64,000 nucleotides of DNA from Corynebacterium canis (lineage in GTDB: Bacteria; Actinomycetota; Actinomycetes; Mycobacteriales; Mycobacteriaceae). A model generated the notes under the pieces. That model had not been told where the DNA came from. It did no database searches and saw only the letters and a program-made list of their open reading frames with translations. Positions 1 through 64,000 of this stretch are shown here, piece by piece. Numbering within the stretch: position 1 is the first letter of the stretch; every line of letters begins with the position of its first letter. Both the position numbers and the translations under genes were made by a program. The DNA lies in assembly GCF_030408595.1 (NCBI RefSeq), contig NZ_CP047080.1, positions 2,625,353 to 2,689,352 on the forward strand, in the 5' to 3' direction.

Positions 1-16
1 GTCATTGCCGTAGTTC

Positions 17-1219
17 CTAACGTGCAAGCTTTTTAAGGTTGATGGAAGGGTCTTGCAATTGAGCCGGGTCGACCACAATCCGCTTATCTATCAATCGGCG
101 CGCGGCTCGAACAGCCATTGCACTATCGATCGCCGCGCAGCCCGCGAGCGTGCCGTCGGGCCGCACCCGAAACGCCACCTGCGGCTGCCCATCGGCGTCG
201 GGCCGAAGCACCGTCTCGCCGTCCTCCGTCATCGAACCGACGCCCTCCACGTGCACGCCGTACCGGTCCGTCCAAAACCACGACGCACCGTGCTGCGGCA
301 ACTCTTCGCCGCATATCGACGCCGCGACCGTTTGCGCCTCATATACCGCCGACTCCCAATGCTCGTGCCGGCGTTGCAACGTGCCATCTTCATTTCGGGT
401 ACGGGCGCAATCGCCGAGCGCCCAAACCCGATCCATACTGGTTTGTTGCGCGTGATTTACCAGCACGCCGCCATCGCAATCCAGTTCGGCGCTGCGGGCA
501 AGCCGCTCTTCCGGGACGATCCCCACGGCCATAAGAACCTGGTCCGCGGTAACGGATTCCGCCCCATCGATGCTGATCACATAGCCATTTCCGGTGTTTT
601 CGATCCCCGTGGTCAGACCCGTGATCGTGCGCACCCCGTGGGCGGCGTGTAGATCATGTAAGCGATGCGCCAAAGCGTCGCCGAGCGCGGGCACAAGGGC
701 GACCGGCGCGGGGTCGATAAGCGTTACCTCGGCCCCGAGTTCCCGCGCCGATGATGCCACCTCAGCCCCGATCAGGCCGGCGCCCACAATGGCAAGGTGC
801 ACGCCGCTGCGGAGGGTCTTTTTCAACCGTTCCGCATCATCGACAGTGCGCAGCACGTGCAGGGTGGGGTCGTCGAAGCCGGGGATATTGCGCGGCACAC
901 CGCCGGTAGCCAGCACAAGGTTATCGAATGGACGTGTGGTCCCATCTTCGAGAACCAACACGCGTTCGTCCGGGTCGATGCGCCCGACGGTGCCGCGCAC
1001 GATGCTCACATTGTGCTCTTCGTACCAGCTGCGCGGGGCGAGCAGGAGTTGCTCGGCGTTCTTTTCCCCGGACAGGATTTCCTTGGACAGCGGCGGGCGA
1101 TCGTAGGGCAGGCCGTGCGGGTCGATAATGGTGACGTCGCCGGTGTAACCCCGGGACCGCAATTCGCTCGCTAGTGTGAATCCGCCGATGCCGCCGCCAA
1201 TAATGGTTGTAGAGGTCAT
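17..1219 (-). CDS. Ferredoxin reductase of a Rieske aromatic oxygenase
   Basis: FAD/NADH-dependent reductase of 400 aa that would pass electrons from NAD(P)H to the Rieske ferredoxin encoded just upstream. The N-terminus has the FAD dinucleotide motif IIGGGIGGFTLASEL (residues about 6-20). A second GAGLIGAEVA motif near residue 146 marks the NADH-binding fold, and ALGDCA near residue 268 contacts FAD. The length fits the BphA4/HcaD family (about 400 aa). The ATG at 1219 follows a GGGGAG ribosome site. It is the last visible gene of the minus-strand unit alpha subunit-ferredoxin-reductase. The family call is secure; the substrate of the oxygenase is inferred only from the neighbouring mhp genes. 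Confidence 0.9.
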   Translation of the reverse strand: MTSTTIIGGGIGGFTLASELRSRGYTGDVTIIDPHGLPYDRPPLSKEILSGEKNAEQLLLAPRSWYEEHNVSIVRGTVGRIDPDERVLVLEDGTTRPFDNLVLATGGVPRNIPGFDDPTLHVLRTVDDAERLKKTLRSGVHLAIVGAGLIGAEVASSARELGAEVTLIDPAPVALVPALGDALAHRLHDLHAAHGVRTITGLTTGIENTGNGYVISIDGAESVTADQVLMAVGIVPEERLARSAELDCDGGVLVNHAQQTSMDRVWALGDCARTRNEDGTLQRRHEHWESAVYEAQTVAASICGEELPQHGASWFWTDRYGVHVEGVGSMTEDGETVLRPDADGQPQVAFRVRPDGTLAGCAAIDSAMAVRAARRLIDKRIVVDPAQLQDPSINLKKLAR

Positions 1220-1223
1220 GGCG

Positions 1224-1565
1224 CTACTCCCCCGCCGGCGTGCCGGGGTAGAGCCACACCTCGTCGCCGCGCACCTCTACCTTGTGCGTGGGCATATCCT
1301 CCACGGCGGGCATGCTGAGCACCTTGCCGGTTTTCAAACAGAATTTCCCGGAGTGCAGGGGGCATTCCACCTCGGCGCCCTCGACCCAGCCGTCCGCGAG
1401 GGAGGCATTGCCGTGGGTGCAAATATCGTCGAGTGCGTAGAATTCATCGTCCTCGGTGCGGAACACCGCGATGGCTACGTCGACGCCGCTCACATCGGAT
1501 TCGATAACGGTGCCTTCTTCTTGCTCGAAGTCATCGATGCTGCCGATTTTGACGGGCTGTGTCAT
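1224..1565 (-). CDS. Rieske [2Fe-2S] ferredoxin component
   Basis: Small Rieske ferredoxin of 113 aa that shuttles electrons from the reductase to the oxygenase alpha subunit. The cluster ligands are in CTHGNASLADG and CPLHSGKFC (C-x-H then C-x2-H), spaced as in BphA3/HcaC. The open frame extends further upstream to 1667, but that extension overlaps the alpha subunit and is Arg-rich. The ATG at 1565 is preceded by GGAG and gives the normal family length. It lies between the alpha subunit (stop 1568) and the reductase (start 1219) with gaps of a few bases, so translation is probably coupled. Confidence 0.9.
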   Translation of the reverse strand: MTQPVKIGSIDDFEQEEGTVIESDVSGVDVAIAVFRTEDDEFYALDDICTHGNASLADGWVEGAEVECPLHSGKFCLKTGKVLSMPAVEDMPTHKVEVRGDEVWLYPGTPAGE

Positions 1566-1567
1566 GG

Positions 1568-2950
1568 TTATGCTCCTAGGGGTTCTTGCTGGAGTTCGGC
1601 TGGATCTGCGGCCTGGTTTTCGGCCGGAGTTTCGTGCCACGCCGGGGTGGACATCAGTTCGCGCCACCGGCGGTACACGCCACGGCCTGCGGCGTCGGAA
1701 TACAGCCCCGAGGTGGTGCCCGGGAAGCCGTCACGCTGCGTTTCTGTGCCTAGGCCCATCTGGTAGTTCAGCGCCGTATTGCCGATCATGAAGGCGTGGG
1801 CATTGGCCTGGCATTCGGACCAGTTTTCGCCGTCATCCTGTTCGAAAATGCCGGACGGTCCGAAGGTGCGCAGGTTGTACAAACGTTGCGCGCGCCGCAC
1901 TTCCTCGGGCATGGACTTATCCAGCACGGTCCACGACCACACCTCCATCTTGTTGGGCCCCTTCGGATGCCAGACACGGATGGAACCGTTCACCGGCAGG
2001 TACGAGAAATTGGGGAACACGGTGGCGTGACCGTTGGTCAGCGGACCCATGACCTGCTCCGGGGAAAGGCGTTCCCGCAGGAAGTCATAGTCGTAGTATT
2101 CGTGGACGGGCTGGGCGTCGAACCGGTTGCGCGGGTGGACGGGGAACCCTGCGCCATTGCCGCGATCATCGGTGAATTGCACACCCGTTCGCATAGCGAT
2201 TTCCTTTTTCGGCCCCTTGCCGGTCGGCGAAAGCACCATGAGCGCGGACGCGTGCGACATGTTCACGTGGTACCAGTCGGTGGCGAATTGCTCGGCGGCG
2301 AGCTTCCAGTTGCCTTCGAGCACCCATTTGGCCACGCCGCCGACCACGCAGGTCCCCTCCGGGTCGCGGTCCATAAAGGCGTCGATGTACCACTTCATAT
2401 CGCCGAGCGCGTCTTCGAGCGGCTCCGCATTCGCATCCCAGTTCGCAAAGATGAGGCCCTTGTAGCTTTCCACGCGAGGCGCGCTCACCAGCCCCCAATC
2501 GGCGGGGTTGAAATCGCTGGCGTAGGCTTCCTGCGCGGGCACGTCCACGAGGTTTCCGTCGAGGTCATAGGCCCAACCGTGGTAGGTGCAGATGAAGTTT
2601 TTGGTCGCGCCTTCGTCCGCACGACAAACGCGGGCGCCACGGTGGCGGCAATTGTTCAGCAGCACGCGGACCTGGCGTTTTTTATTTAGCACCGCGATGA
2701 CCGGATCCTCGCCCATATAGGTTTGGAAAAACGAACCCGGCTTCTGGAATTGATCCATGTGTGCGATGAACAGCCAGCTGCGGGCGAAGATGCGCCGCAT
2801 TTCCTGGCGGTAGACCGCGGTGTCCGAAAAGATCCGGCGATCGACGAGCCCGCCATCGGGGTCGACCATGCCGCTCACATCAAGGTTTGAATCTAACGCC
2901 TCGGGGCGGGTGAGCCCTCCCCTAGGCATTGGGTTATCAGGTGTACACAC
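1568..2950 (-). CDS. Aromatic ring-hydroxylating oxygenase, alpha subunit
   Basis: Catalytic subunit (460 aa) of a multicomponent Rieske non-heme iron oxygenase. The Rieske ligands are C101, H103, C121 and H124 (CRHRG and CTYHGW). The mononuclear iron site is DWYHVNMSH (H227, H232), with the third carboxylate probably in EQDDGENW near residue 372. This sequence type resembles alpha subunits that normally assemble with a beta subunit (biphenyl, toluene or phenylpropionate class), yet no beta subunit is encoded in the window. The start is GTG at 2950 after AGGAG. A 17-bp inverted repeat at 3044-3060 lies about 95 bp upstream. The substrate is probably a phenylpropionate-like acid, inferred from the adjacent mhp operon. 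Confidence 0.9.
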   Translation of the reverse strand: MCTPDNPMPRGGLTRPEALDSNLDVSGMVDPDGGLVDRRIFSDTAVYRQEMRRIFARSWLFIAHMDQFQKPGSFFQTYMGEDPVIAVLNKKRQVRVLLNNCRHRGARVCRADEGATKNFICTYHGWAYDLDGNLVDVPAQEAYASDFNPADWGLVSAPRVESYKGLIFANWDANAEPLEDALGDMKWYIDAFMDRDPEGTCVVGGVAKWVLEGNWKLAAEQFATDWYHVNMSHASALMVLSPTGKGPKKEIAMRTGVQFTDDRGNGAGFPVHPRNRFDAQPVHEYYDYDFLRERLSPEQVMGPLTNGHATVFPNFSYLPVNGSIRVWHPKGPNKMEVWSWTVLDKSMPEEVRRAQRLYNLRTFGPSGIFEQDDGENWSECQANAHAFMIGNTALNYQMGLGTETQRDGFPGTTSGLYSDAAGRGVYRRWRELMSTPAWHETPAENQAADPAELQQEPLGA

Positions 2951-3034
2951 GTTCTTTCTCCTAAGACTGCCGTGGGACTGTCACGGCGAACCTGGTGTCC
3001 AATTCACACTGTGCCCCGAAACACATAGCGTGTT

Positions 3035-3586
3035 CTAGCTCACGTTCCGTACAGCGGAACAACAAAATAGCGCCGTCATCGTGCTTATCGACGCCGCGTG
3101 CGAATCCGCGTCCGCAGCCGCGCACGCCGGCTCCACCACATACGCCCGAAACCCCAGGTCAGCGGCCTGCCTTACGCAACCTTCTACGGAGGCATTTGTG
3201 GCCACACCGGCCACATAGACGTCCGTCACCTGGTGCTCGCGTAGCAGCACTTCCAGCTCCGAATCGGTAAACGGCCCCGGTCGGCGATGCGTCACCACCT
3301 TGTCACCTGGAGCCACCGGCAGCACCAATTGCGCACCGGGGCTGCCTTCGGCGAGGCAAGCCATGCTTTCGGCCGCCTGCAAGAGCGGCATATTGGCCTG
3401 GTAGTCGCCGTCGAAGGCGATGCGCAACCACACCACCAAGCCGCCAATCTCCCGCATTTCTGCAGCGCAGCGGGTCACTTCGGCGACCACCTGCCGCCGC
3501 TCCACCTCGCCCGCAAACAACTGGCCGAATGCACCGTCCGCCTCGACGATGTCCTTTTGCATGTGCACTATCAGCAGCGCTTTCAC
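3035..3586 (-). CDS. Isochorismatase-fold protein lacking the catalytic triad
   Basis: Cysteine-hydrolase (isochorismatase/nicotinamidase) fold protein, 183 aa. The family frame is clear: ALLIVHMQKD at the N-terminus, VVTHRRPGPF at 97-106, and VAGVATNASVEGCVR at 125-139. Known family members use Asp, Lys and Cys at these three places. Here they read H8, H100 and S133, so the triad is gone, with C137 four residues on. It is either a non-catalytic (binding or regulatory) protein or has a different chemistry. GTG start at 3586 after AAAGGA. It is transcribed away from the IclR gene and sits upstream of the oxygenase alpha gene. The fold is secure; the function is unknown. Confidence 0.75.
   Translation of the reverse strand: MKALLIVHMQKDIVEADGAFGQLFAGEVERRQVVAEVTRCAAEMREIGGLVVWLRIAFDGDYQANMPLLQAAESMACLAEGSPGAQLVLPVAPGDKVVTHRRPGPFTDSELEVLLREHQVTDVYVAGVATNASVEGCVRQAADLGFRAYVVEPACAAADADSHAASISTMTALFCCSAVRNVS
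3044..3060. promoter_or_regulatory. Candidate IclR operator 1 (upstream of oxygenase alpha gene)
   Basis: GTTCCGTACAGCGGAAC is a perfect 6-bp inverted repeat with a 5-bp spacer. It lies 94-110 bp upstream of the alpha-subunit start, overlapping the last codons of the isochorismatase-fold gene. The same architecture occurs at 3662-3678 and 9298-9314. Assignment to the local IclR regulator is inferred. Confidence 0.6.
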
Positions 3587-3661
3587 ACCGAATCCTTTCC
3601 CTCAAAAGGGGTTATTGTTTTGAGCAAGATTTACAACAAGCTCTAATGTGTTTCACATCAC

Positions 3662-3678
3662 GTGCCGCACAGCGGAAC
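3662..3678. promoter_or_regulatory. Candidate IclR operator 2 (divergent promoter region)
   Basis: GTGCCGCACAGCGGAAC differs from the perfect inverted repeat by one base and shares flanking bases with operator 1 (CACGT before it, AACA after it). It lies between the divergent isochorismatase-fold gene (start 3586) and the IclR gene (start 3746), so it could serve both control of the former and autoregulation. Confidence 0.55.
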
Positions 3679-3745
3679 AACACCCATCACAGACGATGTG
3701 TTCTAACCCACAATGGACCTGACTCGCCCACCCAAGGAAAGAACC

Positions 3746-4531
3746 ATGAACAGCGCAAAACCAGCCGATACAAGAAGTGCCGTGGACAAGGCATTCAGCC
3801 TGCTCCGCAGCTTTAGCGATCACGACACCGCCGGGGTCGGGGTAAGTGAACTTGCCCGGCGCGCCGAAATGTCCAAATCCACCGCGCACCGCCTGCTGGC
3901 CACCTTGGTTGCCAATGGCGCGGTGGAACGTTCCGGCGAGGTGTACCGCCTCGGCCCCCTATGCTTCGAACTCACCAGCGATCGCGGCACCCGCACCAGC
4001 GATATTCTGAGCGAGATCCTCACCCCATTCCTCGCCGTCTTGTTCGAGCGCACGCGGCAAACCGTGCACCTGGCGGCCCTGCAGGGAAACGAAGTCGTCT
4101 ATATCAATAAGCTATTTTCGGCGCGCCGCATCGCCAGCCCCTCTCGGATCGGCGGCCGCGCCCCCGCGTATTGCACCGGGGTTGGCAAGGCCATGTTGGC
4201 GTGGGATCCGGTCCGCGCGGAATCAGCCATTTCCAGCGGGTTGCACCGCTGGACGCCGTACACGATCACGGACCCCGAGGAAATCCGCGAAGAGCTCGCC
4301 ACCATTCGCAAGGACGGCATCGCGCACGACCGTCAGGAGATCGCCCTCGGCCTCAGCTGCATCGCCGCACCTATTTTCGGACGCAACAACGAACCCATCG
4401 CCGCGATGTCCGTTTCCGGCGCATCCTCGCAATTCAAACCGGAGGAACACATCCTCGCACTCAAGCGCATTTGTGCCGCCGCGGGCCGCGCCGCGTTGGA
4501 GCACCAACGCAATCTCGAGCGCACAGCGTAG
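3746..4531 (+). CDS. IclR-family transcriptional regulator of the aromatic locus
   Basis: Regulator of 261 aa with an N-terminal winged HTH (VSELARRAEMSKSTAHRLL, about residues 33-51) and the IclR effector-binding domain in the C-terminal two thirds (GRAPAYCTGVGKAMLA, then IAAPIFGRNNEPIAAMSVSG). The ATG at 3746 follows AAGGAAAG; an upstream in-frame start at 3713 has no ribosome site. MhpR of E. coli, which controls phenylpropionate catabolism, is also an IclR-family protein, so a role as regulator of the mhp operon and the oxygenase genes is likely. It is divergent from the isochorismatase-fold gene and convergent with mhpE. Three similar 17-bp palindromes in front of the neighbouring units support the assignment. 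Confidence 0.88.
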   Translation: MNSAKPADTRSAVDKAFSLLRSFSDHDTAGVGVSELARRAEMSKSTAHRLLATLVANGAVERSGEVYRLGPLCFELTSDRGTRTSDILSEILTPFLAVLFERTRQTVHLAALQGNEVVYINKLFSARRIASPSRIGGRAPAYCTGVGKAMLAWDPVRAESAISSGLHRWTPYTITDPEEIREELATIRKDGIAHDRQEIALGLSCIAAPIFGRNNEPIAAMSVSGASSQFKPEEHILALKRICAAAGRAALEHQRNLERTA

Positions 4532-4536
4532 CCCGA

Positions 4537-4615
4537 TCAGGCAGATCTGACACGGGGGTTTAGGCCACCTGCGGAAACGCAAGGGTTGCGCCCTCCCGAT
4601 GTCAGATCTGCCTGA
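4537..4615. repeat. Element B, copy 0 (79 bp, divergent core)
   Basis: The termini TCAGGCAGATCTGACA and TGTCAGATCTGCCTGA are perfect 16-bp inverted repeats. The core resembles other B elements only around CTGCGGAAAC. It lies exactly between the convergent ends of the IclR gene and mhpE. No T-run follows either arm, so it is not a typical terminator. The rest of this 153-bp intergenic stretch holds nothing I recognise. Confidence 0.75.
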
Positions 4616-4684
4616 GGCAGCTGCGGCACCCCCACCCCCACACGCACCCGCAGCTAGAAAAACCCCAGCTCACGCCGCAGTTTG

Positions 4685-5686
4685 TCAGCTCTGCAGCGCT
4701 ACCGCGACGTCGATAATCATGTCTTCCTGCCCGCCGACGTAGCCACGGCGTCCAACTTCGGCGAGGATATCCGCCGTCGGCACGCCGTACCGGGCGGCCG
4801 CGCGTTCGGCATGCAGAAGGAACGAGTTGTACACGCCGCGATGCCCTTGAATGATGGAGCCGCGGTCCATAGCGGGGATCCGTTCGACCATAGGTTTGAG
4901 CACATCTTCGGCGGCGGCGAGGATTCCATCGAGGTCCACGCCGTGCTCAATCCCCAGACGTTCGAACGCAACGGCGAGCACTTCCGTGGGCGAATTGCCG
5001 GCGCCCGCACCCAGCCCGGCCAGCGAGCCGTCGATTTGCGACGCCCCGGCCCGCACCGCCAGCACCGAGTTCGCCACCCCAAACGACAGGTTTTGATGCC
5101 CGTGGAATCCCACCTGGGCTTCGTCGCCGATTTCGTCGATAAGGGCAGCCACTCGGTCGCTCGCCTGTTCCATTATGAGGGAACCGGCGGAGTCCACGAC
5201 GAAGACGCATTGGCAGCCCGCGTCGACCATAATGCGCGCCTGCTGTGCCAATTCCGCGGGCGAAATGCGGTGCGAAAGCATCAGAAAACCGCCGGTTTCC
5301 ATGCCCAATTCGCGGGCGGCCTGGAAGTGCCGGATGGACACGTCGGCCTCGGTGCAGTGGGTGGCAATGCGCACCATGCTGGCGCCGCGCTCGCGGGCTT
5401 CCTTCAGGTCCGCGACCGTGCCCAACCCGGGCAGCAGCAGGCAGGCGATGCTGGCGTGCTTGGCCTCATCCACCGCTGCGGAGATCAGATCGAGGTCTGA
5501 AACCTTGGAAAACCCGTAGTTAAAGGAGGATCCGCCGAGGCCATCGCCGTGGGTGACCTCGATCATTTGTACCTTGGCGTCGTCGAGCGCCCGCACCACG
5601 CGGCGGACCTGGTCCTCGGTGTACTGATGCCGGATTGCGTGCGACCCATCGCGCAGGGTGGTGTCATTGAGGCGAATCTTAGGCAT
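4685..5686 (-). CDS. mhpE: 4-hydroxy-2-oxovalerate aldolase
   Basis: Class II aldolase (333 aa; E. coli MhpE is about 337) that splits 4-hydroxy-2-oxopentanoate into pyruvate and acetaldehyde, the last cleavage of the meta pathway. The metal and substrate motif [16 protein letters not shown] is at residues 5-20 and [14 protein letters not shown] lies about 200 residues in. In this family the aldolase channels acetaldehyde to its partner dehydrogenase, encoded just upstream (mhpF); the two genes overlap by 8 bp. It is the last gene of the mhp operon. ATG start at 5686. Confidence 0.95.
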
Positions 5687-6605
5687 GGACTTTCCCTTCT
5701 TCGAGCAGGTCCACGTAGCGGTCGGCGGTAGCGACGGCGGCGGCGGTGATGATATCGAGGTTGCCGGCGTATTCCGGCAGGTAGTCGGCGGCGCCGCGGA
5801 CTTCGATAAGCACCGTGACGCGCCCCCAACCGTTCCACTCCGGCCGCGCGTGATCGAACTGTGGTTCGGCGGTAAGCCGGTACCCGGGCACGTAGCCTTG
5901 CACGGTTTCCACCATGTGGTCGATGGATTGCCGGACTCGGTCTTGCAATTCGCCCGGCTCGGCGGCGGCCGCGGGCAGCGAGCAGTACACGGTGTTGCGC
6001 ATCAGCATAGGCGGCTCGACCGGGTTCAGGATCAAGATGGCCTTGCCACGCCGCGCTCCGCCAACCTGTTCGAGGGCGCGGGCGGTGGTTTCCATGAATT
6101 CGTCGATATTGGCGCGGGTGCCGGGGCCCGCCGATTTCGAGGCTATCGACGCCACGATCTCGGCGTAGGCTACCTCCACCACGCGCGAGACCGCGGCGAC
6201 GATCGGCGTGGTTGCCTGCCCACCGCACGTGATCATGTTCACATTGTCCACGGTTTTCAGCGCGTCAAGGTTTACCGAAGGGCAGAAGTAAGGTCCCACT
6301 GCCGCCGGGGTGAGGTCGATAGCGCGGATGCCGGCTTCCTGGTAGCGGGGCGCGTTTGCCCGGTGCGCGTACGCGGAGGTCGCCTCGAACACCAGATCGG
6401 GCCGATCGGGCTGCTCGAGGAGCCAGTCCACGCCGCCGGCGGAGGCGGTAACGCCGAGTTTTTCGGCGCGCGCCAGGCCGTCGGAGGTGGGGTCCACGCC
6501 GATCATATAGACGGGTTCCACATTGCGGGAATTGCGCAGGAGTTTGATCAAAAGGTCGGTGCCGATATTGCCGGGCCCGACGACGGCTGCGGTGTATTTT
6601 GTCAT
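5679..6605 (-). CDS. mhpF: Acetaldehyde dehydrogenase (acylating)
   Basis: CoA-acylating acetaldehyde dehydrogenase (308 aa) converting acetaldehyde, CoA and NAD+ to acetyl-CoA. The NAD-binding motif [14 protein letters not shown] is at the N-terminus and the catalytic cysteine lies in [12 protein letters not shown]. The frame is open to 6782, but the ATG at 6605 ([10 protein letters not shown]) follows AAGGACAC and gives the family length. It begins 20 bp after the mhpD stop and overlaps mhpE by 8 bp, as expected for the channeling aldolase-dehydrogenase pair. Confidence 0.95.
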
Positions 6606-6625
6606 GGGTGTAGTGTGTCCTTGGG

Positions 6626-7402
6626 TTATTGGAAATGTGCCGTCAGCGCACCTAGGTGGCCGTAGTCGCACAGCACGGTGGCGCCAGCTGCGACGGGGGC
6701 TGCGCCGCAGAAGCTGCCTGTGAGTATGAGATCCCCGGCTCGCAGCGTAACGCCTTGTTCGCCGAGGGTCCGCGCCAGCCACACCAGCGGATTCAGCGGG
6801 TGGCGCATCACGTCGGCCCCAGTGCCTGCGCCGCGGGTCGCGCCGTCGATACGCATGGTGACGGCCACCTCGGGAAGCTCGGAAACCGGCACGTCAACGG
6901 GGGTTTTGCCGATAATTACGGCGCCGCAGGAAGCGTTGTCGGCGACGGTGTCCACGAGGCGGATGTCCCAGTCGCGGACGCGGGAGTCGATGATTTCGGC
7001 CGCAAGGTACGTCTTATCGACGGCCGCGACAACGGCGTCGAAGTCCGCGTCCGGCGCGAGATCCGTCCCCAATCTGAACGCTAGTTCGGGTTCAATTTTG
7101 GGGTCGATGAACTGGGAAACGTCGATGCTATCGCCCTCGGAATAGACCATACGGTCGGTAAAGAAACCGAAGTCTGGGCTATCCACGCCGAGCTGTTGCT
7201 GCATCGCCAACGAGGTCAGGCCGATCTTGCGCCCGACCACGCGATGCCCCTGCGACTCGAACGCCCGCTCCTGGAATTGCTGGATGGCGTAGGCGCCGGC
7301 GAGATCGAGTTCCGGGAGCGTCAGGCGCGGGGGTTCGATCGGCTGGCGCGTCGCGTAGGCGCCAAACAGCGCGTCGGCAACGCGTTCGAATTGCGGGGTC
7401 AT
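6626..7402 (-). CDS. mhpD: 2-hydroxypenta-2,4-dienoate hydratase
   Basis: Hydratase of the fumarylacetoacetase-like fold (258 aa; E. coli MhpD is 269). It adds water to 2-hydroxypenta-2,4-dienoate to give 4-hydroxy-2-oxovalerate. The core family pattern [18 protein letters not shown] at about 57-74 and the metal-binding region [12 protein letters not shown] near 105 are typical. The ATG at 7402 overlaps the mhpB stop codon (ATGA), so translation is coupled. Third gene of the operon mhpCBDFE. Confidence 0.93.
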
Positions 7403-8340
7403 TCGCGCTCCTCGGCGAACATGATGCCAAAGCCCGCGATGAATTCCTTGATGGGCCGGTAGTACTCATAGCTGACGTCGTAGCCACCGGTTGCGGAGTG
7501 CAGGGCGGCAAAAGCCGCGACCCAGCTGCGCACCTCGTGCGAGGAGTGACCTGCATCGATGTCCATCTGATCGGCCGTGTAGGCATCGAAGCGGGAGGGG
7601 TCATTGGATGCGCAGGCGTCCATAAACCCGCGGTCCCAATTGGGGTTGAGGTCCTGGATATCCGCCTCGCCGCGGGCGAACGCCTGTGCGGTGGTGATAA
7701 CGCGTTCTTGCCGCGCGTTGCGCGCCTCCTCCGTGGGATGGCGGCCGTCGAGCAACAGCTTGCGCTGCTCCTCGGTGGCGGACACCCATTGCGGCACCGG
7801 CGGGTCGTGACTCAGGCCGCCCGATGCGATAATCAGAATTTTTTCGGGGCGGTTCTTTAGGAATTCACCGACGGCCTGGCCCATGCGGCGCACCCGCTCC
7901 ATGGGTACGAACGGGCGAGCTAATCCATTGACGTAGATGGGGACCACGGGCTTGGCGGCGATGTCTCCGTACAGGATTTCCATTGGCTGCACGGCCCCGT
8001 GATCTAGTTCCATGCGGCGGGAAATGGCCATATCGATGCCGTGATCCAGTACGAATTGCGCCAAATCTTCGCTGATCGACGTGGGCACATCGAGCGGCCC
8101 CGCCTGGGAATCGTAGTCGCCGACGCCGAGCGCCTCGTAGCCGACGCAATAGGGCGGCATCAGGTCGTAGAAAAAGCCGTTGTAGTGGTCCGGCGAGAAG
8201 GTCACTACCAGGTCGGGGTCGAACGCATGTACCTGCTGGCGCACGGTTTCGAACGCCGCTTCGAGCTCGGCCTTGACCTCATTGCCGGGATCGTTGATGT
8301 GCAGCAGGGGGCTGTGCGACATCGCAAGCAATTTAAACAT
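7399..8340 (-). CDS. mhpB: 2,3-dihydroxyphenylpropionate 1,2-dioxygenase
   Basis: Class III (LigB-type) extradiol dioxygenase, 313 aa (E. coli MhpB 314). It performs the iron-dependent meta ring cleavage of a 2,3-dihydroxyphenylpropionate-type catechol. Near-identity blocks with MhpB are SPDHYNGFFYDLMPPYC (49-65), MELDHGAVQP with H114, and SGGLSHDPPVPQW with H178; these histidines match the acid/base residues known for E. coli MhpB. The ATG at 8340 overlaps the end of mhpC (GATGTTTAA). This gene gives the most specific clue to the pathway substrate. Confidence 0.95.
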   Translation of the reverse strand: MFKLLAMSHSPLLHINDPGNEVKAELEAAFETVRQQVHAFDPDLVVTFSPDHYNGFFYDLMPPYCVGYEALGVGDYDSQAGPLDVPTSISEDLAQFVLDHGIDMAISRRMELDHGAVQPMEILYGDIAAKPVVPIYVNGLARPFVPMERVRRMGQAVGEFLKNRPEKILIIASGGLSHDPPVPQWVSATEEQRKLLLDGRHPTEEARNARQERVITTAQAFARGEADIQDLNPNWDRGFMDACASNDPSRFDAYTADQMDIDAGHSSHEVRSWVAAFAALHSATGGYDVSYEYYRPIKEFIAGFGIMFAEERE

Positions 8341-9202
8341 CGGAACCCTCCAGCAGGAATTCGAGTTGCAGTGCATTAAAGGTTGCGGCGTCCTCGTATT
8401 GGGGCCAGTGGCCGCAATTCTCCATCACCGCGAGACGAGCGTTGGGGATCAATTCGGAAATGCGGCGGCCTTCATCGACGGGGCCGGACGGGTCCTTGGT
8501 GGTCCACAGCACGAGGGCGGGCGCTTGGATGGCGCGCAGGTCATCGTCCGAAAGCATATTGCGCTTGCGCACTTCCATGTTTTGCAATGCCATGTTCATT
8601 TCGCAGGCCTTCTTCCAATCCGGCTGCTCAAAAATGCGCTGGCGGGTGCGGATCAAATCAGGCGTGACCATGCTGGGGTCCGCCATCAGCCACTCGAGGC
8701 GGGCCTGGACGCGCTCCCAGCTGGGATCCTCCGCAGCCGCCATGGAAAGCGAATACAAACGCTCCATGACCTGCGGGTTCGCCATGGTGCCGCCCATGGT
8801 ATTGAGCACGATGCGGGCCACTCGATCCGGATGCTGCTGCGCGAGGCGGGCGGTGGTCCAGCCGCCGAGGGATTCCCCGGAGAAGTAGGCCTTTTCCACG
8901 CCGAGGTGATCGAGAATAGCCAGCACCTGGTCGATGTAATGCTGGATTTCTAGGGGATGATCCGGCTTCGAGCTATAACCGTGGCCGATGAAATCAATGG
9001 CGTAGACATTGAAGTGTTCCGCGTGAGCCTGCAGGTTACGGACATATGCTTCGGCGTGTCCGGTAATGCCGTGCAGCATCAACAAGGTGGGCTTATCTGG
9101 GGACCCGGCATGCAGGTAGCGGGTGCGGTAGCCTCCCGCATGAAAATAGCCTTGGCTAAATTCAACCTCTGCGAGATCGTCCCAGACGCTGGTGTATTTC
9201 AT
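8333..9202 (-). CDS. mhpC: meta-cleavage product C-C bond hydrolase
   Basis: Alpha/beta-hydrolase of 289 aa that cleaves the ring-fission product (2-hydroxy-6-oxonona-2,4-dienedioate type) to succinate (or fumarate) and 2-hydroxypentadienoate. The oxyanion motif is LMLHGITGHAE, the nucleophile elbow GESLGGWT, and the acid and histidine lie in LWTTKDPSG and NCGHWPQYE. The frame continues upstream to 9304, but the ATG at 9202 has a strong GGAGGA site. It is the promoter-proximal gene of mhpCBDFE. A candidate IclR operator lies about 100 bp upstream. Confidence 0.92.
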   Translation of the reverse strand: MKYTSVWDDLAEVEFSQGYFHAGGYRTRYLHAGSPDKPTLLMLHGITGHAEAYVRNLQAHAEHFNVYAIDFIGHGYSSKPDHPLEIQHYIDQVLAILDHLGVEKAYFSGESLGGWTTARLAQQHPDRVARIVLNTMGGTMANPQVMERLYSLSMAAAEDPSWERVQARLEWLMADPSMVTPDLIRTRQRIFEQPDWKKACEMNMALQNMEVRKRNMLSDDDLRAIQAPALVLWTTKDPSGPVDEGRRISELIPNARLAVMENCGHWPQYEDAATFNALQLEFLLEGSDV

Positions 9203-9239
9203 AGTTCCTCCGATCCAAGGGCGAGATAATGACATCAAT

Positions 9240-9255
9240 AGTGATGCACCACACA
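9240..9255. promoter_or_regulatory. Possible GlxR (CRP-type) site before mhpC
   Basis: AGTGATGCACCACACA differs from the consensus TGTGA-N6-TCACA at one base in each half-site. It lies 38-53 bp upstream of the mhpC start and downstream of the IclR-type palindrome, a plausible place for catabolite control. The match is imperfect. Confidence 0.3.
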
Positions 9256-9297
9256 CTTTGTGATGGTAAGAGGAACACCTGTCCAACCAACAGGGCT

Positions 9298-9314
9298 GTT
9301 CCACCTATTGGAAC
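9298..9314. promoter_or_regulatory. Candidate IclR operator 3 (mhp operon)
   Basis: GTTCCACCTATTGGAAC is a perfect 6-bp inverted repeat with a 5-bp spacer, 96-112 bp upstream of mhpC. Spacing and position match operator 1 in front of the oxygenase genes. Confidence 0.6.
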
Positions 9315-9358
9315 AACCCTGCGTGCGTGTGAACCGACTTACGTCGCGGCCACCGGCC

Positions 9359-11461
9359 CTAGCTGGTCAGGCCCGTGACCTGGTGAATAATCCAGGCGAA
9401 TTCGAAGGCGGTCTGGCGCCATTGATCGTAGCGGCCAGAAACCCCGCCGTGGCCCGCAGCCATCTCGGTTTTCAGGAGGAATTCCCCGCCGGTCGCCTGG
9501 TTTCGCAGCGCGGCGATCCATTTCGCGGGCTCCACATACAGCACCCGGGTATCGTTCAGCGAGGTTACCGCCAAAATGTTCGGATACTCCTTGGCTTCTA
9601 CGTTTTCGTAGGGCGCATAGGAAGCCATATAGTGGTAAACCTCGGGGTTTTCCAGCGGGTTGCCCCACTCGTCCCATTCCACCACGGTGAGCGGCAATTC
9701 GGGCATAAGGATGCTGGTCAGGGGGTCCACAAACGGCACGATCGCGGCGACGGCCCGGAACCGATCGGGTGCCATATTCGCCACCGCACCCATGAGCAAA
9801 CCGCCCGCGGACCCACCATTGGCGGCGAGGAGGTGCGGGACGGTAAAGCCGCGTTCGATCAGGTAGTCGGCGACGTCGATAAAGTCGGTGAAGGTGTTTT
9901 TCTTGGCCAGCATTTTGCCGGTGTCGTACCAATTTCGGCCCATTTCGCCGCCGCCACGGACATGGGCGATGGCGAAGAGCATGCCGCGATCGAGCATGCT
10001 CAGCCGGGCGACGGAAAAGCTGGGATCGATAGGAGTTTCGTACGAGCCATAGCCGTACAGCAAAGTGGGACGGGGTTCTTCAAAGTCCAGGTCCACACGG
10101 TGCACGAGCGACACCGGCACCTCCACACCGTCGCGGGCGGTGACCCAAACGCGCGAGGCGGTGTATTCGCTGGGGTCGTAACCGCCGAGCACTTCCTGCC
10201 GCTTCAGCAAAGTTCGCTCGTTTGTTTGCACGTCGAGCTCGTACACGCTCGCCGGGCTAATAAAACTGGTGTACGTGTAGCGCAACCGCGGAGTTTTCCA
10301 CTCGGGATTATTGCCCGCGCCCACGCTATACAGCTCCTCGGGGAACTCCAGTTCGGTGAACGCGGTGTATCCGGGGTCGAGCTTCATCAACGCCAGGCGC
10401 CCGATACCGCCCGAACGGTAGCCCACAGCGATATGCGTGGCAAACGGGTCAACACCCTCGATGCGCACATCGTCTCGGTGCGGAATCAAAACGTTTAACT
10501 TGTCCAAGGCGCTTAGCTCATCCACCCCGCATTCGCCGAGCTCAAAGTTGGGCCCGCTAGCGTTGTGCACCACCAACCAGCGATCCTCGCCGGCCACCAC
10601 CGCGTGGTCCACACCGTATTCCACGTGTTCCTGGCGCGGCACTAGGCAGCGGAATTCGCCGGTAGGGTTGTCCATTTCCAGCACCCAGCATTCGCTCGTG
10701 GTTTTGGAGCCGAGCTCAATCAGCAGGTATTTCTCGCTGCGGGTCGAATCCACGCCCACCCAGAACCGTGCGTCCGGCTCGTGGAACACCTGCACGTCCT
10801 CGCTGGCGGGCGTGCCCACGCGGTGCCGCCAGACGGAGTCGGGGCGCCACGCGACGTCGACACGCTGGTAAAACACGTAATCTTCGCCCGCCCATACCGC
10901 GCCCGCGGCAATGCCGGGGATTTCATCGCCTAAGAGTTCGCCCGTCTCGAGGTCCTTGATGCGCAGAGTGTAGCGCTCGTCGCCCTCCACGTCGGTGGAA
11001 TAGGCCAGGTAGCGGCCCGAAAGTGTGACCGAACCGGCGCCCAAAGCAAAGAACTCGTGGCCTTCCGCTAGCGCATTCGAATCTAGGATGACTTGCTCGC
11101 CGGGCAAAGGCTCCGCGGTAACCTCCGGCGGATTCCAATCCTGGGCGGGCACCCGGCAGCTCAAGCTATAGCTTTTGCCTTCCTCGGTGCGCACAAAGTA
11201 CCACCAGTCCCCCGAACGAGCGGGAACGGACATGTCCGTCTCCTTCACCCGACCTTTGATCTCTTGGAACACATGTTCCTGCAGCTCGCCGAGGTGCGCG
11301 GTGCGGGCTGCGGTGTATGAGTTTTCCGCCTCCAAATAGGCGATGGTTTCCGGCGATTCCTTGTCCCGCAACCATTCGTAGTTGTCTATGAATTCCTTGC
11401 CGTGATGGCTGCGGACAAACGGGATCTTTTTCGCCGTGGGCGGGGTTGCGCGTTCAGTCAT
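9359..11461 (-). CDS. ptrB: Prolyl oligopeptidase family protease II
   Basis: Serine peptidase of family S9A (700 aa), probably cytoplasmic because no signal peptide is seen. Oligopeptidase B-type enzymes cut short peptides after basic residues. The N-terminal half is the beta-propeller. The catalytic domain carries the nucleophile motif ANGGSAGGLLMG, the Asp in SLNDTRVLYVEP and the His in AGHGGVSGRYDQW. The start is the ATG at 11461. It follows purC on the same strand, an arrangement I recall from other corynebacteria. Confidence 0.93.
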   Translation of the reverse strand: MTERATPPTAKKIPFVRSHHGKEFIDNYEWLRDKESPETIAYLEAENSYTAARTAHLGELQEHVFQEIKGRVKETDMSVPARSGDWWYFVRTEEGKSYSLSCRVPAQDWNPPEVTAEPLPGEQVILDSNALAEGHEFFALGAGSVTLSGRYLAYSTDVEGDERYTLRIKDLETGELLGDEIPGIAAGAVWAGEDYVFYQRVDVAWRPDSVWRHRVGTPASEDVQVFHEPDARFWVGVDSTRSEKYLLIELGSKTTSECWVLEMDNPTGEFRCLVPRQEHVEYGVDHAVVAGEDRWLVVHNASGPNFELGECGVDELSALDKLNVLIPHRDDVRIEGVDPFATHIAVGYRSGGIGRLALMKLDPGYTAFTELEFPEELYSVGAGNNPEWKTPRLRYTYTSFISPASVYELDVQTNERTLLKRQEVLGGYDPSEYTASRVWVTARDGVEVPVSLVHRVDLDFEEPRPTLLYGYGSYETPIDPSFSVARLSMLDRGMLFAIAHVRGGGEMGRNWYDTGKMLAKKNTFTDFIDVADYLIERGFTVPHLLAANGGSAGGLLMGAVANMAPDRFRAVAAIVPFVDPLTSILMPELPLTVVEWDEWGNPLENPEVYHYMASYAPYENVEAKEYPNILAVTSLNDTRVLYVEPAKWIAALRNQATGGEFLLKTEMAAGHGGVSGRYDQWRQTAFEFAWIIHQVTGLTS

Positions 11462-11500
11462 GCAACCCGATGGTACCCAGCGGCGTCACCGCTGGCACAT

Positions 11501-11540
11501 CGCCTCCGCGCGATACACAACGCCTCCGCGCGATACCCAA
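11501..11540. repeat. 20-bp tandem repeat between ptrB and purC
   Basis: Two adjacent copies of a 20-bp unit beginning CGCCTCCGCGCGATAC, differing at one base, lie in the 88-bp gap. A small hairpin (CCAGCGG, 5-base loop, CCGCTGG) precedes them at 11477-11495. No function is apparent. Confidence 0.7.
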
Positions 11541-11549
11541 CAAAGTGCG

Positions 11550-12443
11550 CTACACGCAGCACCCGATCCATTCCGAAAACTTTCGGCCGGAAATGCGTTC
11601 GTACGCTTCCAAATAGCGTTCCCGGGTCGCTTCCACCACGGCACCCGGCAATGGGGGCGGCGGGGTAGCACCGTTTTTATCCCACCCGGATTTAGAACTC
11701 AACAACCAATTCCGCACATATTGCTTGTCAAAACTTGGTTGCACCCGCCCCTCCGCATAGCCGTCCGCGGGCCAGTACCGCGAAGAATCCGGGGTGAGCA
11801 CCTCATCGGCGAGCACCAAGGTGCCGTTGCTATCCAACCCAAATTCAAATTTCGTATCGGCCAAAATCAAGCCGTGTTCCAAGGCGATTTCCGCCGCCTG
11901 GGAATAAATATCAAGCGTCGCCTTGCGCAGCTCTTCGGCGCGCGCTTCGCCGAGCTTTTCCACCACGGCGTCGAAACTCACGTTCTCATCATGGTCGCCG
12001 AGCTCCGCCTTTGTCGCGGGCGTAAAAATAGGTTGCGCAAGTTTGGAGGCTTCACGCAACCCAGCGGGCAATTCCACCCCGCACACCGCACCCGTTTCCT
12101 TGTACTCCGCCAACCCCGAGCCGGTCAGGTAGCCGCGGGCCACACATTCGAACGGCACCATATCGAGTTTCTTGCACACCATGGCGCGCCCCAACACTTC
12201 CTCCGGGATGCGCGGGTCATCGATCGGGCCGGCAAGGTGGTTGGGAAAATCGATCGTGTCAAAGAAAAACATACTCATCGCGGTGAGGACACGACCTTTG
12301 TCGGGAATCTCGGTTTCCAAAATGTGATCGAATGCCGAGATGCGATCTGAAACCACCATGAGAAGTGTTTCATCGTCGATTTCATAAATCTCGCGAACCT
12401 TACCTGCTGAAAGGTGGTTATACGAGGACAGTTCTGGACGCAT
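11550..12443 (-). CDS. purC: SAICAR synthetase
   Basis: Phosphoribosylaminoimidazole-succinocarboxamide synthase (297 aa), which ligates CAIR and aspartate with ATP in de novo purine synthesis. The ATP-binding motif [10 protein letters not shown] lies at about 14-23, followed by [12 protein letters not shown], and the later motifs [19 protein letters not shown] and [10 protein letters not shown] are typical. The open frame extends to 12743, but only the ATG at 12443 (MRPELSSY) fits the family. It follows purB on the same strand, with a 375-bp gap. Confidence 0.96.
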
Positions 12444-12818
12444 ACGAAAAGATTCTAGTCCTCCCGATACCCCAATGTCATTCAGCTCCGGCATCCGCAA
12501 CGGAAATGCGCAACCCAGCAAATTAGCCACATGTTTCGCGGTGTATTGCGCCGCCTCAGACAACGCCAAAACGCGAGGTAAACGGCGGCGAGCCACACAC
12601 TTGGGCCCCTCCGACTCACCCCTTTCGGAGGGTGTCGTCTCGATCACTCCGCGGCCGCGCAAACGCCCTATGTCACGCAGCCGCGCGATCGCACCCACAA
12701 GCGCGCGGAAAGGCGCGGCACAAGACATAATAATTGCGCGCAACCAACCTGAGAGGGCCTCAGCTTTCCTTGAGGCTCACGGCATCGCTTATCGACGCCG
12801 CGACCTCCCGCACCGCCC
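12444..12818. other. Gene-free stretch between purB and purC
   Basis: No convincing gene. It contains a perfect 8-bp inverted repeat, CCCTCCGA (12607-12614) with TCGGAGGG (12625-12632), without a T-run. It also contains one of three copies of the 16-mer GCTTATCGACGCCGCG (near 12786). The frame open through it on the minus strand is Arg-rich and unlike a protein. Confidence 0.5.
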
Positions 12819-14249
12819 CTATAAAATCTCGCCCGGCGTGTACTCCGCCGCCTCCGGATGGCGGTACACCAATTCTTGAATCCGGGTGATCACGCGCGAA
12901 ACTTGGGTTTCCGCCGCACCGATAAAGGCGTTTCGGTCCGCCAGCGCTTCCTCCAATTGCTTGCGGTTCAGCGGAATGCGCTTGTCTTTGGCCAGGCGCT
13001 GGATCAGGTCCTGTTCGGCGCCTTTTTCGCGCATGTCCAAGGCCACCGCCACGGCGTTTTCCTTGATTGCCTCGTGCGCAGTTTCGCGGCCCACGCCCGC
13101 GCGCACCGCCGCCATAAGGATGCGGGTGGTGGCCAGGAAGGGCAGGTAGCGTTCCAGCTCCCGGGAAATCATGGCGGGGAAGGCACCGAATTCCTCCAGC
13201 ACCGTAAGGAAGGTTTCAAACATTCCGTCGATGGCAAAGAAGGCGTCCGGCAGGGCCACGCGGCGGACCACCGAGCAGAACACGTCCCCCTCGTTCCATT
13301 GCTGCCCGGACAGGTCGGCGAGCATGGTCAGGTAGCCCCGCAACACCACCTGCAAACCGCATACGCGTTCGCAAGAGCGGGCGTTCATTTTGTGCGGCAT
13401 CGCCGAGGACCCGACCTGGCCCTCCTTAAAGCCTTCCGTAACAATCTCATTGCCCGCCATCAGCCGGATGGTGGTGGCGAGCGAGGACGGCCCCGCGCCG
13501 AGCTGGACCAGCGCAGACACGGCGTCAAAATCCAAAGACCGCGGATACACCTGACCCACGGAATCGAACACGCGATGGAAGCCAAGATGGTCCGCGATGC
13601 GGGTTTCCAGGGAGGCCAGCTTCATTTCATTGCCGCCCATCAGGTCCAGCATGTCCTGCGAGGTCCCCATCGGCCCCTTGATGCCGCGCAGCGGGTAGCG
13701 GCCCAGCAATTCCTCCACGCGTTCGATGGCCACCAGCATTTCATCGGCGGCGCTGGCAAAACGCTTGCCCAAGGTGGTGGCCTGCGCCGCAACATTGTGC
13801 GAACGCCCCGCCATAACCTCCGTTTGGTATTGGGCCGCGCGTTCCCCGATGCGCGCCACCACGGCAACCGCTTTATCGCGAATAAGTTCGAGCGAGCGGA
13901 CCACTTGGAGTTGCTCCACGTTTTCCGTCAGGTCGCGGCTGGTCATGCCTTTATGAATGTGCTCAAACCCGGCGAGCGCATTAAATTCCTCAATGCGCGC
14001 CTTTACATCGTGCCGGGTAACACGCTCCCGCGCCGCGATGGACGCGAGATCGACCTTATCTATCACGGCCTCGTATGCTTCGATGGCTTCCACTGGGATG
14101 TCCACCCCGAGGTCCTTTTGGGCTTTCATCACGGCGATCCAGAGCTGTCGCTCGAGGATAATTTTCGATTCCGCGCTCCAGAAGCTATTCAGCTCTTCCG
14201 AAGCGTAACGATTGGACAAGACATTCGCGATATTGTTGGTTTCAGCCAC
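12819..14249 (-). CDS. purB: Adenylosuccinate lyase
   Basis: Fumarase/aspartase-superfamily lyase (476 aa) acting at two steps of purine synthesis: SAICAR to AICAR, and adenylosuccinate to AMP, releasing fumarate each time. The superfamily signature GSSAMPHKMNARSCE lies in the C-terminal half. MTSRDLTENVE and AGRSHNVAAQATTLG carry the substrate-binding and catalytic-His segments. ATG start at 14249. It is transcribed toward purC. Confidence 0.96.
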   Translation of the reverse strand: MAETNNIANVLSNRYASEELNSFWSAESKIILERQLWIAVMKAQKDLGVDIPVEAIEAYEAVIDKVDLASIAARERVTRHDVKARIEEFNALAGFEHIHKGMTSRDLTENVEQLQVVRSLELIRDKAVAVVARIGERAAQYQTEVMAGRSHNVAAQATTLGKRFASAADEMLVAIERVEELLGRYPLRGIKGPMGTSQDMLDLMGGNEMKLASLETRIADHLGFHRVFDSVGQVYPRSLDFDAVSALVQLGAGPSSLATTIRLMAGNEIVTEGFKEGQVGSSAMPHKMNARSCERVCGLQVVLRGYLTMLADLSGQQWNEGDVFCSVVRRVALPDAFFAIDGMFETFLTVLEEFGAFPAMISRELERYLPFLATTRILMAAVRAGVGRETAHEAIKENAVAVALDMREKGAEQDLIQRLAKDKRIPLNRKQLEEALADRNAFIGAAETQVSRVITRIQELVYRHPEAAEYTPGEIL

Positions 14250-14358
14250 ATATTGATTATCGCACGAATCTGTTGCGCGTTACGCGCCTACACGATTCCC
14301 GCGGCTTTTACGGTACTGCCCTAACGCGAAATTCCACACCCGCAGCCGGCCGCCGCGC

Positions 14359-15495
14359 TCATAAAATCTTTGCGATCCTCTCGCACGCTTCTTCGATTTG
14401 CTCCAGCGGAAGGCAGAAGCTGATCCGAATGTATTTGTGCCCGTCAACGGGGTCGAAATCCACGCCCGGAGCGAAGGCAACGCCGGTGGTTTCCAGCACC
14501 TCGCGGCACCACACCTCCGAATCCGCCGTCAGGTGCGAAACATCCACGTACAGGTAGAAGCCCCCGTCCGGCGGCGCGAAGCGATCCAGCCCCAATTGCG
14601 GCAGCCGTTCCAAAAGCATGCTTCTCGACGCCGCGTACCGCTCCACGTGCCCCCTTACCTCGGACTGCGCCTCCTCATCGAACGCCGCCAAGGCCGCGTA
14701 TTGGGAGATCGCCGGCGGGCATAGCGCCAGGTTTGCCTGCAGGTTTTCCAAAGGTTTCACGAGCTCATCGGGGACGATCAACCAGCCGAGCCGCCACCCC
14801 GTCATGGAAAAGAACTTGCTCAGGCTGCCTACCACCACGGCTTGGGAGGAATAGTTCCGCGCGGTGGCGCATTGCCTGCCGTAGCTGATCCCATGGTAGA
14901 TCTCATCGGAAATCAGCAAGCAGCTACGGGCCTCGCACCATTCGGCGATGCGTGCTAATTCCGCGGCGTCGATAATCGTCCCGGTCGGGTTATCCGGGCT
15001 GGTCACAATGAGTGCGCGCGGTGGTTCCGGCAATTTCTCCAATTGTTCCACGGTGGGTTGGAATCGGGTTTCGGGGCCGCACGGGACTTCGACAATGCGT
15101 GCCCCCAGCGCCTGCAACGTGTTCCGATACGCTGGGTACCCGGGGCGGGTCATGGCGATGCAATCCCCGTGGTCGAGAGCGGCGAGAAAGAGCGCCACGA
15201 ACCCGCCGGAAGAGCCCGTGGTCACCACCACATTGGCCGCCTGCGTATTCGAACCGTAGGTGTCGCGATGCCACCGCGCGATGCGTTCCCGCAATTCCGG
15301 CGTGCCCAGCGTGGCGGTGTAGCCCAGCTGGTGTTCCGCGAGGCTGCGCTGTGCCTGTTCGACCACGGCACGCGGAGCGCCCGTAGCCGGTTGCCCCACG
15401 CACATCATGATGGATCCGGGCCGCTGTTGCGCGGCCGCAAGGATCTGCATGACCCGAAATGGTTGGACCTGACTACGGGCGCTCACATAGCTCAT
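14359..15495 (-). CDS. PLP-dependent aminotransferase, class I/II
   Basis: Fold-type I aminotransferase of 378 aa. The Schiff-base lysine lies in VVGSLSKFFSMTGWRLGW, the TSPDNPTGT motif positions the cofactor ring and ISDEIYHGISYG the pyridine nitrogen. The substrate cannot be assigned; AspC-like enzymes occur next to purB/purC in corynebacteria, but this sequence could act on several amino acids. ATG start at 15495. Confidence 0.88.
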   Translation of the reverse strand: MSYVSARSQVQPFRVMQILAAAQQRPGSIMMCVGQPATGAPRAVVEQAQRSLAEHQLGYTATLGTPELRERIARWHRDTYGSNTQAANVVVTTGSSGGFVALFLAALDHGDCIAMTRPGYPAYRNTLQALGARIVEVPCGPETRFQPTVEQLEKLPEPPRALIVTSPDNPTGTIIDAAELARIAEWCEARSCLLISDEIYHGISYGRQCATARNYSSQAVVVGSLSKFFSMTGWRLGWLIVPDELVKPLENLQANLALCPPAISQYAALAAFDEEAQSEVRGHVERYAASRSMLLERLPQLGLDRFAPPDGGFYLYVDVSHLTADSEVWCREVLETTGVAFAPGVDFDPVDGHKYIRISFCLPLEQIEEACERIAKIL

Positions 15496-15519
15496 AGTGG
15501 CTATCGTAGTGCCTTCGCA

Positions 15520-18138
15520 CTAGTTGTTGCGGCGGGACCTCCGTACCAAGAACACACCCACGCCCGCGATAATGATCGCCAGGACAACCAGGCCGATTAC
15601 GCTGGCACCGGTTTGCGCCAACTGGCGCGGGGAAGACTTGGAAGCGGTGGTATCGCCGGTGTTCTGCGCACCGCCGTTTTGCTGCGCCTGGTTCGACTGC
15701 TGCGCTCCAGCCGGGCTGTTCGGCGCAGTCGTCTGGGTGGTGTTACCACTCGAACCGGAGGAGCCGAAGCTGCCCAAGAACGGGACCAGGGCGAGCAATC
15801 CCAACCAACCGCCGGGGGGCGGCATGTCCGGGCTCTTCAGCGTATTGGTTACGGTGAGCAGCACGCCGACCTCGTCGGGAGCCACGGTGACCGTGGCGGT
15901 ACCGTCGCGATTATCGTGCACCGCACCTTCGATATTGCCTTCGAACTTCGGAGTTGCCCACGGCGAATCCTCGGGCAGGATCTCCTTGACGGTCACCTTC
16001 GTGCCCAAGGGAAGCTTCGGGAAACCGGGGAAGGCCTCACGCGGGCGCAGCGTAAATTCACGCTTTTCGGTCTTGCCGTCCAATTCCCAGGTTGCCTCGA
16101 ACTTGAACTCTTCATCTTGCAGCGCCTCGTCGGCGCGCTCGTTGTCGAGCTTCTTGGTTACTGCCAGGCTGCCCGTCATGCGAGTGTAGGCATTCGTGAA
16201 CTCTGCTACCGCGATATCAGGATCCGCCTTGATCTCGATTTCACGTTTGAAATCCACGGGGTTTGCCACGAGGTCGTAACCGTCCATCTTGGCCTTTTCG
16301 GCGTTTTCAACGATTTCGCACTTGGTACCCACCTTGAACTTCTTAGTGGATTTCACCGCAACGCCATCGCCCTTGACGGAAATCTCATCGGTGACAACTT
16401 CATCGCTGCCGGGGACGCGGCAGGTGTAATTGAACCAGAATTCCTTGTTCTTCACAGCGTCGATTCCCGCGGTGTGCTTCACAATGGAAAACGGAGCTTC
16501 CGGAATTTCGGCCACATTCGTCAGGTCTACCGAGATATTCGTATTATTAATGGTCTTGAATTTGACAGACTTGCCGCCATCAAGCACCTCGACGCTATTC
16601 GGGTCGCCGCCCTCGCTGACCTTGAAATGATGGCCGGTAAACTTCACGCCAGGAATGGTCGGGGTCTCCAATTCAGTAAGCTGCACCGTGGTGCCAGCCT
16701 TCCAGCTCTTCGGACCGCTGGCCCGGCCATTCAAAGGCACATCAATTACCTCGGTGGCGAGCTTCTTGTTAGCTGCATCGAAAACCTCGGCCTGAACCTT
16801 AAACGTCGTTCCAGCTGGAATCAGGCTCGGGTCCACGCCTTCAACGAACTTACCCACGGTGTAGGAACCAAATTTCACACCGCTGATCGTGCCTTCGCTG
16901 TGCTGGCTTCGGTACAGCTTCACTTCGTTCGTTGTATCAACGCCATCAATGGTCGCCTTATTGGTGGTAACGCCGTCCTCAGGGGTGTACACCGTCTTGC
17001 CATCCGCTTGAGTGACGGCAACGGACGGAGCGATCTGCCCGTTCTCGGTTTCAGTCCAATAGTGAATACGGTAGAAACGATCGCTCTTCCACTGCTTTTC
17101 CGGATTCGGCGGATCTACATCGAATTTGATGGTCTTACCATCACGTACAACGTTGGTTGCGTCTTGCTTAACGCTTGCCTTTTCATTCTCAGGGGTGACA
17201 ATGTTCTGGCCATTCTCTTGAGTGACAGGGTACTCGGTAATTCGCGGAACATCCCCAGTGAACTTGTGTGCGTACCCGCCCAGCGTATCCGTTACGTGGA
17301 GCGTACCCACACTCTTTTCCGCCAAGAGTTTACCGGGGATATTGATGGTCCAAGTCGCCTTTTTGCCTTCCTTGTTGTACCAACCCCATTTGCGCACGCT
17401 ATTCGGGAATGAGTCAAGCACACCGATCACGCCGACGCCTTCACCGGGGAGAAATGCCTTGGTATCCACCTCGTTCAACCGCAAGGTGACTTCACGGGAT
17501 TCCAATGCCTTGGTCGCCTGGGCGGTGGTCTTCAGCGTCCCGCCAACTTCGTCCAAACCTTCGAAGGCAGCGTCAAAAGTACAGGTGATGGTGCGCGGAC
17601 CGAGCTCCACTACGCACGTACCACCCTTTTTGTTGTCCTTATCTAACAACGGGAAGCTCTCGCTCGCATACAAGCTAAAGGTTTCCGGGTAAACAATCTT
17701 AAACTGCTGGCCGTTCACTATCCCGTTCGGCGCGAACCAATCCACCTCGAACTTGGCTAGGCCCCATTGTTTCAGGGTGTCGTCCGGCTTCAGCCCGCCA
17801 CTGGCATTAGTAACCCTTACGTTGGAGAGTTCTACGGTCTTTTCAGCGTTCGCCCCGGCGTTCTGCTCTGCGGGAGCTTGGTCCGTCTGCTGCTGCGTGG
17901 TCTCAGCGGGGTTTTCAGGCTGGGTCTCGGCAGGGGTGCCGCCTGCGTTATCGGTCCCCTCGCCGGATCGTCCGTTCGACGTGTCCGCTGGTTGATCGGT
18001 GGTTTCAGAGTTCGCTGGAGGCGAAGCTGGATCAGCCTCCTGTGCCGTGGCGCGGGGCACAACCAAAATGGCCAGCGTCACGGCGATTACGGCAAGAACG
18101 GCCCAGACGGCCTTCCAGGTAATCGTAGTTGGTCGCAT
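15520..18138 (-). CDS. Sortase-anchored surface adhesin (LAQTG), paralogue 1
   Basis: Cell-wall protein of 872 aa. It has a signal peptide (cleavage likely after A32), then a Pro/Ser/Thr/Gln-rich linker to about residue 95. A large region from about 100 resembles the paired Ig-like adhesion domains of MSCRAMM-type proteins, and is followed by repeated modules of the DUF5979/Cna-B-like kind, each with a Cys pair (FNYTC ... GTKCEIVE). The C-terminus has a Gly/Gln/Asn-rich stalk, LAQTG at 840-844, a hydrophobic span and an Arg-rich tail. LAxTG is an accepted variant of the LPxTG sortase signal in corynebacteria. It is paralogous along its length to the protein at 19128-21536. No sortase gene is nearby. 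Confidence 0.85.
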   Translation of the reverse strand: MRPTTITWKAVWAVLAVIAVTLAILVVPRATAQEADPASPPANSETTDQPADTSNGRSGEGTDNAGGTPAETQPENPAETTQQQTDQAPAEQNAGANAEKTVELSNVRVTNASGGLKPDDTLKQWGLAKFEVDWFAPNGIVNGQQFKIVYPETFSLYASESFPLLDKDNKKGGTCVVELGPRTITCTFDAAFEGLDEVGGTLKTTAQATKALESREVTLRLNEVDTKAFLPGEGVGVIGVLDSFPNSVRKWGWYNKEGKKATWTINIPGKLLAEKSVGTLHVTDTLGGYAHKFTGDVPRITEYPVTQENGQNIVTPENEKASVKQDATNVVRDGKTIKFDVDPPNPEKQWKSDRFYRIHYWTETENGQIAPSVAVTQADGKTVYTPEDGVTTNKATIDGVDTTNEVKLYRSQHSEGTISGVKFGSYTVGKFVEGVDPSLIPAGTTFKVQAEVFDAANKKLATEVIDVPLNGRASGPKSWKAGTTVQLTELETPTIPGVKFTGHHFKVSEGGDPNSVEVLDGGKSVKFKTINNTNISVDLTNVAEIPEAPFSIVKHTAGIDAVKNKEFWFNYTCRVPGSDEVVTDEISVKGDGVAVKSTKKFKVGTKCEIVENAEKAKMDGYDLVANPVDFKREIEIKADPDIAVAEFTNAYTRMTGSLAVTKKLDNERADEALQDEEFKFEATWELDGKTEKREFTLRPREAFPGFPKLPLGTKVTVKEILPEDSPWATPKFEGNIEGAVHDNRDGTATVTVAPDEVGVLLTVTNTLKSPDMPPPGGWLGLLALVPFLGSFGSSGSSGNTTQTTAPNSPAGAQQSNQAQQNGGAQNTGDTTASKSSPRQLAQTGASVIGLVVLAIIIAGVGVFLVRRSRRNN

Positions 18139-18554
18139 TCGACGACATTCCTTTCAAAAATTCCGCATGCCCCGACGTCGTAGCCACGGCAGCCCCGAAG
18201 CATCTGCACACACCTACGCCTGAGAACAGCGGATTCAATACTCACGCGCCCATTAGTTAACTCTTAAAGGATAAGCCCCGACAAGTTGCTGCAACATCTC
18301 AAACAGATAACCTTTTTGTATAATTGGCTCCAAGCTGCACATTTACCACCCTCGGGGGCACCCACACCCAGCACGACAGGGGTAGATTTAACACTACCCC
18401 CTATATCTGCATGTCAGCCAACTATTGCCGCCAACCTCCCGGCGCATCGATGGCGCCCAAGACGCGCCTAAGAGGAACCAACCCACCCATACGAGGCCCC
18501 ACATAATAGGGGCCACAGCCTATTAATGCGGCACTTATATTTTTGCGCTATAAC
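18139..18554. other. Long upstream region of adhesin paralogue 1
   Basis: 416 bp without a supported gene, AT-richer than its surroundings (TATAAT at 18319-18324 on the plus strand, several A/T runs). A ribosome site GAAAGGAAT precedes the adhesin start. It probably carries the adhesin promoter; no clear operator was found. Confidence 0.5.
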
Positions 18555-19070
18555 TTAAAGCTTCTTAACCTTTTTATACATCGCGCAGCGCGGAGCGATG
18601 TCCAAACCGGCATGCAATTCCTGCTCCCGAATCTCCGCCAAAAACGCCGACAATTCCTGTGGCGCGAATTCTGCAAACCCCAACGTGCGATACCACGGCG
18701 CATTCCACGGGACCTCCGTGTACGTGGTCAGCGTAACTAACTCGATCCCCCGACCAGCCGCAACCTCGGAGGCATGTTCGATTAACCGCGTGCCATAGCG
18801 TTGCCCCCGATAACGCGGATGGGCGGAGACTTGGGCGATATGCAGGGCGTCGTCACGCAGCACAAACCACGCCCACGCCGCAAGTTGCTTATCGACGTCC
18901 ATCACCCACAGCTCGCCAGCGCGCGCGGCGTCGCAAAGCACCTGGCTATGTGGCGGCTCGTGATCGGCAATGCGCGCGAGCCCGACGGAACGAAACACCT
19001 CACCGGCGGCACGCTCCAACGTTCGAATCTCCGGCACATCGGCGGGCGTGGCCAACCTTGGTTCAGTCAT
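18555..19070 (-). CDS. GNAT-family N-acetyltransferase
   Basis: Acetyl-CoA-dependent N-acetyltransferase of 171 aa. The acetyl-CoA pyrophosphate-binding motif A is RYRGQRYGTRLIEHA (around residues 93-107), preceded by the beta-strand HIAQVSAHP, with a typical WYRTLGF near the end. The substrate is unknown. It lies between two paralogous LAQTG surface proteins on the same strand, which may be coincidence. ATG start at 19070. Confidence 0.85.
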   Translation of the reverse strand: MTEPRLATPADVPEIRTLERAAGEVFRSVGLARIADHEPPHSQVLCDAARAGELWVMDVDKQLAAWAWFVLRDDALHIAQVSAHPRYRGQRYGTRLIEHASEVAAGRGIELVTLTTYTEVPWNAPWYRTLGFAEFAPQELSAFLAEIREQELHAGLDIAPRCAMYKKVKKL

Positions 19071-19127
19071 GATGCCATCCTAACCAGGGATAGGCGCGCG
19101 CCCGCAAACACGTGCGCAACAAACGGG

Positions 19128-21536
19128 TTATTTGCGGCGGCCGTTACGGATCAAATACACGCCCACGGCAATGACAATCACCGCGATAACCACAATGCCA
19201 AGCACGCTGGCACCGGTCTGGGCAAGCTGCCTATCGCTCCGCACGGCGCTGCGTTTTGGCTGCTCAGAGGCTTCTTGGGACATGCCGGGCGGCGGCCCGC
19301 CCGGGGAGCGCGGCGCGCCGGCGGGGGCGGCTCCCTTTTGCGCCAAGTCCACCGATCCTGCGCTCGGGGAGGTCAGGGTACCTAGCAGTGGAATCACACT
19401 GAGTAGCGAAAGCCAACCGAAGCCGCCAAGCCCGGACCCGGTGTTATTGATCACGGTGATCAATAATTCCGCGTCCTGCGATAGAACAGTTATGGTAGCG
19501 CTGCCATCGCCGTGGTCTTCCACCGCGCCGCCGACGTTTCCCTTAAAAATCGGCGTCTCCCAAGGGCTATCTTCCGGCAGCAATTCGCGCACGGTCACCT
19601 TGGTACCCAGCGGCAACTTCGGAAAGTCTGAAAACACATCGCCGGCGCGCAGGGTAAAACGTCGCTTCTCCGTGGTGCCGTGAAGCTCCCAGGTGGCCTC
19701 GAAGGAAAACTCTTGATCACCCATGAGTTCGGCAAGGGCATCGGTGCTCATTTCCTTAGTAATGGCAAGGCCGCCGACCATGCGCGCATAGGTATTCACA
19801 AAATTCGCTTGTACAACGTTTTCCTTAGTGCCGATCTTGACGGTGCGCTTCAGGCTTTGCGGCTCCGTGATCAGGCGGTACCCGTCCTTGGTTGCGGCCT
19901 TCACGTCTTCGGTTACCACGCACTCAGTGCCTACCGGGAATTCCTTGTCGCTCAGCACGGGGATGCCATTGCCCTTGGCCATGACCTCGCCCGTTTCAAC
20001 CTTGTCGCCGACCTTGCAGCTGTAGGCGAACTTGAACTCGTGTTCGGCGGCGTCGTCAATGCCGCTGGCCTTCTTTACCACGGCAAAGGGAGCGTTGGCG
20101 CCGGCAATGGTGTTTGTGAGCATTACCTTTATATTGCGGGACGCAACGGTGGTAAAGCGCACCTTCGTATCGCCTTCCAAAAGCTCAAGGTCGGCGCCGT
20201 TCTGGCCGTCATCTGCGGAAAACCGGGGTTCGCCGAAAGTGACGCCCGGAATCTCAGGCGTATTCACCTCGCTCAGCTCAACGATAGAACCCTCCGGCAA
20301 TTCGGTGGGCCCGCTGGTATTCCCGTCGAGGGAAACCTGAATCTCCTCTGCGCGCTGCTTGCCGTCCGAGGTTGTAATGTGCGCCTTGACCGTGAACATG
20401 GTGTTCGCGGGAATCAGCTCCGCCATTTCGGGGTCTGCGAGGGCCTTTTTCACCTCGTAGGAGGCCTTTTTCACGCCATGGATGGTGCCCCTGCTGCTCT
20501 GCCAGTTCTTGATCGTCTCTTGGTCCATAAACTCCTTGCTGCCGCTATTGATCACGACGGTATTGGTGGTTCCCACGTCCTTCGGGGCGGGTTTGCCGTC
20601 CTCAGTTTTCGTCGTGTATCGCACGCGGTACAGCAAGCCAGGTTCCCACTGCCCACTGGCGTTTGGCGGGCTGATCTCATAGGTTGCGGTCTTGCCGTCG
20701 ACGCTCACCTTATAGCCCAACACCGCCTGCTCCCCAACCTGGGCGTCCACCTCCTGCCTATCGCCGTTTTGTCGAACGGTGTGGGCCGTGATCTTTGGCG
20801 ATTGATTGGCATCAAACCTGTGCGGGTGCCCGCTCAAGGAATCGGTGACGGTGACGCGGGCGCCGCCAGCCTCCACAAGCAAAGAACCTGGGATGTCTAC
20901 GCGCCACCCGCTCGTGGTGTAATCGTCGTTGTACCACCCTTGTTTATGCAGCTCACCGGCGGCATGATCCACAACGCCAACGATGCCACCCGCCCCCGGC
21001 AGGGCCACACGATAGCCGACGCCGTCGATGGTCATATCAATGTAGCTTTCCGACGTCGCTTTCTGCGCCTGAACCTCCGTGTGCAGCGAGCCGTACACGT
21101 CGAGGCGCCCCTCGAACTCGTCGTTAAAGACGCAGGTTACCGACTGATTATCGGCACGCACATGGCAATCGCCGCCGATTTCGCCTTCCTTGCTCTTGAG
21201 CTGAAAGATCTCATTGCCGTACAGATGGAAACCATCGGGATAACGGACGGTGAATTTCTGCCCTTTGATAACGCCCTCGGGCGCCTTCCAATCGAAATCG
21301 AAGGCCGCGAATTCCCATTGCCGCAACGAATCGTCCGGATTGCCCAGCACCCGAGAGATCTGAATCGCCCCGAATTCGACAGTCTTTGCGGCAACCAGCG
21401 GGGCGGCATCGATCGCGTTTTGCTCATCGGAATCATCTTGCGCCCTAGCGTCCGGAACGACGCAGAGCGCCAACGTTACGGCGAGCGCCACGACCAGCGC
21501 CCACGCCTTTTTCCACGTGACCCCATCTAATCGCAT
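19128..21536 (-). CDS. Sortase-anchored surface adhesin (LAQTG), paralogue 2
   Basis: Second cell-wall adhesin (802 aa), collinear with the first. It has a signal peptide with cleavage near A32, Ig-like adhesion domains from about residue 45, DUF5979/Cna-B-like modules with Cys pairs (FAYSC ... GTECVVTE), a Gly/Pro stalk, LAQTG at 771-775, a membrane span and a basic tail. It lacks the long Pro/Thr/Gln linker that follows the signal in paralogue 1. A TTG at 21545 also opens the frame, but the ATG at 21536 has the better-spaced AAAGGAA and aligns with the start of paralogue 1. The two probably arose by duplication around the GNAT gene. Confidence 0.85.
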   Translation of the reverse strand: MRLDGVTWKKAWALVVALAVTLALCVVPDARAQDDSDEQNAIDAAPLVAAKTVEFGAIQISRVLGNPDDSLRQWEFAAFDFDWKAPEGVIKGQKFTVRYPDGFHLYGNEIFQLKSKEGEIGGDCHVRADNQSVTCVFNDEFEGRLDVYGSLHTEVQAQKATSESYIDMTIDGVGYRVALPGAGGIVGVVDHAAGELHKQGWYNDDYTTSGWRVDIPGSLLVEAGGARVTVTDSLSGHPHRFDANQSPKITAHTVRQNGDRQEVDAQVGEQAVLGYKVSVDGKTATYEISPPNASGQWEPGLLYRVRYTTKTEDGKPAPKDVGTTNTVVINSGSKEFMDQETIKNWQSSRGTIHGVKKASYEVKKALADPEMAELIPANTMFTVKAHITTSDGKQRAEEIQVSLDGNTSGPTELPEGSIVELSEVNTPEIPGVTFGEPRFSADDGQNGADLELLEGDTKVRFTTVASRNIKVMLTNTIAGANAPFAVVKKASGIDDAAEHEFKFAYSCKVGDKVETGEVMAKGNGIPVLSDKEFPVGTECVVTEDVKAATKDGYRLITEPQSLKRTVKIGTKENVVQANFVNTYARMVGGLAITKEMSTDALAELMGDQEFSFEATWELHGTTEKRRFTLRAGDVFSDFPKLPLGTKVTVRELLPEDSPWETPIFKGNVGGAVEDHGDGSATITVLSQDAELLITVINNTGSGLGGFGWLSLLSVIPLLGTLTSPSAGSVDLAQKGAAPAGAPRSPGGPPPGMSQEASEQPKRSAVRSDRQLAQTGASVLGIVVIAVIVIAVGVYLIRNGRRK

Positions 21537-21725
21537 GAAACTCAATTCCTTTCAGCTGTGCTGAGAGTAGGCGCACCCAGCGATAGCAGCTTCGACACGA
21601 TCAGTTTAATAAGATGATACTTAAACAGCAATAAGCTTCACGTCACGCGAAAGTCGAGCACCCCCGCTTGTGTCATGCACAATCCAACGCACGCCACCCG
21701 CGCACACACCCCCAGAAAGCGAAAA

Positions 21726-21763
21726 GGCTGTGCGCGACCCGCATCGGCGGATTGCGCACAGCC
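21726..21763 (-). terminator. Rho-independent terminator of purD
   Basis: Perfect 10-bp stem GGCTGTGCGC / GCGCACAGCC with an 18-base loop. Read on the minus strand it is followed by TTTTCGCTTT, about 20 bp beyond the purD stop. Confidence 0.85.
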
Positions 21764-21781
21764 CATCTCGGCGCAAGGCGG

Positions 21782-23044
21782 TTACACGGAGATTCGACCC
21801 TCCACCGCAGGCAATGCGATATCGCTTCGATAGTGCCCGCCGGGTAGTTCGATGCCGGAGATTACCGCGTACGCCGAGTCGCGGGCGTCGACAAGCGTTG
21901 CGCCGGTGCCCACAACGTTAAGCACACGGCCACCCGCCGACACCAACTCCCCGTCGGCATTACGTGCGGTTCCCGCGTGACGCACGGACGCGTGTTCGGC
22001 ACCCGTAATCACGTCGCCGGTGCGCGGAGAATCTGGGTAATTAAAGGCGGCAAGCACCACGGTAAGCGCGTAACCGTCTTCCCATTCGAGCGGCGGCTGA
22101 TCTGCCAGCGTGCCCGTGGCCACCGCGTTCAGCAAGGTTGCCAGCGGGGTTTTCAGCATCGCCAACACGGCTTGGGTCTCCGGATCGCCGAACCGGCAAT
22201 TGAACTCCACCACGGCCGGGCCCTCCGCGCCCCACGCCAAACCCGCATAGAGCAGGCCGGAGTACGCGCAACCGCGCGCGACCATCTCCTTGGCTACCGG
22301 CACACACACCTCTTCGACGATCCGCTGGACGCCATCCGCCGGCAACCACGGCAGCGGGCAATACGCCCCCATGCCGCCCGTGTTCGGGCCCTCGTCGTTG
22401 TCTCGCACACGCTTGTGATCCTGCGCGGGCAGCAGCGGAACCACCGTTTCGCCGTCAACCAGGCAGAATAGGGAAACCTCGGGGCCGTCGAGGAAGCTTT
22501 CCAGCAGCACGGGGTTGCCGGCGGCGAGCACTGCGTCGATATGCGCTCGGGCGGCCGCGCGGTCTGGGGTTACCACTACACCCTTACCCGCCGCTAGGCC
22601 GTCGTCTTTCACCACCCAAGTGGGGCCAAAGCGATCGAGCACAGCTTCGATCTCGGCATCGGCGGCGCCCGGCGCAATGGCCTCCGCGTGCGCGGTACGC
22701 ACCCCGGCGGCCGCCATTACATCCTTAGCAAAGGCTTTCGAACCTTCAATGCGCGCCGCATCTTTGTTCGGGCCGAAAACCGCAATCCCCGCGGCCCGCA
22801 GCGCATCCGCGACGCCAGCCACCAACGGAATCTCCGGGCCAATAACCACAAGGTCAACGCCCAATTCCTGGGCCAATTCGGTCACCGCCGCGGGGTCATC
22901 CACCTGCACCTTGTGCTGACGGGCGAGGGCTTCCATGCCCGCGTTTCCCGGGGCCACGTGCAGCTCGGAAACGCTGGGATCCTGCGAGAGTCCTAATAAC
23001 AGGGCGTGTTCACGGGCGCCCGAACCGATAACAAGTATGCGCAT
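21782..23044 (-). CDS. purD: Phosphoribosylamine-glycine ligase (GARS)
   Basis: GAR synthetase (420 aa), an ATP-grasp enzyme joining glycine to phosphoribosylamine in purine synthesis. The N-terminal motif [14 protein letters not shown], the segment [15 protein letters not shown] and [12 protein letters not shown] near residue 285 are diagnostic. The start is the ATG at 23044 (MRILVIGSG); the upstream frame (MFTLMC) is not conserved. A strong terminator follows. Confidence 0.96.
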
Positions 23045-23126
23045 GCACATTAGTGTAAACACCTTCGACGCACGGTACCGAAGCGCCGATACGCCGCACG
23101 GCCGCTCCCGTTACGCACGCCTGCGC

Positions 23127-23309
23127 CGAAGGGTTGTGCGCAACCGCCGAGCTGGGGCTGGTCTTTCTATTCTTCATTCGGGGGTCTTACGAAGAAATTC
23201 CGGACGAATCTGGCCCAAAAACGCCGCAGCTCGTCCTTCCATTCTTCGTTGGACACCCCAATGAAGAAATTCCGGACGATCGCAGGTCAGCGGTAGCACA
23301 CAACCTATC
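23127..23309. repeat. Element A, copy 1 (about 183 bp)
   Basis: Starts CGAAGGGTTGTGCGCAAC and ends near CACACAACCTATC; the ends are imperfect inverted repeats (about 23 of 29 positions in the best-matched copies). The interior holds two direct repeats of about 45 bp, each a small hairpin (TTCTTCATTC ... GAAGAA and TTCTTCGTTGG ... CCAATGAAGAA) followed by ATTCCGGACGA. The centre CCAAAAACGC is the region used by the IS elements in copies 6 and 7. Confidence 0.85.
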
Positions 23310-23385
23310 AAGGCAAGCTGCCGGCAAGGCCTCGAAGCGCGTGAAAGACTGAACCTTTGCCAGCGATCGGCCCCACCGGATCTGC

Positions 23386-23466
23386 CTCAGGCAGATCTGA
23401 CAGCTCGAATTCGGCGTCCTGCGGAAACACCACCGCGCAGCGGCCTACATGTCGAATCTGCCTGGG
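23386..23466. repeat. Element B, copy 1 (81 bp)
   Basis: Inverted terminal repeats CTCAGGCAGATCTGACA and TGTCGAATCTGCCTGGG. The left end is part of the palindrome GATCTGCCTCAGGCAGATC. The core contains CGTCCTGCGGAAACACC. It follows element A copy 1 by about 75 bp and is followed by a conserved tail (CACTTCAACCCCTCCACATC). Confidence 0.85.
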
Positions 23467-23614
23467 CGCGAAGCTCGGCCAGCCACTTCAACCCCTCCAC
23501 ATCACACCGCCGACACGCCCACCCGACGGCTCGGCCCCCACATCTAGGCATACTCCGCGATTATTCCGGCTAGCTTTACCTGTGTTTCTTGCCCTACACC
23601 ATTACTCTTGAGTC

Positions 23615-24028
23615 ATGAGCACCATATTTACCAAGATCATCAACGGCGAACTTCCCGGCCGGTTCGTGTACCGTTCCGACGATGTAGTCGCCTTCCTTAC
23701 CATCGAACCTTTGGCCTATGGGCATACCTTGGTCGTACCCGTCGCGGAGGTGGACCGTTGGACGGACCTCGACCCAGCATTGTGGGCACGCGTCAATGAA
23801 GTAGCCCAGCACATTGGCCGCGCAATAGTTAAGGCGTTCGATGCCCCGCGCGCCGGATATATTATCGCGGGGTTTGACGTGCCGCACGCCCATATTCACG
23901 TCTTCCCCACCTCGGCGATGCGCGACTATGACTTCGCCAACGCCCTAGGCATGAACGAAACCGACCCCGAGCTTATGGACGCCGCGGCCGCCAAGATCCG
24001 CGCCAACCTCGACCAAGCACTGAGTTAA
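23615..24028 (+). CDS. HIT-family nucleotide hydrolase
   Basis: Histidine-triad protein of 137 aa. The catalytic motif HAHIHVFP occurs near residue 92, and the N-terminal signature [16 protein letters not shown] is that of the Hint/HIT branch. Such enzymes hydrolyse AMP conjugates such as AMP-lysine or aminoacyl-AMP. It begins the plus-strand run HIT - lipase - ferredoxin. ATG at 23615. Confidence 0.92.
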
Positions 24029-24048
24029 CGTAAGGAGCATTCGCCCAC

Positions 24049-24819
24049 ATGCCGGAACCACTTGGGACGAAGATTCCGTCACGCGGTTGGGTTGAGGATG
24101 ATTGGCGGGCTCGGCCGTCGCCGTACCGACCATGGCCGATCGTGTTGATTCACGGCACTTCCGCCACCCCCGGCGACTGGAAGGAACTGACCACCCAGTT
24201 GCGGGCGTTGGGCTGGGCGGTGTTTGTCCCCGGCTACGGCCATCGCGGCACCAACCGGATCGAGGATTCCGCCGACCAGATTCGCGCCTATATCGATGTG
24301 GTATTGCAGGTCACCGGGGCGGAAAAAGTGGTTCTGGTCGGGCATTCCCAGGGCGGGGTGCTGGCCCGCTATTACATCAAATGTTTGGGCGGTGCGCCCC
24401 GCACCAAGCACCTTGTCTGCCTATCCAGCCCCAACCACGGCACCACGTTGGGCGGCATGTTGGGCAAGCTGGTTTCCACCGGCAAACAGGCCGAGCTCAT
24501 GACACGCATGATCGACACCTACTTCGGCCCCGCGGGCATGCAACAAATCACCGGTTCCCCGTTTTTGACAGCGCTAAATACCGGCCCCGAGTGCGTGCCC
24601 GAGGTGGGCTATACCTGCATTTCTACCCGCACAGACACTACCGTTGTGCCCGCCGAATCGTGCTTTTTGGATACCGCCACAAATTTGTGGGTGCAGGATG
24701 ATTACCCGTTGGCCGTGGTCATGCACGCCGATATGCCGATGGACCGGCGGGTGCGCGCAATGATAGTAGAGACGGTAGAATCGCTCCGACCAATCAGCCC
24801 AGCAACCACACCATCATGA
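24049..24819 (+). CDS. Alpha/beta-hydrolase, lipase-like
   Basis: Triacylglycerol-lipase-like alpha/beta hydrolase (256 aa) with IVLIHGTSATPGDW (oxyanion loop), the nucleophile elbow GHSQGGVLARYY and a NHGTT loop typical of class-2/EstA-like bacterial lipases. No signal peptide is visible, so it is probably intracellular, unlike many secreted relatives. The TGA stop overlaps the ATG of the next gene (ATGA), so it is probably co-translated with the ferredoxin. The substrate is not known. Confidence 0.85.
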   Translation: MPEPLGTKIPSRGWVEDDWRARPSPYRPWPIVLIHGTSATPGDWKELTTQLRALGWAVFVPGYGHRGTNRIEDSADQIRAYIDVVLQVTGAEKVVLVGHSQGGVLARYYIKCLGGAPRTKHLVCLSSPNHGTTLGGMLGKLVSTGKQAELMTRMIDTYFGPAGMQQITGSPFLTALNTGPECVPEVGYTCISTRTDTTVVPAESCFLDTATNLWVQDDYPLAVVMHADMPMDRRVRAMIVETVESLRPISPATTPS

Positions 24820-25091
24820 CGCACACAGCTTACAAAGACGGCGACGAATACTCTTTCGAGTGGCCGGCCGACCAAACGCTTCTCGACGCCCTGCTCGCCG
24901 CCGACGTCCCCGCCAACTACTCGTGCCAGCAAGGCCAATGTGGCGCCTGCCAATGCAGCCTAGAGGGCGGCGATTCACACATGCTTGTCAATCACGTGCT
25001 GAGCGATTATGACATCCGCGATGGTGAAACCCTGGCCTGCCAGACCATCCGCGACCAAGAAGGCCCCTATACGGTGACCTACTGGTTCTGA
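24816..25091 (+). CDS. [2Fe-2S] plant-type ferredoxin
   Basis: Ferredoxin of 91 aa with the cluster motif CQQGQCGACQC (C-x4-C-x2-C) near residue 37 and the fourth ligand in LACQT near 75. It resembles free-standing ferredoxins or ferredoxin domains of oxygenase reductases. The partner is unknown; no reductase is adjacent. It overlaps the preceding lipase-like gene by 4 bp. Confidence 0.9.
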   Translation: MTHTAYKDGDEYSFEWPADQTLLDALLAADVPANYSCQQGQCGACQCSLEGGDSHMLVNHVLSDYDIRDGETLACQTIRDQEGPYTVTYWF

Positions 25092-25198
25092 TATGGCACG
25101 GCCTTTCCGCACATTTAGGCCGCACTTTTAGGGTCGAACTTCCCCGAACCTGCCGCCATGCCCAGTGCCAGCCATTTCAACCCCTCCACATCACACCG

Positions 25199-25218
25199 CC
25201 GATGGGTTGTGTGCAACT
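25199..25218. repeat. Isolated left end of element A
   Basis: CGATGGGTTGTGTGCAACTG matches only the left terminal repeat of element A and stands 65 bp before the complete copy 2. It is preceded by the tail sequence normally found after element B. Confidence 0.65.
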
Positions 25219-25263
25219 GTTAGGGGCTTAGCCAGGCCCAGTCCCAGCGTTGCACCCGTGGGG

Positions 25264-25446
25264 CGATGGGTTGTGAGCAACCGCCGACCTGGGACGGGTC
25301 TTTCTATTCTTCATTCGGGGGTCTAGCGAAGAAATTCCGGACGAATCTGGCCCAAAAACGCTGCAAATCGTCTTTTTATTCTTCGTTGAGCACCCTAATG
25401 AAGAAATCTGGGACGATCGCAGGTCAACGGCTGCACACAACCTATC
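25264..25446. repeat. Element A, copy 2 (183 bp)
   Basis: Starts CGATGGGTTGTGAGCAAC and ends CACACAACCTATC. The centre reads CCCAAAAACGCTGCAAATC, a different sub-version from copy 1 (CGCCGCAGCTCGTCC). Uninterrupted. Confidence 0.85.
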
Positions 25447-25523
25447 AGGGCAAGCTGCCAGCAAGACGGTGAAGCACGTACACGATTGAGATTTTTCGAA
25501 CCATCCGCCCCGACGGATCTGCC

Positions 25524-25604
25524 TCAGGCAGATCTGACACGGCGAATTCGGCGTCCTGCGGAAACACCGCCGCGCGACGGCCGACGTGTCGAATCTGCCT
25601 GAGC
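25524..25604. repeat. Element B, copy 2 (81 bp)
   Basis: CTCAGGCAGATCTGACA to TGTCGAATCTGCCTGAG. It lies between A copies 2 and 3 and is joined to copy 3 by the conserved tail CACTTCAACCCCTCCACATC. Confidence 0.85.
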
Positions 25605-25646
25605 GCGAAGCTCGGCAGCCACTTCAACCCCTCCACATCACGCCGC

Positions 25647-25828
25647 CGATGGGTTGTACGCAACTGCCGACCTGGGACTGGTCTTTCTATTCTTCATTCG
25701 GGGTCTCACGAAGAAATTCCGGACGAATCTGGCCCAAAAATGCTGCAAATCGTCTTTTTATTCTTCGTTGAGCACCCTAATGAAGAAATCTAGGCCGATC
25801 GCAGGTCAACGGCTGCACACAACCTATC
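25647..25828. repeat. Element A, copy 3 (182 bp)
   Basis: Starts CGATGGGTTGTACGCAAC and ends CACACAACCTATC. It lacks one G in the run after ATTC (four instead of five), which would shift any reading frame across the element. Confidence 0.85.
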
Positions 25829-26263
25829 AAGGCAAGCTGCCAGCAAGGCCATAAAGCGCGTACAAGGTTAAACCTTCCCCAACCATCGGCCATGCCGGAT
25901 CTGCCTGAGCGCAGAAATCCGTCGACCACGTCCGGCCCCAAAACACTGCACCACCAACAGAACCGATCACATGTGCTTCACTGAAACCGCACCCCCGCGC
26001 AGGATTTCGCAACGTCGATTCCATTTTGATACGTGCAAAACTAAACACTTTTTAGATCGCCCAAAAACGCCCAGACGCTGGGATTAAATTCCCGCAACTT
26101 ATAGCACTACCGCGTTTATTTCCCACCGACCTTCGACCAACGGGGGCAGCCGAAAACTGGTGCTTGATCAGGCATCTTCAACACCATAATCTTGGCCTCA
26201 AGCGGTATTGGTTCCTGTCCATCTCGCAATCGAATGCCCCTCAAAATTTCTGGGAGTGCTACC
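25829..26263. other. Intergenic stretch after A/B array
   Basis: A B-like fragment (GGATCTGCCTGAGCGCAG) at about 25899-25916; the rest becomes AT-richer and shows no gene or clear signal before the membrane-protein gene. Confidence 0.4.
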
Positions 26264-26665
26264 ATGAAAAACCTTCTGCTGCCCGCCAGCATCATTCTTT
26301 CTTTTTTCACAATGTTTCTGGTGATTGTCTCCACTGTGGTGGTGTGGTCCGGCGCCGAATCAACCGGTGTGTTTGATCTTTATGTATTAAGCTTGCTGCA
26401 GATCACCTCAGCGGGCCTCGTCGCCGCCATCGTTTGTGCGCAATGGTTCCTTGGGGATAAGGCCCCAAAGATCACGCGGGCGCTTTCCACCATTGTGCTC
26501 GCATTGGTCCTCGCATTTGTGGTCTTCTTTGCGGTTTCCTCCGGAGACGTTGATGGCGGCGCAAACATTGGCTTGGGCCTGTTGGGCATGGCGATTTCCT
26601 ACCTTGGCTTCGCCAATGCCCTTGCTGTTGTGATTCCTCGGCTGCGTCTCGCGGCACGCCAATAG
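26264..26665 (+). CDS. Small four-helix membrane protein, unknown function
   Basis: 133 aa with four predicted hydrophobic segments (about residues 4-28, 38-60, 73-95 and 104-126) and short polar loops (FLGDKAPKITR; SSGDVDGG). The frame opens earlier at 26192, but the ATG at 26264 has GGGAG just upstream and begins directly with a hydrophobic helix. I do not recognise the family. It is 55 bp upstream of the UMF1 transporter on the same strand. Confidence 0.65.
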   Translation: MKNLLLPASIILSFFTMFLVIVSTVVVWSGAESTGVFDLYVLSLLQITSAGLVAAIVCAQWFLGDKAPKITRALSTIVLALVLAFVVFFAVSSGDVDGGANIGLGLLGMAISYLGFANALAVVIPRLRLAARQ

Positions 26666-26720
26666 CCCCTCTTGGTTTTCCACAAGATAGTTTGTGCCGT
26701 GACGTACTAAGGTTTTGTCC

Positions 26721-28085
26721 ATGAGTACGACCACGCAGCCAGGCGCCCGCACTGACCGAAAAACTGTCCTAGCGTGGGCGCTGTGGGACTGGGGTTCCGC
26801 TGCGTTCAACGCCGTATTGGTTACCTTTATCTTCGCGGTTTACCTCACCGATTCGGTGGGTGCCAACGTAGGCGAACAGCTTCCCTCGTGGCTGTCTGGC
26901 CTCAGCTCGGTATCAGCCTCGGGCTGGTACGGCTATGCGATGGGCATCGCGGGCGTGATTATCGCGGTCACCGCTCCCGTGATGGGCCGCCGCACAGATA
27001 TCGAGGGGACCCGAAAACGCAGCGTGACGGTCTGGTCTTGGGTCGCCTTCGTGCTCATGGCCTGCCTGTTCTTTATTAAAAACACGCATATCGGTTATTT
27101 CTGGGCGGCCCTTGTCATCATGGGCATCGCCTCCATTATTTTCCAGCTGGCAGAAGTGAGCTATTTCGCCATGCTGCGCCAGGTATCCACCCCGGAAAAC
27201 GTGGGCAGAATTTCCGGTTTCGGCTGGTCCATGGGTTATTTCGGGGGCATTGTAGTCCTGCTGATTAGTTATTTGGGTTTTATCCAAGGCGATGGCGATA
27301 CCCGCGGTTTGCTGCATGTGCCTATCGCCGAGGGCTGGAATATCCGGCTCGTGGCGCTGCTGGCGGCGTTTTGGTTTTTGCTTTCCGCGATCCCGCTCAT
27401 GGTGCGCGTCCCCGAGATTGAGCCGGACCCGACGGCACAATCGGGCGGCATCAAGGAGTCCTATAAGCGGCTCGCCCAGGAGATCAAGGAATTGTGGAAT
27501 GAGGATAGGCACGCGGTGTATTTTTTGCTCGCATCTGCGGTGCTGCGCGATGGCCTCGCGGGCGTGTTTACGTTCGGTGCGATCCTCGCCGTTTCTTCCT
27601 ATGGGCTCAGCGCCGGCGATGTTTTGTTGTTCGGTGTTGCGGCAAACGTCGTGAGCGCGCTCGGGGCACTGGGCATGGGGTATTTGGACGATCTGATCGG
27701 CCCAAAGCCGGTAATCCTGGGTTCGCTGATCGCCATGGTGGCCATGTGTTCCACCTTGTATTTCCTCGATGGCCCGGTTAATTTCTGGATTTTCGGCCTT
27801 ATCCTCACGCTGTTCGTGGGCCCTGCGCAAAGCTCCTGCCGGTCGTTTTTATCGCGCATGACGCCGGATGGCCGCGAGGGCCAAATGTTTGGCCTCTACG
27901 CCACTACCGGACGCGCGGTGAGTTGGCTTGCCCCGATCGCTTTCGGTACATCTGTTTCATTGGCGGGCACGGACCGCGCCGGAATCATTGGTATTGCGCT
28001 CATTCTTGCTATTGGCGCGATATTGTTGCTTCCAGTGAAGTCGCCGAAACTTGCCGCCAGCACCACACCAAACGGCGGGGAGTAA
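26721..28085 (+). CDS. MFS transporter of the UMF1/Atg22-like family
   Basis: Membrane transporter of 454 aa with about 12 hydrophobic segments. The family hallmark LAWALWDWGSAAFNAV lies near the N-terminus and AMLRQVSTPENVGRISGFGW about a third of the way in. Family members are related to yeast vacuolar Atg22 amino-acid exporters; bacterial substrates are mostly unknown. The ATG at 26721 follows AAGG with good spacing; a TTG two codons earlier also opens the frame. Confidence 0.88.
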   Translation: MSTTTQPGARTDRKTVLAWALWDWGSAAFNAVLVTFIFAVYLTDSVGANVGEQLPSWLSGLSSVSASGWYGYAMGIAGVIIAVTAPVMGRRTDIEGTRKRSVTVWSWVAFVLMACLFFIKNTHIGYFWAALVIMGIASIIFQLAEVSYFAMLRQVSTPENVGRISGFGWSMGYFGGIVVLLISYLGFIQGDGDTRGLLHVPIAEGWNIRLVALLAAFWFLLSAIPLMVRVPEIEPDPTAQSGGIKESYKRLAQEIKELWNEDRHAVYFLLASAVLRDGLAGVFTFGAILAVSSYGLSAGDVLLFGVAANVVSALGALGMGYLDDLIGPKPVILGSLIAMVAMCSTLYFLDGPVNFWIFGLILTLFVGPAQSSCRSFLSRMTPDGREGQMFGLYATTGRAVSWLAPIAFGTSVSLAGTDRAGIIGIALILAIGAILLLPVKSPKLAASTTPNGGE

Positions 28086-28130
28086 CGTCGGCGGGTTTAT
28101 TGCCGAATATTCCCCACGGGTATAAGAAAA

Positions 28131-28163
28131 CAGCAGGCCATGGCTGTATCAACGGGCCTGCTG
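28131..28163 (-). terminator. Terminator downstream of tRNA-Thr
   Basis: CAGCAGGCC (28131-28139) pairs perfectly with GGCCTGCTG (28155-28163). On the minus strand the stem is followed by TTTTCTTAT, a few bases after the tRNA 3' end. It may also stop transcription from the transporter gene on the other strand. Confidence 0.8.
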
Positions 28164-28167
28164 TTGT

Positions 28168-28243
28168 TGGAGCTGGAGACGAGACTTGAACTCGCAACCT
28201 ACGGTTTACAAGACCGTTGCGCTACCGATTGCGCCACTCCAGC
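28168..28243 (-). tRNA. tRNA-Thr (anticodon UGU)
   Basis: On the minus strand the 7-bp acceptor GCTGGAG pairs with CTCCAGC. The anticodon stem is ACGGT/ACCGT with loop CTTGTAA, giving anticodon TGT. The T arm contains GTTCAAGTC, and CCA is encoded after the discriminator U. 76 nt including CCA. Confidence 0.93.
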
Positions 28244-28301
28244 ACTGCCTCACGATCGTACCTGACGTCCCCCGCCGATCCCAATCCATAAAGGCAGCTG
28301 C

Positions 28302-29696
28302 ATGAAACTTCTCCACCGCCTGCGTTCCGGCCGCGTCGCCACTATCGACGCCGTGAAGGCCGCGCCGCCGCCGTCACCGTTAGCGCCCGTCGATTTAACG
28401 GACCATACGCAAGTGTCCACGGTGATGGATCTTGCCGCCCGGATCGGGGATATTTTGCTTTCTTCCGGCACGGGCAACAATGACACCAAGGCGCACATTC
28501 ATGCGGTTACTGCTGCGTATGGTTTGTTGTATTGCCATGTGGATATCACGCTGAACACGATTACGATCTCCACCAGCATCGGCGTCGCTAAGAAAACCCC
28601 GTTGAGCGTGTTTCGGGTGGTGCGCCGCCTGACCGTCGATTTCTCCAAGCTTTCGGAGGTGGATCGGCTGATTCGCTCGATCTGCGCGGGTGCCACGCCC
28701 CCGGAGGTCGCCGAAAAGATTCTCGACGAGCTTATGGAAGCCCCACCCCCATATGGTTTCCGCACCGCGTGGCTGGGGTGGTCGCTATTCGGCGCCGCGG
28801 TGGCCGTGCTGCTTGGCGGTGGGTTCGCCGTCGCGGTGATCTCCTTTATCGTGGCCGGGATCATTATTGGCGGCAGCGCCTGGTTGGATCGCCGCGGGCT
28901 GCCGGCGTTTTTCCAAAATGTATTCGGCGGGTTCGTGGCCACGGTACCGGCGGCACTGTCCTATCGCTGGGCGCACACCCTCGGCTTCGAATTATCCCCG
29001 GCGCAGATCGTGGCGTCTGGGATCGTGGTGATGCTTGCCGGTCTCACACTGGTGCAGGCCATGCAGGACGGGATCACCGGTGCGCCGGTGACGGCGAGCG
29101 CGCGGTTCTTTGAAACGATGATGCTTACCGGCGGGATCGTCGCCGGCGTGGGTATTGGTATCGAGGCATCCCACGCAATCGGGGTCACGCTGCCCGAATT
29201 GCAGACCAGCACCGCCCCGAACCTCACGTCGGTAACGGTCAAGGTCATCGCCGGTGGGTTAGCTTCGGCAACGTATGCGATCGCCTGTTATTCCGAGTGG
29301 TCTTCCGTTGTGGTGTCTTGCCTTACGGCCACGACTGGGTCCTTTGTGTACTATGCGGTCCTGTTGCCGCTCGGGGTGCCGCCGGTGGTTGCGGTAAGCA
29401 TCGCCGCCACGATTATCGGTTTGGCCGGTGGCCTCCTCGCCCGGCGGTTTTTAATCCCACCCTTGATCACCGCCATCGCGGGTATTACGCCGCTGCTCCC
29501 CGGGCTGTCGATCTATCGCGGCCTGTATTCGATCCTGCATTCGCAAACATTGGTGGGCTTGTCCAGCATGGTATTGGCGTTGGCTATCGGATCTGCGTTG
29601 GCCGCCGGCGTGGTGCTTGGTGAATGGTGCGCTCGAAAGCTTCGCCGACCCCCGGTATTGTCTCGTTACCGCGCCTTTGCCAAGAGGATGGCGTAG
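28302..29696 (+). CDS. thrE: Threonine/serine exporter
   Basis: ThrE-family exporter (464 aa; C. glutamicum ThrE is 489) that pumps threonine and serine out using the membrane potential. The hydrophilic N-terminal domain (about residues 1-150) contains the conserved LSSGTGNNDTKAHIHAV, and is followed by about ten hydrophobic segments. The ATG at 28302 follows AAAGG. It lies directly upstream of a lysine-rich protein and otsA, an order I recall from C. glutamicum. Confidence 0.92.
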   Translation: MKLLHRLRSGRVATIDAVKAAPPPSPLAPVDLTDHTQVSTVMDLAARIGDILLSSGTGNNDTKAHIHAVTAAYGLLYCHVDITLNTITISTSIGVAKKTPLSVFRVVRRLTVDFSKLSEVDRLIRSICAGATPPEVAEKILDELMEAPPPYGFRTAWLGWSLFGAAVAVLLGGGFAVAVISFIVAGIIIGGSAWLDRRGLPAFFQNVFGGFVATVPAALSYRWAHTLGFELSPAQIVASGIVVMLAGLTLVQAMQDGITGAPVTASARFFETMMLTGGIVAGVGIGIEASHAIGVTLPELQTSTAPNLTSVTVKVIAGGLASATYAIACYSEWSSVVVSCLTATTGSFVYYAVLLPLGVPPVVAVSIAATIIGLAGGLLARRFLIPPLITAIAGITPLLPGLSIYRGLYSILHSQTLVGLSSMVLALAIGSALAAGVVLGEWCARKLRRPPVLSRYRAFAKRMA

Positions 29697-29737
29697 AATA
29701 GGCTTCCAAGTTTGTCTTTTATCACCCAGGAGGATCC

Positions 29738-30079
29738 GTGCCACCTAAGGTCACTGACACCCGCAACACTAACGCCGAGTCGCTGCACGCGGTGGAGGAA
29801 GAGACCGCTGAGGCAGCGCGCCGCATTGTTGCAACATACTCCACCGACTTTTTTGATTGCGCAACCCTGATGTGCATGCTGGGTGTGGAACCTGAGGGTC
29901 TTCGTTATAGCCGTATCGCCGCCGAGCATGAGGAAGCTAACGCTCCGAAGAAGACGACGAGGAAGGCCACGAAAAAGACCACCAAGAAGGCCGCAAAGAA
30001 GACCACCAAGAAGACAACGAAGAAAGCCGCAAAGAAGACCACTAAAAAGACAACGAAGAAGGCTGCGAAGAAGTCATGA
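29738..30079 (+). CDS. Lysine-rich repeat protein (histone-H1-like tail)
   Basis: 113 aa. Residues 1-66 form a compact acidic/neutral domain (ESLHAVEEETAEAARRIV, then DFFDCATLMCMLGV). From about residue 69 to the end the protein is a tandem array of KKTTKKAAK-type repeats ending AAKKS, like the basic tails of histone-H1-like and some actinobacterial DNA-binding proteins. GTG start with AGGAGG. The last codons overlap the otsA ATG (ATGA). Non-specific binding of nucleic acid by the tail is inferred; the N-terminal domain is not recognised. Confidence 0.8.
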   Translation: MPPKVTDTRNTNAESLHAVEEETAEAARRIVATYSTDFFDCATLMCMLGVEPEGLRYSRIAAEHEEANAPKKTTRKATKKTTKKAAKKTTKKTTKKAAKKTTKKTTKKAAKKS

Positions 30080-31488
30080 ACAGTGATTTCGTGGTGGTAG
30101 CCAATCGGCTGCCGGTTGACCTCACGACCCATCCAGACGGAACTCAGGAGTGGTCGCCAAGTCCCGGCGGTCTGGTTACGGCACTGTCTCCAGTGCTGGC
30201 ACGCCATCACGGATGCTGGGTTGGCTGGCCCGGGGTTCCGGACGAAGCTCCGGAACCATTCGAGGCGGATGGGGTGTTGCTGCACCCCGTGACGCTGACG
30301 GAAGAGGACTACCAGGAGTTTTACGAGGGGTTTTCTAACGCCACCCTGTGGCCCCTGTACCACGACCTGATCGTTTCCCCGGAATACCACCGCACCTGGT
30401 GGGAGTCCTACCGCAACGTCAACCATAAGTTCGCCCAAGAGGCCGCCGAGGTCGCCTCGGAGGGGGCCACGGTGTGGGTGCAGGACTACCAGCTGCAACT
30501 GGTACCGGGCATTTTGCGCCAACTGCGCCCCGACCTGAAGATTGGGTTTTTCCTCCACATTCCGTTCCCATCGGCCGATCTTTTCCGGCAATTGCCGTGG
30601 CGCGAAGAGCTGATGCGCGGGCTACTTGGCGCGGACCTGATCGGCTTCCACCTCGAACAGAACACCGAAAACTTCTTGTCCCTTGCCCGCCAGGTAACGC
30701 TCACTGGTTCGACGATCGGGCAGCCGGACAAACTACGTGTGGAAGGCAAGGCGTCGATACGCGAAGTCACGGCGTTTATCACGGCGCCGGACGGGCGCAA
30801 GGTGGGCGTGGCCGCGTTCCCCATTTCCATCGACTCTTCCGAGGTTGCGGCGCTGGCGGAAACGGTCGAGCCGATCGAAGCGGAGGGCACGGTGATCCTT
30901 GGCGTGGACCGCTTGGATTACACCAAGGGCATCCTGCAACGCCTCCTTGCATTCGAAGAATTGCTCGAATCGGGCGCGGTGGAGGCGTCGGAAACGATGC
31001 TGATTCAGATCGCCACGCCGTCGCGCGAACGCATCGACCAATACCGGCGTACCCGCTCGCAAGTGGAAGAGGCCGTTGGTCGAATCAATGGTCGATTCGG
31101 CACGGTCGCGCACCCGGTAGTGCACTATATGCACCGCTCACTGCCCAAAAAGGAGCTGCTGAGTTATTACAAGCGTGCGGATGTCATGTTTATCACCGCC
31201 TATAAGGACGGCATGAACCTGGTGGCAAAAGAGTATGTGGCCTGCCACGGGGACGGCTCCGGCGCGCTGGTGCTCAGCGAATTCGCCGGTTCGGCGATCG
31301 AACTCCAGCGCGCATGGCTGTGCAACCCGCACGATATCGAATCCGTCAAGCGGCAATTGCTCAATGCGCTCACCGCGCTCAGCACCGATCCGGAGGACGC
31401 GCGCGCCCGCATGCTCGACCTGCACCAACAAGTGCTCACCTACGACGTCAATGAATGGGCGCGCAGCTTCCTGGAGTGCCTGCAATGA
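30076..31488 (+). CDS. otsA: Trehalose-6-phosphate synthase
   Basis: GT20 glycosyltransferase (470 aa, normal length) joining UDP-glucose (or another NDP-glucose) and glucose-6-phosphate. The start VVVANRLPVDL, WVQDYQLQLVPGILR, GFFLHIPFPS, LGVDRLDYTKG and DGMNLVAKEYVAC are family signatures. Trehalose is an osmoprotectant and the carrier of mycolates in corynebacteria. Its start overlaps the preceding gene by 4 bp and its stop overlaps the following lipoprotein gene (ATGA). Confidence 0.96.
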   Translation: MNSDFVVVANRLPVDLTTHPDGTQEWSPSPGGLVTALSPVLARHHGCWVGWPGVPDEAPEPFEADGVLLHPVTLTEEDYQEFYEGFSNATLWPLYHDLIVSPEYHRTWWESYRNVNHKFAQEAAEVASEGATVWVQDYQLQLVPGILRQLRPDLKIGFFLHIPFPSADLFRQLPWREELMRGLLGADLIGFHLEQNTENFLSLARQVTLTGSTIGQPDKLRVEGKASIREVTAFITAPDGRKVGVAAFPISIDSSEVAALAETVEPIEAEGTVILGVDRLDYTKGILQRLLAFEELLESGAVEASETMLIQIATPSRERIDQYRRTRSQVEEAVGRINGRFGTVAHPVVHYMHRSLPKKELLSYYKRADVMFITAYKDGMNLVAKEYVACHGDGSGALVLSEFAGSAIELQRAWLCNPHDIESVKRQLLNALTALSTDPEDARARMLDLHQQVLTYDVNEWARSFLECLQ

Positions 31489-31949
31489 CGGTGTGCCGCA
31501 CAGGTTTCCTTTGCTGCACAGTCGCGTTCACCACTGCGCTCGCGGGGTGTTCCGCAGCGCAGCCCGAAGTGATCAACTCCACCTGGCAAATCACGAACGT
31601 GTATACGAATCCGGAGACGCCGAGCGGCCTCCCTGATTCCGTGGCAGGCACCGCAACCATGGTATTCGGCGATTCCACCGTAGCGGGATTTACCGGCTGC
31701 GCCCCCTTCCAAGGGCGCGTGTCTTTCACCAAAGACGGCGCTGCCGTAAAGCCTTCCGAGGCGAACCACGTGGAATTCCACGATATGGAGATCCACGAAG
31801 CTGACTGCACCGGCAAGGAGAGGTTTTTTCACGACGCCCTGGCCGACATGCTCCACGGCGGCTTCAGCATGTCACGCGATGGCGAGGACTTGATCCTCAC
31901 CACGGACGGCGAAGACGTTGATCGCCCAGGCATTCGATTGGTGGATTAA
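31485..31949 (+). CDS. Lipoprotein between otsA and the otsB locus
   Basis: 154 aa with a lipoprotein signal peptide (lipobox TTALAGC, Cys about residue 22). The mature part has INSTWQITNVYT, GTATMVFGDSTVAGFTGC and a second Cys in EADCTGK, similar in layout to META/HslJ-like beta-sheet domains. It starts at the ATG overlapping the otsA stop. A lipoprotein gene in this position is also familiar from C. glutamicum. Function unknown. Confidence 0.75.
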   Translation: MTVCRTGFLCCTVAFTTALAGCSAAQPEVINSTWQITNVYTNPETPSGLPDSVAGTATMVFGDSTVAGFTGCAPFQGRVSFTKDGAAVKPSEANHVEFHDMEIHEADCTGKERFFHDALADMLHGGFSMSRDGEDLILTTDGEDVDRPGIRLVD

Positions 31950-32043
31950 CGCTTAGGTTTGTGCTTGCCATCACTTTAGTAGCCAGTCGGATTGAACTCG
32001 GGCGATGATCTCGCGGGTCGCCCATCGACCCCACCACCACTGC

Positions 32044-32174
32044 CGATTGATTGTGCACAACTACCGGCCTGGGGTTTGTACGTTTTTGTCCTTTTATGTG
32101 ACAGTTACACTCCCAAGTGACTCCCAAGTGACGCAAAAAGACAATCGCAGGTCAGGGGTTGCGCACGATCTATC
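32044..32174. repeat. Element A variant with a different core (131 bp)
   Basis: Left end CGATTGATTGTGCACAAC plus CCGGCCTGGGG and right end AATCGCAGGTCAGG ... GATCTATC match the terminal repeats of element A. The core is unrelated and contains a tandem ACTCCCAAGTG twice. Confidence 0.65.
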
Positions 32175-32396
32175 GTCGGAGCCACGGTCGGAGCCGTTGA
32201 CTAGCTCTATTAGCAGCGTTGCACCGGTAGCTGGCCAAATCCCCGAAAACACTGGCGCCGATTTGAACCGATCATTATAGAAATATTGAAGCATGCACTA
32301 ACAGGCTTGGTCGTCCTAGTAGAGTCACGGGGCGAGTGTTCTCGCCACACCAAAACTCAATGTATCTAACGCTCCCCCCGAATGATCGGGGAAATT

Positions 32397-32408
32397 TGTC
32401 ACATGACA
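32397..32408. promoter_or_regulatory. Possible operator before the HTH gene
   Basis: TGTCACATGACA is an inverted repeat of TGTCA around CA. It overlaps the candidate -35 hexamer TTGTCA, 56-67 bp upstream of the HTH gene. It could be an autoregulatory site. Confidence 0.35.
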
Positions 32409-32463
32409 GGAGTTAGACGGTACACTTGGCGACACGGACCACCAACCGGAAGGAATTATTGTC

Positions 32464-32757
32464 GTGTCCGCAGCAACTACGGCACCGCATAAAAGCCACG
32501 CAGCAAGTAGCGTGGTCGTGCCTGAATGGTTTGACCTCAAGACAGCTGGCAAAATTTTGTCCGTGTCCCCTCTACATGTCCGCATCCTCGCCCGTGACAG
32601 CGTGCTGCGCAGTCGTGCCGATAACAAGACCATCATGGTATGCGCGAAAGATGTTCTTGCGTACCGCCCACAGGCTCAGGCCGCTCAGCGTGAATTTGCC
32701 TTCGACGTAGCCCACGTCGAGAACCTACGCTCTCGTATCATCGACCACTTCGCATAG
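32464..32757 (+). CDS. Small HTH DNA-binding protein
   Basis: 97 aa. The central segment FDLKTAGKILSVSPLHVRIL followed by a short wing and AKDVLAYRP looks like a MerR/excisionase-type winged helix. The C-terminus (AAQREFAFDVAHVENLRSRI) is probably helical. GTG start after GGAAGGAA. It stands 13 bp upstream of the 318-aa protein, and together they may act like an antitoxin-type regulator and its partner. The family is only loosely recognised. Confidence 0.65.
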   Translation: MSAATTAPHKSHAASSVVVPEWFDLKTAGKILSVSPLHVRILARDSVLRSRADNKTIMVCAKDVLAYRPQAQAAQREFAFDVAHVENLRSRIIDHFA

Positions 32758-32770
32758 CGCCCGCACGTCC

Positions 32771-33727
32771 ATGCCGCTCCTTCCCCGCCTTACAATTCGC
32801 TGTGCCCTAGAGGATCTCCAATTAAATCACTGGAACAGTGATGGCCCTTTAAGCGGGTTCCTCGATACAGTGGACCACGAAGTTGTCGCCAAGGCTATTG
32901 AACTTTTTCCAGAATCTCGCGATAGTTCACAAGCTCCAGACAAGATCAGCAAAGTCAAACCCACCTGCTATAAAATAAAAATCAATCGACACCGTGCAGC
33001 AGCATATGTAGATCAAGAAGGTCAAGTGTGGATTGTTGCAGCAGGAAAAAGAGAAGGTAAATCAAGGAAAGACTTTTACCAAGTATTCATGTTGATGGAT
33101 GCTTCTACGTGGCTTCCTACCGAGCGTGATTTACTGCTGTTAGAAAAGCACAAGTCTCGGAACCGGCTGATTGCGTGGGAGAAAGAAATTTGGGATGCCA
33201 TAACCACAAACATGACTGAACAGTCTTGGATTGACGGCTTTACGATGGAGATTAGGAATCCGTTCGACGCCGTCAGCCCACCTATCTGTACTTTATTCAT
33301 AGGCGCAGTCAGCATAGATGATGAACCCCTGGGCGTTGAGGTCAAGATACACGACATTAAAAACGCTCAATACACCCCCTTATGCCGCCTATCACATAAA
33401 GTGGCCCTAAGCTGGGTTCATCATCAAGAACAGCAATGGTCCATCACATATAACAATGCTTCCATTATGTTTGATGACAAGTGTCGTGCGTCTGATGTTT
33501 TCGCTGGAAAATATCGCGCAGAAGGCCCCCTCTTGTTTAGCCCGGGAGCAGTCGCACACCGTGTGAGGCATAAATCGTCCGGAGACATTTGCACAGCAAC
33601 CATTGAGGGAACACCCGTACAAGCTCTTTGCGGTCAAACTTTCGTTCCTCGACAGGATCACGAAAGCCTCGAAAAATGCGTGGATTGTGAAGATATATTG
33701 GAGACTATATTAAAAACTCAGAAGTAG
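32771..33727 (+). CDS. DUF3039-tailed protein of unknown function
   Basis: 318 aa, AT-rich compared with its neighbours, with many AAA, ATA and CAT-type codons, which suggests transfer. The N-terminal part has CYKIKINRHRAAAYVDQEG and VWIVAAGKREG, reminiscent of a RelE/HigB-like beta-sheet core, then WLPTERDLLLLEKHKSRN. The C-terminus (residues about 255-312) fits DUF3039: GTPVQALCGQTFVPRQD and CVDCEDI, two cysteine pairs that probably bind zinc. It is probably co-transcribed with the small HTH protein. A toxin-like role is conjecture; the DUF3039 match is the firmer part. Confidence 0.65.
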   Translation: MPLLPRLTIRCALEDLQLNHWNSDGPLSGFLDTVDHEVVAKAIELFPESRDSSQAPDKISKVKPTCYKIKINRHRAAAYVDQEGQVWIVAAGKREGKSRKDFYQVFMLMDASTWLPTERDLLLLEKHKSRNRLIAWEKEIWDAITTNMTEQSWIDGFTMEIRNPFDAVSPPICTLFIGAVSIDDEPLGVEVKIHDIKNAQYTPLCRLSHKVALSWVHHQEQQWSITYNNASIMFDDKCRASDVFAGKYRAEGPLLFSPGAVAHRVRHKSSGDICTATIEGTPVQALCGQTFVPRQDHESLEKCVDCEDILETILKTQK

Positions 33728-34065
33728 AGTAACTTGGCCTGAGTCCGCTTCGTGGCGGGACAGGTAAATCGGCAGTCGGCGCATTCGCCAGTTTTTACGT
33801 CAGCGACGGCTCGTTCAACAGCCCTGCGCATGGATCATACACTGCAGCATGTATTACGATGATCTTGAGCCTGGTTTTCATCAACCAAGCGGCGCTGCAC
33901 TCCTCCGCCGAGCCACCGCAAAGCTTTTAGTTAAGGACCTCACTTGTGCAGGATCCGAGTTATGGTTCTTAAACCAGTTACCACCAGCTCGGTGTATCCG
34001 AGCACTACACCTGACTGATCGCATCGTTCGTGCACACCGGCCGACCGCAGTGGCACTATGGAATC
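33728..34065. other. Gap before otsB
   Basis: 338 bp. No convincing gene: a plus-strand frame at 33849-34091 has no family features, and a 37-codon minus-strand frame (33718-33831) with C-A-D-C-x3-C is too short to support. It is probably the otsB promoter region plus the scar of an insertion. Confidence 0.4.
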
Positions 34066-34749
34066 ATGGCACCTTTACTCGTGGTTTCTGATTTTGATGG
34101 CACGCTTGCGGGTTTCAATGTGGACCCTATGAATGTTCCTGTGAACGCGGGGTCGATCGCGGCGCTAGAACAATTGGCCGCGCTGCCGGACACTCGGGTG
34201 GTTATCCTTTCGGGGCGGTCCCTGGCTGTGCTGCAAGAACTGGCTGGCGTTTCGCCCGCGATCGAACTGGTGGGTAGCCACGGTGCGGAGGGCACTCGGC
34301 CGGCGGTGCTCACGGAAGAGCAACGCACGCTGCTTCATCAGATCGAACATGAATTGGAGGCGTTGATCGTTGGCCAGGAGGGCGCGCGCGTAGAGATCAA
34401 GCCGTATCATCGCGTGTTGCATACCCGCGGCATGGCCGATGGCGGGGAGGAATTGCTCAACCGTGCTAAGGCGTTGGTGCGCCCCGGTGTCAAGATCACG
34501 CATGGCAAATGCATTTTGGAATTCTCGGTTTTGAACACGTCCAAGGGCGGGTGGATCGCGGCAAATAGGGGCGACGCGAACGTGATCTTTATCGGGGATG
34601 ACGCCACGGATGAAACCGGCTTTGAAATCCTAGGCCCCGGGGATTTAGGGGTAAAGGTCGGCCCGGGTGAAACGCATGCGCTGTTGCGCCTTGCTTCGAT
34701 CGACGATGTGGCTACGTTCCTTAACGCGCTCGTGGCGCAGCGATCGTAG
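34066..34749 (+). CDS. otsB: Trehalose-6-phosphate phosphatase
   Basis: HAD-superfamily phosphatase (227 aa) that removes phosphate from trehalose-6-phosphate, completing the OtsAB route. The catalytic motif is VVSDFDGTLAGF at the N-terminus, motif II VVILSGRS, and motif IV FIGDDATDE. The ATG at 34066 gives the normal start. Its 3' end overlaps the convergent LacI-family gene by 29 bp. It is separated from otsA by the lipoprotein and an insertion of about 2 kb. Confidence 0.94.
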   Translation: MAPLLVVSDFDGTLAGFNVDPMNVPVNAGSIAALEQLAALPDTRVVILSGRSLAVLQELAGVSPAIELVGSHGAEGTRPAVLTEEQRTLLHQIEHELEALIVGQEGARVEIKPYHRVLHTRGMADGGEELLNRAKALVRPGVKITHGKCILEFSVLNTSKGGWIAANRGDANVIFIGDDATDETGFEILGPGDLGVKVGPGETHALLRLASIDDVATFLNALVAQRS

Positions 34750-35782
34750 CCCCTGGGAACCAGGTGGTTTCGAGCTTGGTTTCGGGCTCGATCACCTCTC
34801 CTTCGATAAGCCGGAAAAGGGCGCGGGCGGAGGCGATGCCTTTCTGGCGGTTCGGCTGGATCACCGTGCTCAGGTTGCGGGCGAGTGCGGTGGACACACC
34901 GTCGAACCCGACCACGGACAGGTCGTCCGGCACATTGATGCCGTGGTCGGCCGCGTAATCAAGCACCCCAAAGGCCATAGAGTCCGTGGTGCACAATACG
35001 GCGGTGATATCCGGATAGGTTTCCAGCAATTCCCGCGCCGCATCCCGGTTGTTTTGCCGGTCATTGATGTGCCGCTCCACAACGGGAATTTCCCCGGTAA
35101 TACCGGCATCGCGGAAAATATCCAGCGCGCCCAATACGCGGGAGCGCTGCACGTGCAAGGAGGCGCCGTCCAACCGCTCCTCGCTGACCAGCCCGTCGTT
35201 GCGTTTTCGGTCGAGGCGGATGCATAGAATCCCGATGCGGCGGTGCCCAGCGTCAACCAGTGCCTGGGCTGCGGGCGCGATGGCGGCGCGGTCGTCGATA
35301 CCCACGAAGGGCAAGTTGGTGCCCACGGGTTGGTCGCACACCACGAGCGGAAGCTGGCGCGCGATGGCGGCCTGAAGGTAGGGATCTTGGGCCGCAACGG
35401 AGTACACAACGAAGCCATCAACCACAGCGGAATTCACCAATTCGGGGGCAACGGCGCCGGAGGGTTTGGCCGGAACGAGGGTTAAAGCGGCACCGCGCTC
35501 TTGTCCTACTTCGGCCATTCCGGCGAGGAAATCCACCGATGCGAGATCGTCGAATGCGTATGTGAGATGGTCCGTAAACAATACGCCGATGGTGCCCGTG
35601 AACCGGCGTCGCAACGAACGCGCCGTCGGATCCGGCCCTGCGTAACCTAGTCGAGCCGCCGTATCCAGTATTTTCTCGCGCAATTCCGGCGAGAGTTGTT
35701 CAGGGCGGTTATATGCGTTCGAAACCGTGGTCCGAGAAACGCCCAATTCGCGCGCCAGAGTGGCGAGGGTTTGCTTTGCCAT
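34721..35782 (-). CDS. ipsA: LacI-family regulator, IpsA-like
   Basis: 353 aa with an N-terminal LacI HTH (TLATLARELGVSRTTVSNAYN) and hinge, then a periplasmic-binding-protein-like effector domain. The gene order otsB - lacI regulator - zinc ABC matches that of ipsA in C. glutamicum, where IpsA senses inositol and activates inositol phosphate synthase for mycothiol and phosphatidylinositol. The name rests on this synteny, recalled rather than checked. It is divergent from znuA with a 69-bp gap. Confidence 0.8.
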   Translation of the reverse strand: MAKQTLATLARELGVSRTTVSNAYNRPEQLSPELREKILDTAARLGYAGPDPTARSLRRRFTGTIGVLFTDHLTYAFDDLASVDFLAGMAEVGQERGAALTLVPAKPSGAVAPELVNSAVVDGFVVYSVAAQDPYLQAAIARQLPLVVCDQPVGTNLPFVGIDDRAAIAPAAQALVDAGHRRIGILCIRLDRKRNDGLVSEERLDGASLHVQRSRVLGALDIFRDAGITGEIPVVERHINDRQNNRDAARELLETYPDITAVLCTTDSMAFGVLDYAADHGINVPDDLSVVGFDGVSTALARNLSTVIQPNRQKGIASARALFRLIEGEVIEPETKLETTWFPGATIAAPRAR

Positions 35783-35815
35783 ACATCGAATTTACCAGTT
35801 CAAGCCTAATATTAC

Positions 35816-35841
35816 TTGACAAACGTTTTCATTTTTACAAT
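35816..35841 (+). promoter_or_regulatory. znuA promoter region with an AAACGTTT core
   Basis: TTGACA (35816-35821) and TACAAT (35836-35841), spacer only 14 bp, directly before the znuA ATG at 35852. No strong ribosome site follows, so the transcript may be nearly leaderless. The AAACGTTT palindrome (35821-35828) is a LacI-type operator core and could bind the divergent regulator. Confidence 0.35.
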
Positions 35842-35851
35842 TGTGGAATCC

Positions 35852-36778
35852 ATGATTCGTCGCTTACTTTCTATTACGGCCGCCGCTTTCCTCGCGGTCG
35901 CTTGCACACCCAGTTCGCAAACAGACTCGACTGGAAGCACGGGCGCCGAAAGCACTTCCGCCATGGCGACCAACGCCGTCGAGATTGTTACCTCCACACA
36001 AGTGTGGGCGGATATTGCCGAAAAGGTTGCCCCCGATGCCCACATCACGCCAATTATTACGGGCCAGGATTCGGACCCGCACTCCTTCGAGCCGGCCGCC
36101 GCGGACCTTGCCAAGGCGAAGGAAGCGGACATCGTTGTCGTCGGCGGTGGCGGATACGACGCCTGGCTCTACAAGGCCGTGGACGAGGAAAAGATTGTGC
36201 ACGCCCTGCCGCTCGTCGATGGCCACGACCACGCCGCCGAGCACAGCCACGAAGACCACGAGCACGCAGACCACGACCACGCGGCAAACGAGCACGTGTG
36301 GTTTGACGTCCACGCCGTGACGGACCTGGCCACGGAGCTCGCCGCGAAGATAAAGCAGGCGGACCCGGATGCGAAAACCACGCCGGAAGAGGTGGAAAAG
36401 TCCCTGGAAAAGGTGCACGATACCGTGCATGCATTGCCCAAGGTGAAGGTTGCGCAGACGCACCCGATCGCGGATTTGCTGGTGGCGCACAGCGAGCTCG
36501 AGGACGTCACCCCGGAGGGCTACCACCACTCGGCGCTGGAAGAGGCGGAGCCAAGCGCAGCTGACGTGGCGGCGTTCCTCGACGAGCTGAAGAAGGGCGA
36601 GATTAAGGTGCTTATCGACGCCCCGCAAACCGCCACCGACACCACCCGCCGTCTCCGCGCCGCCGCCGAAGAGGCCGGAATCAAGGTGGTGGATGTGTAC
36701 GAACTCCCCGCCAAGGGCGAAAACTATTTCGATTACTTCACCGACTTTGCGACGCGTCTGGCGGCCGCCACCAAGTGA
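35852..36778 (+). CDS. znuA: Zinc ABC transporter, substrate-binding lipoprotein
   Basis: 308-aa cluster A-I (ZnuA/TroA-type) solute-binding lipoprotein, lipobox LAVAC with Cys at residue 18. It has a His/Asp/Glu-rich loop (DGHDHAAEHSHEDHEHADHD, about residues 123-142), typical of zinc rather than manganese binders, followed by HVWFDVHAV carrying a metal ligand. The start at 35852 (MIRRLLS) gives a proper signal peptide; the upstream frame does not. First gene of znuA-znuC-znuB. Confidence 0.9.
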   Translation: MIRRLLSITAAAFLAVACTPSSQTDSTGSTGAESTSAMATNAVEIVTSTQVWADIAEKVAPDAHITPIITGQDSDPHSFEPAAADLAKAKEADIVVVGGGGYDAWLYKAVDEEKIVHALPLVDGHDHAAEHSHEDHEHADHDHAANEHVWFDVHAVTDLATELAAKIKQADPDAKTTPEEVEKSLEKVHDTVHALPKVKVAQTHPIADLLVAHSELEDVTPEGYHHSALEEAEPSAADVAAFLDELKKGEIKVLIDAPQTATDTTRRLRAAAEEAGIKVVDVYELPAKGENYFDYFTDFATRLAAATK

Positions 36779-37464
36779 CACTTTCGTTCCATAACGCAGC
36801 GATCGAACCGCTCTGGTCGGGCCTAAATTTCAGTGTGCGGCCCGGCGAGTTTCTCACGGTGCTGGGCCCCAATGGCGTAGGCAAGTCCACGCTGCTTGGG
36901 GCGATCATAGGCACCCGCAGGCTCACGGCGGGCCGGATCAGCGCCACGGATCGCATCGGCTATATCCCGCAGCAACGGATGTTCCCGCCCGAATTGCCGT
37001 TGCGCGCCCGTGACCTGGTGGGCTTATCGCTGGCGCACGGCGTTGTGCGGGGGCGTCGGCCGCGGCGACGGGAGGTGGACGAGCTATTGGCGCGGGTCGG
37101 GGCGTCGAAAATCGGAAGCCGGCGGGTAGGGGCGCTATCGGGCGGGCAGCAACAATTAGTGCGTCAGGCGCAGGCGTTGGCGGGCGCGCCGGAACTACTG
37201 CTTTGCGACGAACCCCTGCTCAGCCTCGATCTGCACATGGCGAAGCGTACCGTAGCGCTGCTCAAGGAAACGGGCTGCACGGTGGTATTTGTCACGCACT
37301 CGATAAACCCCGTGATGCGCGCCACCGACCGCGTGCTCTACCTCGCCCCACACGGGCATACCGTGGGCACCGTGGACGCCGTCATGCGTAGCGACGTCCT
37401 GTCCGAACTGTACGGCACGCACGTCGACGTAGTGCAGGTAGGCGACCGCATGGTGGTGCTCTAA
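36775..37464 (+). CDS. znuC: Zinc ABC transporter, ATP-binding protein
   Basis: ABC ATPase of 229 aa: Walker A GPNGVGKST, signature LSGGQQQLVRQ, Walker B LLLCDEPLLSLD (Cys in place of the usual hydrophobic residue before Asp) and switch His in VFVTHS. GTG start overlapping the znuA stop. It energises uptake through ZnuB. Confidence 0.92.
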   Translation: MTLSFHNAAIEPLWSGLNFSVRPGEFLTVLGPNGVGKSTLLGAIIGTRRLTAGRISATDRIGYIPQQRMFPPELPLRARDLVGLSLAHGVVRGRRPRRREVDELLARVGASKIGSRRVGALSGGQQQLVRQAQALAGAPELLLCDEPLLSLDLHMAKRTVALLKETGCTVVFVTHSINPVMRATDRVLYLAPHGHTVGTVDAVMRSDVLSELYGTHVDVVQVGDRMVVL

Positions 37465-38294
37465 TGGAACAATTTTATCAAGACACCCTGTATCTGCTGC
37501 AGGTGGACTTTGTGATCCAAGGGCTGCTCGCGGCCGCGCTGCTCGGCATCGTGTCCGGCGTGATGGCCCCGCTGGTGGTGCTACGACGCATGTCCTTCGC
37601 GGTACACGGCACCTCCGAGCTCGCGCTGATGGGCGCCTCGGCCGCGCTGCTCGCCGGGCTCAATGTAGGCATCGGTGCGGTGGCGGGCTCCGTGGTGGCC
37701 GCGATCGTGCTGGCGCTGCTGGGCATGCGAAATCAAGACAGCGCCATCGGGGTGGTGTTCAGCTTTGGCATGGGGCTATCCGTGCTATTTATCCACCTGT
37801 ATCCGGGGCGCGCCTCCACCGCATTCACCCTGCTCACCGGGCAAATCGTGGGAGTTTCCGGGGCCAGCGTCGGGCTGCTCGCAGGCATCGTCGCAGTGGT
37901 GGTTGCGGTGGTGTTACTACTCTGGCGACCACTGCTATTCGCCGCGGCAGATCCGGTGCTGGCGCAGGCCAGCGGGGTAAACGTGCGGCTCATGTCCGTG
38001 ATCTTCGCCGTGCTGGTGGGGCTCACCTCCGCGCAATCGGTGCAGATCGTGGGCGCACTGCTGGTCATGGCCCTATTGATCACGCCGGGGGCCGCCGCCG
38101 TCAGCGTGACGGCAAACCTGGTGGCGGCGGTACTACTCTCCGTGGCCTTTGCGCTGGTGGCGGCGGTGGGCGGATTCATCCTATCGCTAGCGCCCGGGCT
38201 GCCAGTGAGCGTCTTTGTCACCAGCATTTCCTTTGCAATCTACCTGGCGTGCCGCGCGATAGGCGCGCTCCGGGATCGACGCCTGGCGGGGTAG
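37464..38294 (+). CDS. znuB: Zinc ABC transporter, membrane permease
   Basis: ABC-3 family permease of 276 aa with about eight hydrophobic segments, starting LAAALLGIVSGVMAPLVVLRRM with the typical loop MSFAVHGTSELALMGASAA. The start ATG overlaps the znuC stop (TAATG), which completes a tightly coupled operon. Zinc specificity is taken from the His-rich loop of the binding protein. Confidence 0.92.
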   Translation: MEQFYQDTLYLLQVDFVIQGLLAAALLGIVSGVMAPLVVLRRMSFAVHGTSELALMGASAALLAGLNVGIGAVAGSVVAAIVLALLGMRNQDSAIGVVFSFGMGLSVLFIHLYPGRASTAFTLLTGQIVGVSGASVGLLAGIVAVVVAVVLLLWRPLLFAAADPVLAQASGVNVRLMSVIFAVLVGLTSAQSVQIVGALLVMALLITPGAAAVSVTANLVAAVLLSVAFALVAAVGGFILSLAPGLPVSVFVTSISFAIYLACRAIGALRDRRLAG

Positions 38295-38374
38295 GGTTCT
38301 GGCGGGGTGGGGTTTTGGCGGCGAGGCTGGGTCCGCCCAGAGTGCCGGTGGGATGTCCCAGCCACCCAGAGGGG

Positions 38375-38557
38375 CGATAGGTTGTGTGCAACCGCCGACC
38401 TGGGGCTGGTCTTTCTATTCTTCATTCGGGGGTCTCACGAAGAAATTCCGGACGAATCTGGGCCAAAAACGCCGCAGCTCGTCCTTCCATTCTTCGTTAG
38501 GGTACTCAACGAAGAAATTCCGGACGATCGCAGGTCAACGGCTGCCCACAACCTATC
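38375..38557. repeat. Element A, copy 4 (183 bp)
   Basis: Starts CGATAGGTTGTGTGCAAC and ends CCCACAACCTATC. Its second hairpin has a diverged loop (TTCTTCGTTAGGGTACTC) but the arms still pair. Uninterrupted. Confidence 0.85.
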
Positions 38558-38633
38558 GGCGGAAGCTGCGGGGAAAGCAATCCCGGGCAATAGAGTTCGA
38601 ACTTTCTCGAACCATAGGCCCCACCGGATCTGC

Positions 38634-38714
38634 CTCAGGCAGATCTAACAGCTCGAATTCGGCGTCCTGCGGAAACACCACCGCGCAGCGGCCTACATGT
38701 CAAATCTGCCTGAG
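38634..38714. repeat. Element B, copy 3 (81 bp)
   Basis: CTCAGGCAGATCTAACA to TGTCAAATCTGCCTGAG. It lies between A copies 4 and 5 and is followed by the conserved tail CACTTCAACCCCACCAAATC. Confidence 0.85.
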
Positions 38715-38757
38715 CGCGAAGCTCGGCAGCCACTTCAACCCCACCAAATCACCCCGC

Positions 38758-38940
38758 CGATGGGTTGTGCGCAACCGCCGACCTGGGGCTGGTCTTTCTA
38801 TTCTTCATTCGGGGGTCTCACGAAGAAATCCCGGACGAATCTGGCCCAAAAAAGCCGCAGCTCGTCCTTCCATTCTTCGTTGGACACCCCAATGAAGAAA
38901 TTCCGGACGATCGCAGGTCAACGGCTGCACACAACCTATC
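38758..38940. repeat. Element A, copy 5 (183 bp)
   Basis: Starts CGATGGGTTGTGCGCAAC and ends CACACAACCTATC. Unlike copies 1-3 it is not followed by the AAGGCAAGCTGCC flank but runs straight into a transposase remnant, which helps mark the right boundary of A. Confidence 0.85.
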
Positions 38941-38982
38941 AAGAGTGCACTTCAGATCAACGGTTACGCCGCCGAGAGCTGC

Positions 38983-39174
38983 CTAGAGCTTGTTGTGCGA
39001 TCCGGAGCCAGACCCCAGCGTGCCGATTTCTCTGGAAACCCAATAGTTCAGGGTGGACAGCGGGATGTCCAACTCTTGGGCCACTTCGGTGCGTGGCCTC
39101 CCTGCTTGAATGACTCTGGCTATTGCTGCTGCTCGGAATGTTTTGCTGTAGGTCCTGGCTGAAGATCGGGGCAT
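38983..39174 (-). pseudogene. Transposase OrfA remnant
   Basis: 63 codons encoding SKTFRAAAIARVIQAGRPRT followed by EVAQELDIPLSTLNYWVSRE, the N-terminal HTH of an IS3-type OrfA (or similar) transposase. No catalytic part follows; the sequence ends shortly before element A copy 5. It lies 15 bp downstream of rlmB on the same strand. Confidence 0.6.
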
Positions 39175-39188
39175 GATTCTCCGCAGAT

Positions 39189-40136
39189 TCAGGGGGTGAG
39201 TTGCCTCCTACGCTGACGAGCAAACTCGCCAAGGACGACGCCCGCGGCGACGGAGGCGTTGAGCGATTCTACCCATTCAACAGTGGGAATGGACATAATA
39301 GTATCGCAGGTTTCCCGCACAAGGCGGGACATTCCTTTGCCTTCGGAGCCGACAACAATCACGGTGGGACCGGTGCCATCGTAGGTATCGAGGGTGTGTT
39401 CGCCACCCGCATCGAGGCCGACGACCTGGTATCCCGCCTCCTGGAATCGCTTCAATGTGCGAGTGAGATTGGTGGCCTTAGCCACGGGAAGCCGGGCCGC
39501 CGTGCCCGCCGAGGTGCGCCACGCCACTGCGGTGACGGAGGCGGACCGGCGCTCTGGGATGACCACCCCATGCCCACCAAATGCGGCGACGGAACGGATC
39601 ACGGCGCCGAGGTTGCGGGGGTCCGTGATGTTATCCAGGCACACGATCAGCCCGTCCTCGCCGGAAGCGGTCACGCGATCGATCAAATCTTCTACATCGG
39701 CGTACTGGTACGCCGGAACTTGCAGCCCAATGCCCTGATGCATGCCGTTTCCGGTCATGCGGTCCAGCTCGTGGCGGGAGATTTCCAGTACGGGGATATT
39801 GCGGGACGCGCAGAGATGTACGGCCTCGGACAAACGTTCGTCGTTAGAGGCACCTTCGACCACATACAACGCGGTAGCCGGCACCTTGGCGTGCAAGCAT
39901 TCGACCACCGGATTGCGTCCGACAACCAGTTCGGATGTTTGCTCCTTCGTGTGGCGGCCCGCATCGCGGCGCAGCTGCTCCTGCTTACGCTTGTGGGCGG
40001 CGTGATACACGCGATCTTCCGCCTTCGGGGTGGGCCCCTTACCGCGCAGCCCGCGGCGGATCTTGCCCCCGGAACCGGATTGCGCGCCCTTTTTGTTTTT
40101 GCGCATTGCGCCTTGGCGTTTGGAATTGCCTGCCAT
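39189..40136 (-). CDS. rlmB: 23S rRNA 2'-O-methyltransferase, SpoU/TrmH family
   Basis: 315 aa. A basic N-terminal extension (about residues 1-65, Lys/Arg/Gly rich) precedes a substrate-binding domain and the SPOUT methyltransferase core: [38 protein letters not shown] and [14 protein letters not shown] are the three SpoU motifs. In RlmB these bind SAM and methylate G2251. It is 4 bp downstream of cysS, last in the carD-ispD-ispF-cysS-rlmB unit. Confidence 0.92.
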
Positions 40137-40140
40137 TTGT

Positions 40141-41517
40141 TTAGTCCTCTTCCTTCAGCGACCACTCGGGGCCGTTGGGGGTGTCCACCACTTCGATGCC
40201 GGCGGCCGCCAACCGATCACGCACTTCGTCTGCGGTGGCCCAATCCCGTTGTGCGCGGGCGGTGGTGCGGCGCTCGAGCTCGGCGCCTACCAGCACGTTC
40301 AGGGCGTCGATAGCCTTGGTGGGTGTGGCCTCACGCCAGGTATCGCTCAGCGGATCCACGCCGAGCACCGCCATCATTGCGCGCACCTGACCTGCGATCG
40401 CGCGGGCGGTCTCGGTATCACCGGCGGCGAGCGCGGAATTGCCCGCACGGACGGCCGTGTGCACCTCGGCAAGCGCGGCTGGGACACCCAGATCATCATC
40501 GAGAGCTTTTTCGAACTCTTGGGTCCATGTCGTGGGTTCCACGGCGCCAACTCGGTGCAGGAACGCCTCCACGCGGCGATAACCTGCGGCGGCTTCCTTG
40601 AGCGAGGCCTCCGAATACTCCAGCATGGAACGATAATGCGCGCTCCCCAGGTAGTAGCGTAGCTCCACCGGGCGCACCATGGTAAGCACATTGGGCACGC
40701 TCAGCACATTGCCCAGGGATTTGCTCATCTTTTCGCCCGCCATGGTGACCCAGCCGTTGTGCAGCCAATACCGCGCGAAGCCGTCGCCCGCGCCGTGCGC
40801 CTGTGCGATCTCGTTTTCGTGGTGCGGGAATTGCAGGTCTAGGCCGCCGCAGTGGATATCGAACTCACCGCCGAGGTAGGTAGTAGCCATGGCGGAGCAT
40901 TCGATATGCCAGCCGGGGCGCCCCGGACCCCACGGCGTAGGCCAGCTCGGCTCCCCCGGCTTGGCGGCCTTCCACATGGTGAAGTCGCGCGGGTCGCGCT
41001 TGCCGGTACCTGCGGATTCGCCTTGGTCGAGCTCGTCGAGCTTCTGCCCGGAAAGCTGGCCGTAATCCGGAAGCGTGGTGGGCTGGAAGTACACATTGCC
41101 GTCCGCCGCATAGCCGTGACCATTATCGATGATCCGCTGGATATATTCGACCATCTGTGTGACGTGCCCGGTGGCGCGGGGCTCCACGCTCGGCGGCCGC
41201 ACCCCCAGCTGCTGGTACGCCCACTGGAACTCCCGTTCGTGCGTGGCGGCCCATTCCCACCAGGGGCGGCCATGTTCCGCCGCCTTGGCAATAATTTTGT
41301 CGTCAATATCTGTCACGTTACGCACAAAGGCAACGTCAAGCCCTTTCGCCTCCAACCAATTCCGCAAAATATCAAAAGCCACGCCGGAACGCACGTGCCC
41401 AATATGCGGAATGGTTTGCACGGTGGCACCACACAAATACACGGAAGCGTGCCCCTCCTTCAGGGGAATAAAGTCGCGGAGTGTACGTGTATTGGTGTCA
41501 AAGAGTCTTAAGTTCAC
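40141..41517 (-). CDS. cysS: Cysteinyl-tRNA synthetase
   Basis: Class I aminoacyl-tRNA synthetase of 458 aa. The HIGH motif is in [16 protein letters not shown] in [10 protein letters not shown], and zinc ligands include C29 (LCGAT) and the C/H cluster near HIECSAM and [15 protein letters not shown]. The length matches CysS with its full C-terminal anticodon domain rather than the shorter MshC of mycothiol synthesis. It overlaps the end of ispF by 20 bp. Confidence 0.95.
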
Positions 41518-42004
41518 AATTATTCAGTGTATCGCGCCGCCAAACCACGGCGGTTGCCACTGCGGCGCGCCCCTCACCGCGGCCGGTAAATCCCAGGTGA
41601 TCGGTGGTGGTGGCCGCCACGGACACCGGTGCGCCGAGATAATCGCTCATGGCGCGCTCCGCTTCCTTGCGGCGGGGCCCCAGCTTGGGGGTATTGCCGA
41701 CGAGCTGGACGGCGGCATTGCCGATAATAAAGCCTTCCGACTCCAGCAGATCCCGCACCTCCCGCAGCAGGCGTTTGCCGGAAACATTGTCGTATTCCGC
41801 TCGCCCCACGCCGACGAAACTACCAAGGTCGCCGAGCCCGGATGCGGACAACAGTGCGTCTACCACCGCGTGCGCCACCACGTCACCATCGGAGTGCCCT
41901 TCGCAGCCGTCCACACCTTCGAATAACAGGCAGGCGATCCAGCAGGGTTTGCCGGGCTGCACCTGGTGGGCGTCCGTTGCCACACCTACGCGGGGGATGA
42001 TCAT
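41498..42004 (-). CDS. ispF: 2-C-methyl-D-erythritol 2,4-cyclodiphosphate synthase
   Basis: 168 aa, fifth enzyme of the MEP isoprenoid route. The metal-binding motif is GVATDAHQV, followed by [14 protein letters not shown], and [15 protein letters not shown] near the end binds the cytidine. The frame continues upstream to 42109, but the ATG at 42004 overlaps the ispD stop (ATGA) and matches the family start. The usual DxH reads D-A-H here, as in other members. Confidence 0.94.
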
Positions 42005-42678
42005 GATTCTCCTTCGGTCAGCGCGCGGGCCAGCGCGAGGTCTAAGGGGGTGGTCACTTTGAACGCGAGGGCGTCGCCGTCGACGCAGCGTACCGGGATT
42101 CCGAACCATTCCATCAAGCTGGCGTCGTCGGTGGGCAGCCGGTCCGGGCGGGCGGCGTATGCGGCCTTGAGCTGCGCGACGTCGAAACCCTGCGGCGTTT
42201 GCACGGCGCGTAACTCACTGCGATCCGGCGTATCGACGACCACCCCTCCCGCAACCCGCTTCATCGTATCCGCCACCGGCAGCACAGGTATCACCGCGGC
42301 GTGCTGGTGTGCGGCCGCAATCACCCGGCGGATCATCTCGGGCGGGGTAAGCGCGCGGGCCGCATCGTGGATCAAAACAATCCCTTCGGCAACCAGTTCG
42401 AGGCCGGCGAGGACCGAATCCATGCGTTCCGCACCCCCGAGCACGATGCGAACATCGTTGCCAAAAGCTTCTTCGGCGGCGGCGCGCATCTCGCGGCTAA
42501 CCACCACAATAATGTTTGTGACCCCCGCGGAGCGCAGCCCTGCGACGCTACGCTCCACCAGGGTGGTGCCATGCACCTCCACGAATGCCTTTGGGATCCC
42601 AGCCCCCAAACGGGTGCCCTGACCTGCGGCTACCACAAGCGCCGTGACGGACGGTTCGGTTGGGTTAGTCTTCGTCAT
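42001..42678 (-). CDS. ispD: 2-C-methyl-D-erythritol 4-phosphate cytidylyltransferase
   Basis: 225 aa, third enzyme of the MEP pathway. It transfers CMP from CTP to MEP. The nucleotide-binding motif is [18 protein letters not shown], with later [12 protein letters not shown] and [16 protein letters not shown]. It overlaps carD upstream by 14 bp and ispF downstream by 4 bp. Confidence 0.94.
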
Positions 42679-43246
42679 CGTCGAAGTTGATGTCGTCTAG
42701 ATCAATGTCTTCGACGGGCTTCTTCTCCGGCTCATCCTCAATTTTCAGCGCTCGGTGGCGCTCGATGGTGGCGTCAATCTGGGCGAGCAAATCATCGGAC
42801 TTCGCTTCATCCACATTCTTGGCTAGGGCCAACTCCCCCACCAGCACCTGGCGAGCCTTGGCCAGCATGCGCTTCTCCCCGGCGGACAGGCCGCGGTCCT
42901 GGTCTCGGCGCCACAGATCCCGCACCACTTCCGCAACCTTGTTCACATCGCCGGAGGCGAGGCGCTCTTGGTTGGCCTTGTAGCGGCGGGACCAGTTTCC
43001 GGCTTCCTCCACGTCGGTTTCCCGCAGCACGGAAAACACCTTTTGCAGGCCCTCCTCCCCGACAACATCGCGTACGCCTACCAGTTCGGCATTCTTGGCG
43101 GGGACTCGGACGGTGAGGTCAGATTGGTTGATTTGCAGCACCAGGTAGTCGACCACCTGGCCGCCGCGTTCGCGCTGCTCGATGGCCTCAATAACCGCCG
43201 CGCCGTGATGCGGGTAAACCACCACGTCACCGACCTTGAATTCCAT
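42665..43246 (-). CDS. carD: CarD-family RNA polymerase-binding regulator
   Basis: 193 aa. The N-terminal Tudor-like RNAP-interaction domain ([20 protein letters not shown]) binds the RNA polymerase beta subunit. The helical C-terminal domain with [13 protein letters not shown] and a conserved Trp stabilises open promoter complexes, as shown for mycobacterial CarD. The C-terminal tail is very acidic ([12 protein letters not shown]), longer than in mycobacteria. The start at 43246 follows AAGGAGTGG. It heads the operon that continues through ispD, ispF, cysS and rlmB. Confidence 0.95.
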
Positions 43247-43413
43247 ACCCACTCCTTGAGGCTTCCACTTTTCAACAGCGTACATAATATCACGCAAGCG
43301 ACCTGCGCGTTTCGGGCCCTGTTCCCCCCGTGTAGTGCAGTAACCAAATGTACAGACTAAGATAATCGCGTAACCCCCGTCTGACCCCCTTTCCCTGTTG
43401 GAGTGACAAAGAA

Positions 43414-43968
43414 GTGAAAACCCTCCGCATAGCCATCGCCGGTATCGCTGCACTGGCCACCCTGACCGCCTGCGGCGCTGGTCAGATTTCTCAAACCGCA
43501 GATCAGGTCGCCGCAGTCGATGGCGTTCCCGCACAAACAAGCGATGGAAACGTACTTGTCCGCGATGTGACGATCGTGGTTAATGACGATTCTTCGGCCG
43601 CCGTGAAATTCACCGCCATCAACGATGACACCAAAATGACCAGCCACTCGTTGAAGAAAGTGACCGTGGATGGCAAGGAGGTCACACTTTCGGATACCCC
43701 CTCGATGGAGCGCAATTGCTCCATCGTTGCGGACGCCGCCGAATACACCGATATGCTCACCGAAGCTGACGGCGTGTGCATCACCCACATCAGCACCGAG
43801 GTGAAAAACCCGGGCTTTGCCATCGGCGGCCATAAGGAAGTGGAATTCACGTTTGATAATGGCTCCATCAAGGTAGACGCCCCGATCGCCGGCAACCTGC
43901 ACGAAGCCGGCATGAATGATCGCGTTGTGTCCGACAAGATGGAAGATCACAAGGATCAAAAGCACTAA
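43414..43968 (+). CDS. lpqE: LpqE-like lipoprotein
   Basis: 184 aa with signal peptide and lipobox LTAC (Cys at 20). The mature domain begins [18 protein letters not shown] and contains [11 protein letters not shown], as in the actinobacterial lipoproteins between carD and radA. The name comes from synteny with mycobacterial lpqE (Rv3584). GTG start at 43414 after GGAG. Function unknown. Confidence 0.8.
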
Positions 43969-43984
43969 GCATTTCGTGTTTCGC

Positions 43985-44002
43985 AGGGCCCTTCGGGGCC
44001 CT
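43985..44002. terminator. Possible terminator after lpqE
   Basis: AGGGCCC (43985-43991) pairs with GGGCCCT (43996-44002) around a TTCG-containing loop, 17 bp after the lpqE stop. The following tract TATG has few T, so termination may be weak. Confidence 0.4.
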
Positions 44003-44065
44003 TATGCGATTCTGCGGGGCAGACCGGCGGCGGGCGGGTTGTGGGGTTTGGGTACAGTACCTGGC

Positions 44066-45409
44066 ATGGCCAAAAAGGAACGAACCATTCATACCTGCAC
44101 GGAGTGCGGGTATTCCAGCCCGAAATGGTTGGGGCGGTGCCCGGAATGTGGTTCTTGGGGGACCTTGGAGGAAGCGACCCCGGGGAACGTGACGGTTGCC
44201 GCGTTGACCCCCACTTCGCCGGCGATTCCGATTGTGGAGGTGGATCCCGCGGCGTCGAAAAGCATTTCGAGCGGGATTGGGGAGCTGGACCGGGTATTGG
44301 GCACGGGCATCGTGCCAGGGAGCGTGGTCTTAATGGCGGGGGAACCGGGCGTGGGGAAATCGACGCTGCTGCTGGAGGTGGCTTCGAAATGGGCGTCGCA
44401 AGGGCGCGTCGCGCTCTATGTGACTGCGGAAGAATCGGCGGGCCAGGTGCGGCTGCGGGCGGAACGGACGGGCGCGCTGCATTCAACACTATATTTGACC
44501 AGCGAACCGAACCTCGATGTTGTGTTCGGGCATGTGCGGGAACTAAAACCGTCGCTATTAATTGTGGATTCCGTGCAGACCATGAAGGCCTCCGGGGTGG
44601 AGGGCGTGCCCGGCGGGGTGGCGCAATCGCGGGCGGTCACCGCGGCCTTGACCTCGCTGGCGAAAACCTCCGGGATTCCGGTCCTGCTGGTTGGGCACGT
44701 GACCAAGGATGGCAATGTGGCGGGCCCGCGAGTGCTGGAACACTTGGTCGATGTGGTGCTTAATTTCGAGGGCGATAAGCACTCCAGTTTGCGCCTTCTG
44801 CGTGGGATAAAGAATCGCTTCGGGGCTACGGACGAGGTCGGCTGCTTCGAACAACAATCCGACGGGATCAAAGAGATCGCGGACCCCTCGGGGTTGTTCC
44901 TTTCCCACCGCGAGGAAACCCCGGACGGCACGGCGGTAACGGTTGCAATGGACGGGGTGCGGCCGATCCTGGCGGAGGTGCAAAGCCTATTGGTGGATTC
45001 GCCGGCGAAAAACCCGCGCCGCGCGGTGACGGGGTTGGACGCCACCCGGGTGCCGATGGTCTTGGCGGTATTGGCCGCCCGGGCAGGCAAACGAACGTCC
45101 GAAAAAGAGGTTTATATCGCAACTGTGGGCGGGATGAAGGTTGGGGAACCGGCGGCGGACCTTGCAGTGGCGCTGGCCACCGCGTCGTCGATAAGCGGGA
45201 AACCGTTACCGCAGCGGACGGTGGTGCTGGGGGAAGTGGGTCTAGCTGGGGAAATCCGGCGGGTGCCGCAGCTCGCGCGCCGTCTCGCGGAGGCGCAGCG
45301 CCTGGGGTACACGAACGCCATTGTGCCTGCTGGCGAGCGCCTGGAAATACCCGGTATGCGCATCGAACATGTCGCGGATATTAGGGCGGCGATTCAGGCA
45401 GTAAGCTAA
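44066..45409 (+). CDS. radA: DNA repair ATPase RadA
   Basis: 447 aa. The N-terminal zinc finger is CTECG ... CPECG, followed by the RecA-like ATPase with Walker A GEPGVGKSTLL and the RadA-specific KNRFGATDEVG, and a C-terminal Lon-protease-like domain (GLAGEIRRVPQ). It promotes branch migration in recombination. The ATG at 44066 (MAKKERTIHTC) is the family start; the frame upstream is not conserved. It is followed 8 bp later by disA. Confidence 0.95.
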   Translation: MAKKERTIHTCTECGYSSPKWLGRCPECGSWGTLEEATPGNVTVAALTPTSPAIPIVEVDPAASKSISSGIGELDRVLGTGIVPGSVVLMAGEPGVGKSTLLLEVASKWASQGRVALYVTAEESAGQVRLRAERTGALHSTLYLTSEPNLDVVFGHVRELKPSLLIVDSVQTMKASGVEGVPGGVAQSRAVTAALTSLAKTSGIPVLLVGHVTKDGNVAGPRVLEHLVDVVLNFEGDKHSSLRLLRGIKNRFGATDEVGCFEQQSDGIKEIADPSGLFLSHREETPDGTAVTVAMDGVRPILAEVQSLLVDSPAKNPRRAVTGLDATRVPMVLAVLAARAGKRTSEKEVYIATVGGMKVGEPAADLAVALATASSISGKPLPQRTVVLGEVGLAGEIRRVPQLARRLAEAQRLGYTNAIVPAGERLEIPGMRIEHVADIRAAIQAVS

Positions 45410-45417
45410 AACGCATT

Positions 45418-46473
45418 ATGCATGCACACCCGTTGACGCTCAATGCCACCTTGGAGCGTCTTGCCCCTGGTACGGCGCTTCGTGATGGCCTGGAGCGCAT
45501 CCTTCGCGGTCGGACCGGGGCGCTGATCGTCCTCGGTTTTAACGACGAAGTAGCCGCCATTTGCGACGGCGGATTCGAACTCGATGTCGAGTTCACGGCG
45601 ACCCGGTTGCGGGAGCTATGCAAGATGGACGGCGCCGTCGTGCTCTCCGACTCTGGGCACCACATCCGCCGGGCAAACGTGCAGCTCATGCCGGATGCGG
45701 CGCTGCCAACCGGGGAATCCGGGACGCGGCACAGGTCGGCGGAACGCACCGCGCTGCAAACCGGGTATCCGGTGATCGCGGTCAGCCAATCGATGAAACT
45801 CATCACCGTGTATGTGAACGGGGCGCGGCACGTCCTGCAGGGGTCTTCGGAAATCCTGTCGCGGGCGAACCAAGCGCTGGCAACAATGGAACGGTACCGG
45901 CAACGGCTCGACCGGGACAACCAATACCTGTTTCGCGCCGAATTGAACCATTATTCGACCGTCTCGGATGTGATCGCCGTGGTGCAACGCATGGAATTGC
46001 TGCGGCGCGCGGCGGAAACTATCCACCGGGACGTGATCGAGCTCGGCGTGGACGGCAAGCAGCTCAGCATTCAGCTGGCCGAATTACACGGCGATAACGA
46101 GCACGACCTTGAGGTAATTGTACGGGATTACCTCGTTTCGGCGGCCTTGCCTTCCGACACCGCGGTGAAGGCGGCGCTCACCTCGCTGCGGAATTTGCCG
46201 GATACGGAATTGGTCAAGGGGACCCTGGTGGCAAGGATCCTCGGCTTCCCCGTCGCCGAGGAATCCCTGAACCAGTGGATTGTGCCTCGTGGTTACCGCG
46301 TGCTGAACCGAGTGCCCCGAGTGCAGCCGTTCCTGATGGATAAACTGGTCGCCGAGTTCGGCGACCTACACCGACTGCTGGAAGTAAACATCGACGATAT
46401 CGCCAAAGTGGAACACGTTGGCACCTTATGGGCGCGGCATATTCACGATGGCCTCAGCCGGCTGCGGCGCTAA
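45418..46473 (+). CDS. disA: DNA-integrity-scanning diadenylate cyclase
   Basis: 351 aa. The DAC domain has the substrate motifs CKMDGAVVLS (DGA) and GTRHRSAERTA (RHR) and makes c-di-AMP from two ATP. The central helical spine and C-terminal helix-hairpin-helix region (DIAKVEHVGTLWARHI) bind branched DNA. RadA is known to modulate DisA, which fits the radA-disA order. Confidence 0.95.
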   Translation: MHAHPLTLNATLERLAPGTALRDGLERILRGRTGALIVLGFNDEVAAICDGGFELDVEFTATRLRELCKMDGAVVLSDSGHHIRRANVQLMPDAALPTGESGTRHRSAERTALQTGYPVIAVSQSMKLITVYVNGARHVLQGSSEILSRANQALATMERYRQRLDRDNQYLFRAELNHYSTVSDVIAVVQRMELLRRAAETIHRDVIELGVDGKQLSIQLAELHGDNEHDLEVIVRDYLVSAALPSDTAVKAALTSLRNLPDTELVKGTLVARILGFPVAEESLNQWIVPRGYRVLNRVPRVQPFLMDKLVAEFGDLHRLLEVNIDDIAKVEHVGTLWARHIHDGLSRLRR

Positions 46474-46485
46474 CACCCAGCAGCC

Positions 46486-47181
46486 TTAGCTCAGGTTAAA
46501 GGTTTGGCCGTCCGAATTATTGGTGCCTACGAGCGTGTACAGCAGGTAGGAACCCGCAGGGACGGATTCCCGGCCGGAGCAACTTCCCGGGGCGGAGTAC
46601 GTGCGGGACCAAATGGCCTCGTAGTGGCGCTCGGATTCCGCCGGGAAGGTGCGGGCGGAAGAATCCTCGGACGCGTTGCAATCGATATCGGACCATACCC
46701 GCGTGTTTGTGGCAAGGTCGTAGACTTCGAAGCGGAGTTGCTCCTCCCGCAGGTCAATAACGCAATCTGCGGTGGTGGGATTGCGGACGGTCAGGTAGAA
46801 ATGCGGTTGCGTGCCGGTGGTGTAGCTGGGTTGGTCGCTACGCGCCTCCACGATAAGATCCTGCAGTTCGCAGGTATCCTTCTTCACGGGTGTGAGGTTG
46901 TTAGCTGTGCTCGTGCCGGTGGAAGTGCCATTGGTGCTGGTGTCTTCGTCGGTGCGCGTGTCTCCGGTTTTTTCGGCCTTGTTGCTGGTGGATGCCTGGG
47001 TGCTGGTAGACGTTGTGGGGGAGGAAGTCGGGGTCGCGGTAATGGTTTCCGTGCTGGCGCTCTTGCTTACATATACAAGGAAGCTGGTCACAGAGCCGAT
47101 GAGCACGAGAAGCACTACGAGCGCCGCGACGCGTCGGCGGATGTAGATTACTTCTGGGAGTCGTCGGGAGTTACGTTGCAC
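46486..47181 (-). CDS. Membrane-anchored protein of unknown function (Rv3587c-like position)
   Basis: 231 aa. A short basic N-terminus and one transmembrane segment (VAALVVLLVLIGSVTSFLVY, residues 18-37) are followed by a Ser/Thr-rich linker (about 40-90). The extracytoplasmic domain of about 130 residues has cysteines in TCELQDLIVEARSDQPSYTT, ADCVIDLREEQ, DCNASED and GSCSGRE. Its position between disA and the carbonic anhydrase matches mycobacterial Rv3587c. Convergent with disA, 12 bp apart. Confidence 0.75.
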   Translation of the reverse strand: MQRNSRRLPEVIYIRRRVAALVVLLVLIGSVTSFLVYVSKSASTETITATPTSSPTTSTSTQASTSNKAEKTGDTRTDEDTSTNGTSTGTSTANNLTPVKKDTCELQDLIVEARSDQPSYTTGTQPHFYLTVRNPTTADCVIDLREEQLRFEVYDLATNTRVWSDIDCNASEDSSARTFPAESERHYEAIWSRTYSAPGSCSGRESVPAGSYLLYTLVGTNNSDGQTFNLS

Positions 47182-47186
47182 GCACC

Positions 47187-47825
47187 TTAGTCTAACGAGT
47201 CAACCCCAACTGTTACGACAGGCTCGGCGTAACCATCGGAAAGTCTATAGTGAACCCCAACAATGCCACAGGTTCCACGGAGAATTTTTGCCTTAATCTC
47301 AGGTGAACGGCTCATAATCTGATCTACCGTCTCAGCAACGTGCCTAATCTCGAATTGCGCGGTGGTGGTGTCGCCTGCCGCTCGTGCCTCCAAAATAGAT
47401 GGGCTTACTTTTTCAATAAGCACGCGCTGAAAGCCGTCTGGGATGCCCTGCCCGTCCAGCGCCGCCTGGGTCGCCGCGACGGCGCCGCAGGATTCGTGCC
47501 CCATGACTACCACCAGCGGCACCCCGAGCGATTCGACAGCGTATTCGAGGCTGCCCAGCACCGCGAGGTCGATGATTTCCCCCGCCGTACGAATCACAAA
47601 CACATCCCCCAAGCCCTGATCGAAGATCATTTCTACTGGTACGCGCGAGTCCGAACACGCGAGCACAGCGGCGATCGGGTTTTGCCCCATTGTAAGTTCG
47701 TGCCTGCGGCCAACATCCTGGTTTGGGCGTTCCTCTTGAAACAGCATGAATCGCCGGTTGCCTGCCTGCAATTGCTCCCACACGCTGTGCGGGGTTTGAT
47801 CACGGTTCATCTCATTGGAAGCCAT
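47187..47825 (-). CDS. Beta-class carbonic anhydrase
   Basis: 212 aa zinc enzyme interconverting CO2 and bicarbonate, needed at air-level CO2. Zinc ligands are the Cys in LACSDSRVP and the His/Cys pair in GHESCGAVAAT; the Asp-Arg dyad is in the first motif. The ATG at 47825 (MASNEMNRD) gives the normal N-terminus. It is divergent from mutY, as I recall for other corynebacteria. Confidence 0.92.
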   Translation of the reverse strand: MASNEMNRDQTPHSVWEQLQAGNRRFMLFQEERPNQDVGRRHELTMGQNPIAAVLACSDSRVPVEMIFDQGLGDVFVIRTAGEIIDLAVLGSLEYAVESLGVPLVVVMGHESCGAVAATQAALDGQGIPDGFQRVLIEKVSPSILEARAAGDTTTAQFEIRHVAETVDQIMSRSPEIKAKILRGTCGIVGVHYRLSDGYAEPVVTVGVDSLD

Positions 47826-47885
47826 AATGTTATTCTGCACCCGCAAAAGCATTTGGGGGCAATTGCCGGGGGTACACTGCTGCTC

Positions 47886-48734
47886 ATGATAGATGACCTC
47901 CTAGCGTGGTACGACAAACACGCTCGCGATATCGTGTGGCGCCGCGGTACCACGCCGTGGGGCGTGCTGCTCAGCGAGGTAATGAGCCAGCAAACCCAGG
48001 TGTCCCGCGTCGCGCCGCTTTGGGAGGACTGGATGCAACGTTGGCCCTCTGCCCTGCATTTTTCCCAGGCGAGCCCCGACGAGATCCTCCGCGCCTGGGG
48101 CAACCTCGGGTACCCGCGGCGGGCGTTGCGGCTGTTGGATTGTGCGCGCGCGATCGTCGAAAAGCACAGCGGCCAGGTGCCCGACACCGTCGAAGAATTG
48201 CTCGAATTACCGGGGATTGGGCAGTACACCGCCCGCGCCATTGCGGCCTTTGCTTATCGACGCCGCGTCCCCGTCGTAGATACCAACGTTCGGCGTGTGC
48301 TGCGCCGCTACGTCCAAGGCGAGTTCCATCAGGGAAATCCCCGGGCAGCGGATCTGCCAGCGGTGGCCGCGCTCCTGCCGCCGGAACGCGCTCCTGAATT
48401 TTCGGTTGCGTTCATGGAGCTTGGGGCGATCGTCTGCACGCCCGAACCCAAGTGTGAACAATGCCCCATCGTTCGAACATGCGCTTGGCGGCTAGCGGGG
48501 TGCCCGAAACCCGCCGAACCCCCGAAACGCCGCACCCAAAGATTCGCCGGAACGGATCGGCAGGTGCGCGGCATCATCATGGCACATCTGCGCGAACACC
48601 CGGAATCCGGCCGCGCCGACATCGACATCCTCTGGCCCGATGCCACGCAACGCGACCGCGCCCTATTTTCCCTGCTTGCGGACGGCCTAGCCGAAGAACA
48701 CACGCCCGGAAAATTTCGGCTACCAATAGCTTAG
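47886..48734 (+). CDS. mutY: Adenine DNA glycosylase
   Basis: 282 aa base-excision glycosylase removing A opposite 8-oxoG. The catalytic Glu lies in LLSEVMSQQTQV, the helix-hairpin-helix is LPGIGQYTARAIAAFAY with the Asp in VVDTNVRRV. The [4Fe-4S] loop reads CTPEPKCEQCPIVRTC: the first spacing is five residues instead of the six of E. coli MutY, the other spacings being normal. It lacks a long MutT-like C-terminal domain (about 60 residues follow the cluster). The ATG at 47886 is the plausible start; the frame is open far upstream. Confidence 0.92.
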   Translation: MIDDLLAWYDKHARDIVWRRGTTPWGVLLSEVMSQQTQVSRVAPLWEDWMQRWPSALHFSQASPDEILRAWGNLGYPRRALRLLDCARAIVEKHSGQVPDTVEELLELPGIGQYTARAIAAFAYRRRVPVVDTNVRRVLRRYVQGEFHQGNPRAADLPAVAALLPPERAPEFSVAFMELGAIVCTPEPKCEQCPIVRTCAWRLAGCPKPAEPPKRRTQRFAGTDRQVRGIIMAHLREHPESGRADIDILWPDATQRDRALFSLLADGLAEEHTPGKFRLPIA

Positions 48735-48847
48735 GCAAAAGCCTAGGCAAGCGCGCCGGTTGGTGAGCTCGCCCGTTGGTGAGCTCGCCGGTTGATGAAC
48801 TCGCCGAGGCCCCTAAGCGCCGATGGACTGCGCACCACCAACCTGCG

Positions 48848-48910
48848 CACCGATAGGTTGTGCGCAATTTCCGTGCGCGCTGATGGGTTCTGTGCCACCA
48901 ACCCGCGTAC
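48848..48910. repeat. Iterated left ends of element A
   Basis: CGATAGGTTGTGCGCAAT and CTGATGGGTTCTGTGCCA stand in tandem before the complete left end of copy 6. They look like partial, degenerated left terminal repeats. The 48735-48847 stretch before them holds a short GAGCTCGCC-type direct repeat and no gene. Confidence 0.55.
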
Positions 48911-49009
48911 CGATAGGTTGTGCGCAACGACCGACCTGGGGCTGGTCTTTCTATTCTTCATTAGGGCCGCCAACGAAGAAATTCCGGACGAATCTCGCCT
49001 AAAAACGCT
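48911..49009. repeat. Element A, copy 6, left half
   Basis: Starts CGATAGGTTGTGCGCAAC and breaks off at the 14-bp target duplication CGCCTAAAAACGCT (48996-49009). The right half resumes at 50648 after the insertion sequence. Without the IS and one duplication the copy measures 183 bp. Confidence 0.9.
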
Positions 49010-49023
49010 TGTCATCTCTCAGG

Positions 49024-49143
49024 ACCTTGGTAACAACCTGTTTCATCACCTTGGTGACAACCTGTCTCATGTCCTTGGTAACAGTCTGTCTCATGGCCTT
49101 GGATGCAACGAGTCTCATGACCGTGGAAACGATTTTGGTGGTG
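49024..49143. repeat. Left-end 24-bp iterons of IS copy 1
   Basis: Five consecutive 24-bp units starting at 49024, 49048, 49072, 49096 and 49120. Units 1-3 share CCTTGGTRACA and CTGTYTCAT; units 4 and 5 decay toward the transposase gene. They are probably binding sites for the transposase. Confidence 0.85.
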
Positions 49144-49162
49144 TTCGTTTTCAATTAAGTGC

Positions 49163-50536
49163 ATGGTTCGTCCTCTTTCGCCGAATGTGCGGCGTTTAAT
49201 TGTTGAATTTGATCCGTGTGCCGCGAACGGCATGAGCATTACGGAGTTTTGTGCGGTTCATGGCATTAGCCGGAAAACGTACTATGCGATCAAAAAGCGT
49301 TTTGAGCAGGAAGGATTTAGGGCGCTGCATCCGCGGTCGAGTGCGCCACATAAGCCTGCAACTACCTATGATGAGGCTACGGTGTCGATGGTGCTTGCGA
49401 TGCGGGAACGGCTTGGCCAATTTGGTTGGGATAATGGGCCGCGATCCATTTGGTATGCGTTGATTGATCAGCCGAATGTGGTGCAGCCGATTCCTTCGGT
49501 GTCGACGATTGCTCGGATTCTGGCTGCTGCGGGTGTGGTCGCGAAGAATCCCCGGAAGCGGCCTCGCTCATCGATAGTGCGCTTCGAGCGATCCTGTGCC
49601 ATGGAGTTGTGGCAGCTGGATGCGTTTTCCTATCGGCTCGCTACTCCGGCGGGCACTGTGATCACGATTTACCAGCTTATCGATGATGCAACCCGATTTG
49701 ATGTGGGTACTACGTATGGCACCAAGCCGGAAAATGGGGCAGATGCGTTGAACTGTGTAGTTAACGCGATCCGTGTCTATGGGGTACCGCGCCAATTGCT
49801 GAGCGATAATGGTGGCGCGTTTAATCAGATTCGCCGGGGCCGGATCACTGCGCTGCATCGGTTTCTTGCCGTCAAGGGCTGTGAGGCCATTACTGGCCGG
49901 GCGGATCATCCCCAAACCCAAGGCAAAAACGAACGCTCCCATCAAACCTTGGTGAAGTTCCTTGATGCGCACAAGCCCAGTACTGAGGCCAAATTGAAGG
50001 AATTGCTCAGTGAATACCGGGAGTACTACAACAACAAGCGGAGGCATCAAGCACTCGGGGGTATGACCCCGAAACAGGCCTGGGACAGCATCGAACACCG
50101 CCCTAGTAGCGGCGAGCCCATCACCCAGGAGCAATTGACTGCAGAGATTGAAAAATACCGGCAAGCCCGTTCGAGCGAGTCCCCCAGCGCTGCAGATGGC
50201 CTCGACCAAGATCCAGCAATGCTGTACATCAAACCCTCGTCCAGACCACGTTTCGCGCTCGCGGGGTACTACATCAATATCCCCAAACGGCTTACCGATA
50301 AGCACTACTACGTCGTTCACACCGACGATGAATACGCGCTATTCGGTTCCGTCGACGGCGTCATGGTCCTGCGAATCCCACTGCCACTAAACGTGCTCGG
50401 CGAACCGATCGGCGCCACCGTACCCCTTTGGAAAATCATCGGCGCGTACCTCCACGAGGCCCCGCCGTGGTTTCTCAAACGACAGCAGCAATGGCTACAA
50501 CAACACCCCACCGCCGCTGCTGAACTAGAGGATTAA
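49163..50536 (+). CDS. Transposase (rve/DDE) of IS copy 1
   Basis: 457 aa. An N-terminal HTH (SITEFCAVHGISRKTYYAIK, about 25-44) and linker are followed by the retroviral-integrase-like core with D153 (WQLDAF), D215 (LSDNGGAF) and E257 (GKNERSHQT). A C-terminal extension of about 140 residues (PRFALAGYYINIPKRL, HTDDEYALFGSVDG) looks like a beta-barrel of the kind following the catalytic core in Mu/TnsB-type transposases. It resembles IS481-family proteins but is longer than many. Intact, so probably active. ATG at 49163, 20 bp after the last left iteron. Confidence 0.9.
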   Translation: MVRPLSPNVRRLIVEFDPCAANGMSITEFCAVHGISRKTYYAIKKRFEQEGFRALHPRSSAPHKPATTYDEATVSMVLAMRERLGQFGWDNGPRSIWYALIDQPNVVQPIPSVSTIARILAAAGVVAKNPRKRPRSSIVRFERSCAMELWQLDAFSYRLATPAGTVITIYQLIDDATRFDVGTTYGTKPENGADALNCVVNAIRVYGVPRQLLSDNGGAFNQIRRGRITALHRFLAVKGCEAITGRADHPQTQGKNERSHQTLVKFLDAHKPSTEAKLKELLSEYREYYNNKRRHQALGGMTPKQAWDSIEHRPSSGEPITQEQLTAEIEKYRQARSSESPSAADGLDQDPAMLYIKPSSRPRFALAGYYINIPKRLTDKHYYVVHTDDEYALFGSVDGVMVLRIPLPLNVLGEPIGATVPLWKIIGAYLHEAPPWFLKRQQQWLQQHPTAAAELED

Positions 50537-50550
50537 CTACCCGCTCGCGC

Positions 50551-50647
50551 GTTACCAAGGTAATGCTACTGGTTGTTACCAAGGTGATGATACAGATTGT
50601 TACCAAGGTGATGGCACAGAGTGTTACCAAGGTCGCGAAATTCTACA
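50551..50647. repeat. Right-end 24-bp iterons of IS copy 1
   Basis: Units begin GTTACCAAGG at 50551, 50575, 50599 and 50623, exactly 24 bp apart; the last runs into the terminal ACA. In reverse complement they carry the same CCTTGGTAAC core as the left end. Confidence 0.85.
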
Positions 50648-50745
50648 CGCCTAAAAACGCTGCAAATCGTCTTTTTATTCTTCGTTGAGGTGCCCGATGA
50701 AGAAATTCCGGACGATCGCAGGTCAACGGCTGCACACAACCTACC
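50648..50745. repeat. Element A, copy 6, right half
   Basis: Begins with the second target duplication CGCCTAAAAACGCT (50648-50661), continues GCAAATCGTC and the second hairpin, and ends CACACAACCTACC. Followed by the common flank AGGGCAAGCTG. Confidence 0.9.
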
Positions 50746-50821
50746 AGGGCAAGCTGTTGGCAAGGCCGTTCCACACATGCAAGGTTGAATTTTCCCGAAT
50801 CATCGGCCCCGCCGGATCTGC

Positions 50822-50902
50822 CTCAGGCAGATCTAACAGCTCGAATTCGGCGTCCTGCGGAAACACCGTCACTAGGGTCCCGGCGTGTCGAATCTGCCTG
50901 AG
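50822..50902. repeat. Element B, copy 4 (81 bp)
   Basis: CTCAGGCAGATCTAACA to TGTCGAATCTGCCTGAG, between the two IS-interrupted A copies. Its core differs from the other copies after GGAAACACC. Confidence 0.85.
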
Positions 50903-50977
50903 CGCGGAAAATCGCCGGCCAATTTCGGCCCCCAAGTCACCCCAGCGGCAGTAGCTTGTGCATCACCGCCAAGGTCA

Positions 50978-51008
50978 CCGATAGGCTGTGTGCAACCAAC
51001 GTGCGTGC
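50978..51008. repeat. Iterated left end before A copy 7
   Basis: CGATAGGCTGTGTGCAAC stands just before the complete left end of copy 7, as also seen before copies 2 and 6. Confidence 0.55.
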
Positions 51009-51108
51009 CGATAGGTTGTGCGCAACTACCGACCTGGGGCTGGTCTTTCTATTCTTCATTAGGGCCGCCAACGAAGAAATTCCGGACGAATCTCGCCCAA
51101 AAACGCTG
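51009..51108. repeat. Element A, copy 7, left half
   Basis: Starts CGATAGGTTGTGCGCAAC and ends at the 14-bp duplication GCCCAAAAACGCTG (51095-51108), where the second IS begins. Confidence 0.9.
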
Positions 51109-52746
51109 TGTAGAATCTCGCGACCTTGGTAACACTCTGTGCCATCACCTTGGTAACAATCAGTATCATCACCTTGGTGACAACCAGTAGCATTACCTTG
51201 GTAACGCGCGAGCGGGTAGTTAATCCTCTAGTTCAGCAGCGGCGGTGGGGTGTTGTTGTAGCCATTGCTGCTGTCGTTTGAGAAACCACGGCGGGGCCTC
51301 GTGGAGGTACGCGCCGATGATTTTCCAAAGGGGTACGGTGGCGCCGATCGGTTCGCCGAGCACGTTTAGTGGCAGTGGGATTCGCAGGACCATGACGCCG
51401 TCGACGGAATCGAATAGCGCGTATTCATCGTCGGTGTGAACGACGTAGTAGTGCTTATCGGTAAGCCGTTTGGGGATATTGATGTAGTACCCCGCGAGCG
51501 CGAAACGTGGTCTGGACGAGGGTTTGATGTACAGCATTGCTGGATCCTGGTCGAGGCCATCTGCAGCGCTGGGGGACTCGCTCGAACGGGCCTGCCGGTA
51601 TTTTTCAATCTCTGCAGTCAATTGCTCCTGGGTGATGGGCTCGCCGCTACTAGGGCGGTGTTCGATGCTGTCCCAGGCCTGTTTCGGGGTCATACCCCCG
51701 AGTGCTTGATGCCTCCGCTTGTTGTTGTAGTACTCCCGGTATTCACTGAGCAATTCCTTCAATTTGGCCTCAGTACTGGGCTTGTGCGCATCAAGGAACT
51801 TCACCAAGGTTTGATGGGAGCGTTCGTTTTTGCCTTGGGTTTGGGGATGATCCGCCCGGCCAGTAATGGCCTCACAACCCTTGACGGCAAGAAACCGATG
51901 CAGCGCAGTGATCCGGCCCCGGCGAATCTGATTAAACGCGCCACCATTATCGCTCAGCAATTGGCGCGGTACCCCATAGACACGGATCGCGTTAACTACA
52001 CAGTTCAACGCATCTGCCCCATTTTCCGGCTTGGTGCCATACGTAGTACCCACATCAAATCGGGTTGCATCATCGATAAGCTGGTAAATCGTGATCACAG
52101 TGCCCGCCGGAGTAGCGAGCCGATAGGAAAACGCATCCAGCTGCCACAACTCCATGGCACAGGATCGCTCGAAGCGCACTATCGATGAGCGAGGCCGCTT
52201 CCGGGGATTCTTCGCGACCACACCCGCAGCAGCCAGAATCCGAGCAATCGTCGACACCGAAGGAATCGGCTGCACCACATTCGGCTGATCAATCAACGCA
52301 TACCAAATGGATCGCGGCCCATTATCCCAACCAAATTGGCCAAGCCGCTCCCGCATCGCAAGCACCATCGACACCGTAGCCTCATCATAGGTAGTCGCAG
52401 GCTTATGCGGCGCACTCGACCGCGGATGCAGCGCCCCAAATCCTTCCTGCTCAAAACGCTTTTTGATCGCATAATACGTTTTCCGGCTAATGCCATGAAC
52501 CGCACAAAACTCCGTAATACTCATGCCGTTCGCGGCACACGGATCAAATTCAACAATTAAACGCCGCACATTCGGCGAAAGAGGACGAACCATGCACCTA
52601 ATTGAAAACGAACACCACCAAAATCGTTTCCACGGTCATGAGACTCGTTGCATCCAAGGCCATGAGACAGACTGTTACCAAGGACATGAGACAGGTTGTC
52701 ACCAAGGTGATGAAACAGGTTGTTACCAAGGTCCTGAGAGATGACA
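51109..52746 (-). mobile_element. IS481-like insertion sequence, copy 2 (1638 bp, inverted)
   Basis: Same length as copy 1 and in opposite orientation. It begins TGTAGAATCTCGCGACC and ends CCTGAGAGATGACA. The flanking duplication GCCCAAAAACGCTG is perfect (51095-51108 and 52747-52760). The 24-bp iterons are present at both ends. It is inserted one base away from the equivalent position used by copy 1. Confidence 0.9.
51220..52593 (-). CDS. Transposase (rve/DDE) of IS copy 2
   Basis: 457 aa, nearly identical to the copy-1 transposase; visible changes are Gly for Arg at residue 53 and Asp for Gly before SVDG in the C-terminal extension. The catalytic D153, D215 and E257 are intact. The high identity points to recent transposition or gene conversion between the inverted copies. 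Confidence 0.9.
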   Translation of the reverse strand: MVRPLSPNVRRLIVEFDPCAANGMSITEFCAVHGISRKTYYAIKKRFEQEGFGALHPRSSAPHKPATTYDEATVSMVLAMRERLGQFGWDNGPRSIWYALIDQPNVVQPIPSVSTIARILAAAGVVAKNPRKRPRSSIVRFERSCAMELWQLDAFSYRLATPAGTVITIYQLIDDATRFDVGTTYGTKPENGADALNCVVNAIRVYGVPRQLLSDNGGAFNQIRRGRITALHRFLAVKGCEAITGRADHPQTQGKNERSHQTLVKFLDAHKPSTEAKLKELLSEYREYYNNKRRHQALGGMTPKQAWDSIEHRPSSGEPITQEQLTAEIEKYRQARSSESPSAADGLDQDPAMLYIKPSSRPRFALAGYYINIPKRLTDKHYYVVHTDDEYALFDSVDGVMVLRIPLPLNVLGEPIGATVPLWKIIGAYLHEAPPWFLKRQQQWLQQHPTAAAELED

Positions 52747-52843
52747 GCCCAAAAACGCTGCGTCTGGTCTTTTTATTCTTCGTTGGACATCCCAATGAAG
52801 AAATTCAGGACGATCGCAGGTCAACGGCTGCACACAACCTATC
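52747..52843. repeat. Element A, copy 7, right half
   Basis: Begins with the second target duplication GCCCAAAAACGCTG, continues through the second hairpin and ends CACACAACCTATC. Joined to its left half the copy is 183 bp. The 109 bp that follow, up to the membrane-protein gene, hold no recognised feature. Confidence 0.9.
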
Positions 52844-52952
52844 CACTGATCCGCACGACCACGCACAGGCTGGCCTCATGGAGCCTCCCCAGCGCCAACT
52901 CGGGCAAACTTGACAGCGCAAGTTCGCCGACCTGCGGGTCCGCAATAACTAC

Positions 52953-53351
52953 TTAGGCCGGTACCGGATGAGCGCGGAACGCCCCGAGATATGCAGTGAG
53001 CAATAGCACCTGCAGGGCACCCACACCACCCCAAAAGGCATGGGGCCAAATGAAAACGCCGATGGCGAGGCATTCCCCGAGGATCCAGCCGAGCATGACA
53101 AAACCGGCCACCGCGTAGCCCGCCGCCAACCATTGGGGCGTTCGAACATGTATCCAAATAGCGGCCCATTGGGTACCATCGACAACCACCCCGAGCAAGA
53201 GCGCGGCAAGGAGGTATTGGCCGGCGAAGGCGGTGCCATCGAGAAGGAATGCGAAGTAGTGCGGCTTAAATAGCAAAAGCACGGCACCGAGCAGGGTGGA
53301 CAGGCCTTGGAACACGGCGATTGCAAGCATGGCACGGCGAAGCCCAGTCAT
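52953..53351 (-). CDS. Small membrane protein paired with a TetR regulator
   Basis: 132 aa with four predicted membrane helices (about 5-27, 42-63, 73-95 and 100-122), no recognised motif. Its ATG at 53351 lies 2 bp after the TetR stop, with GGAG inside the end of the regulator gene, so the two are surely co-transcribed. It is probably the regulated partner of the repressor. Function unknown. Confidence 0.75.
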   Translation of the reverse strand: MTGLRRAMLAIAVFQGLSTLLGAVLLLFKPHYFAFLLDGTAFAGQYLLAALLLGVVVDGTQWAAIWIHVRTPQWLAAGYAVAGFVMLGWILGECLAIGVFIWPHAFWGGVGALQVLLLTAYLGAFRAHPVPA

Positions 53352-53353
53352 GG

Positions 53354-54016
53354 TTACTCCTTGGAAGATGGCGGTTCGGCAAGGTGGGCGGCGATAAAAT
53401 GCTCGAGATGCAATTGGATCCGCCGCACCGCCTGTGCGTAGGTTTGTTCGGCTGCATCACGGTCGGCGGCATCGTCTCGTTCCGCCGCGGCGAGGATGGC
53501 AAAGACGGGTCCCCAAAACGCCAGCGCTACGGCTTCGGGATCGGCGGGCCGAAACACACCACGACCGATAAGCGTGCGGAAAAGTTCCGTTTGAAAGCGC
53601 AGGGGGCCTTCGACCGTGAGTTCGCGTAATCTACTCCCAGCCAGGGACGTCCGGTATTGCTCGAGGGTGAGCACGCGGCGGGCGGCGACCACATCGGCGT
53701 CGTAAAGCCACTCGTGGAGGAACGCCTCCAGCAAAGCTTTGAGTTGCGCTGGGGTGACGCGGGCGTAGAAGGGCGCGGCGGCTTCGGCATCATCGAACGA
53801 AACGTGGAAACGCTCAGCCACGGCGGCGAGGCGGGTTTCGGCGCGTTCGATAACGGCGTCGAGGAGTTCCTGCTTGCTGGCGAAGTGGTTGTAAAGGGAG
53901 CTTTCCTTGATGCCCGCCGCCCGCGCGAGTTGCCGCACTGATGTACCCCCGTACCCGCGCGCGGCGAAGGATTTTTGGGCCGCCGCGAGGAGGGCGAGGC
54001 GGGTATCTCGGGCCAT
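53354..54016 (-). CDS. TetR-family repressor
   Basis: 220 aa. The N-terminal HTH is TSVRQLARAAGIKESSLYNHF (residues about 25-45, with typical YNHFASKQELLDAV). The C-terminal ligand domain is unrelated to named subfamilies that I can recognise. First gene of a two-gene minus-strand unit. A perfect palindrome at 54036-54049, 20 bp upstream of its start, is the likely operator. Confidence 0.88.
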   Translation of the reverse strand: MARDTRLALLAAAQKSFAARGYGGTSVRQLARAAGIKESSLYNHFASKQELLDAVIERAETRLAAVAERFHVSFDDAEAAAPFYARVTPAQLKALLEAFLHEWLYDADVVAARRVLTLEQYRTSLAGSRLRELTVEGPLRFQTELFRTLIGRGVFRPADPEAVALAFWGPVFAILAAAERDDAADRDAAEQTYAQAVRRIQLHLEHFIAAHLAEPPSSKE

Positions 54017-54035
54017 ATTGCGCGTTCCTTTCTAG

Positions 54036-54049
54036 CTAACGTTCGTTAG
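54036..54049. promoter_or_regulatory. TetR operator candidate
   Basis: CTAACGTTCGTTAG is a perfect 6-bp inverted repeat with a 2-bp centre, 20-33 bp upstream of the TetR ATG. Size and place are typical of an autoregulatory TetR site. Confidence 0.65.
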
Positions 54050-54372
54050 TAAAGTGAGTTTACCAAACACCGATTGTTGAGTTGGCAAAATCGCGGGGGC
54101 ACACACTTTCTGAAAGAATCCATAACGAGGTTTTTATTCAGGCAATAAACCAAAGTTGTATAAGCAATTTCGGGGGGTGATCAGACCAATTTTGCGGGCA
54201 AATTGTTGCGGCGTCAGATGTGCGGCGAAAAGGTCACAAGCAGGTATGAGCGGGGTTACAATAAATGCAAAATGTTGTCGGTTTATCAAATTCGGCATAC
54301 GATGTGATTTCAATAGGTTGCCTTCAAAACGTCACCAATAACCTCGTCGTTTACCCTGCTTCGGAGGAGCAT
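54050..54372. other. Promoter region of the PTS operon
   Basis: About 320 bp, AT-rich, between the divergent TetR gene and the PTS IIAB gene. The strong ribosome site TCGGAGGAG precedes the IIAB start. I could not identify a specific operator or a PRD/antiterminator element. Confidence 0.4.
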
Positions 54373-55407
54373 ATGGTTTGCATAATAGTTGCGGCACACG
54401 GGGAATCTGCCCCAGCATTGGTTGACTCCGCCACGATGATCGTCGGCGAAGTGGAAAATACACATTCAGTTACTTTTGTTCCCGGACAGGGCCCGGAGGA
54501 TTTACTTGAGGCGTATGGGGAAATCGTCGGCGATAACACCGAAGATCTCCTGTTCCTCGTAGATTTGTTTGGGGGCAGTCCATATAATGCGGGGGCCCGT
54601 TTTGTGGCGGACCGTGAGAATGCGGACGCGGTGTCGGGGGTGAGCATTCCCATGCTTGTGGAGGTATTTACCGCCGCCCGCCGCCCGAACGCCACATTGG
54701 ACAAGTTGGTCAAGAAGGCGCTGAAGGCGGGCACTTCCGGCGTGCGTTCCTTTAAGGCCGGCAAACCGCCGAAGCCCGCTGCCCCGCCTGTCGACGCCGC
54801 GCCTGCCGACGCCGCCGCCACCGATGCGGCCCCTGCAGCTGCGGCCGCCGCTCCGGCTACTGCGGCCCCGGCGGAGATTGACCCGAATTTCCCGCGCGAT
54901 CCGAACGCCACGATGAATGTGGCCTTCCTACGAATCGATTCACGTTTGATCCACGGCCAGGTGGCCGGTTCCTGGGTGAACCATGTGGCGCCGCAGACGC
55001 TGATTGCGGCTTGCGACGCCGCGGCCCACGACGAGCTGCGCAAGTCGCTGCTGCTGCAGGTTGGGCCCGCCTCGGCTCGAACAAATGTACTTGATATCCC
55101 GAAGACGGTTCGCGTGTATTTCAACCCTGAATACAAGGGCATGCGCACGATGATCGTCGTCGAAAGCCCGATGGACGCCCTCAAATTGTTGGAGGAGGGC
55201 GTGAAAGTCGACGAAGTCAATGTTGGTGGTGTCACCTTTAAGACCGGGATGACACTGATCACTGAGGCAGTTTCGGTCAACGATGAGCATGTCGAAGCGT
55301 ACAAAGCAATCAATGCACTAGGAGTGCCAATGACGTTGCAGCAAGTTCCGACTAGTTCACGCACTGACATGATGAGCAAACTCAAGGAGAAAGGACTCCT
55401 GACATGA
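54373..55407 (+). CDS. PTS mannose-family IIAB protein
   Basis: 344 aa fusion. EIIA occupies residues 1-130 with the phospho-His H9 (IIVAAHGESA) and FLVDLFGGSPYNAG. An Ala/Pro linker spans about 131-180 and EIIB 181-344, with the phospho-His H194 in RIDSRLIHGQVAGSW. It relays phosphate from HPr to the sugar imported by IIC/IID. The layout is that of E. coli ManX. The start is the ATG at 54373; the upstream frame lacks a ribosome site. The sugar (mannose, glucosamine, galactosamine or another hexose) cannot be decided. Confidence 0.93.
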   Translation: MVCIIVAAHGESAPALVDSATMIVGEVENTHSVTFVPGQGPEDLLEAYGEIVGDNTEDLLFLVDLFGGSPYNAGARFVADRENADAVSGVSIPMLVEVFTAARRPNATLDKLVKKALKAGTSGVRSFKAGKPPKPAAPPVDAAPADAAATDAAPAAAAAAPATAAPAEIDPNFPRDPNATMNVAFLRIDSRLIHGQVAGSWVNHVAPQTLIAACDAAAHDELRKSLLLQVGPASARTNVLDIPKTVRVYFNPEYKGMRTMIVVESPMDALKLLEEGVKVDEVNVGGVTFKTGMTLITEAVSVNDEHVEAYKAINALGVPMTLQQVPTSSRTDMMSKLKEKGLLT

Positions 55408-56207
55408 GCGCTATTTCATTTGTTCTTGTTGTGCTCGTTGCGCTGGTCGCGGGCATGGCATCCGTGTTGGATGAGCGCCAATTCCACCGTCCGCTTGTCG
55501 CCTGTACCCTGATGGGCCTGGTGATGGGCGACCTCACCACCGGCGTGATCCTAGGCGGCATGCTAGAGCTGATCGCCCTCGGCTGGATGAACGTCGGTGC
55601 CGCGATGGCGCCGGATGCTGCGCTGGCTTCTACGGTAGCCGCGGTCGTCGTTATTGCCGGTGGGCAGGACGTGAACACCGGTATCGCCATCGCCGTTCCG
55701 CTGGCTGCTGCGGGCCAGGTGCTTACCATTTTCGTACGCACCATCGCGGTGTTCTTCCAGCATCAGGCAGACAAATTTGCGGAAGAGGCGAACTTCCGGG
55801 GCATCGAAATCATGCACTTTACCGCGCTGTTCCTGCAAGGTCTGCGCGTGGCCATCCCCACCGCCGCCGTCGCCGCCGTCGCCGGCACGGACACCGTGGA
55901 GCGGTGGCTGGATGCGATCCCAGAGGTCGTTTCCGTTGGTCTGCAGGTCGCCGGTGGCTTCATCGTGGTTGTTGGTTACGCCATGGTGATCAACATGATG
56001 AAGGCCCGCGCCCTCATGCCATTCTTCTTCCTTGGGTTCGTGCTCGCCGCGTTTATCCCGGACCTGAACCTGGTTGGCCTCGGTATTATCGGCGCCTGCT
56101 TGGCCGTGGTGTACGTGCAGCTCAACCCCCTGTTCCACGACAGCATCAAGCCGCCGGCGCGGGCCATGGCTACCACCGGCCCAAATTACGACAACGAGCT
56201 TGAGTGA
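55404..56207 (+). CDS. PTS mannose-family IIC permease
   Basis: 267 aa membrane protein with about seven hydrophobic segments. The family pattern appears in LIALGWMNVGAAMAPDAALA, AVPLAAAGQVLTIFVRT and the loop QHQADKFAEEANFRGIEI. It forms the sugar channel with IID. The start overlaps the IIAB stop (ATGA). Confidence 0.93.
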   Translation: MSAISFVLVVLVALVAGMASVLDERQFHRPLVACTLMGLVMGDLTTGVILGGMLELIALGWMNVGAAMAPDAALASTVAAVVVIAGGQDVNTGIAIAVPLAAAGQVLTIFVRTIAVFFQHQADKFAEEANFRGIEIMHFTALFLQGLRVAIPTAAVAAVAGTDTVERWLDAIPEVVSVGLQVAGGFIVVVGYAMVINMMKARALMPFFFLGFVLAAFIPDLNLVGLGIIGACLAVVYVQLNPLFHDSIKPPARAMATTGPNYDNELE

Positions 56208-56230
56208 GCGACGGAAAGGACACAACGATC

Positions 56231-57112
56231 ATGACTACACCAACGAAGCCGGATGCTGTTGTGGTTGAACAACCGGGCGGCCCGCCGGAATTAACCCAAC
56301 GCGATTACCTCTCCACGTATATTCGCTCTTCCTTTATGCTCGGGTCGTTTAACTTCGAGCGTATGCAGGCCATCGGCGTGTGCGTTTCCCTTATGCCCGC
56401 CATTCGGCGCTTCTACACCAAAAAGGAAGACCAGGCCGCGGCGCTGAAGCGTCACCTCGAATTCTTTAACACCCACCCGTGGATCGCGTCCTCCATTTTC
56501 GGCGTGACTGCCGCTATGGAACGCCAAAAGGCCGCAGGCGAGGACATTTCCGATGCGGACATCACCAACGTCAAAGTCGGCCTGATGGGTCCGCTGGCCG
56601 GCGTCGGCGACCCGCTGTTCTGGGGTACCGCTCGCCCAGTGCTGGCCGCGCTTGGCGCCTCGCTGGCCACCAACGGCAATATCCTCGGCCCGATCCTGTT
56701 CTTCGTGGTTCTGACCATCTTCCGCATGGCCACACGCTGGTACGGATTCAAGCTGGGCTACCAGAAGGGTGTTGAGGTTGTCTCCGAGGTCGGCGGCAAT
56801 ACCCTGCGCAAGCTGACGCAGATGGCATCCATCATGGGTCTGTTCGTGATGGGCTCGCTGGTTTCCAAGTGGACCTCCATCTATATTCCGCTGGAGATTT
56901 CGCGGTACGAGGACCAAACCGGCACGGAAGTGGTCACCACGGTGCAGGACATCTTGGACACCCTGCTGCCGGGACTGGCGGCGCTGCTCTTGACGTTCCT
57001 GTGCATGTGGCTGCTACGGCGAAAGGTCAACGCGATCTGGATTATCTTCGGCATGTTTGCCATCGGCATCTGCGGTTACGGGGCCGGGATCTTGGCTCCC
57101 GCACCGGCGTAG
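56231..57112 (+). CDS. PTS mannose-family IID permease
   Basis: 293 aa. The long N-terminal cytoplasmic part contains the IID signatures SSFMLGSFNFERMQAIG and KVGLMGPLAGVGDPLFWGT, and hydrophobic segments follow toward the C-terminus. IID occurs only in the mannose family, so the operon assignment is firm. A GTG at 56204, overlapping the IIC stop, would add nine residues; the ATG at 56231 has GAAAGGA upstream and is preferred. Confidence 0.92.
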   Translation: MTTPTKPDAVVVEQPGGPPELTQRDYLSTYIRSSFMLGSFNFERMQAIGVCVSLMPAIRRFYTKKEDQAAALKRHLEFFNTHPWIASSIFGVTAAMERQKAAGEDISDADITNVKVGLMGPLAGVGDPLFWGTARPVLAALGASLATNGNILGPILFFVVLTIFRMATRWYGFKLGYQKGVEVVSEVGGNTLRKLTQMASIMGLFVMGSLVSKWTSIYIPLEISRYEDQTGTEVVTTVQDILDTLLPGLAALLLTFLCMWLLRRKVNAIWIIFGMFAIGICGYGAGILAPAPA

Positions 57113-57138
57113 ACCGAACGTACACATCGTGATCACGG

Positions 57139-57172
57139 CGGGAGTTGAGCGCTACTGGCGGCTCAACTCCCG
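57139..57172 (+). terminator. Terminator or attenuator between PTS IID and the HAD gene
   Basis: A perfect 12-bp stem, CGGGAGTTGAGC with GCTCAACTCCCG, loop of 10, followed by TTTGACATT. Downstream genes continue on the same strand, so it may only attenuate transcription. Confidence 0.7.
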
Positions 57173-57230
57173 TTTGACATTGCACGCCCGCGCCTGGGTG
57201 CGCCCTAGAAACGGAAAACGTACACAACCC

Positions 57231-58034
57231 ATGACAACAACGAAGCTTCTCAGCAGCGACCTTGATGGCACGCTGATTTTTGATCGCGCCATTAGCGGCG
57301 ACACCATTGCCGCCATCGACGCCTGGCAGAACGCCGGACACCTTGCGGTATGCGCGACCGGCAAATCGATCGCCGCCACCAAGCACGCCTTGCGTCCCAG
57401 CAACCTGGAATTCGATTTCTATGTGCTCTATACGGGTGCCGTGATCACGGACAAGGATTACAACATCCTCATGAGCACCACCCTGCCGACCGAACTGGTG
57501 GTTGAGATCGTTGGCAGGCTATCCGGCGAACCCGGCATGGGGGTGTTTGCCACCACGCTGGACACCAACGATGTGCGTTTGGCCAGCACTATCCCTCCGG
57601 AACTCACCACCGATATCGTGCAATATTTCGACCCGATGCCGATTTCCGATATTCGAAACCACACCTTTGTGGGAATCCCGTTGTGGATCAATGCCGGTGC
57701 GGCAACGGAGGACAGCATCGCGCGGATCCACGCCTGGATCCGCGACCAATACGGGGACGTGGTGGATTGCCACCGCAACCAGGACTTCTTGGATATCGTG
57801 CCCGCAAATTGCACGAAGCGCACAGGATTGGAGTGGTTGATGAGCCATTTGCGCGACACCACGAGCGCAACCTATGAGACCTATTCGCTCGGCGATTCGT
57901 GGAATGATATTGATATGCATCAATGGGCGGATCATTCCGTTTCGTTCCCGCATTCACCGGTGGAGATTCAACAACTCACGGAATCCGTGGCCACCACCGC
58001 CGCTAGCTATATTCACGAGGTGCTCGCCCAATGA
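57231..58034 (+). CDS. HAD-superfamily (Cof-type) sugar phosphatase
   Basis: 267 aa. The nucleophile motif is LLSSDLDGTLIFD, motif II VCATGKS (Thr in place of Ser), and motif IV SLGDSWNDIDMH. Its placement behind a PTS suggests dephosphorylation of the imported sugar phosphate or of a toxic by-product; this is inferred. The ATG at 57231 (MTTTKLLSSDLDG) gives the family start; upstream frame is read-through. Confidence 0.85.
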   Translation: MTTTKLLSSDLDGTLIFDRAISGDTIAAIDAWQNAGHLAVCATGKSIAATKHALRPSNLEFDFYVLYTGAVITDKDYNILMSTTLPTELVVEIVGRLSGEPGMGVFATTLDTNDVRLASTIPPELTTDIVQYFDPMPISDIRNHTFVGIPLWINAGAATEDSIARIHAWIRDQYGDVVDCHRNQDFLDIVPANCTKRTGLEWLMSHLRDTTSATYETYSLGDSWNDIDMHQWADHSVSFPHSPVEIQQLTESVATTAASYIHEVLAQ

Positions 58035-58468
58035 ACGCTCGCAATAATCGCGCAACCAACGGTTCGCAGCGACCCGCCCCGAGCTTTAAAGAAACCTTTA
58101 TCGCCGTGGGCCAAGAAACCTTGTCCAAGGAACGCAAGGATTACGTGTATTCGGTGGGCAAATTGGTCACCGGGCTCATGGTCTTGGCTGGGCTGTTGTA
58201 CCTTTGGACACCCGTGGCAGCAATCGTGGCGCTCGTGTGCGCGATTATTGCGATGTGGGGGCGGTGGATACTAACCCGCCAAGTCACCAATGATTTCATG
58301 GAAATGCGCGCCGCCCAGGACGGCTTTAACGCAACCAAGGACCCCGACTATTTGGAATTTATCCGGCTGCGGGGCGAACAAATGTTGGAGGATAACAAGG
58401 CCCTCACCCCGCTCGCCAAAGCGGAAATCGGCGACCTTATGGCCTGGGCCGCCGAACGCCGCAATTAG
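58031..58468 (+). CDS. Small membrane protein behind the HAD phosphatase
   Basis: 145 aa. Two hydrophobic segments (about residues 45-60 and 62-78) are flanked by a polar N-terminus (PSFKETFIAVGQETLSKERK) and a helical, charged C-terminus with YLEFIRLRGEQMLEDNKAL. It starts in the ATGA overlap with the HAD gene. Family not recognised. Confidence 0.7.
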   Translation: MNARNNRATNGSQRPAPSFKETFIAVGQETLSKERKDYVYSVGKLVTGLMVLAGLLYLWTPVAAIVALVCAIIAMWGRWILTRQVTNDFMEMRAAQDGFNATKDPDYLEFIRLRGEQMLEDNKALTPLAKAEIGDLMAWAAERRN

Positions 58469-58635
58469 CGCCACCGCCCCCGGTAGGTAAGGCCGCCGGG
58501 CAAGTTGACCCACAGGCCCCCGCGGCTATTCACCGTCACGGGGCCTATTTTCGTGGAGGCGGAAGCCCCGGAACCGGAGATATTAATCCAACTGTTTTTG
58601 CCAACCTTTTTGCGCTTGCGGAACGTAATGCCCAT
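58465..58635 (-). CDS. Small DUF4236-like protein
   Basis: 56 aa gene too short for routine ORF cut-offs. It begins MGITFRKRKKVGKNSWINIS, continues GSGASASTKIGPVTVNSRGG and ends GGLTYRGRWR, the basic-Gly/Ser pattern of DUF4236 proteins. GGAG stands 10 bp before the ATG at 58635. The stop overlaps that of the convergent membrane-protein gene by 4 bp. Function unknown. Confidence 0.75.
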   Translation of the reverse strand: MGITFRKRKKVGKNSWINISGSGASASTKIGPVTVNSRGGLWVNLPGGLTYRGRWR

Positions 58636-58696
58636 GCTGCATCGACTCCTTAACCATTCCTAGTGCGAACTGCGGTTTCCACTATAGTCGGTGCGG

Positions 58697-59170
58697 TCAC
58701 AGCCGTTGGGCCAACACCAATTCATCGTGAATATGTATTCCGCGCGCGCCCACCAGCGGAATGCCGGGGTTCTTGCACCGCGCCTTATCGGCGTTACCGC
58801 GAAGCAATTCCACGATCCGGAACCCCAGATGTTGGAAAAAGCCAAGGCCGCCAACGTTATCGTTGAATACGCTCACGGTGATCAATTCACCCGGCAGGCG
58901 GTCCTTTAAAAAGGTTTCCACTAGGAGGCTGCCCACGCCTTTACCCGGCGTCAGCGACTTTAAACACAGGATCTCGCAATCGTCCTCGTGTTCTACATAG
59001 GTGAGAATCCCTGCGATCTCCCCGCCCCGAACCGCCACTAGCCCGGGCGCCTCCACTGCATTGTTTTCGACGCCTCGGGTGGTTAGGAATTCGCTACCCC
59101 ACTGCTGGACCATGTATGAGCGTAGCCAGTCTCGATCATCATGGACAATGTCACGAACCTGGATTGCCAT
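58697..59170 (-). CDS. GNAT-family N-acetyltransferase
   Basis: 157 aa. The acetyl-CoA motif is LKSLTPGKGVGSLLVETFL, and GLGFFQHLGFRIVELLRG is the typical C-terminal strand-helix. Substrate unknown. It lies between clpC and the DUF4236-like gene, on the same strand as clpC but with a terminator between. Confidence 0.85.
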   Translation of the reverse strand: MAIQVRDIVHDDRDWLRSYMVQQWGSEFLTTRGVENNAVEAPGLVAVRGGEIAGILTYVEHEDDCEILCLKSLTPGKGVGSLLVETFLKDRLPGELITVSVFNDNVGGLGFFQHLGFRIVELLRGNADKARCKNPGIPLVGARGIHIHDELVLAQRL

Positions 59171-59190
59171 GCCCTGAGTCTAACAGCAAA

Positions 59191-59229
59191 ACATCCGATG
59201 AAGCTGAGCAAACCAGCTGCACCGGATGT
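59191..59229 (-). terminator. clpC terminator
   Basis: ACATCCG (59191-59197) pairs with CGGATGT (59223-59229). On the minus strand the stem is followed by TTTTGCTG, 16 bp after the clpC stop. Confidence 0.75.
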
Positions 59230-59244
59230 CCGTGCACATGCTAC

Positions 59245-61794
59245 TTAGGAGTCTGCGGTAAGCTCCGCAGCCTCAACCGCGAGGGTGTCAAAGGCATCCT
59301 CGGGCAGCGGCTTCGGCTTCGGGGTGAAGGTGAACGCATCGTCGACAACATCGACGGTGATGATCTCACCGGCACCGAGCTCACCGAACAGGATCTTTTC
59401 GGACAATACGTCCTCGATCTCCCGCTGGATCGTGCGGCGCAGCGGGCGGGCACCCAATACCGGGTCGAAGCCGCGCTTGGCCAGCAGGTGCTTCGCCTCG
59501 TCGGTAAGCTCCAGCGCCATGTCCTTGGCCTCCAGGGCCTTGGCCACGCGCCCGATCAGCAAATCGACCATCTGTACGATTTGCTCGCGGGTGAGCTGGT
59601 GGAACACCACGATATCGTCGATGCGGTTCAGGAACTCCGGGCGGAAGTGCTTCTTCAGCTCGTCGTTGACCTTGTTTTTCATCCGCTCGTACTGGCCATC
59701 CGCATCGGCCTCGCCGACGGCGCTAAAGCCCATGCCCACGGCCTTGGAGATATCCTGCGTGCCCAAGTTGGAGGTGAAGATAAGCACGGTGTTTTTAAAG
59801 TCCACCACGCGCCCCTGGCCGTCGGTAAGCCGGCCGTCTTCAAGCACCTGCAGCAGGGTGTTGTAGATTTCCTTGTGCGCCTTTTCGATCTCGTCGAAAA
59901 GCACCACGGAGAACGGCTTGCGGCGCACCTTTTCGGTGAGCTGCCCGCCCTCTTCGTAGCCGACGTACCCGGGGGGCGCGCCGAACAGGCGGGAGGCGGT
60001 AAACCGGTCGTGGTATTCGCCCATATCGATCTGGATCAGGGCATCGTCCTCGCCGAACAGGAATTCGGCCAGCGCCTTGGAAAGCTCCGTTTTACCCACA
60101 CCGGAGGGGCCGGCGAAGATAAAGGAACCCGAGGGCCGCCGCGGGTCCTTCAACCCGGCGCGGGTGCGGCGGATGGCGCGCGAAACTGCCTTCACGGCAT
60201 CGTCTTGGCCGATGATGCGCTTGTGCAATTCCTCTTCCATGCGCAGCAGGCGGGTGGATTCTTCCTCGGTGAGCTTAAACACGGGGATACCGGTCCAGTT
60301 GCCCAGCACCTCGGCGATCTGCTCCTCGCCGACCTCCGCGATCTCCTCCAAGTCGCCTTCGCGCCATTGCTTTTCCTTGGCGGCGCGTTCGTCGCCGAGG
60401 ATGCGTTCTTTATCGCGCAGGCCCGCGGCCTTTTCAAAGTCTTGGCCGTCGATGGCGGCTTCCTTTTCGCGGCGCACCTTGGCGATGCGCTCGTCGATTT
60501 CCCGCAGGCCCGCCGGCGCGGTCATCCGCTTGATGCGCATGCGGGCACCGGCTTCGTCGATAAGGTCAACGGCCTTATCCGGCAAGAAGCGGTCGTTGAT
60601 GTAGCGGTCGGACAGGTGTGCGGCGGCGGCCAACGCGCCGTCGGTAATCGAAACACGGTGGTGCGCTTCGTAGCGGTCGCGCAACCCCTTGAGAATATCG
60701 ATGGTCATTTCCACGCTGGGCTCAGGCACCTGCACGGGCTGGAAGCGGCGCTCCAACGCCGCGTCCTTTTCAATGTGCTTACGGTATTCGTCCAACGTTG
60801 TGGCACCGATGGTTTGCAGTTCGCCGCGCGCCAACTTTGGCTTGAGTAACGACGCCGCGTCAATGGCACCCTCCGCAGCTCCCGCACCGACGAGGGTGTG
60901 GATTTCATCGATAAACAGGATGATATCGCCGCGCTGGTTAATCTCCTTGAGCACCTTCTTCAGGCGTTCCTCAAAGTCACCACGGTAGCGGGAACCCGCA
61001 ACCAGGGAACCAAGGTCGAGCGAATACACCTGCTTGTCGCGCAGGGTTTCCGGCACCTTGCCGTTCACAATGTCTAATGCCAAGCCTTCCACCACGGCGG
61101 TTTTACCCACGCCGGGTTCGCCGATAAGCACCGGGTTGTTCTTGGTGCGGCGGGAAAGCACCTGCATCAGGCGTTCGATTTCCTTTTCCCGGCCGACCAC
61201 CGGGTCAAGCTTGCCGTCCTTGGCCGCCTGGGTAAGGTTGCGGCCAAATTGATCTAATACCAGCGAGCTGGAACGCTCGCCCGCGCTCGTTTGCGCGCGC
61301 CCACCCGGGGTGGAACCCGCGCCGACCGTATCATCGCGGCGCGTCTCGGCGTTGCCCTCGTAGCCGGAAAGCAATTGGATAACCTGCTGGCGCACGCGCG
61401 GCAGGTCCGCGCCAAGCTTCACCAGCACCTGGGCGGCTACGCCTTCGCCTTCGCGAATCAGGCCAAGCAGCAGGAACTCAGTACCGATGTACTTGTGCCC
61501 CATCTGCAGGCCCTCCCGCAGGGAAAGCTCCAGCACCTTCTTGGCGCGCGGCGTAAATGGGATATGTCCCTGGTGTGGGGTGGCGCCGTGTCCAATGATC
61601 TCCTCGACCTCTTGGCGCACCGCATCAAGGGAAATACCCATGGACTCTAATGCTTTGGCGGCTACACCCTCGCCTTCTTGGATGAGCCCCAGCAAGATGT
61701 GCTCGGTGCCGATGTAATTGTGATTCAGCATCTGAGCTTCTTCTTGGGCCAGAACGATAACGCGCCGAGCGCGATCAGTGAACCTCTCGAACAT
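59245..61794 (-). CDS. clpC: ATP-dependent Clp protease ATPase subunit
   Basis: 849-aa AAA+ unfoldase, close in length to mycobacterial ClpC1 (848). It has the double Clp-N domain (residues 1-150: [32 protein letters not shown]), first AAA module with [13 protein letters not shown], a coiled-coil/UVR middle domain, and second AAA module with [19 protein letters not shown]. It feeds substrates to ClpP1P2. The ATG at 61794 (MFERFTD) is the conserved start; the frame extends a few codons upstream. Confidence 0.96.
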
Positions 61795-62033
61795 GTCTCT
61801 CCCTAAATATTCTTCAGTCGCACCCACTCTAACGTGGTTGACCAACCATTCATGCCCTGATTTGTCCGCACGCCGCCAATTTGGCCCCTTTTTCGCAGGT
61901 CAACCCAGTGTACGCCAATAGCGAACACAGCGTATCGAAGCCGCGCTCCCCCACACACGCCCGCCCGCGCCCCGCCCGCGCCACCGCCTGCGCGCCGAAA
62001 CCCCTGCCGCCCGCACCGCACCACCGATGGGAG

Positions 62034-62636
62034 TTACGTATCGTCCGAGAGTTTGCCTTCAAAGAGTTCCAGCTGGTGTTCGTTGAATGGGACCAAATAG
62101 CCGCGGATCAGAATTTCAAGTTCGCTGCGCCAAACCTTCGGGTCTGGATCGATCTGCAAAAGGGCATCCCCGCTCAATGAAAGGATTTGCGTGGCCGTAA
62201 GCACAACGGCGGCCATCTTATCCGGGTCGCCGGGCCTAATTTCGCCTTCTAAATTCCGGAATAGGGCGGCCAGGAATCTCATGAGCCGCTGCTGGGTCCG
62301 GCCGAAGCGTTGCACAAAGTATTTGGTCAGCACTTCGGGGTCCGTTTGCACAATTGCCTGGAGCAACTCGTTCGTGCGCACGGCCTCGGTACAGTCGAGG
62401 ACCACGTTAATAAGCTCGTCAAGCGATTCGGGCAATGGATATGCGAGATCGAGCACGGACACGAGCTCACGTGTAAGTAGATCGCCCAACAATTCGTTTA
62501 CGCCGGTATATCGGCGATATAAGGTAGGACGGCTGACACCCGCCTCCCGTGCGACACCCGCCATAGTGGTGCGCTGAATTCCATCACGTAGGATGCAAAC
62601 TCGCCCCGCATCCAATATCGCAGATTCTATATCCAT
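62034..62636 (-). CDS. TetR-family regulator
   Basis: 200 aa. The HTH is TTMAGVAREAGVSRPTLYRRY (residues about 23-43), followed by the helical ligand domain. No operon partner: clpC lies 240 bp downstream on the same strand and nothing is encoded for about 940 bp upstream. Target unknown; no clear palindrome next to its start. Confidence 0.85.
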   Translation of the reverse strand: MDIESAILDAGRVCILRDGIQRTTMAGVAREAGVSRPTLYRRYTGVNELLGDLLTRELVSVLDLAYPLPESLDELINVVLDCTEAVRTNELLQAIVQTDPEVLTKYFVQRFGRTQQRLMRFLAALFRNLEGEIRPGDPDKMAAVVLTATQILSLSGDALLQIDPDPKVWRSELEILIRGYLVPFNEHQLELFEGKLSDDT

Positions 62637-63580
62637 AAGACCATCAAACCACGACTAAGTTTGGCACGCTTAAAAACCTAACAGTGGATGCCTTTTCTAA
62701 TATAAACATAGCGTAATTGAAGATGTGGGCCGTCTCACGCAAACTTAGGGCGATCAAAAAGAAAAACCTATCTGAGCAAAAGAAGCACGAATGATTTTCT
62801 GACGAATAATTCCCGCACCCAGACCGCTTGCGCACCAGCTAAACACGGTTTTTTTCATAGCCGGCCAGTTCGCGCAATTATTCTAAAATCACCTTATCAC
62901 CCACCGCATACGTGCACCGTTTCGCCTAACGGCCCCGCTTTACAACCGGAGGTCGGACGAATCACTAAGAGACGCAATTCACCCCCACGTAATACCCCCT
63001 CACACCTTAATGCCACGTTACCGATAGCCCAAAATTCACATCCCATTTTTGACTTCGATTGCAATCTATCTATGAGTAATTTTCGCGGCTTCCGCCTCCA
63101 ACCAAATCGCCTCTCCCCGCCCCATTCAGACCCCATTCAGGCCCCATTCGCGCCCCTTTCCTGTCGCCCCAAGCCACCGAATGCAAACGCACAAAGCCCC
63201 TGCCCTTTATGCAAACACAATTGCGATTTCGCCACTCAACGGAGCTTCTTACACCGCCGGCATCATCCAAAACAAGGTTTTATTCCCACATATGTTTTAT
63301 ACAGAAATCATCCACTTTCTATATATAAAACGCGCACCGCCGGCTATACCTCCGTGGTGCGCGTCATGGCCGTGTGTGGAATCCCCGTACCCAACCCTCG
63401 CCCCTAGTGCCTCAGTACGCGGTAGTGCATTGTAAAGATCTGCTCGGTGCACCTGTTCACGGTGTGGGCCTGCATTGTAAGTGGATTTTTCCACGAAAGC
63501 TGCCCATCGCTTGGAGGTGTGTAGCCGTAGCAAATAAAAGGTGTACTCGCCGACGCCAAGGGTTACCGACCCACAAAAAC
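62637..63580. other. Gene-poor, AT-rich stretch
   Basis: About 940 bp with no convincing coding region on either strand. It holds three tandem CCCCATTC-type units at about 63120-63155 and the terminator-like hairpin at 63330-63364. The short open frames that cross it lack ribosome sites and family features. Confidence 0.5.
63330..63364 (-). terminator. Rho-independent terminator (minus strand)
   Basis: A perfect 9-bp stem, ACGCGCACC with GGTGCGCGT, loop 17 bases. On the minus strand the stem runs into TTTATATATAG. It lies about 215 bp beyond the DIP1984-family stop. Confidence 0.75.
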
Positions 63581-64000
63581 CTATTGCAACTCCACCGTCC
63601 AGTTCAATTGCTGGATCCGCGTATCCAGTTCACGGTGCTCCTTGGCGGCTTGATCCGCCCGCGCGCGCAGCTCCCGCACGTCCACGGTGGCCACATTGCG
63701 GATCTCGGTGGCGCGAAATCGGGCTTCCGGGGTGGCCTCCTGCGCCAGCCGGGTATACAGGGCGGCGCGGCGTTGGGCGGCTTCGCGCGCGGCGATGGCG
63801 TCCGTTAAGGTGCGCTGCTCGTCGAAGGCGGTTGCGGAGTTCGTGGCGTTGATGCGACGGATCAACCCCTCCAGCTGATCGATCACGCGTTCGGCTTCTT
63901 CCATAAGTTCCTGCGGGTCCTCGCCGGGCTCCACGCCTTCCTGCACCAGCACAACCCGATGCAGGCGTTCCTGCAATTGAGCCAGGCGGCGTTGCGCATC
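63581..64000 (-). CDS. DIP1984-family protein (partial, 5' end outside window)
   Basis: At least 139 codons, still open at the window edge (DAQRRLAQLQERLHRVV before the first Met seen). Conserved features are VQEGVEPGEDPQELMEEAER, IRRINATNSAT and LREL-type helical segments (DAIAAREAAQRRAALYTRLA). The family is named after a C. diphtheriae protein and is predicted to be all-helical. It has sometimes been called septicolysin-like, without solid functional evidence. It ends at 63581 with a long untranslated stretch beyond. Confidence 0.75.
   Translation of the reverse strand, partial: DAQRRLAQLQERLHRVVLVQEGVEPGEDPQELMEEAERVIDQLEGLIRRINATNSATAFDEQRTLTDAIAAREAAQRRAALYTRLAQEATPEARFRATEIRNVATVDVRELRARADQAAKEHRELDTRIQQLNWTVELQ

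Follow-up and report, generated by a model that had tools for sequence, protein, structure and literature searches.

An IS481-like insertion sequence that probably targets the centre of a long intergenic palindrome in a Corynebacterium chromosome

Two insertion sequence copies and the repeats that they interrupt

The 64-kb window studied here, i.e., the whole stretch of DNA that was analysed, belongs to a 3.05-Mb Corynebacterium chromosome and contains two copies of an IS481-like insertion sequence (IS), each inside a copy of a long repeat designated element A. The IS carries a single gene. Both copies have TGT...ACA termini and an intact 457-aa transposase frame, and copy 1 is 99% complementary to copy 2. 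The relevant features of the window are as follows (ends of the interrupted A halves were set by comparison with other A copies):

23132..23301, + strand, element A, unoccupied (sequence comparison)
25269..25438, + strand, element A, unoccupied, paired with 25651..25820
25651..25820, + strand, element A, unoccupied, paired with 25269..25438
38380..38549, + strand, element A, unoccupied, paired with 38763..38932
38763..38932, + strand, element A, unoccupied, paired with 38380..38549
48916..49009, + strand, left half of A interrupted by copy 1
48996..49009, + strand, left 14-bp target duplication of copy 1, CGCCTAAAAACGCT
49010..50647, + strand, IS copy 1, 1,638 bp, termini TGTCATCT...ATTCTACA
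49024..49130, + strand, sub-terminal repeats of the IS, period 24 (ACCTTGGTAACAACCTGT...), repeat family D5, putative transposase-binding sites
49163..50536, + strand, transposase gene of copy 1, 457 aa, IS481-like DDE
50551..50638, - strand, inverted sub-terminal repeats of the opposite IS end, period 24, families D6 and I4, role likewise putative
50648..50661, + strand, right 14-bp target duplication of copy 1, CGCCTAAAAACGCT
50662..50741, + strand, right half of A interrupted by copy 1
51014..51108, + strand, left half of A interrupted by copy 2
51095..51108, + strand, left 14-bp target duplication of copy 2, GCCCAAAAACGCTG
51109..52746, - strand, IS copy 2, 1,638 bp
51220..52593, - strand, transposase gene of copy 2, 457 aa
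52747..52760, + strand, right 14-bp target duplication of copy 2, GCCCAAAAACGCTG
52761..52839, + strand, right half of A interrupted by copy 2

Element A is an imperfect palindrome, about 170-180 bases long, in which inverted repeats are nested. The sequence-only reading of the window placed both IS copies, on opposite strands, in the centre of A, between 14-bp duplications that are offset by a single base. The coordinates confirm this, and the offset is repeated genome-wide as two registers of insertion. No match to A was found by blastn in phages or plasmids, and of 241 other genomes of the genus (at most three candidates scored per genome) one, G196, has a short relative of A devoid of the core. 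The assignment of A as a known RNA was dismissed, as the sole Rfam match (sX8, obtained for the region 38300-39100) scored 22.9 bits with a cut-off of 50 bits.

Element A and the IS in the whole chromosome

At least 86 copies of A in the chromosome bear the core. They comprise 62 unmarked copies, 12 copies occupied by the IS, 11 copies with 9-13 extra bases within the core, and one copy split by an IS21-like element; three core-deleted copies and one reversed duplicate match were left out of this census. A pattern describing the A centre gave 63 matches in the genome vs. none with a reversed-pattern control, and its match at 1,828,029 corresponds to the right half of the copy split by IS21-like DNA. 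Among the matches listed, those A copies that align with the greater part of the query share 86-96% identity with it. All 62 unmarked copies are intergenic according to the gene caller, the right-hand neighbour gene points toward A in 52 of 57 cases among these copies, and A sites are mostly located at gene 3' ends. Insertions into A should thus cost the host little, and the proposal that A offers a safe intergenic landing site is supported. The share of A in non-coding DNA is about 2.5% (14.4 kb), with non-coding DNA taken as 19% of the sequence, an estimate from the 64-kb window alone.

The 12 full-length, intact copies of the IS in this genome are all located at one point of A, within one base, and the census revealed no full-length copy outside A. 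With 86 A copies of 168 bases each, i.e., 0.47% of the genome, as the target, a chance location of 12 of 12 copies in A has a probability of about 1e-28, the identity of position being left uncounted. Each copy has TGT...ACA termini, and both orientations in A are used (4:8). Perfect 14-bp duplications flank 10 of the 12 copies and represent six distinct sequences. The two remaining copies, L004 and L005, have unequal duplications, and the left one of L004 is identical to the right one of L005, a pattern expected from recombination of two IS copies. In comparison with the IS copy at L001, the others have 1 to 16 differences in 1,638 bases, while the matching pieces of their flanks outside A are 71-92% alike (8-29% diverged), and the only flank piece that is 99% alike is the neighbouring IS copy itself. 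Origin of one insertion by segmental duplication of another is thus ruled out. The claim that A is targeted, made initially from two insertions, finds support in 12 copies at the same point, with perfect duplications of six different sequences and insertion in two registers and either orientation, and with no copy in unrelated sequence elsewhere in this genome. Neither chance nor segmental duplication nor survivorship accounts for this pattern, and we consider it probable that the IS inserts site-specifically at the centre of the intergenic palindrome A.

The position of the cuts can be related to the symmetry of A. In 56 of 63 copies compared by script (62 unmarked and one lengthened, L005:976), the best dyad falls on the central A of AAAAA. 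The centre of the duplication lies at +0.5 from the dyad in 10 and at -0.5 in 2 of the 12 occupied copies, so that the cuts are about 7 bases either side of it, to half a base. The one-base shift arises because a duplication of even length is placed on a palindrome with an odd centre. The dyad is flanked on either side by some 11 bases with only weak complementarity. This, together with the 10:2 distribution of registers, indicates a role of the core sequence, whereas the palindrome may be of no importance. In the long hairpin of A, compensatory changes did not exceed those in shuffled alignments (10 cells vs. a mean of 13.9), and covariation as a proof of A folding was accordingly rejected; selection for, or reading of, a folded A thus gains no support.

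Transposase family, relatives, and other target-specific elements

Of the NCBIfam profiles, that of IS481 (NF033577) matches the transposase by far the best, with 223.5 bits, 0.5 bit below the curated cut-off of 224; the next one, IS3, scores 79.9 of 160 bits. TGT...ACA ends define the IS481 family. The structure model of the transposase predicts two N-terminal HTH regions, an RNase H fold, and a beta-barrel, and by E-value the solved structures closest to this model among the first dozen matches listed are TnsB, IstA, and MuA, with low TMq values (0.27-0.35). The IS481 long-duplication (~15 bp) branch, e.g., the actinobacterial ISAar22-like elements, shares with our element the TGT...ACA ends and, with a score just below the cut-off, the best-scoring profile; duplications in these relatives have 13-16 bp, as compared to 14 bp here, and protein P0064, named ISAar22-like in its source, is 44% identical to the transposase. 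A 14-bp duplication is also within the range of 2-15 bp given for IS481 (PMC10045372).

The element resembles IS1202 in its TGT...ACA ends, size of ~1.5 kb, similar transposase size, predicted domain order, and strict target. Membership in IS1202 was rejected, as IS1202 transposases are described to have Q at position +7 from the catalytic E (PMC10132070), where our alignment shows V (E257...V264), and the ISNCY_2 profile scores 63.6 of 250 bits. Duplications of IS1202 are reported there to have 3-5 or over 15 bp, or to be absent, and the ISAjo2-type elements to be dif/pdif hunters that insert in the same orientation, 5 bp from the pdif site. In contrast, the 12 copies described here are all inside A, in both orientations, and A is unlike dif, as judged by eye. 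Transposon TnRErm46/ISRe46 of Rhodococcus equi also combines an IS481 transposase with a defined target, but that target is CTAG, with a 6-bp NCTAGN duplication (PMC6794481), and not A.

The closest parallel concerns elements targeting repetitive extragenic palindromes (REP), for which IS1397, ISKpn1, IS621, ISPsy8, ISPa11, ISPpu9/10, ISRm22, and ISRm19, of the families IS3, IS110, IS4, IS256, and IS5, are named by Tobes and Pareja (PMC1525189). In their type 1, every copy occupies one position of one extragenic palindromic repeat, as do the 12 copies here, within one base. They also describe insertion at the symmetry axis (ISPsy8 and ISRm22) and hybrid duplications in some ISRm22 copies. The differences are the IS481-like element, the 14-bp duplication as compared to 0-6 bp where stated for REP-targeting IS, the probable scars described below, and the target itself, since a palindrome of about 170-180 bases exceeds the short REP of 20-40 bp (PMC3733652). 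We found no palindrome-targeting IS481-family element in the literature searched, and, as far as searches show, the present element would add a sixth IS family to those with such elements. A DDE transposase of this kind, with one gene and a long target, is a potential tool for site-specific insertion.

All data on the IS come from one genome, as it was found in no other strain or genome searched. The closest match among those listed for 241 other genomes of the genus is 51% identical, an order-wide search (E 1e-90) was positive in 1 of 397 genomes, i.e., its own, and megablast gave no match in plasmids. The comparison of targets covers relatives other than the nearest sisters of the transposase, proteins P0002-P0005 (52-69% identical). 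In that comparison, CTAG is present in 16 of the 20 duplications of 15 bp from Corynebacterium relatives, so the targeting of A looks derived, to judge from these sequences, and the switch of target between relatives, from CTAG to A, would allow mapping of the target-reading residues. A single-protein search of the named genome collection revealed no relatives of the IS, and an alignment search of it returned 243 stretches, of which 80 were kept and 25 had a detectable duplication (two of them sharing the same duplication and three carrying one mismatch). At these 25 loci, from other actinobacteria and bins, neither CTAG nor a common target was seen.

Possible modes of target recognition and lengthened cores

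The insertions are best accounted for by a near-symmetric transpososome, for which the transposase itself would provide the contact to the centre of A by reading both the AAAAACGC core and the symmetric arms. The two IS ends would be joined with a stagger of 14 bp, and the duplication would then result from gap repair. Some copies may later have left or been deleted, giving rise to the incomplete tandem duplications in 11 further A copies. More tentatively, the CTAG rule of the relatives may have been traded for the dyad of a large host palindrome, probably read in its symmetric or extruded form, with cycles of insertion, excision, scarring, and reinsertion; 23 of the at least 86 A copies would then record hits (12 occupied, 11 scarred). 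If this is true, A serves as a landing strip in the genome, by which a transposon is absorbed.

Another possibility, which we regard as somewhat stronger than such cycling although still short of an even chance, is that the linear core alone (about GSCCRAAAACNCYG) is recognised, in the manner of other IS481 elements with CTAG, and the palindrome is incidental, A being hit only because it supplies most cores. The genome has 64 sites that match SCCNRAAAACNCYG exactly, and 48 of these are inside A copies or at IS edges; the 10:2 register bias follows the asymmetry of the core, and the CTAG of Corynebacterium relatives is likewise a short motif. On the other hand, both half-base registers are used, one used site, GGCCCGAAAACCCC, deviates from the common core, and none of the 16 core-like sites outside A in the whole genome contains the IS; 13 of them were inspected and lack a tandem core. 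The absence from these sites weighs little, since 12 of the 13 are within open frames of at least 196 aa, where insertions would be selected against, and with p 0.2 the difference between 0 of 16 and 12 of 86 is not significant; it reaches p 0.02 when the 11 lengthened copies are taken as hits. Guidance of the transposase by a host protein on A, or by the state of transcription or supercoiling between convergent genes, seems rather unlikely. It would agree with the length, conservation, and palindromic character of A, which recall protein-binding repeats, with the strong bias of A orientation relative to genes, and with the possible interaction of ISAjo2-type transposases with XerC (PMC10132070), but A does not resemble the dif site by eye and the IS has only one gene. 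We know of no A-binding protein.

Spread of the IS between A copies by homologous recombination or gene conversion, with no targeted transposition, is largely refuted and in our opinion very improbable. The similarity of A copies and the unequal duplications of L004 and L005, with one sequence in common, would be compatible with it. Such spread should, however, carry a single duplication in a single register and orientation, which is contradicted by the six sequences found among the perfect duplications (10 of 12) and by the use of both registers and both orientations. A still smaller, practically negligible chance can be given to random insertion with survival only in harmless intergenic repeats: the intergenic location of all unmarked A copies fits it, but A is only a minor part of non-coding DNA, and survival alone cannot account for 12 insertions at one and the same nucleotide, so that the position refutes it.

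Of 13 length changes of at least five bases in A, 11 fall in the core. They could alternatively result from replication slippage at the hairpin tip, which is possible because two 10-11-base duplications sit in the arm loops of A and a search for a Ku homologue found none. The lengthened cores look like excision scars, and such probable scars, together with the 12 of 12 insertions, provide a natural data set within one genome, in which the question whether such transposases read sequence, symmetry, or a cruciform becomes testable. One lengthened core consists of the duplication, TGTA, and a truncated duplication, and TGTA is the terminus of the right end of the IS.

Copies of the IS and their targets

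The two window copies of the IS, an IS481-like element with TGT...ACA ends and a 457-aa transposase, occupy two adjacent copies of element A, an intergenic imperfect palindrome of ~170 bp with an AAAAA-containing core. The two elements form one A-spacer-A pair, in which a repeat search found the inverted arms 459 bases apart.

49010-50647, + strand: IS copy 1, 1,638 bp, flanked by duplication CGCCTAAAAACGCT
51109-52746, - strand: IS copy 2, 1,638 bp, flanked by duplication GCCCAAAAACGCTG

Coordinates and 14-bp duplications agree with the sequence-only reading, according to which the IS hits the same point in two copies of A. The same-site insertion extends to the whole genome (G000, a single contig of 3,045,310 bases, with the window at 2,625,353-2,689,352), where the 36 IS matches comprise 12 full-length copies and 24 internal-repeat matches inside them, and all 12 copies lie in A. 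As A makes up 0.47% of the genome, such an outcome has a chance probability of ~1e-28. The 457-codon frame is intact in every copy; four copies (L001, L006, L008, and L009) are oriented one way relative to A and eight the opposite way. Of the other 11 copies, one has a single base change relative to L001, and the remaining ten have 14-16. The 14-bp duplication is perfect in 10 of the 12 copies, and its two units differ by one base at L004 and by two bases at L005. The left duplication of L004 is identical to the right duplication of L005, a pattern that fits recombination between IS copies.

Among transposase profiles, that of IS481 scored best (223.5 bits vs. the cut-off of 224), far above IS3 and ISNCY. 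The best solved-structure matches by E-value were TnsB of ShCAST, IstA, and MuA, with low TM-scores. While IS1202 has Q at position E+7, the transposase described here has V.

Element A and the insertion point

A pattern of the A centre (up to 3 mismatches) had 63 matches in the genome vs. 0 for the reversed control. One of them, at 1,828,029, is the right half of an A copy split by IS21-like DNA, which leaves 62 unmarked copies, i.e., those without the IS or a lengthened core. A count based on both arms contributed another 11 copies, in which the core is lengthened, and the census is, as a lower bound, 86 copies (62 unmarked, 12 occupied, 11 lengthened, and 1 split). In three additional copies (L288, L289, and L296), the core has been lost between direct repeats. 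The conserved span, which begins with GGTTG and ends with CAACCTATC, is of ~178 bases, and conservation stops beyond it on either side. In the other 241 genomes of the genus set, with up to 3 candidates scored per genome, the only relative of A was a short single hairpin without the core (L121, in G196).

The IS insertion point is at the dyad of A. In 56 of 63 copies (62 unmarked, 1 lengthened), the best dyad axis without gaps falls on the middle A of AAAAA, and the duplication centre is displaced from this axis by +0.5 base in 10 insertions and by -0.5 base in the remaining 2. Since a 14-bp duplication cannot centre on a base, the one-base shift between the window duplications, pointed out earlier and present here, represents the two nearest registers around the dyad; the uneven use of the registers (10:2) points to a contribution of the asymmetric core as well. 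The inner ~11 bases on each side are weakly complementary, and therefore the palindromy of A resides mainly in the arms. Five unoccupied window copies folded mostly as a single long hairpin (-65 to -78 kcal/mol, RNA parameters), and one copy folded as single-stranded DNA gave -37.7, as compared to a mean of -23.2 for shuffled sequences (z -4.9). In the consensus hairpin, pairing is retained in 93% of cells. Two-sided changes in its pairs were not above shuffles (10 vs. 13.9); thus, insertion at the dyad is established, and the reading of a folded A is hypothetical.

According to a simple gene caller that relies on codon usage, with 30 frames of the window as its training set, all 62 unmarked copies are intergenic. 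The right neighbour, read along A, is directed toward A, with its 3' end facing it, in 52 of the 57 cases with a called right neighbour. Both neighbours were called for 52 copies, giving 31 convergent gaps and 1 divergent gap. The strand of A tracks the chromosome half in 51/63 pattern matches, assuming an origin near position 1 and with pairs not being independent; this bias may result from gene orientation.

Copies of A are often paired at a distance of ~380-480 bp, the spacer being related (A-B-A), like a mosaic element (window 25269-25820 and 38380-38932, for example), and flanks also contain arrays of CCGATAGGTTGTGCGCAAC-like units. The split copy (L304 and L145; 1,828,029 and 1,833,371) is interrupted by IS21-like DNA encoding a protein of 531 aa, which scores above the NCBIfam cut-off for IS21 (174.7 bits vs. 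160). ATCTGG on both edges of this insert, about 7 bases off the dyad, is likely a 6-bp duplication. The end of the insert bears TTGGTAA repeats with 22-base spacing.

Lengthened cores and core-like sites outside A

The 11 lengthened copies have 9-13 extra core bases, each readable as two copies of the duplication minus some bases. The core of L143 (near 1,800,069) reads GGCCAAAAACGCCG-TGTA-CGCCG, where TGTA is the terminus of the IS right end, and in L007, A or ACA, the latter ending both IS termini, stands between the duplication copies. In a recount of 74 entries (the above 63 copies plus the 11 lengthened ones, one copy being in both), 11 of 13 distinct length changes of at least 5 bases were in the core and two in arm loops (L011 and L093), with p of about 4e-10 under a uniform rule; a further 35 changes, of 1-4 bases, were nearly always outside the core, and 26 of these shared one position. 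Judging from these sequences, the core changes are probable remnants of past IS insertions. They could also be slippage at the hairpin tip: the arm-loop duplications demonstrate that slippage-type change can occur in A, the TGTA match in L143 is of four bases and is weak evidence for an insertion remnant, and a search for a Ku gene found none.

The sequence SCCNRAAAACNCYG has 64 exact matches, 16 of them outside A, and none of these 16 carries the IS. The difference from A (0/16 vs. 12/86) has p of 0.2, or 0.02 when lengthened copies are counted (0/16 vs. 23/86). No tandem core was found at the 13 inspected outside sites, 12 of which fall in open frames of at least 196 aa, so that selection may conceal IS hits there.

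Known systems and relatives of the IS

Palindromic extragenic repeats are established as exclusive targets of IS3, IS110, IS4, IS256, and IS5 family elements, with insertion at the axis described for ISPsy8 and ISRm22 (PMC1525189). A CTAG-targeting IS481-family element is also established (PMC6794481), and for those IS1202 members whose duplications are longer or absent, a conserved target was reported as not found (PMC10132070). New, as far as the literature searches show, is the strict targeting of a large palindrome by an IS481-like element, with the dyad as the centre of its 14-bp duplication and with probable scars.

Relatives of the IS (E 1e-20 or better) were found in 71 of the 241 other genus genomes, with a best identity of 51% among the matches listed. 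Fetched insertions included 20 perfect 15-bp duplications (G001, 5; G015, 4; G061, G091, and G184, 3 each; G060, 2). CTAG is present in 16 of them and, with one exception, occupies positions 4-7 or 9-12. Duplications were not called by the script in G134 (5), G115 (4), G045 (2), and one G015 copy; by eye, the G134 and G115 sites have ~15-base repeats. The three loci of G100, which are truncated by contig ends, were excluded.

Two insertions in G064 (L162 and L182; relative 49% identical) have 14-bp duplications lacking CTAG, which have a GAAAMCCAGNC-like stretch in common, oppositely oriented, that may be another specific target.

From the named collection, 80 loci were kept; 25 of these have duplications of 13-16 bp, none of these containing CTAG, and the best axis is within 0.5 base of the duplication centre in 3/25. 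In G091 (L174-L176, L305-L307), another Corynebacterium, the three fetched copies of its related IS are at ~37-base palindromes GATCGTCTAGCR...YGCTAGACGATC. There are 11 exact palindromes of this kind, at least one of which adjoins an IS copy; the IS duplications contain CTAG, and the insertion point is in the palindrome arm, not at the axis.
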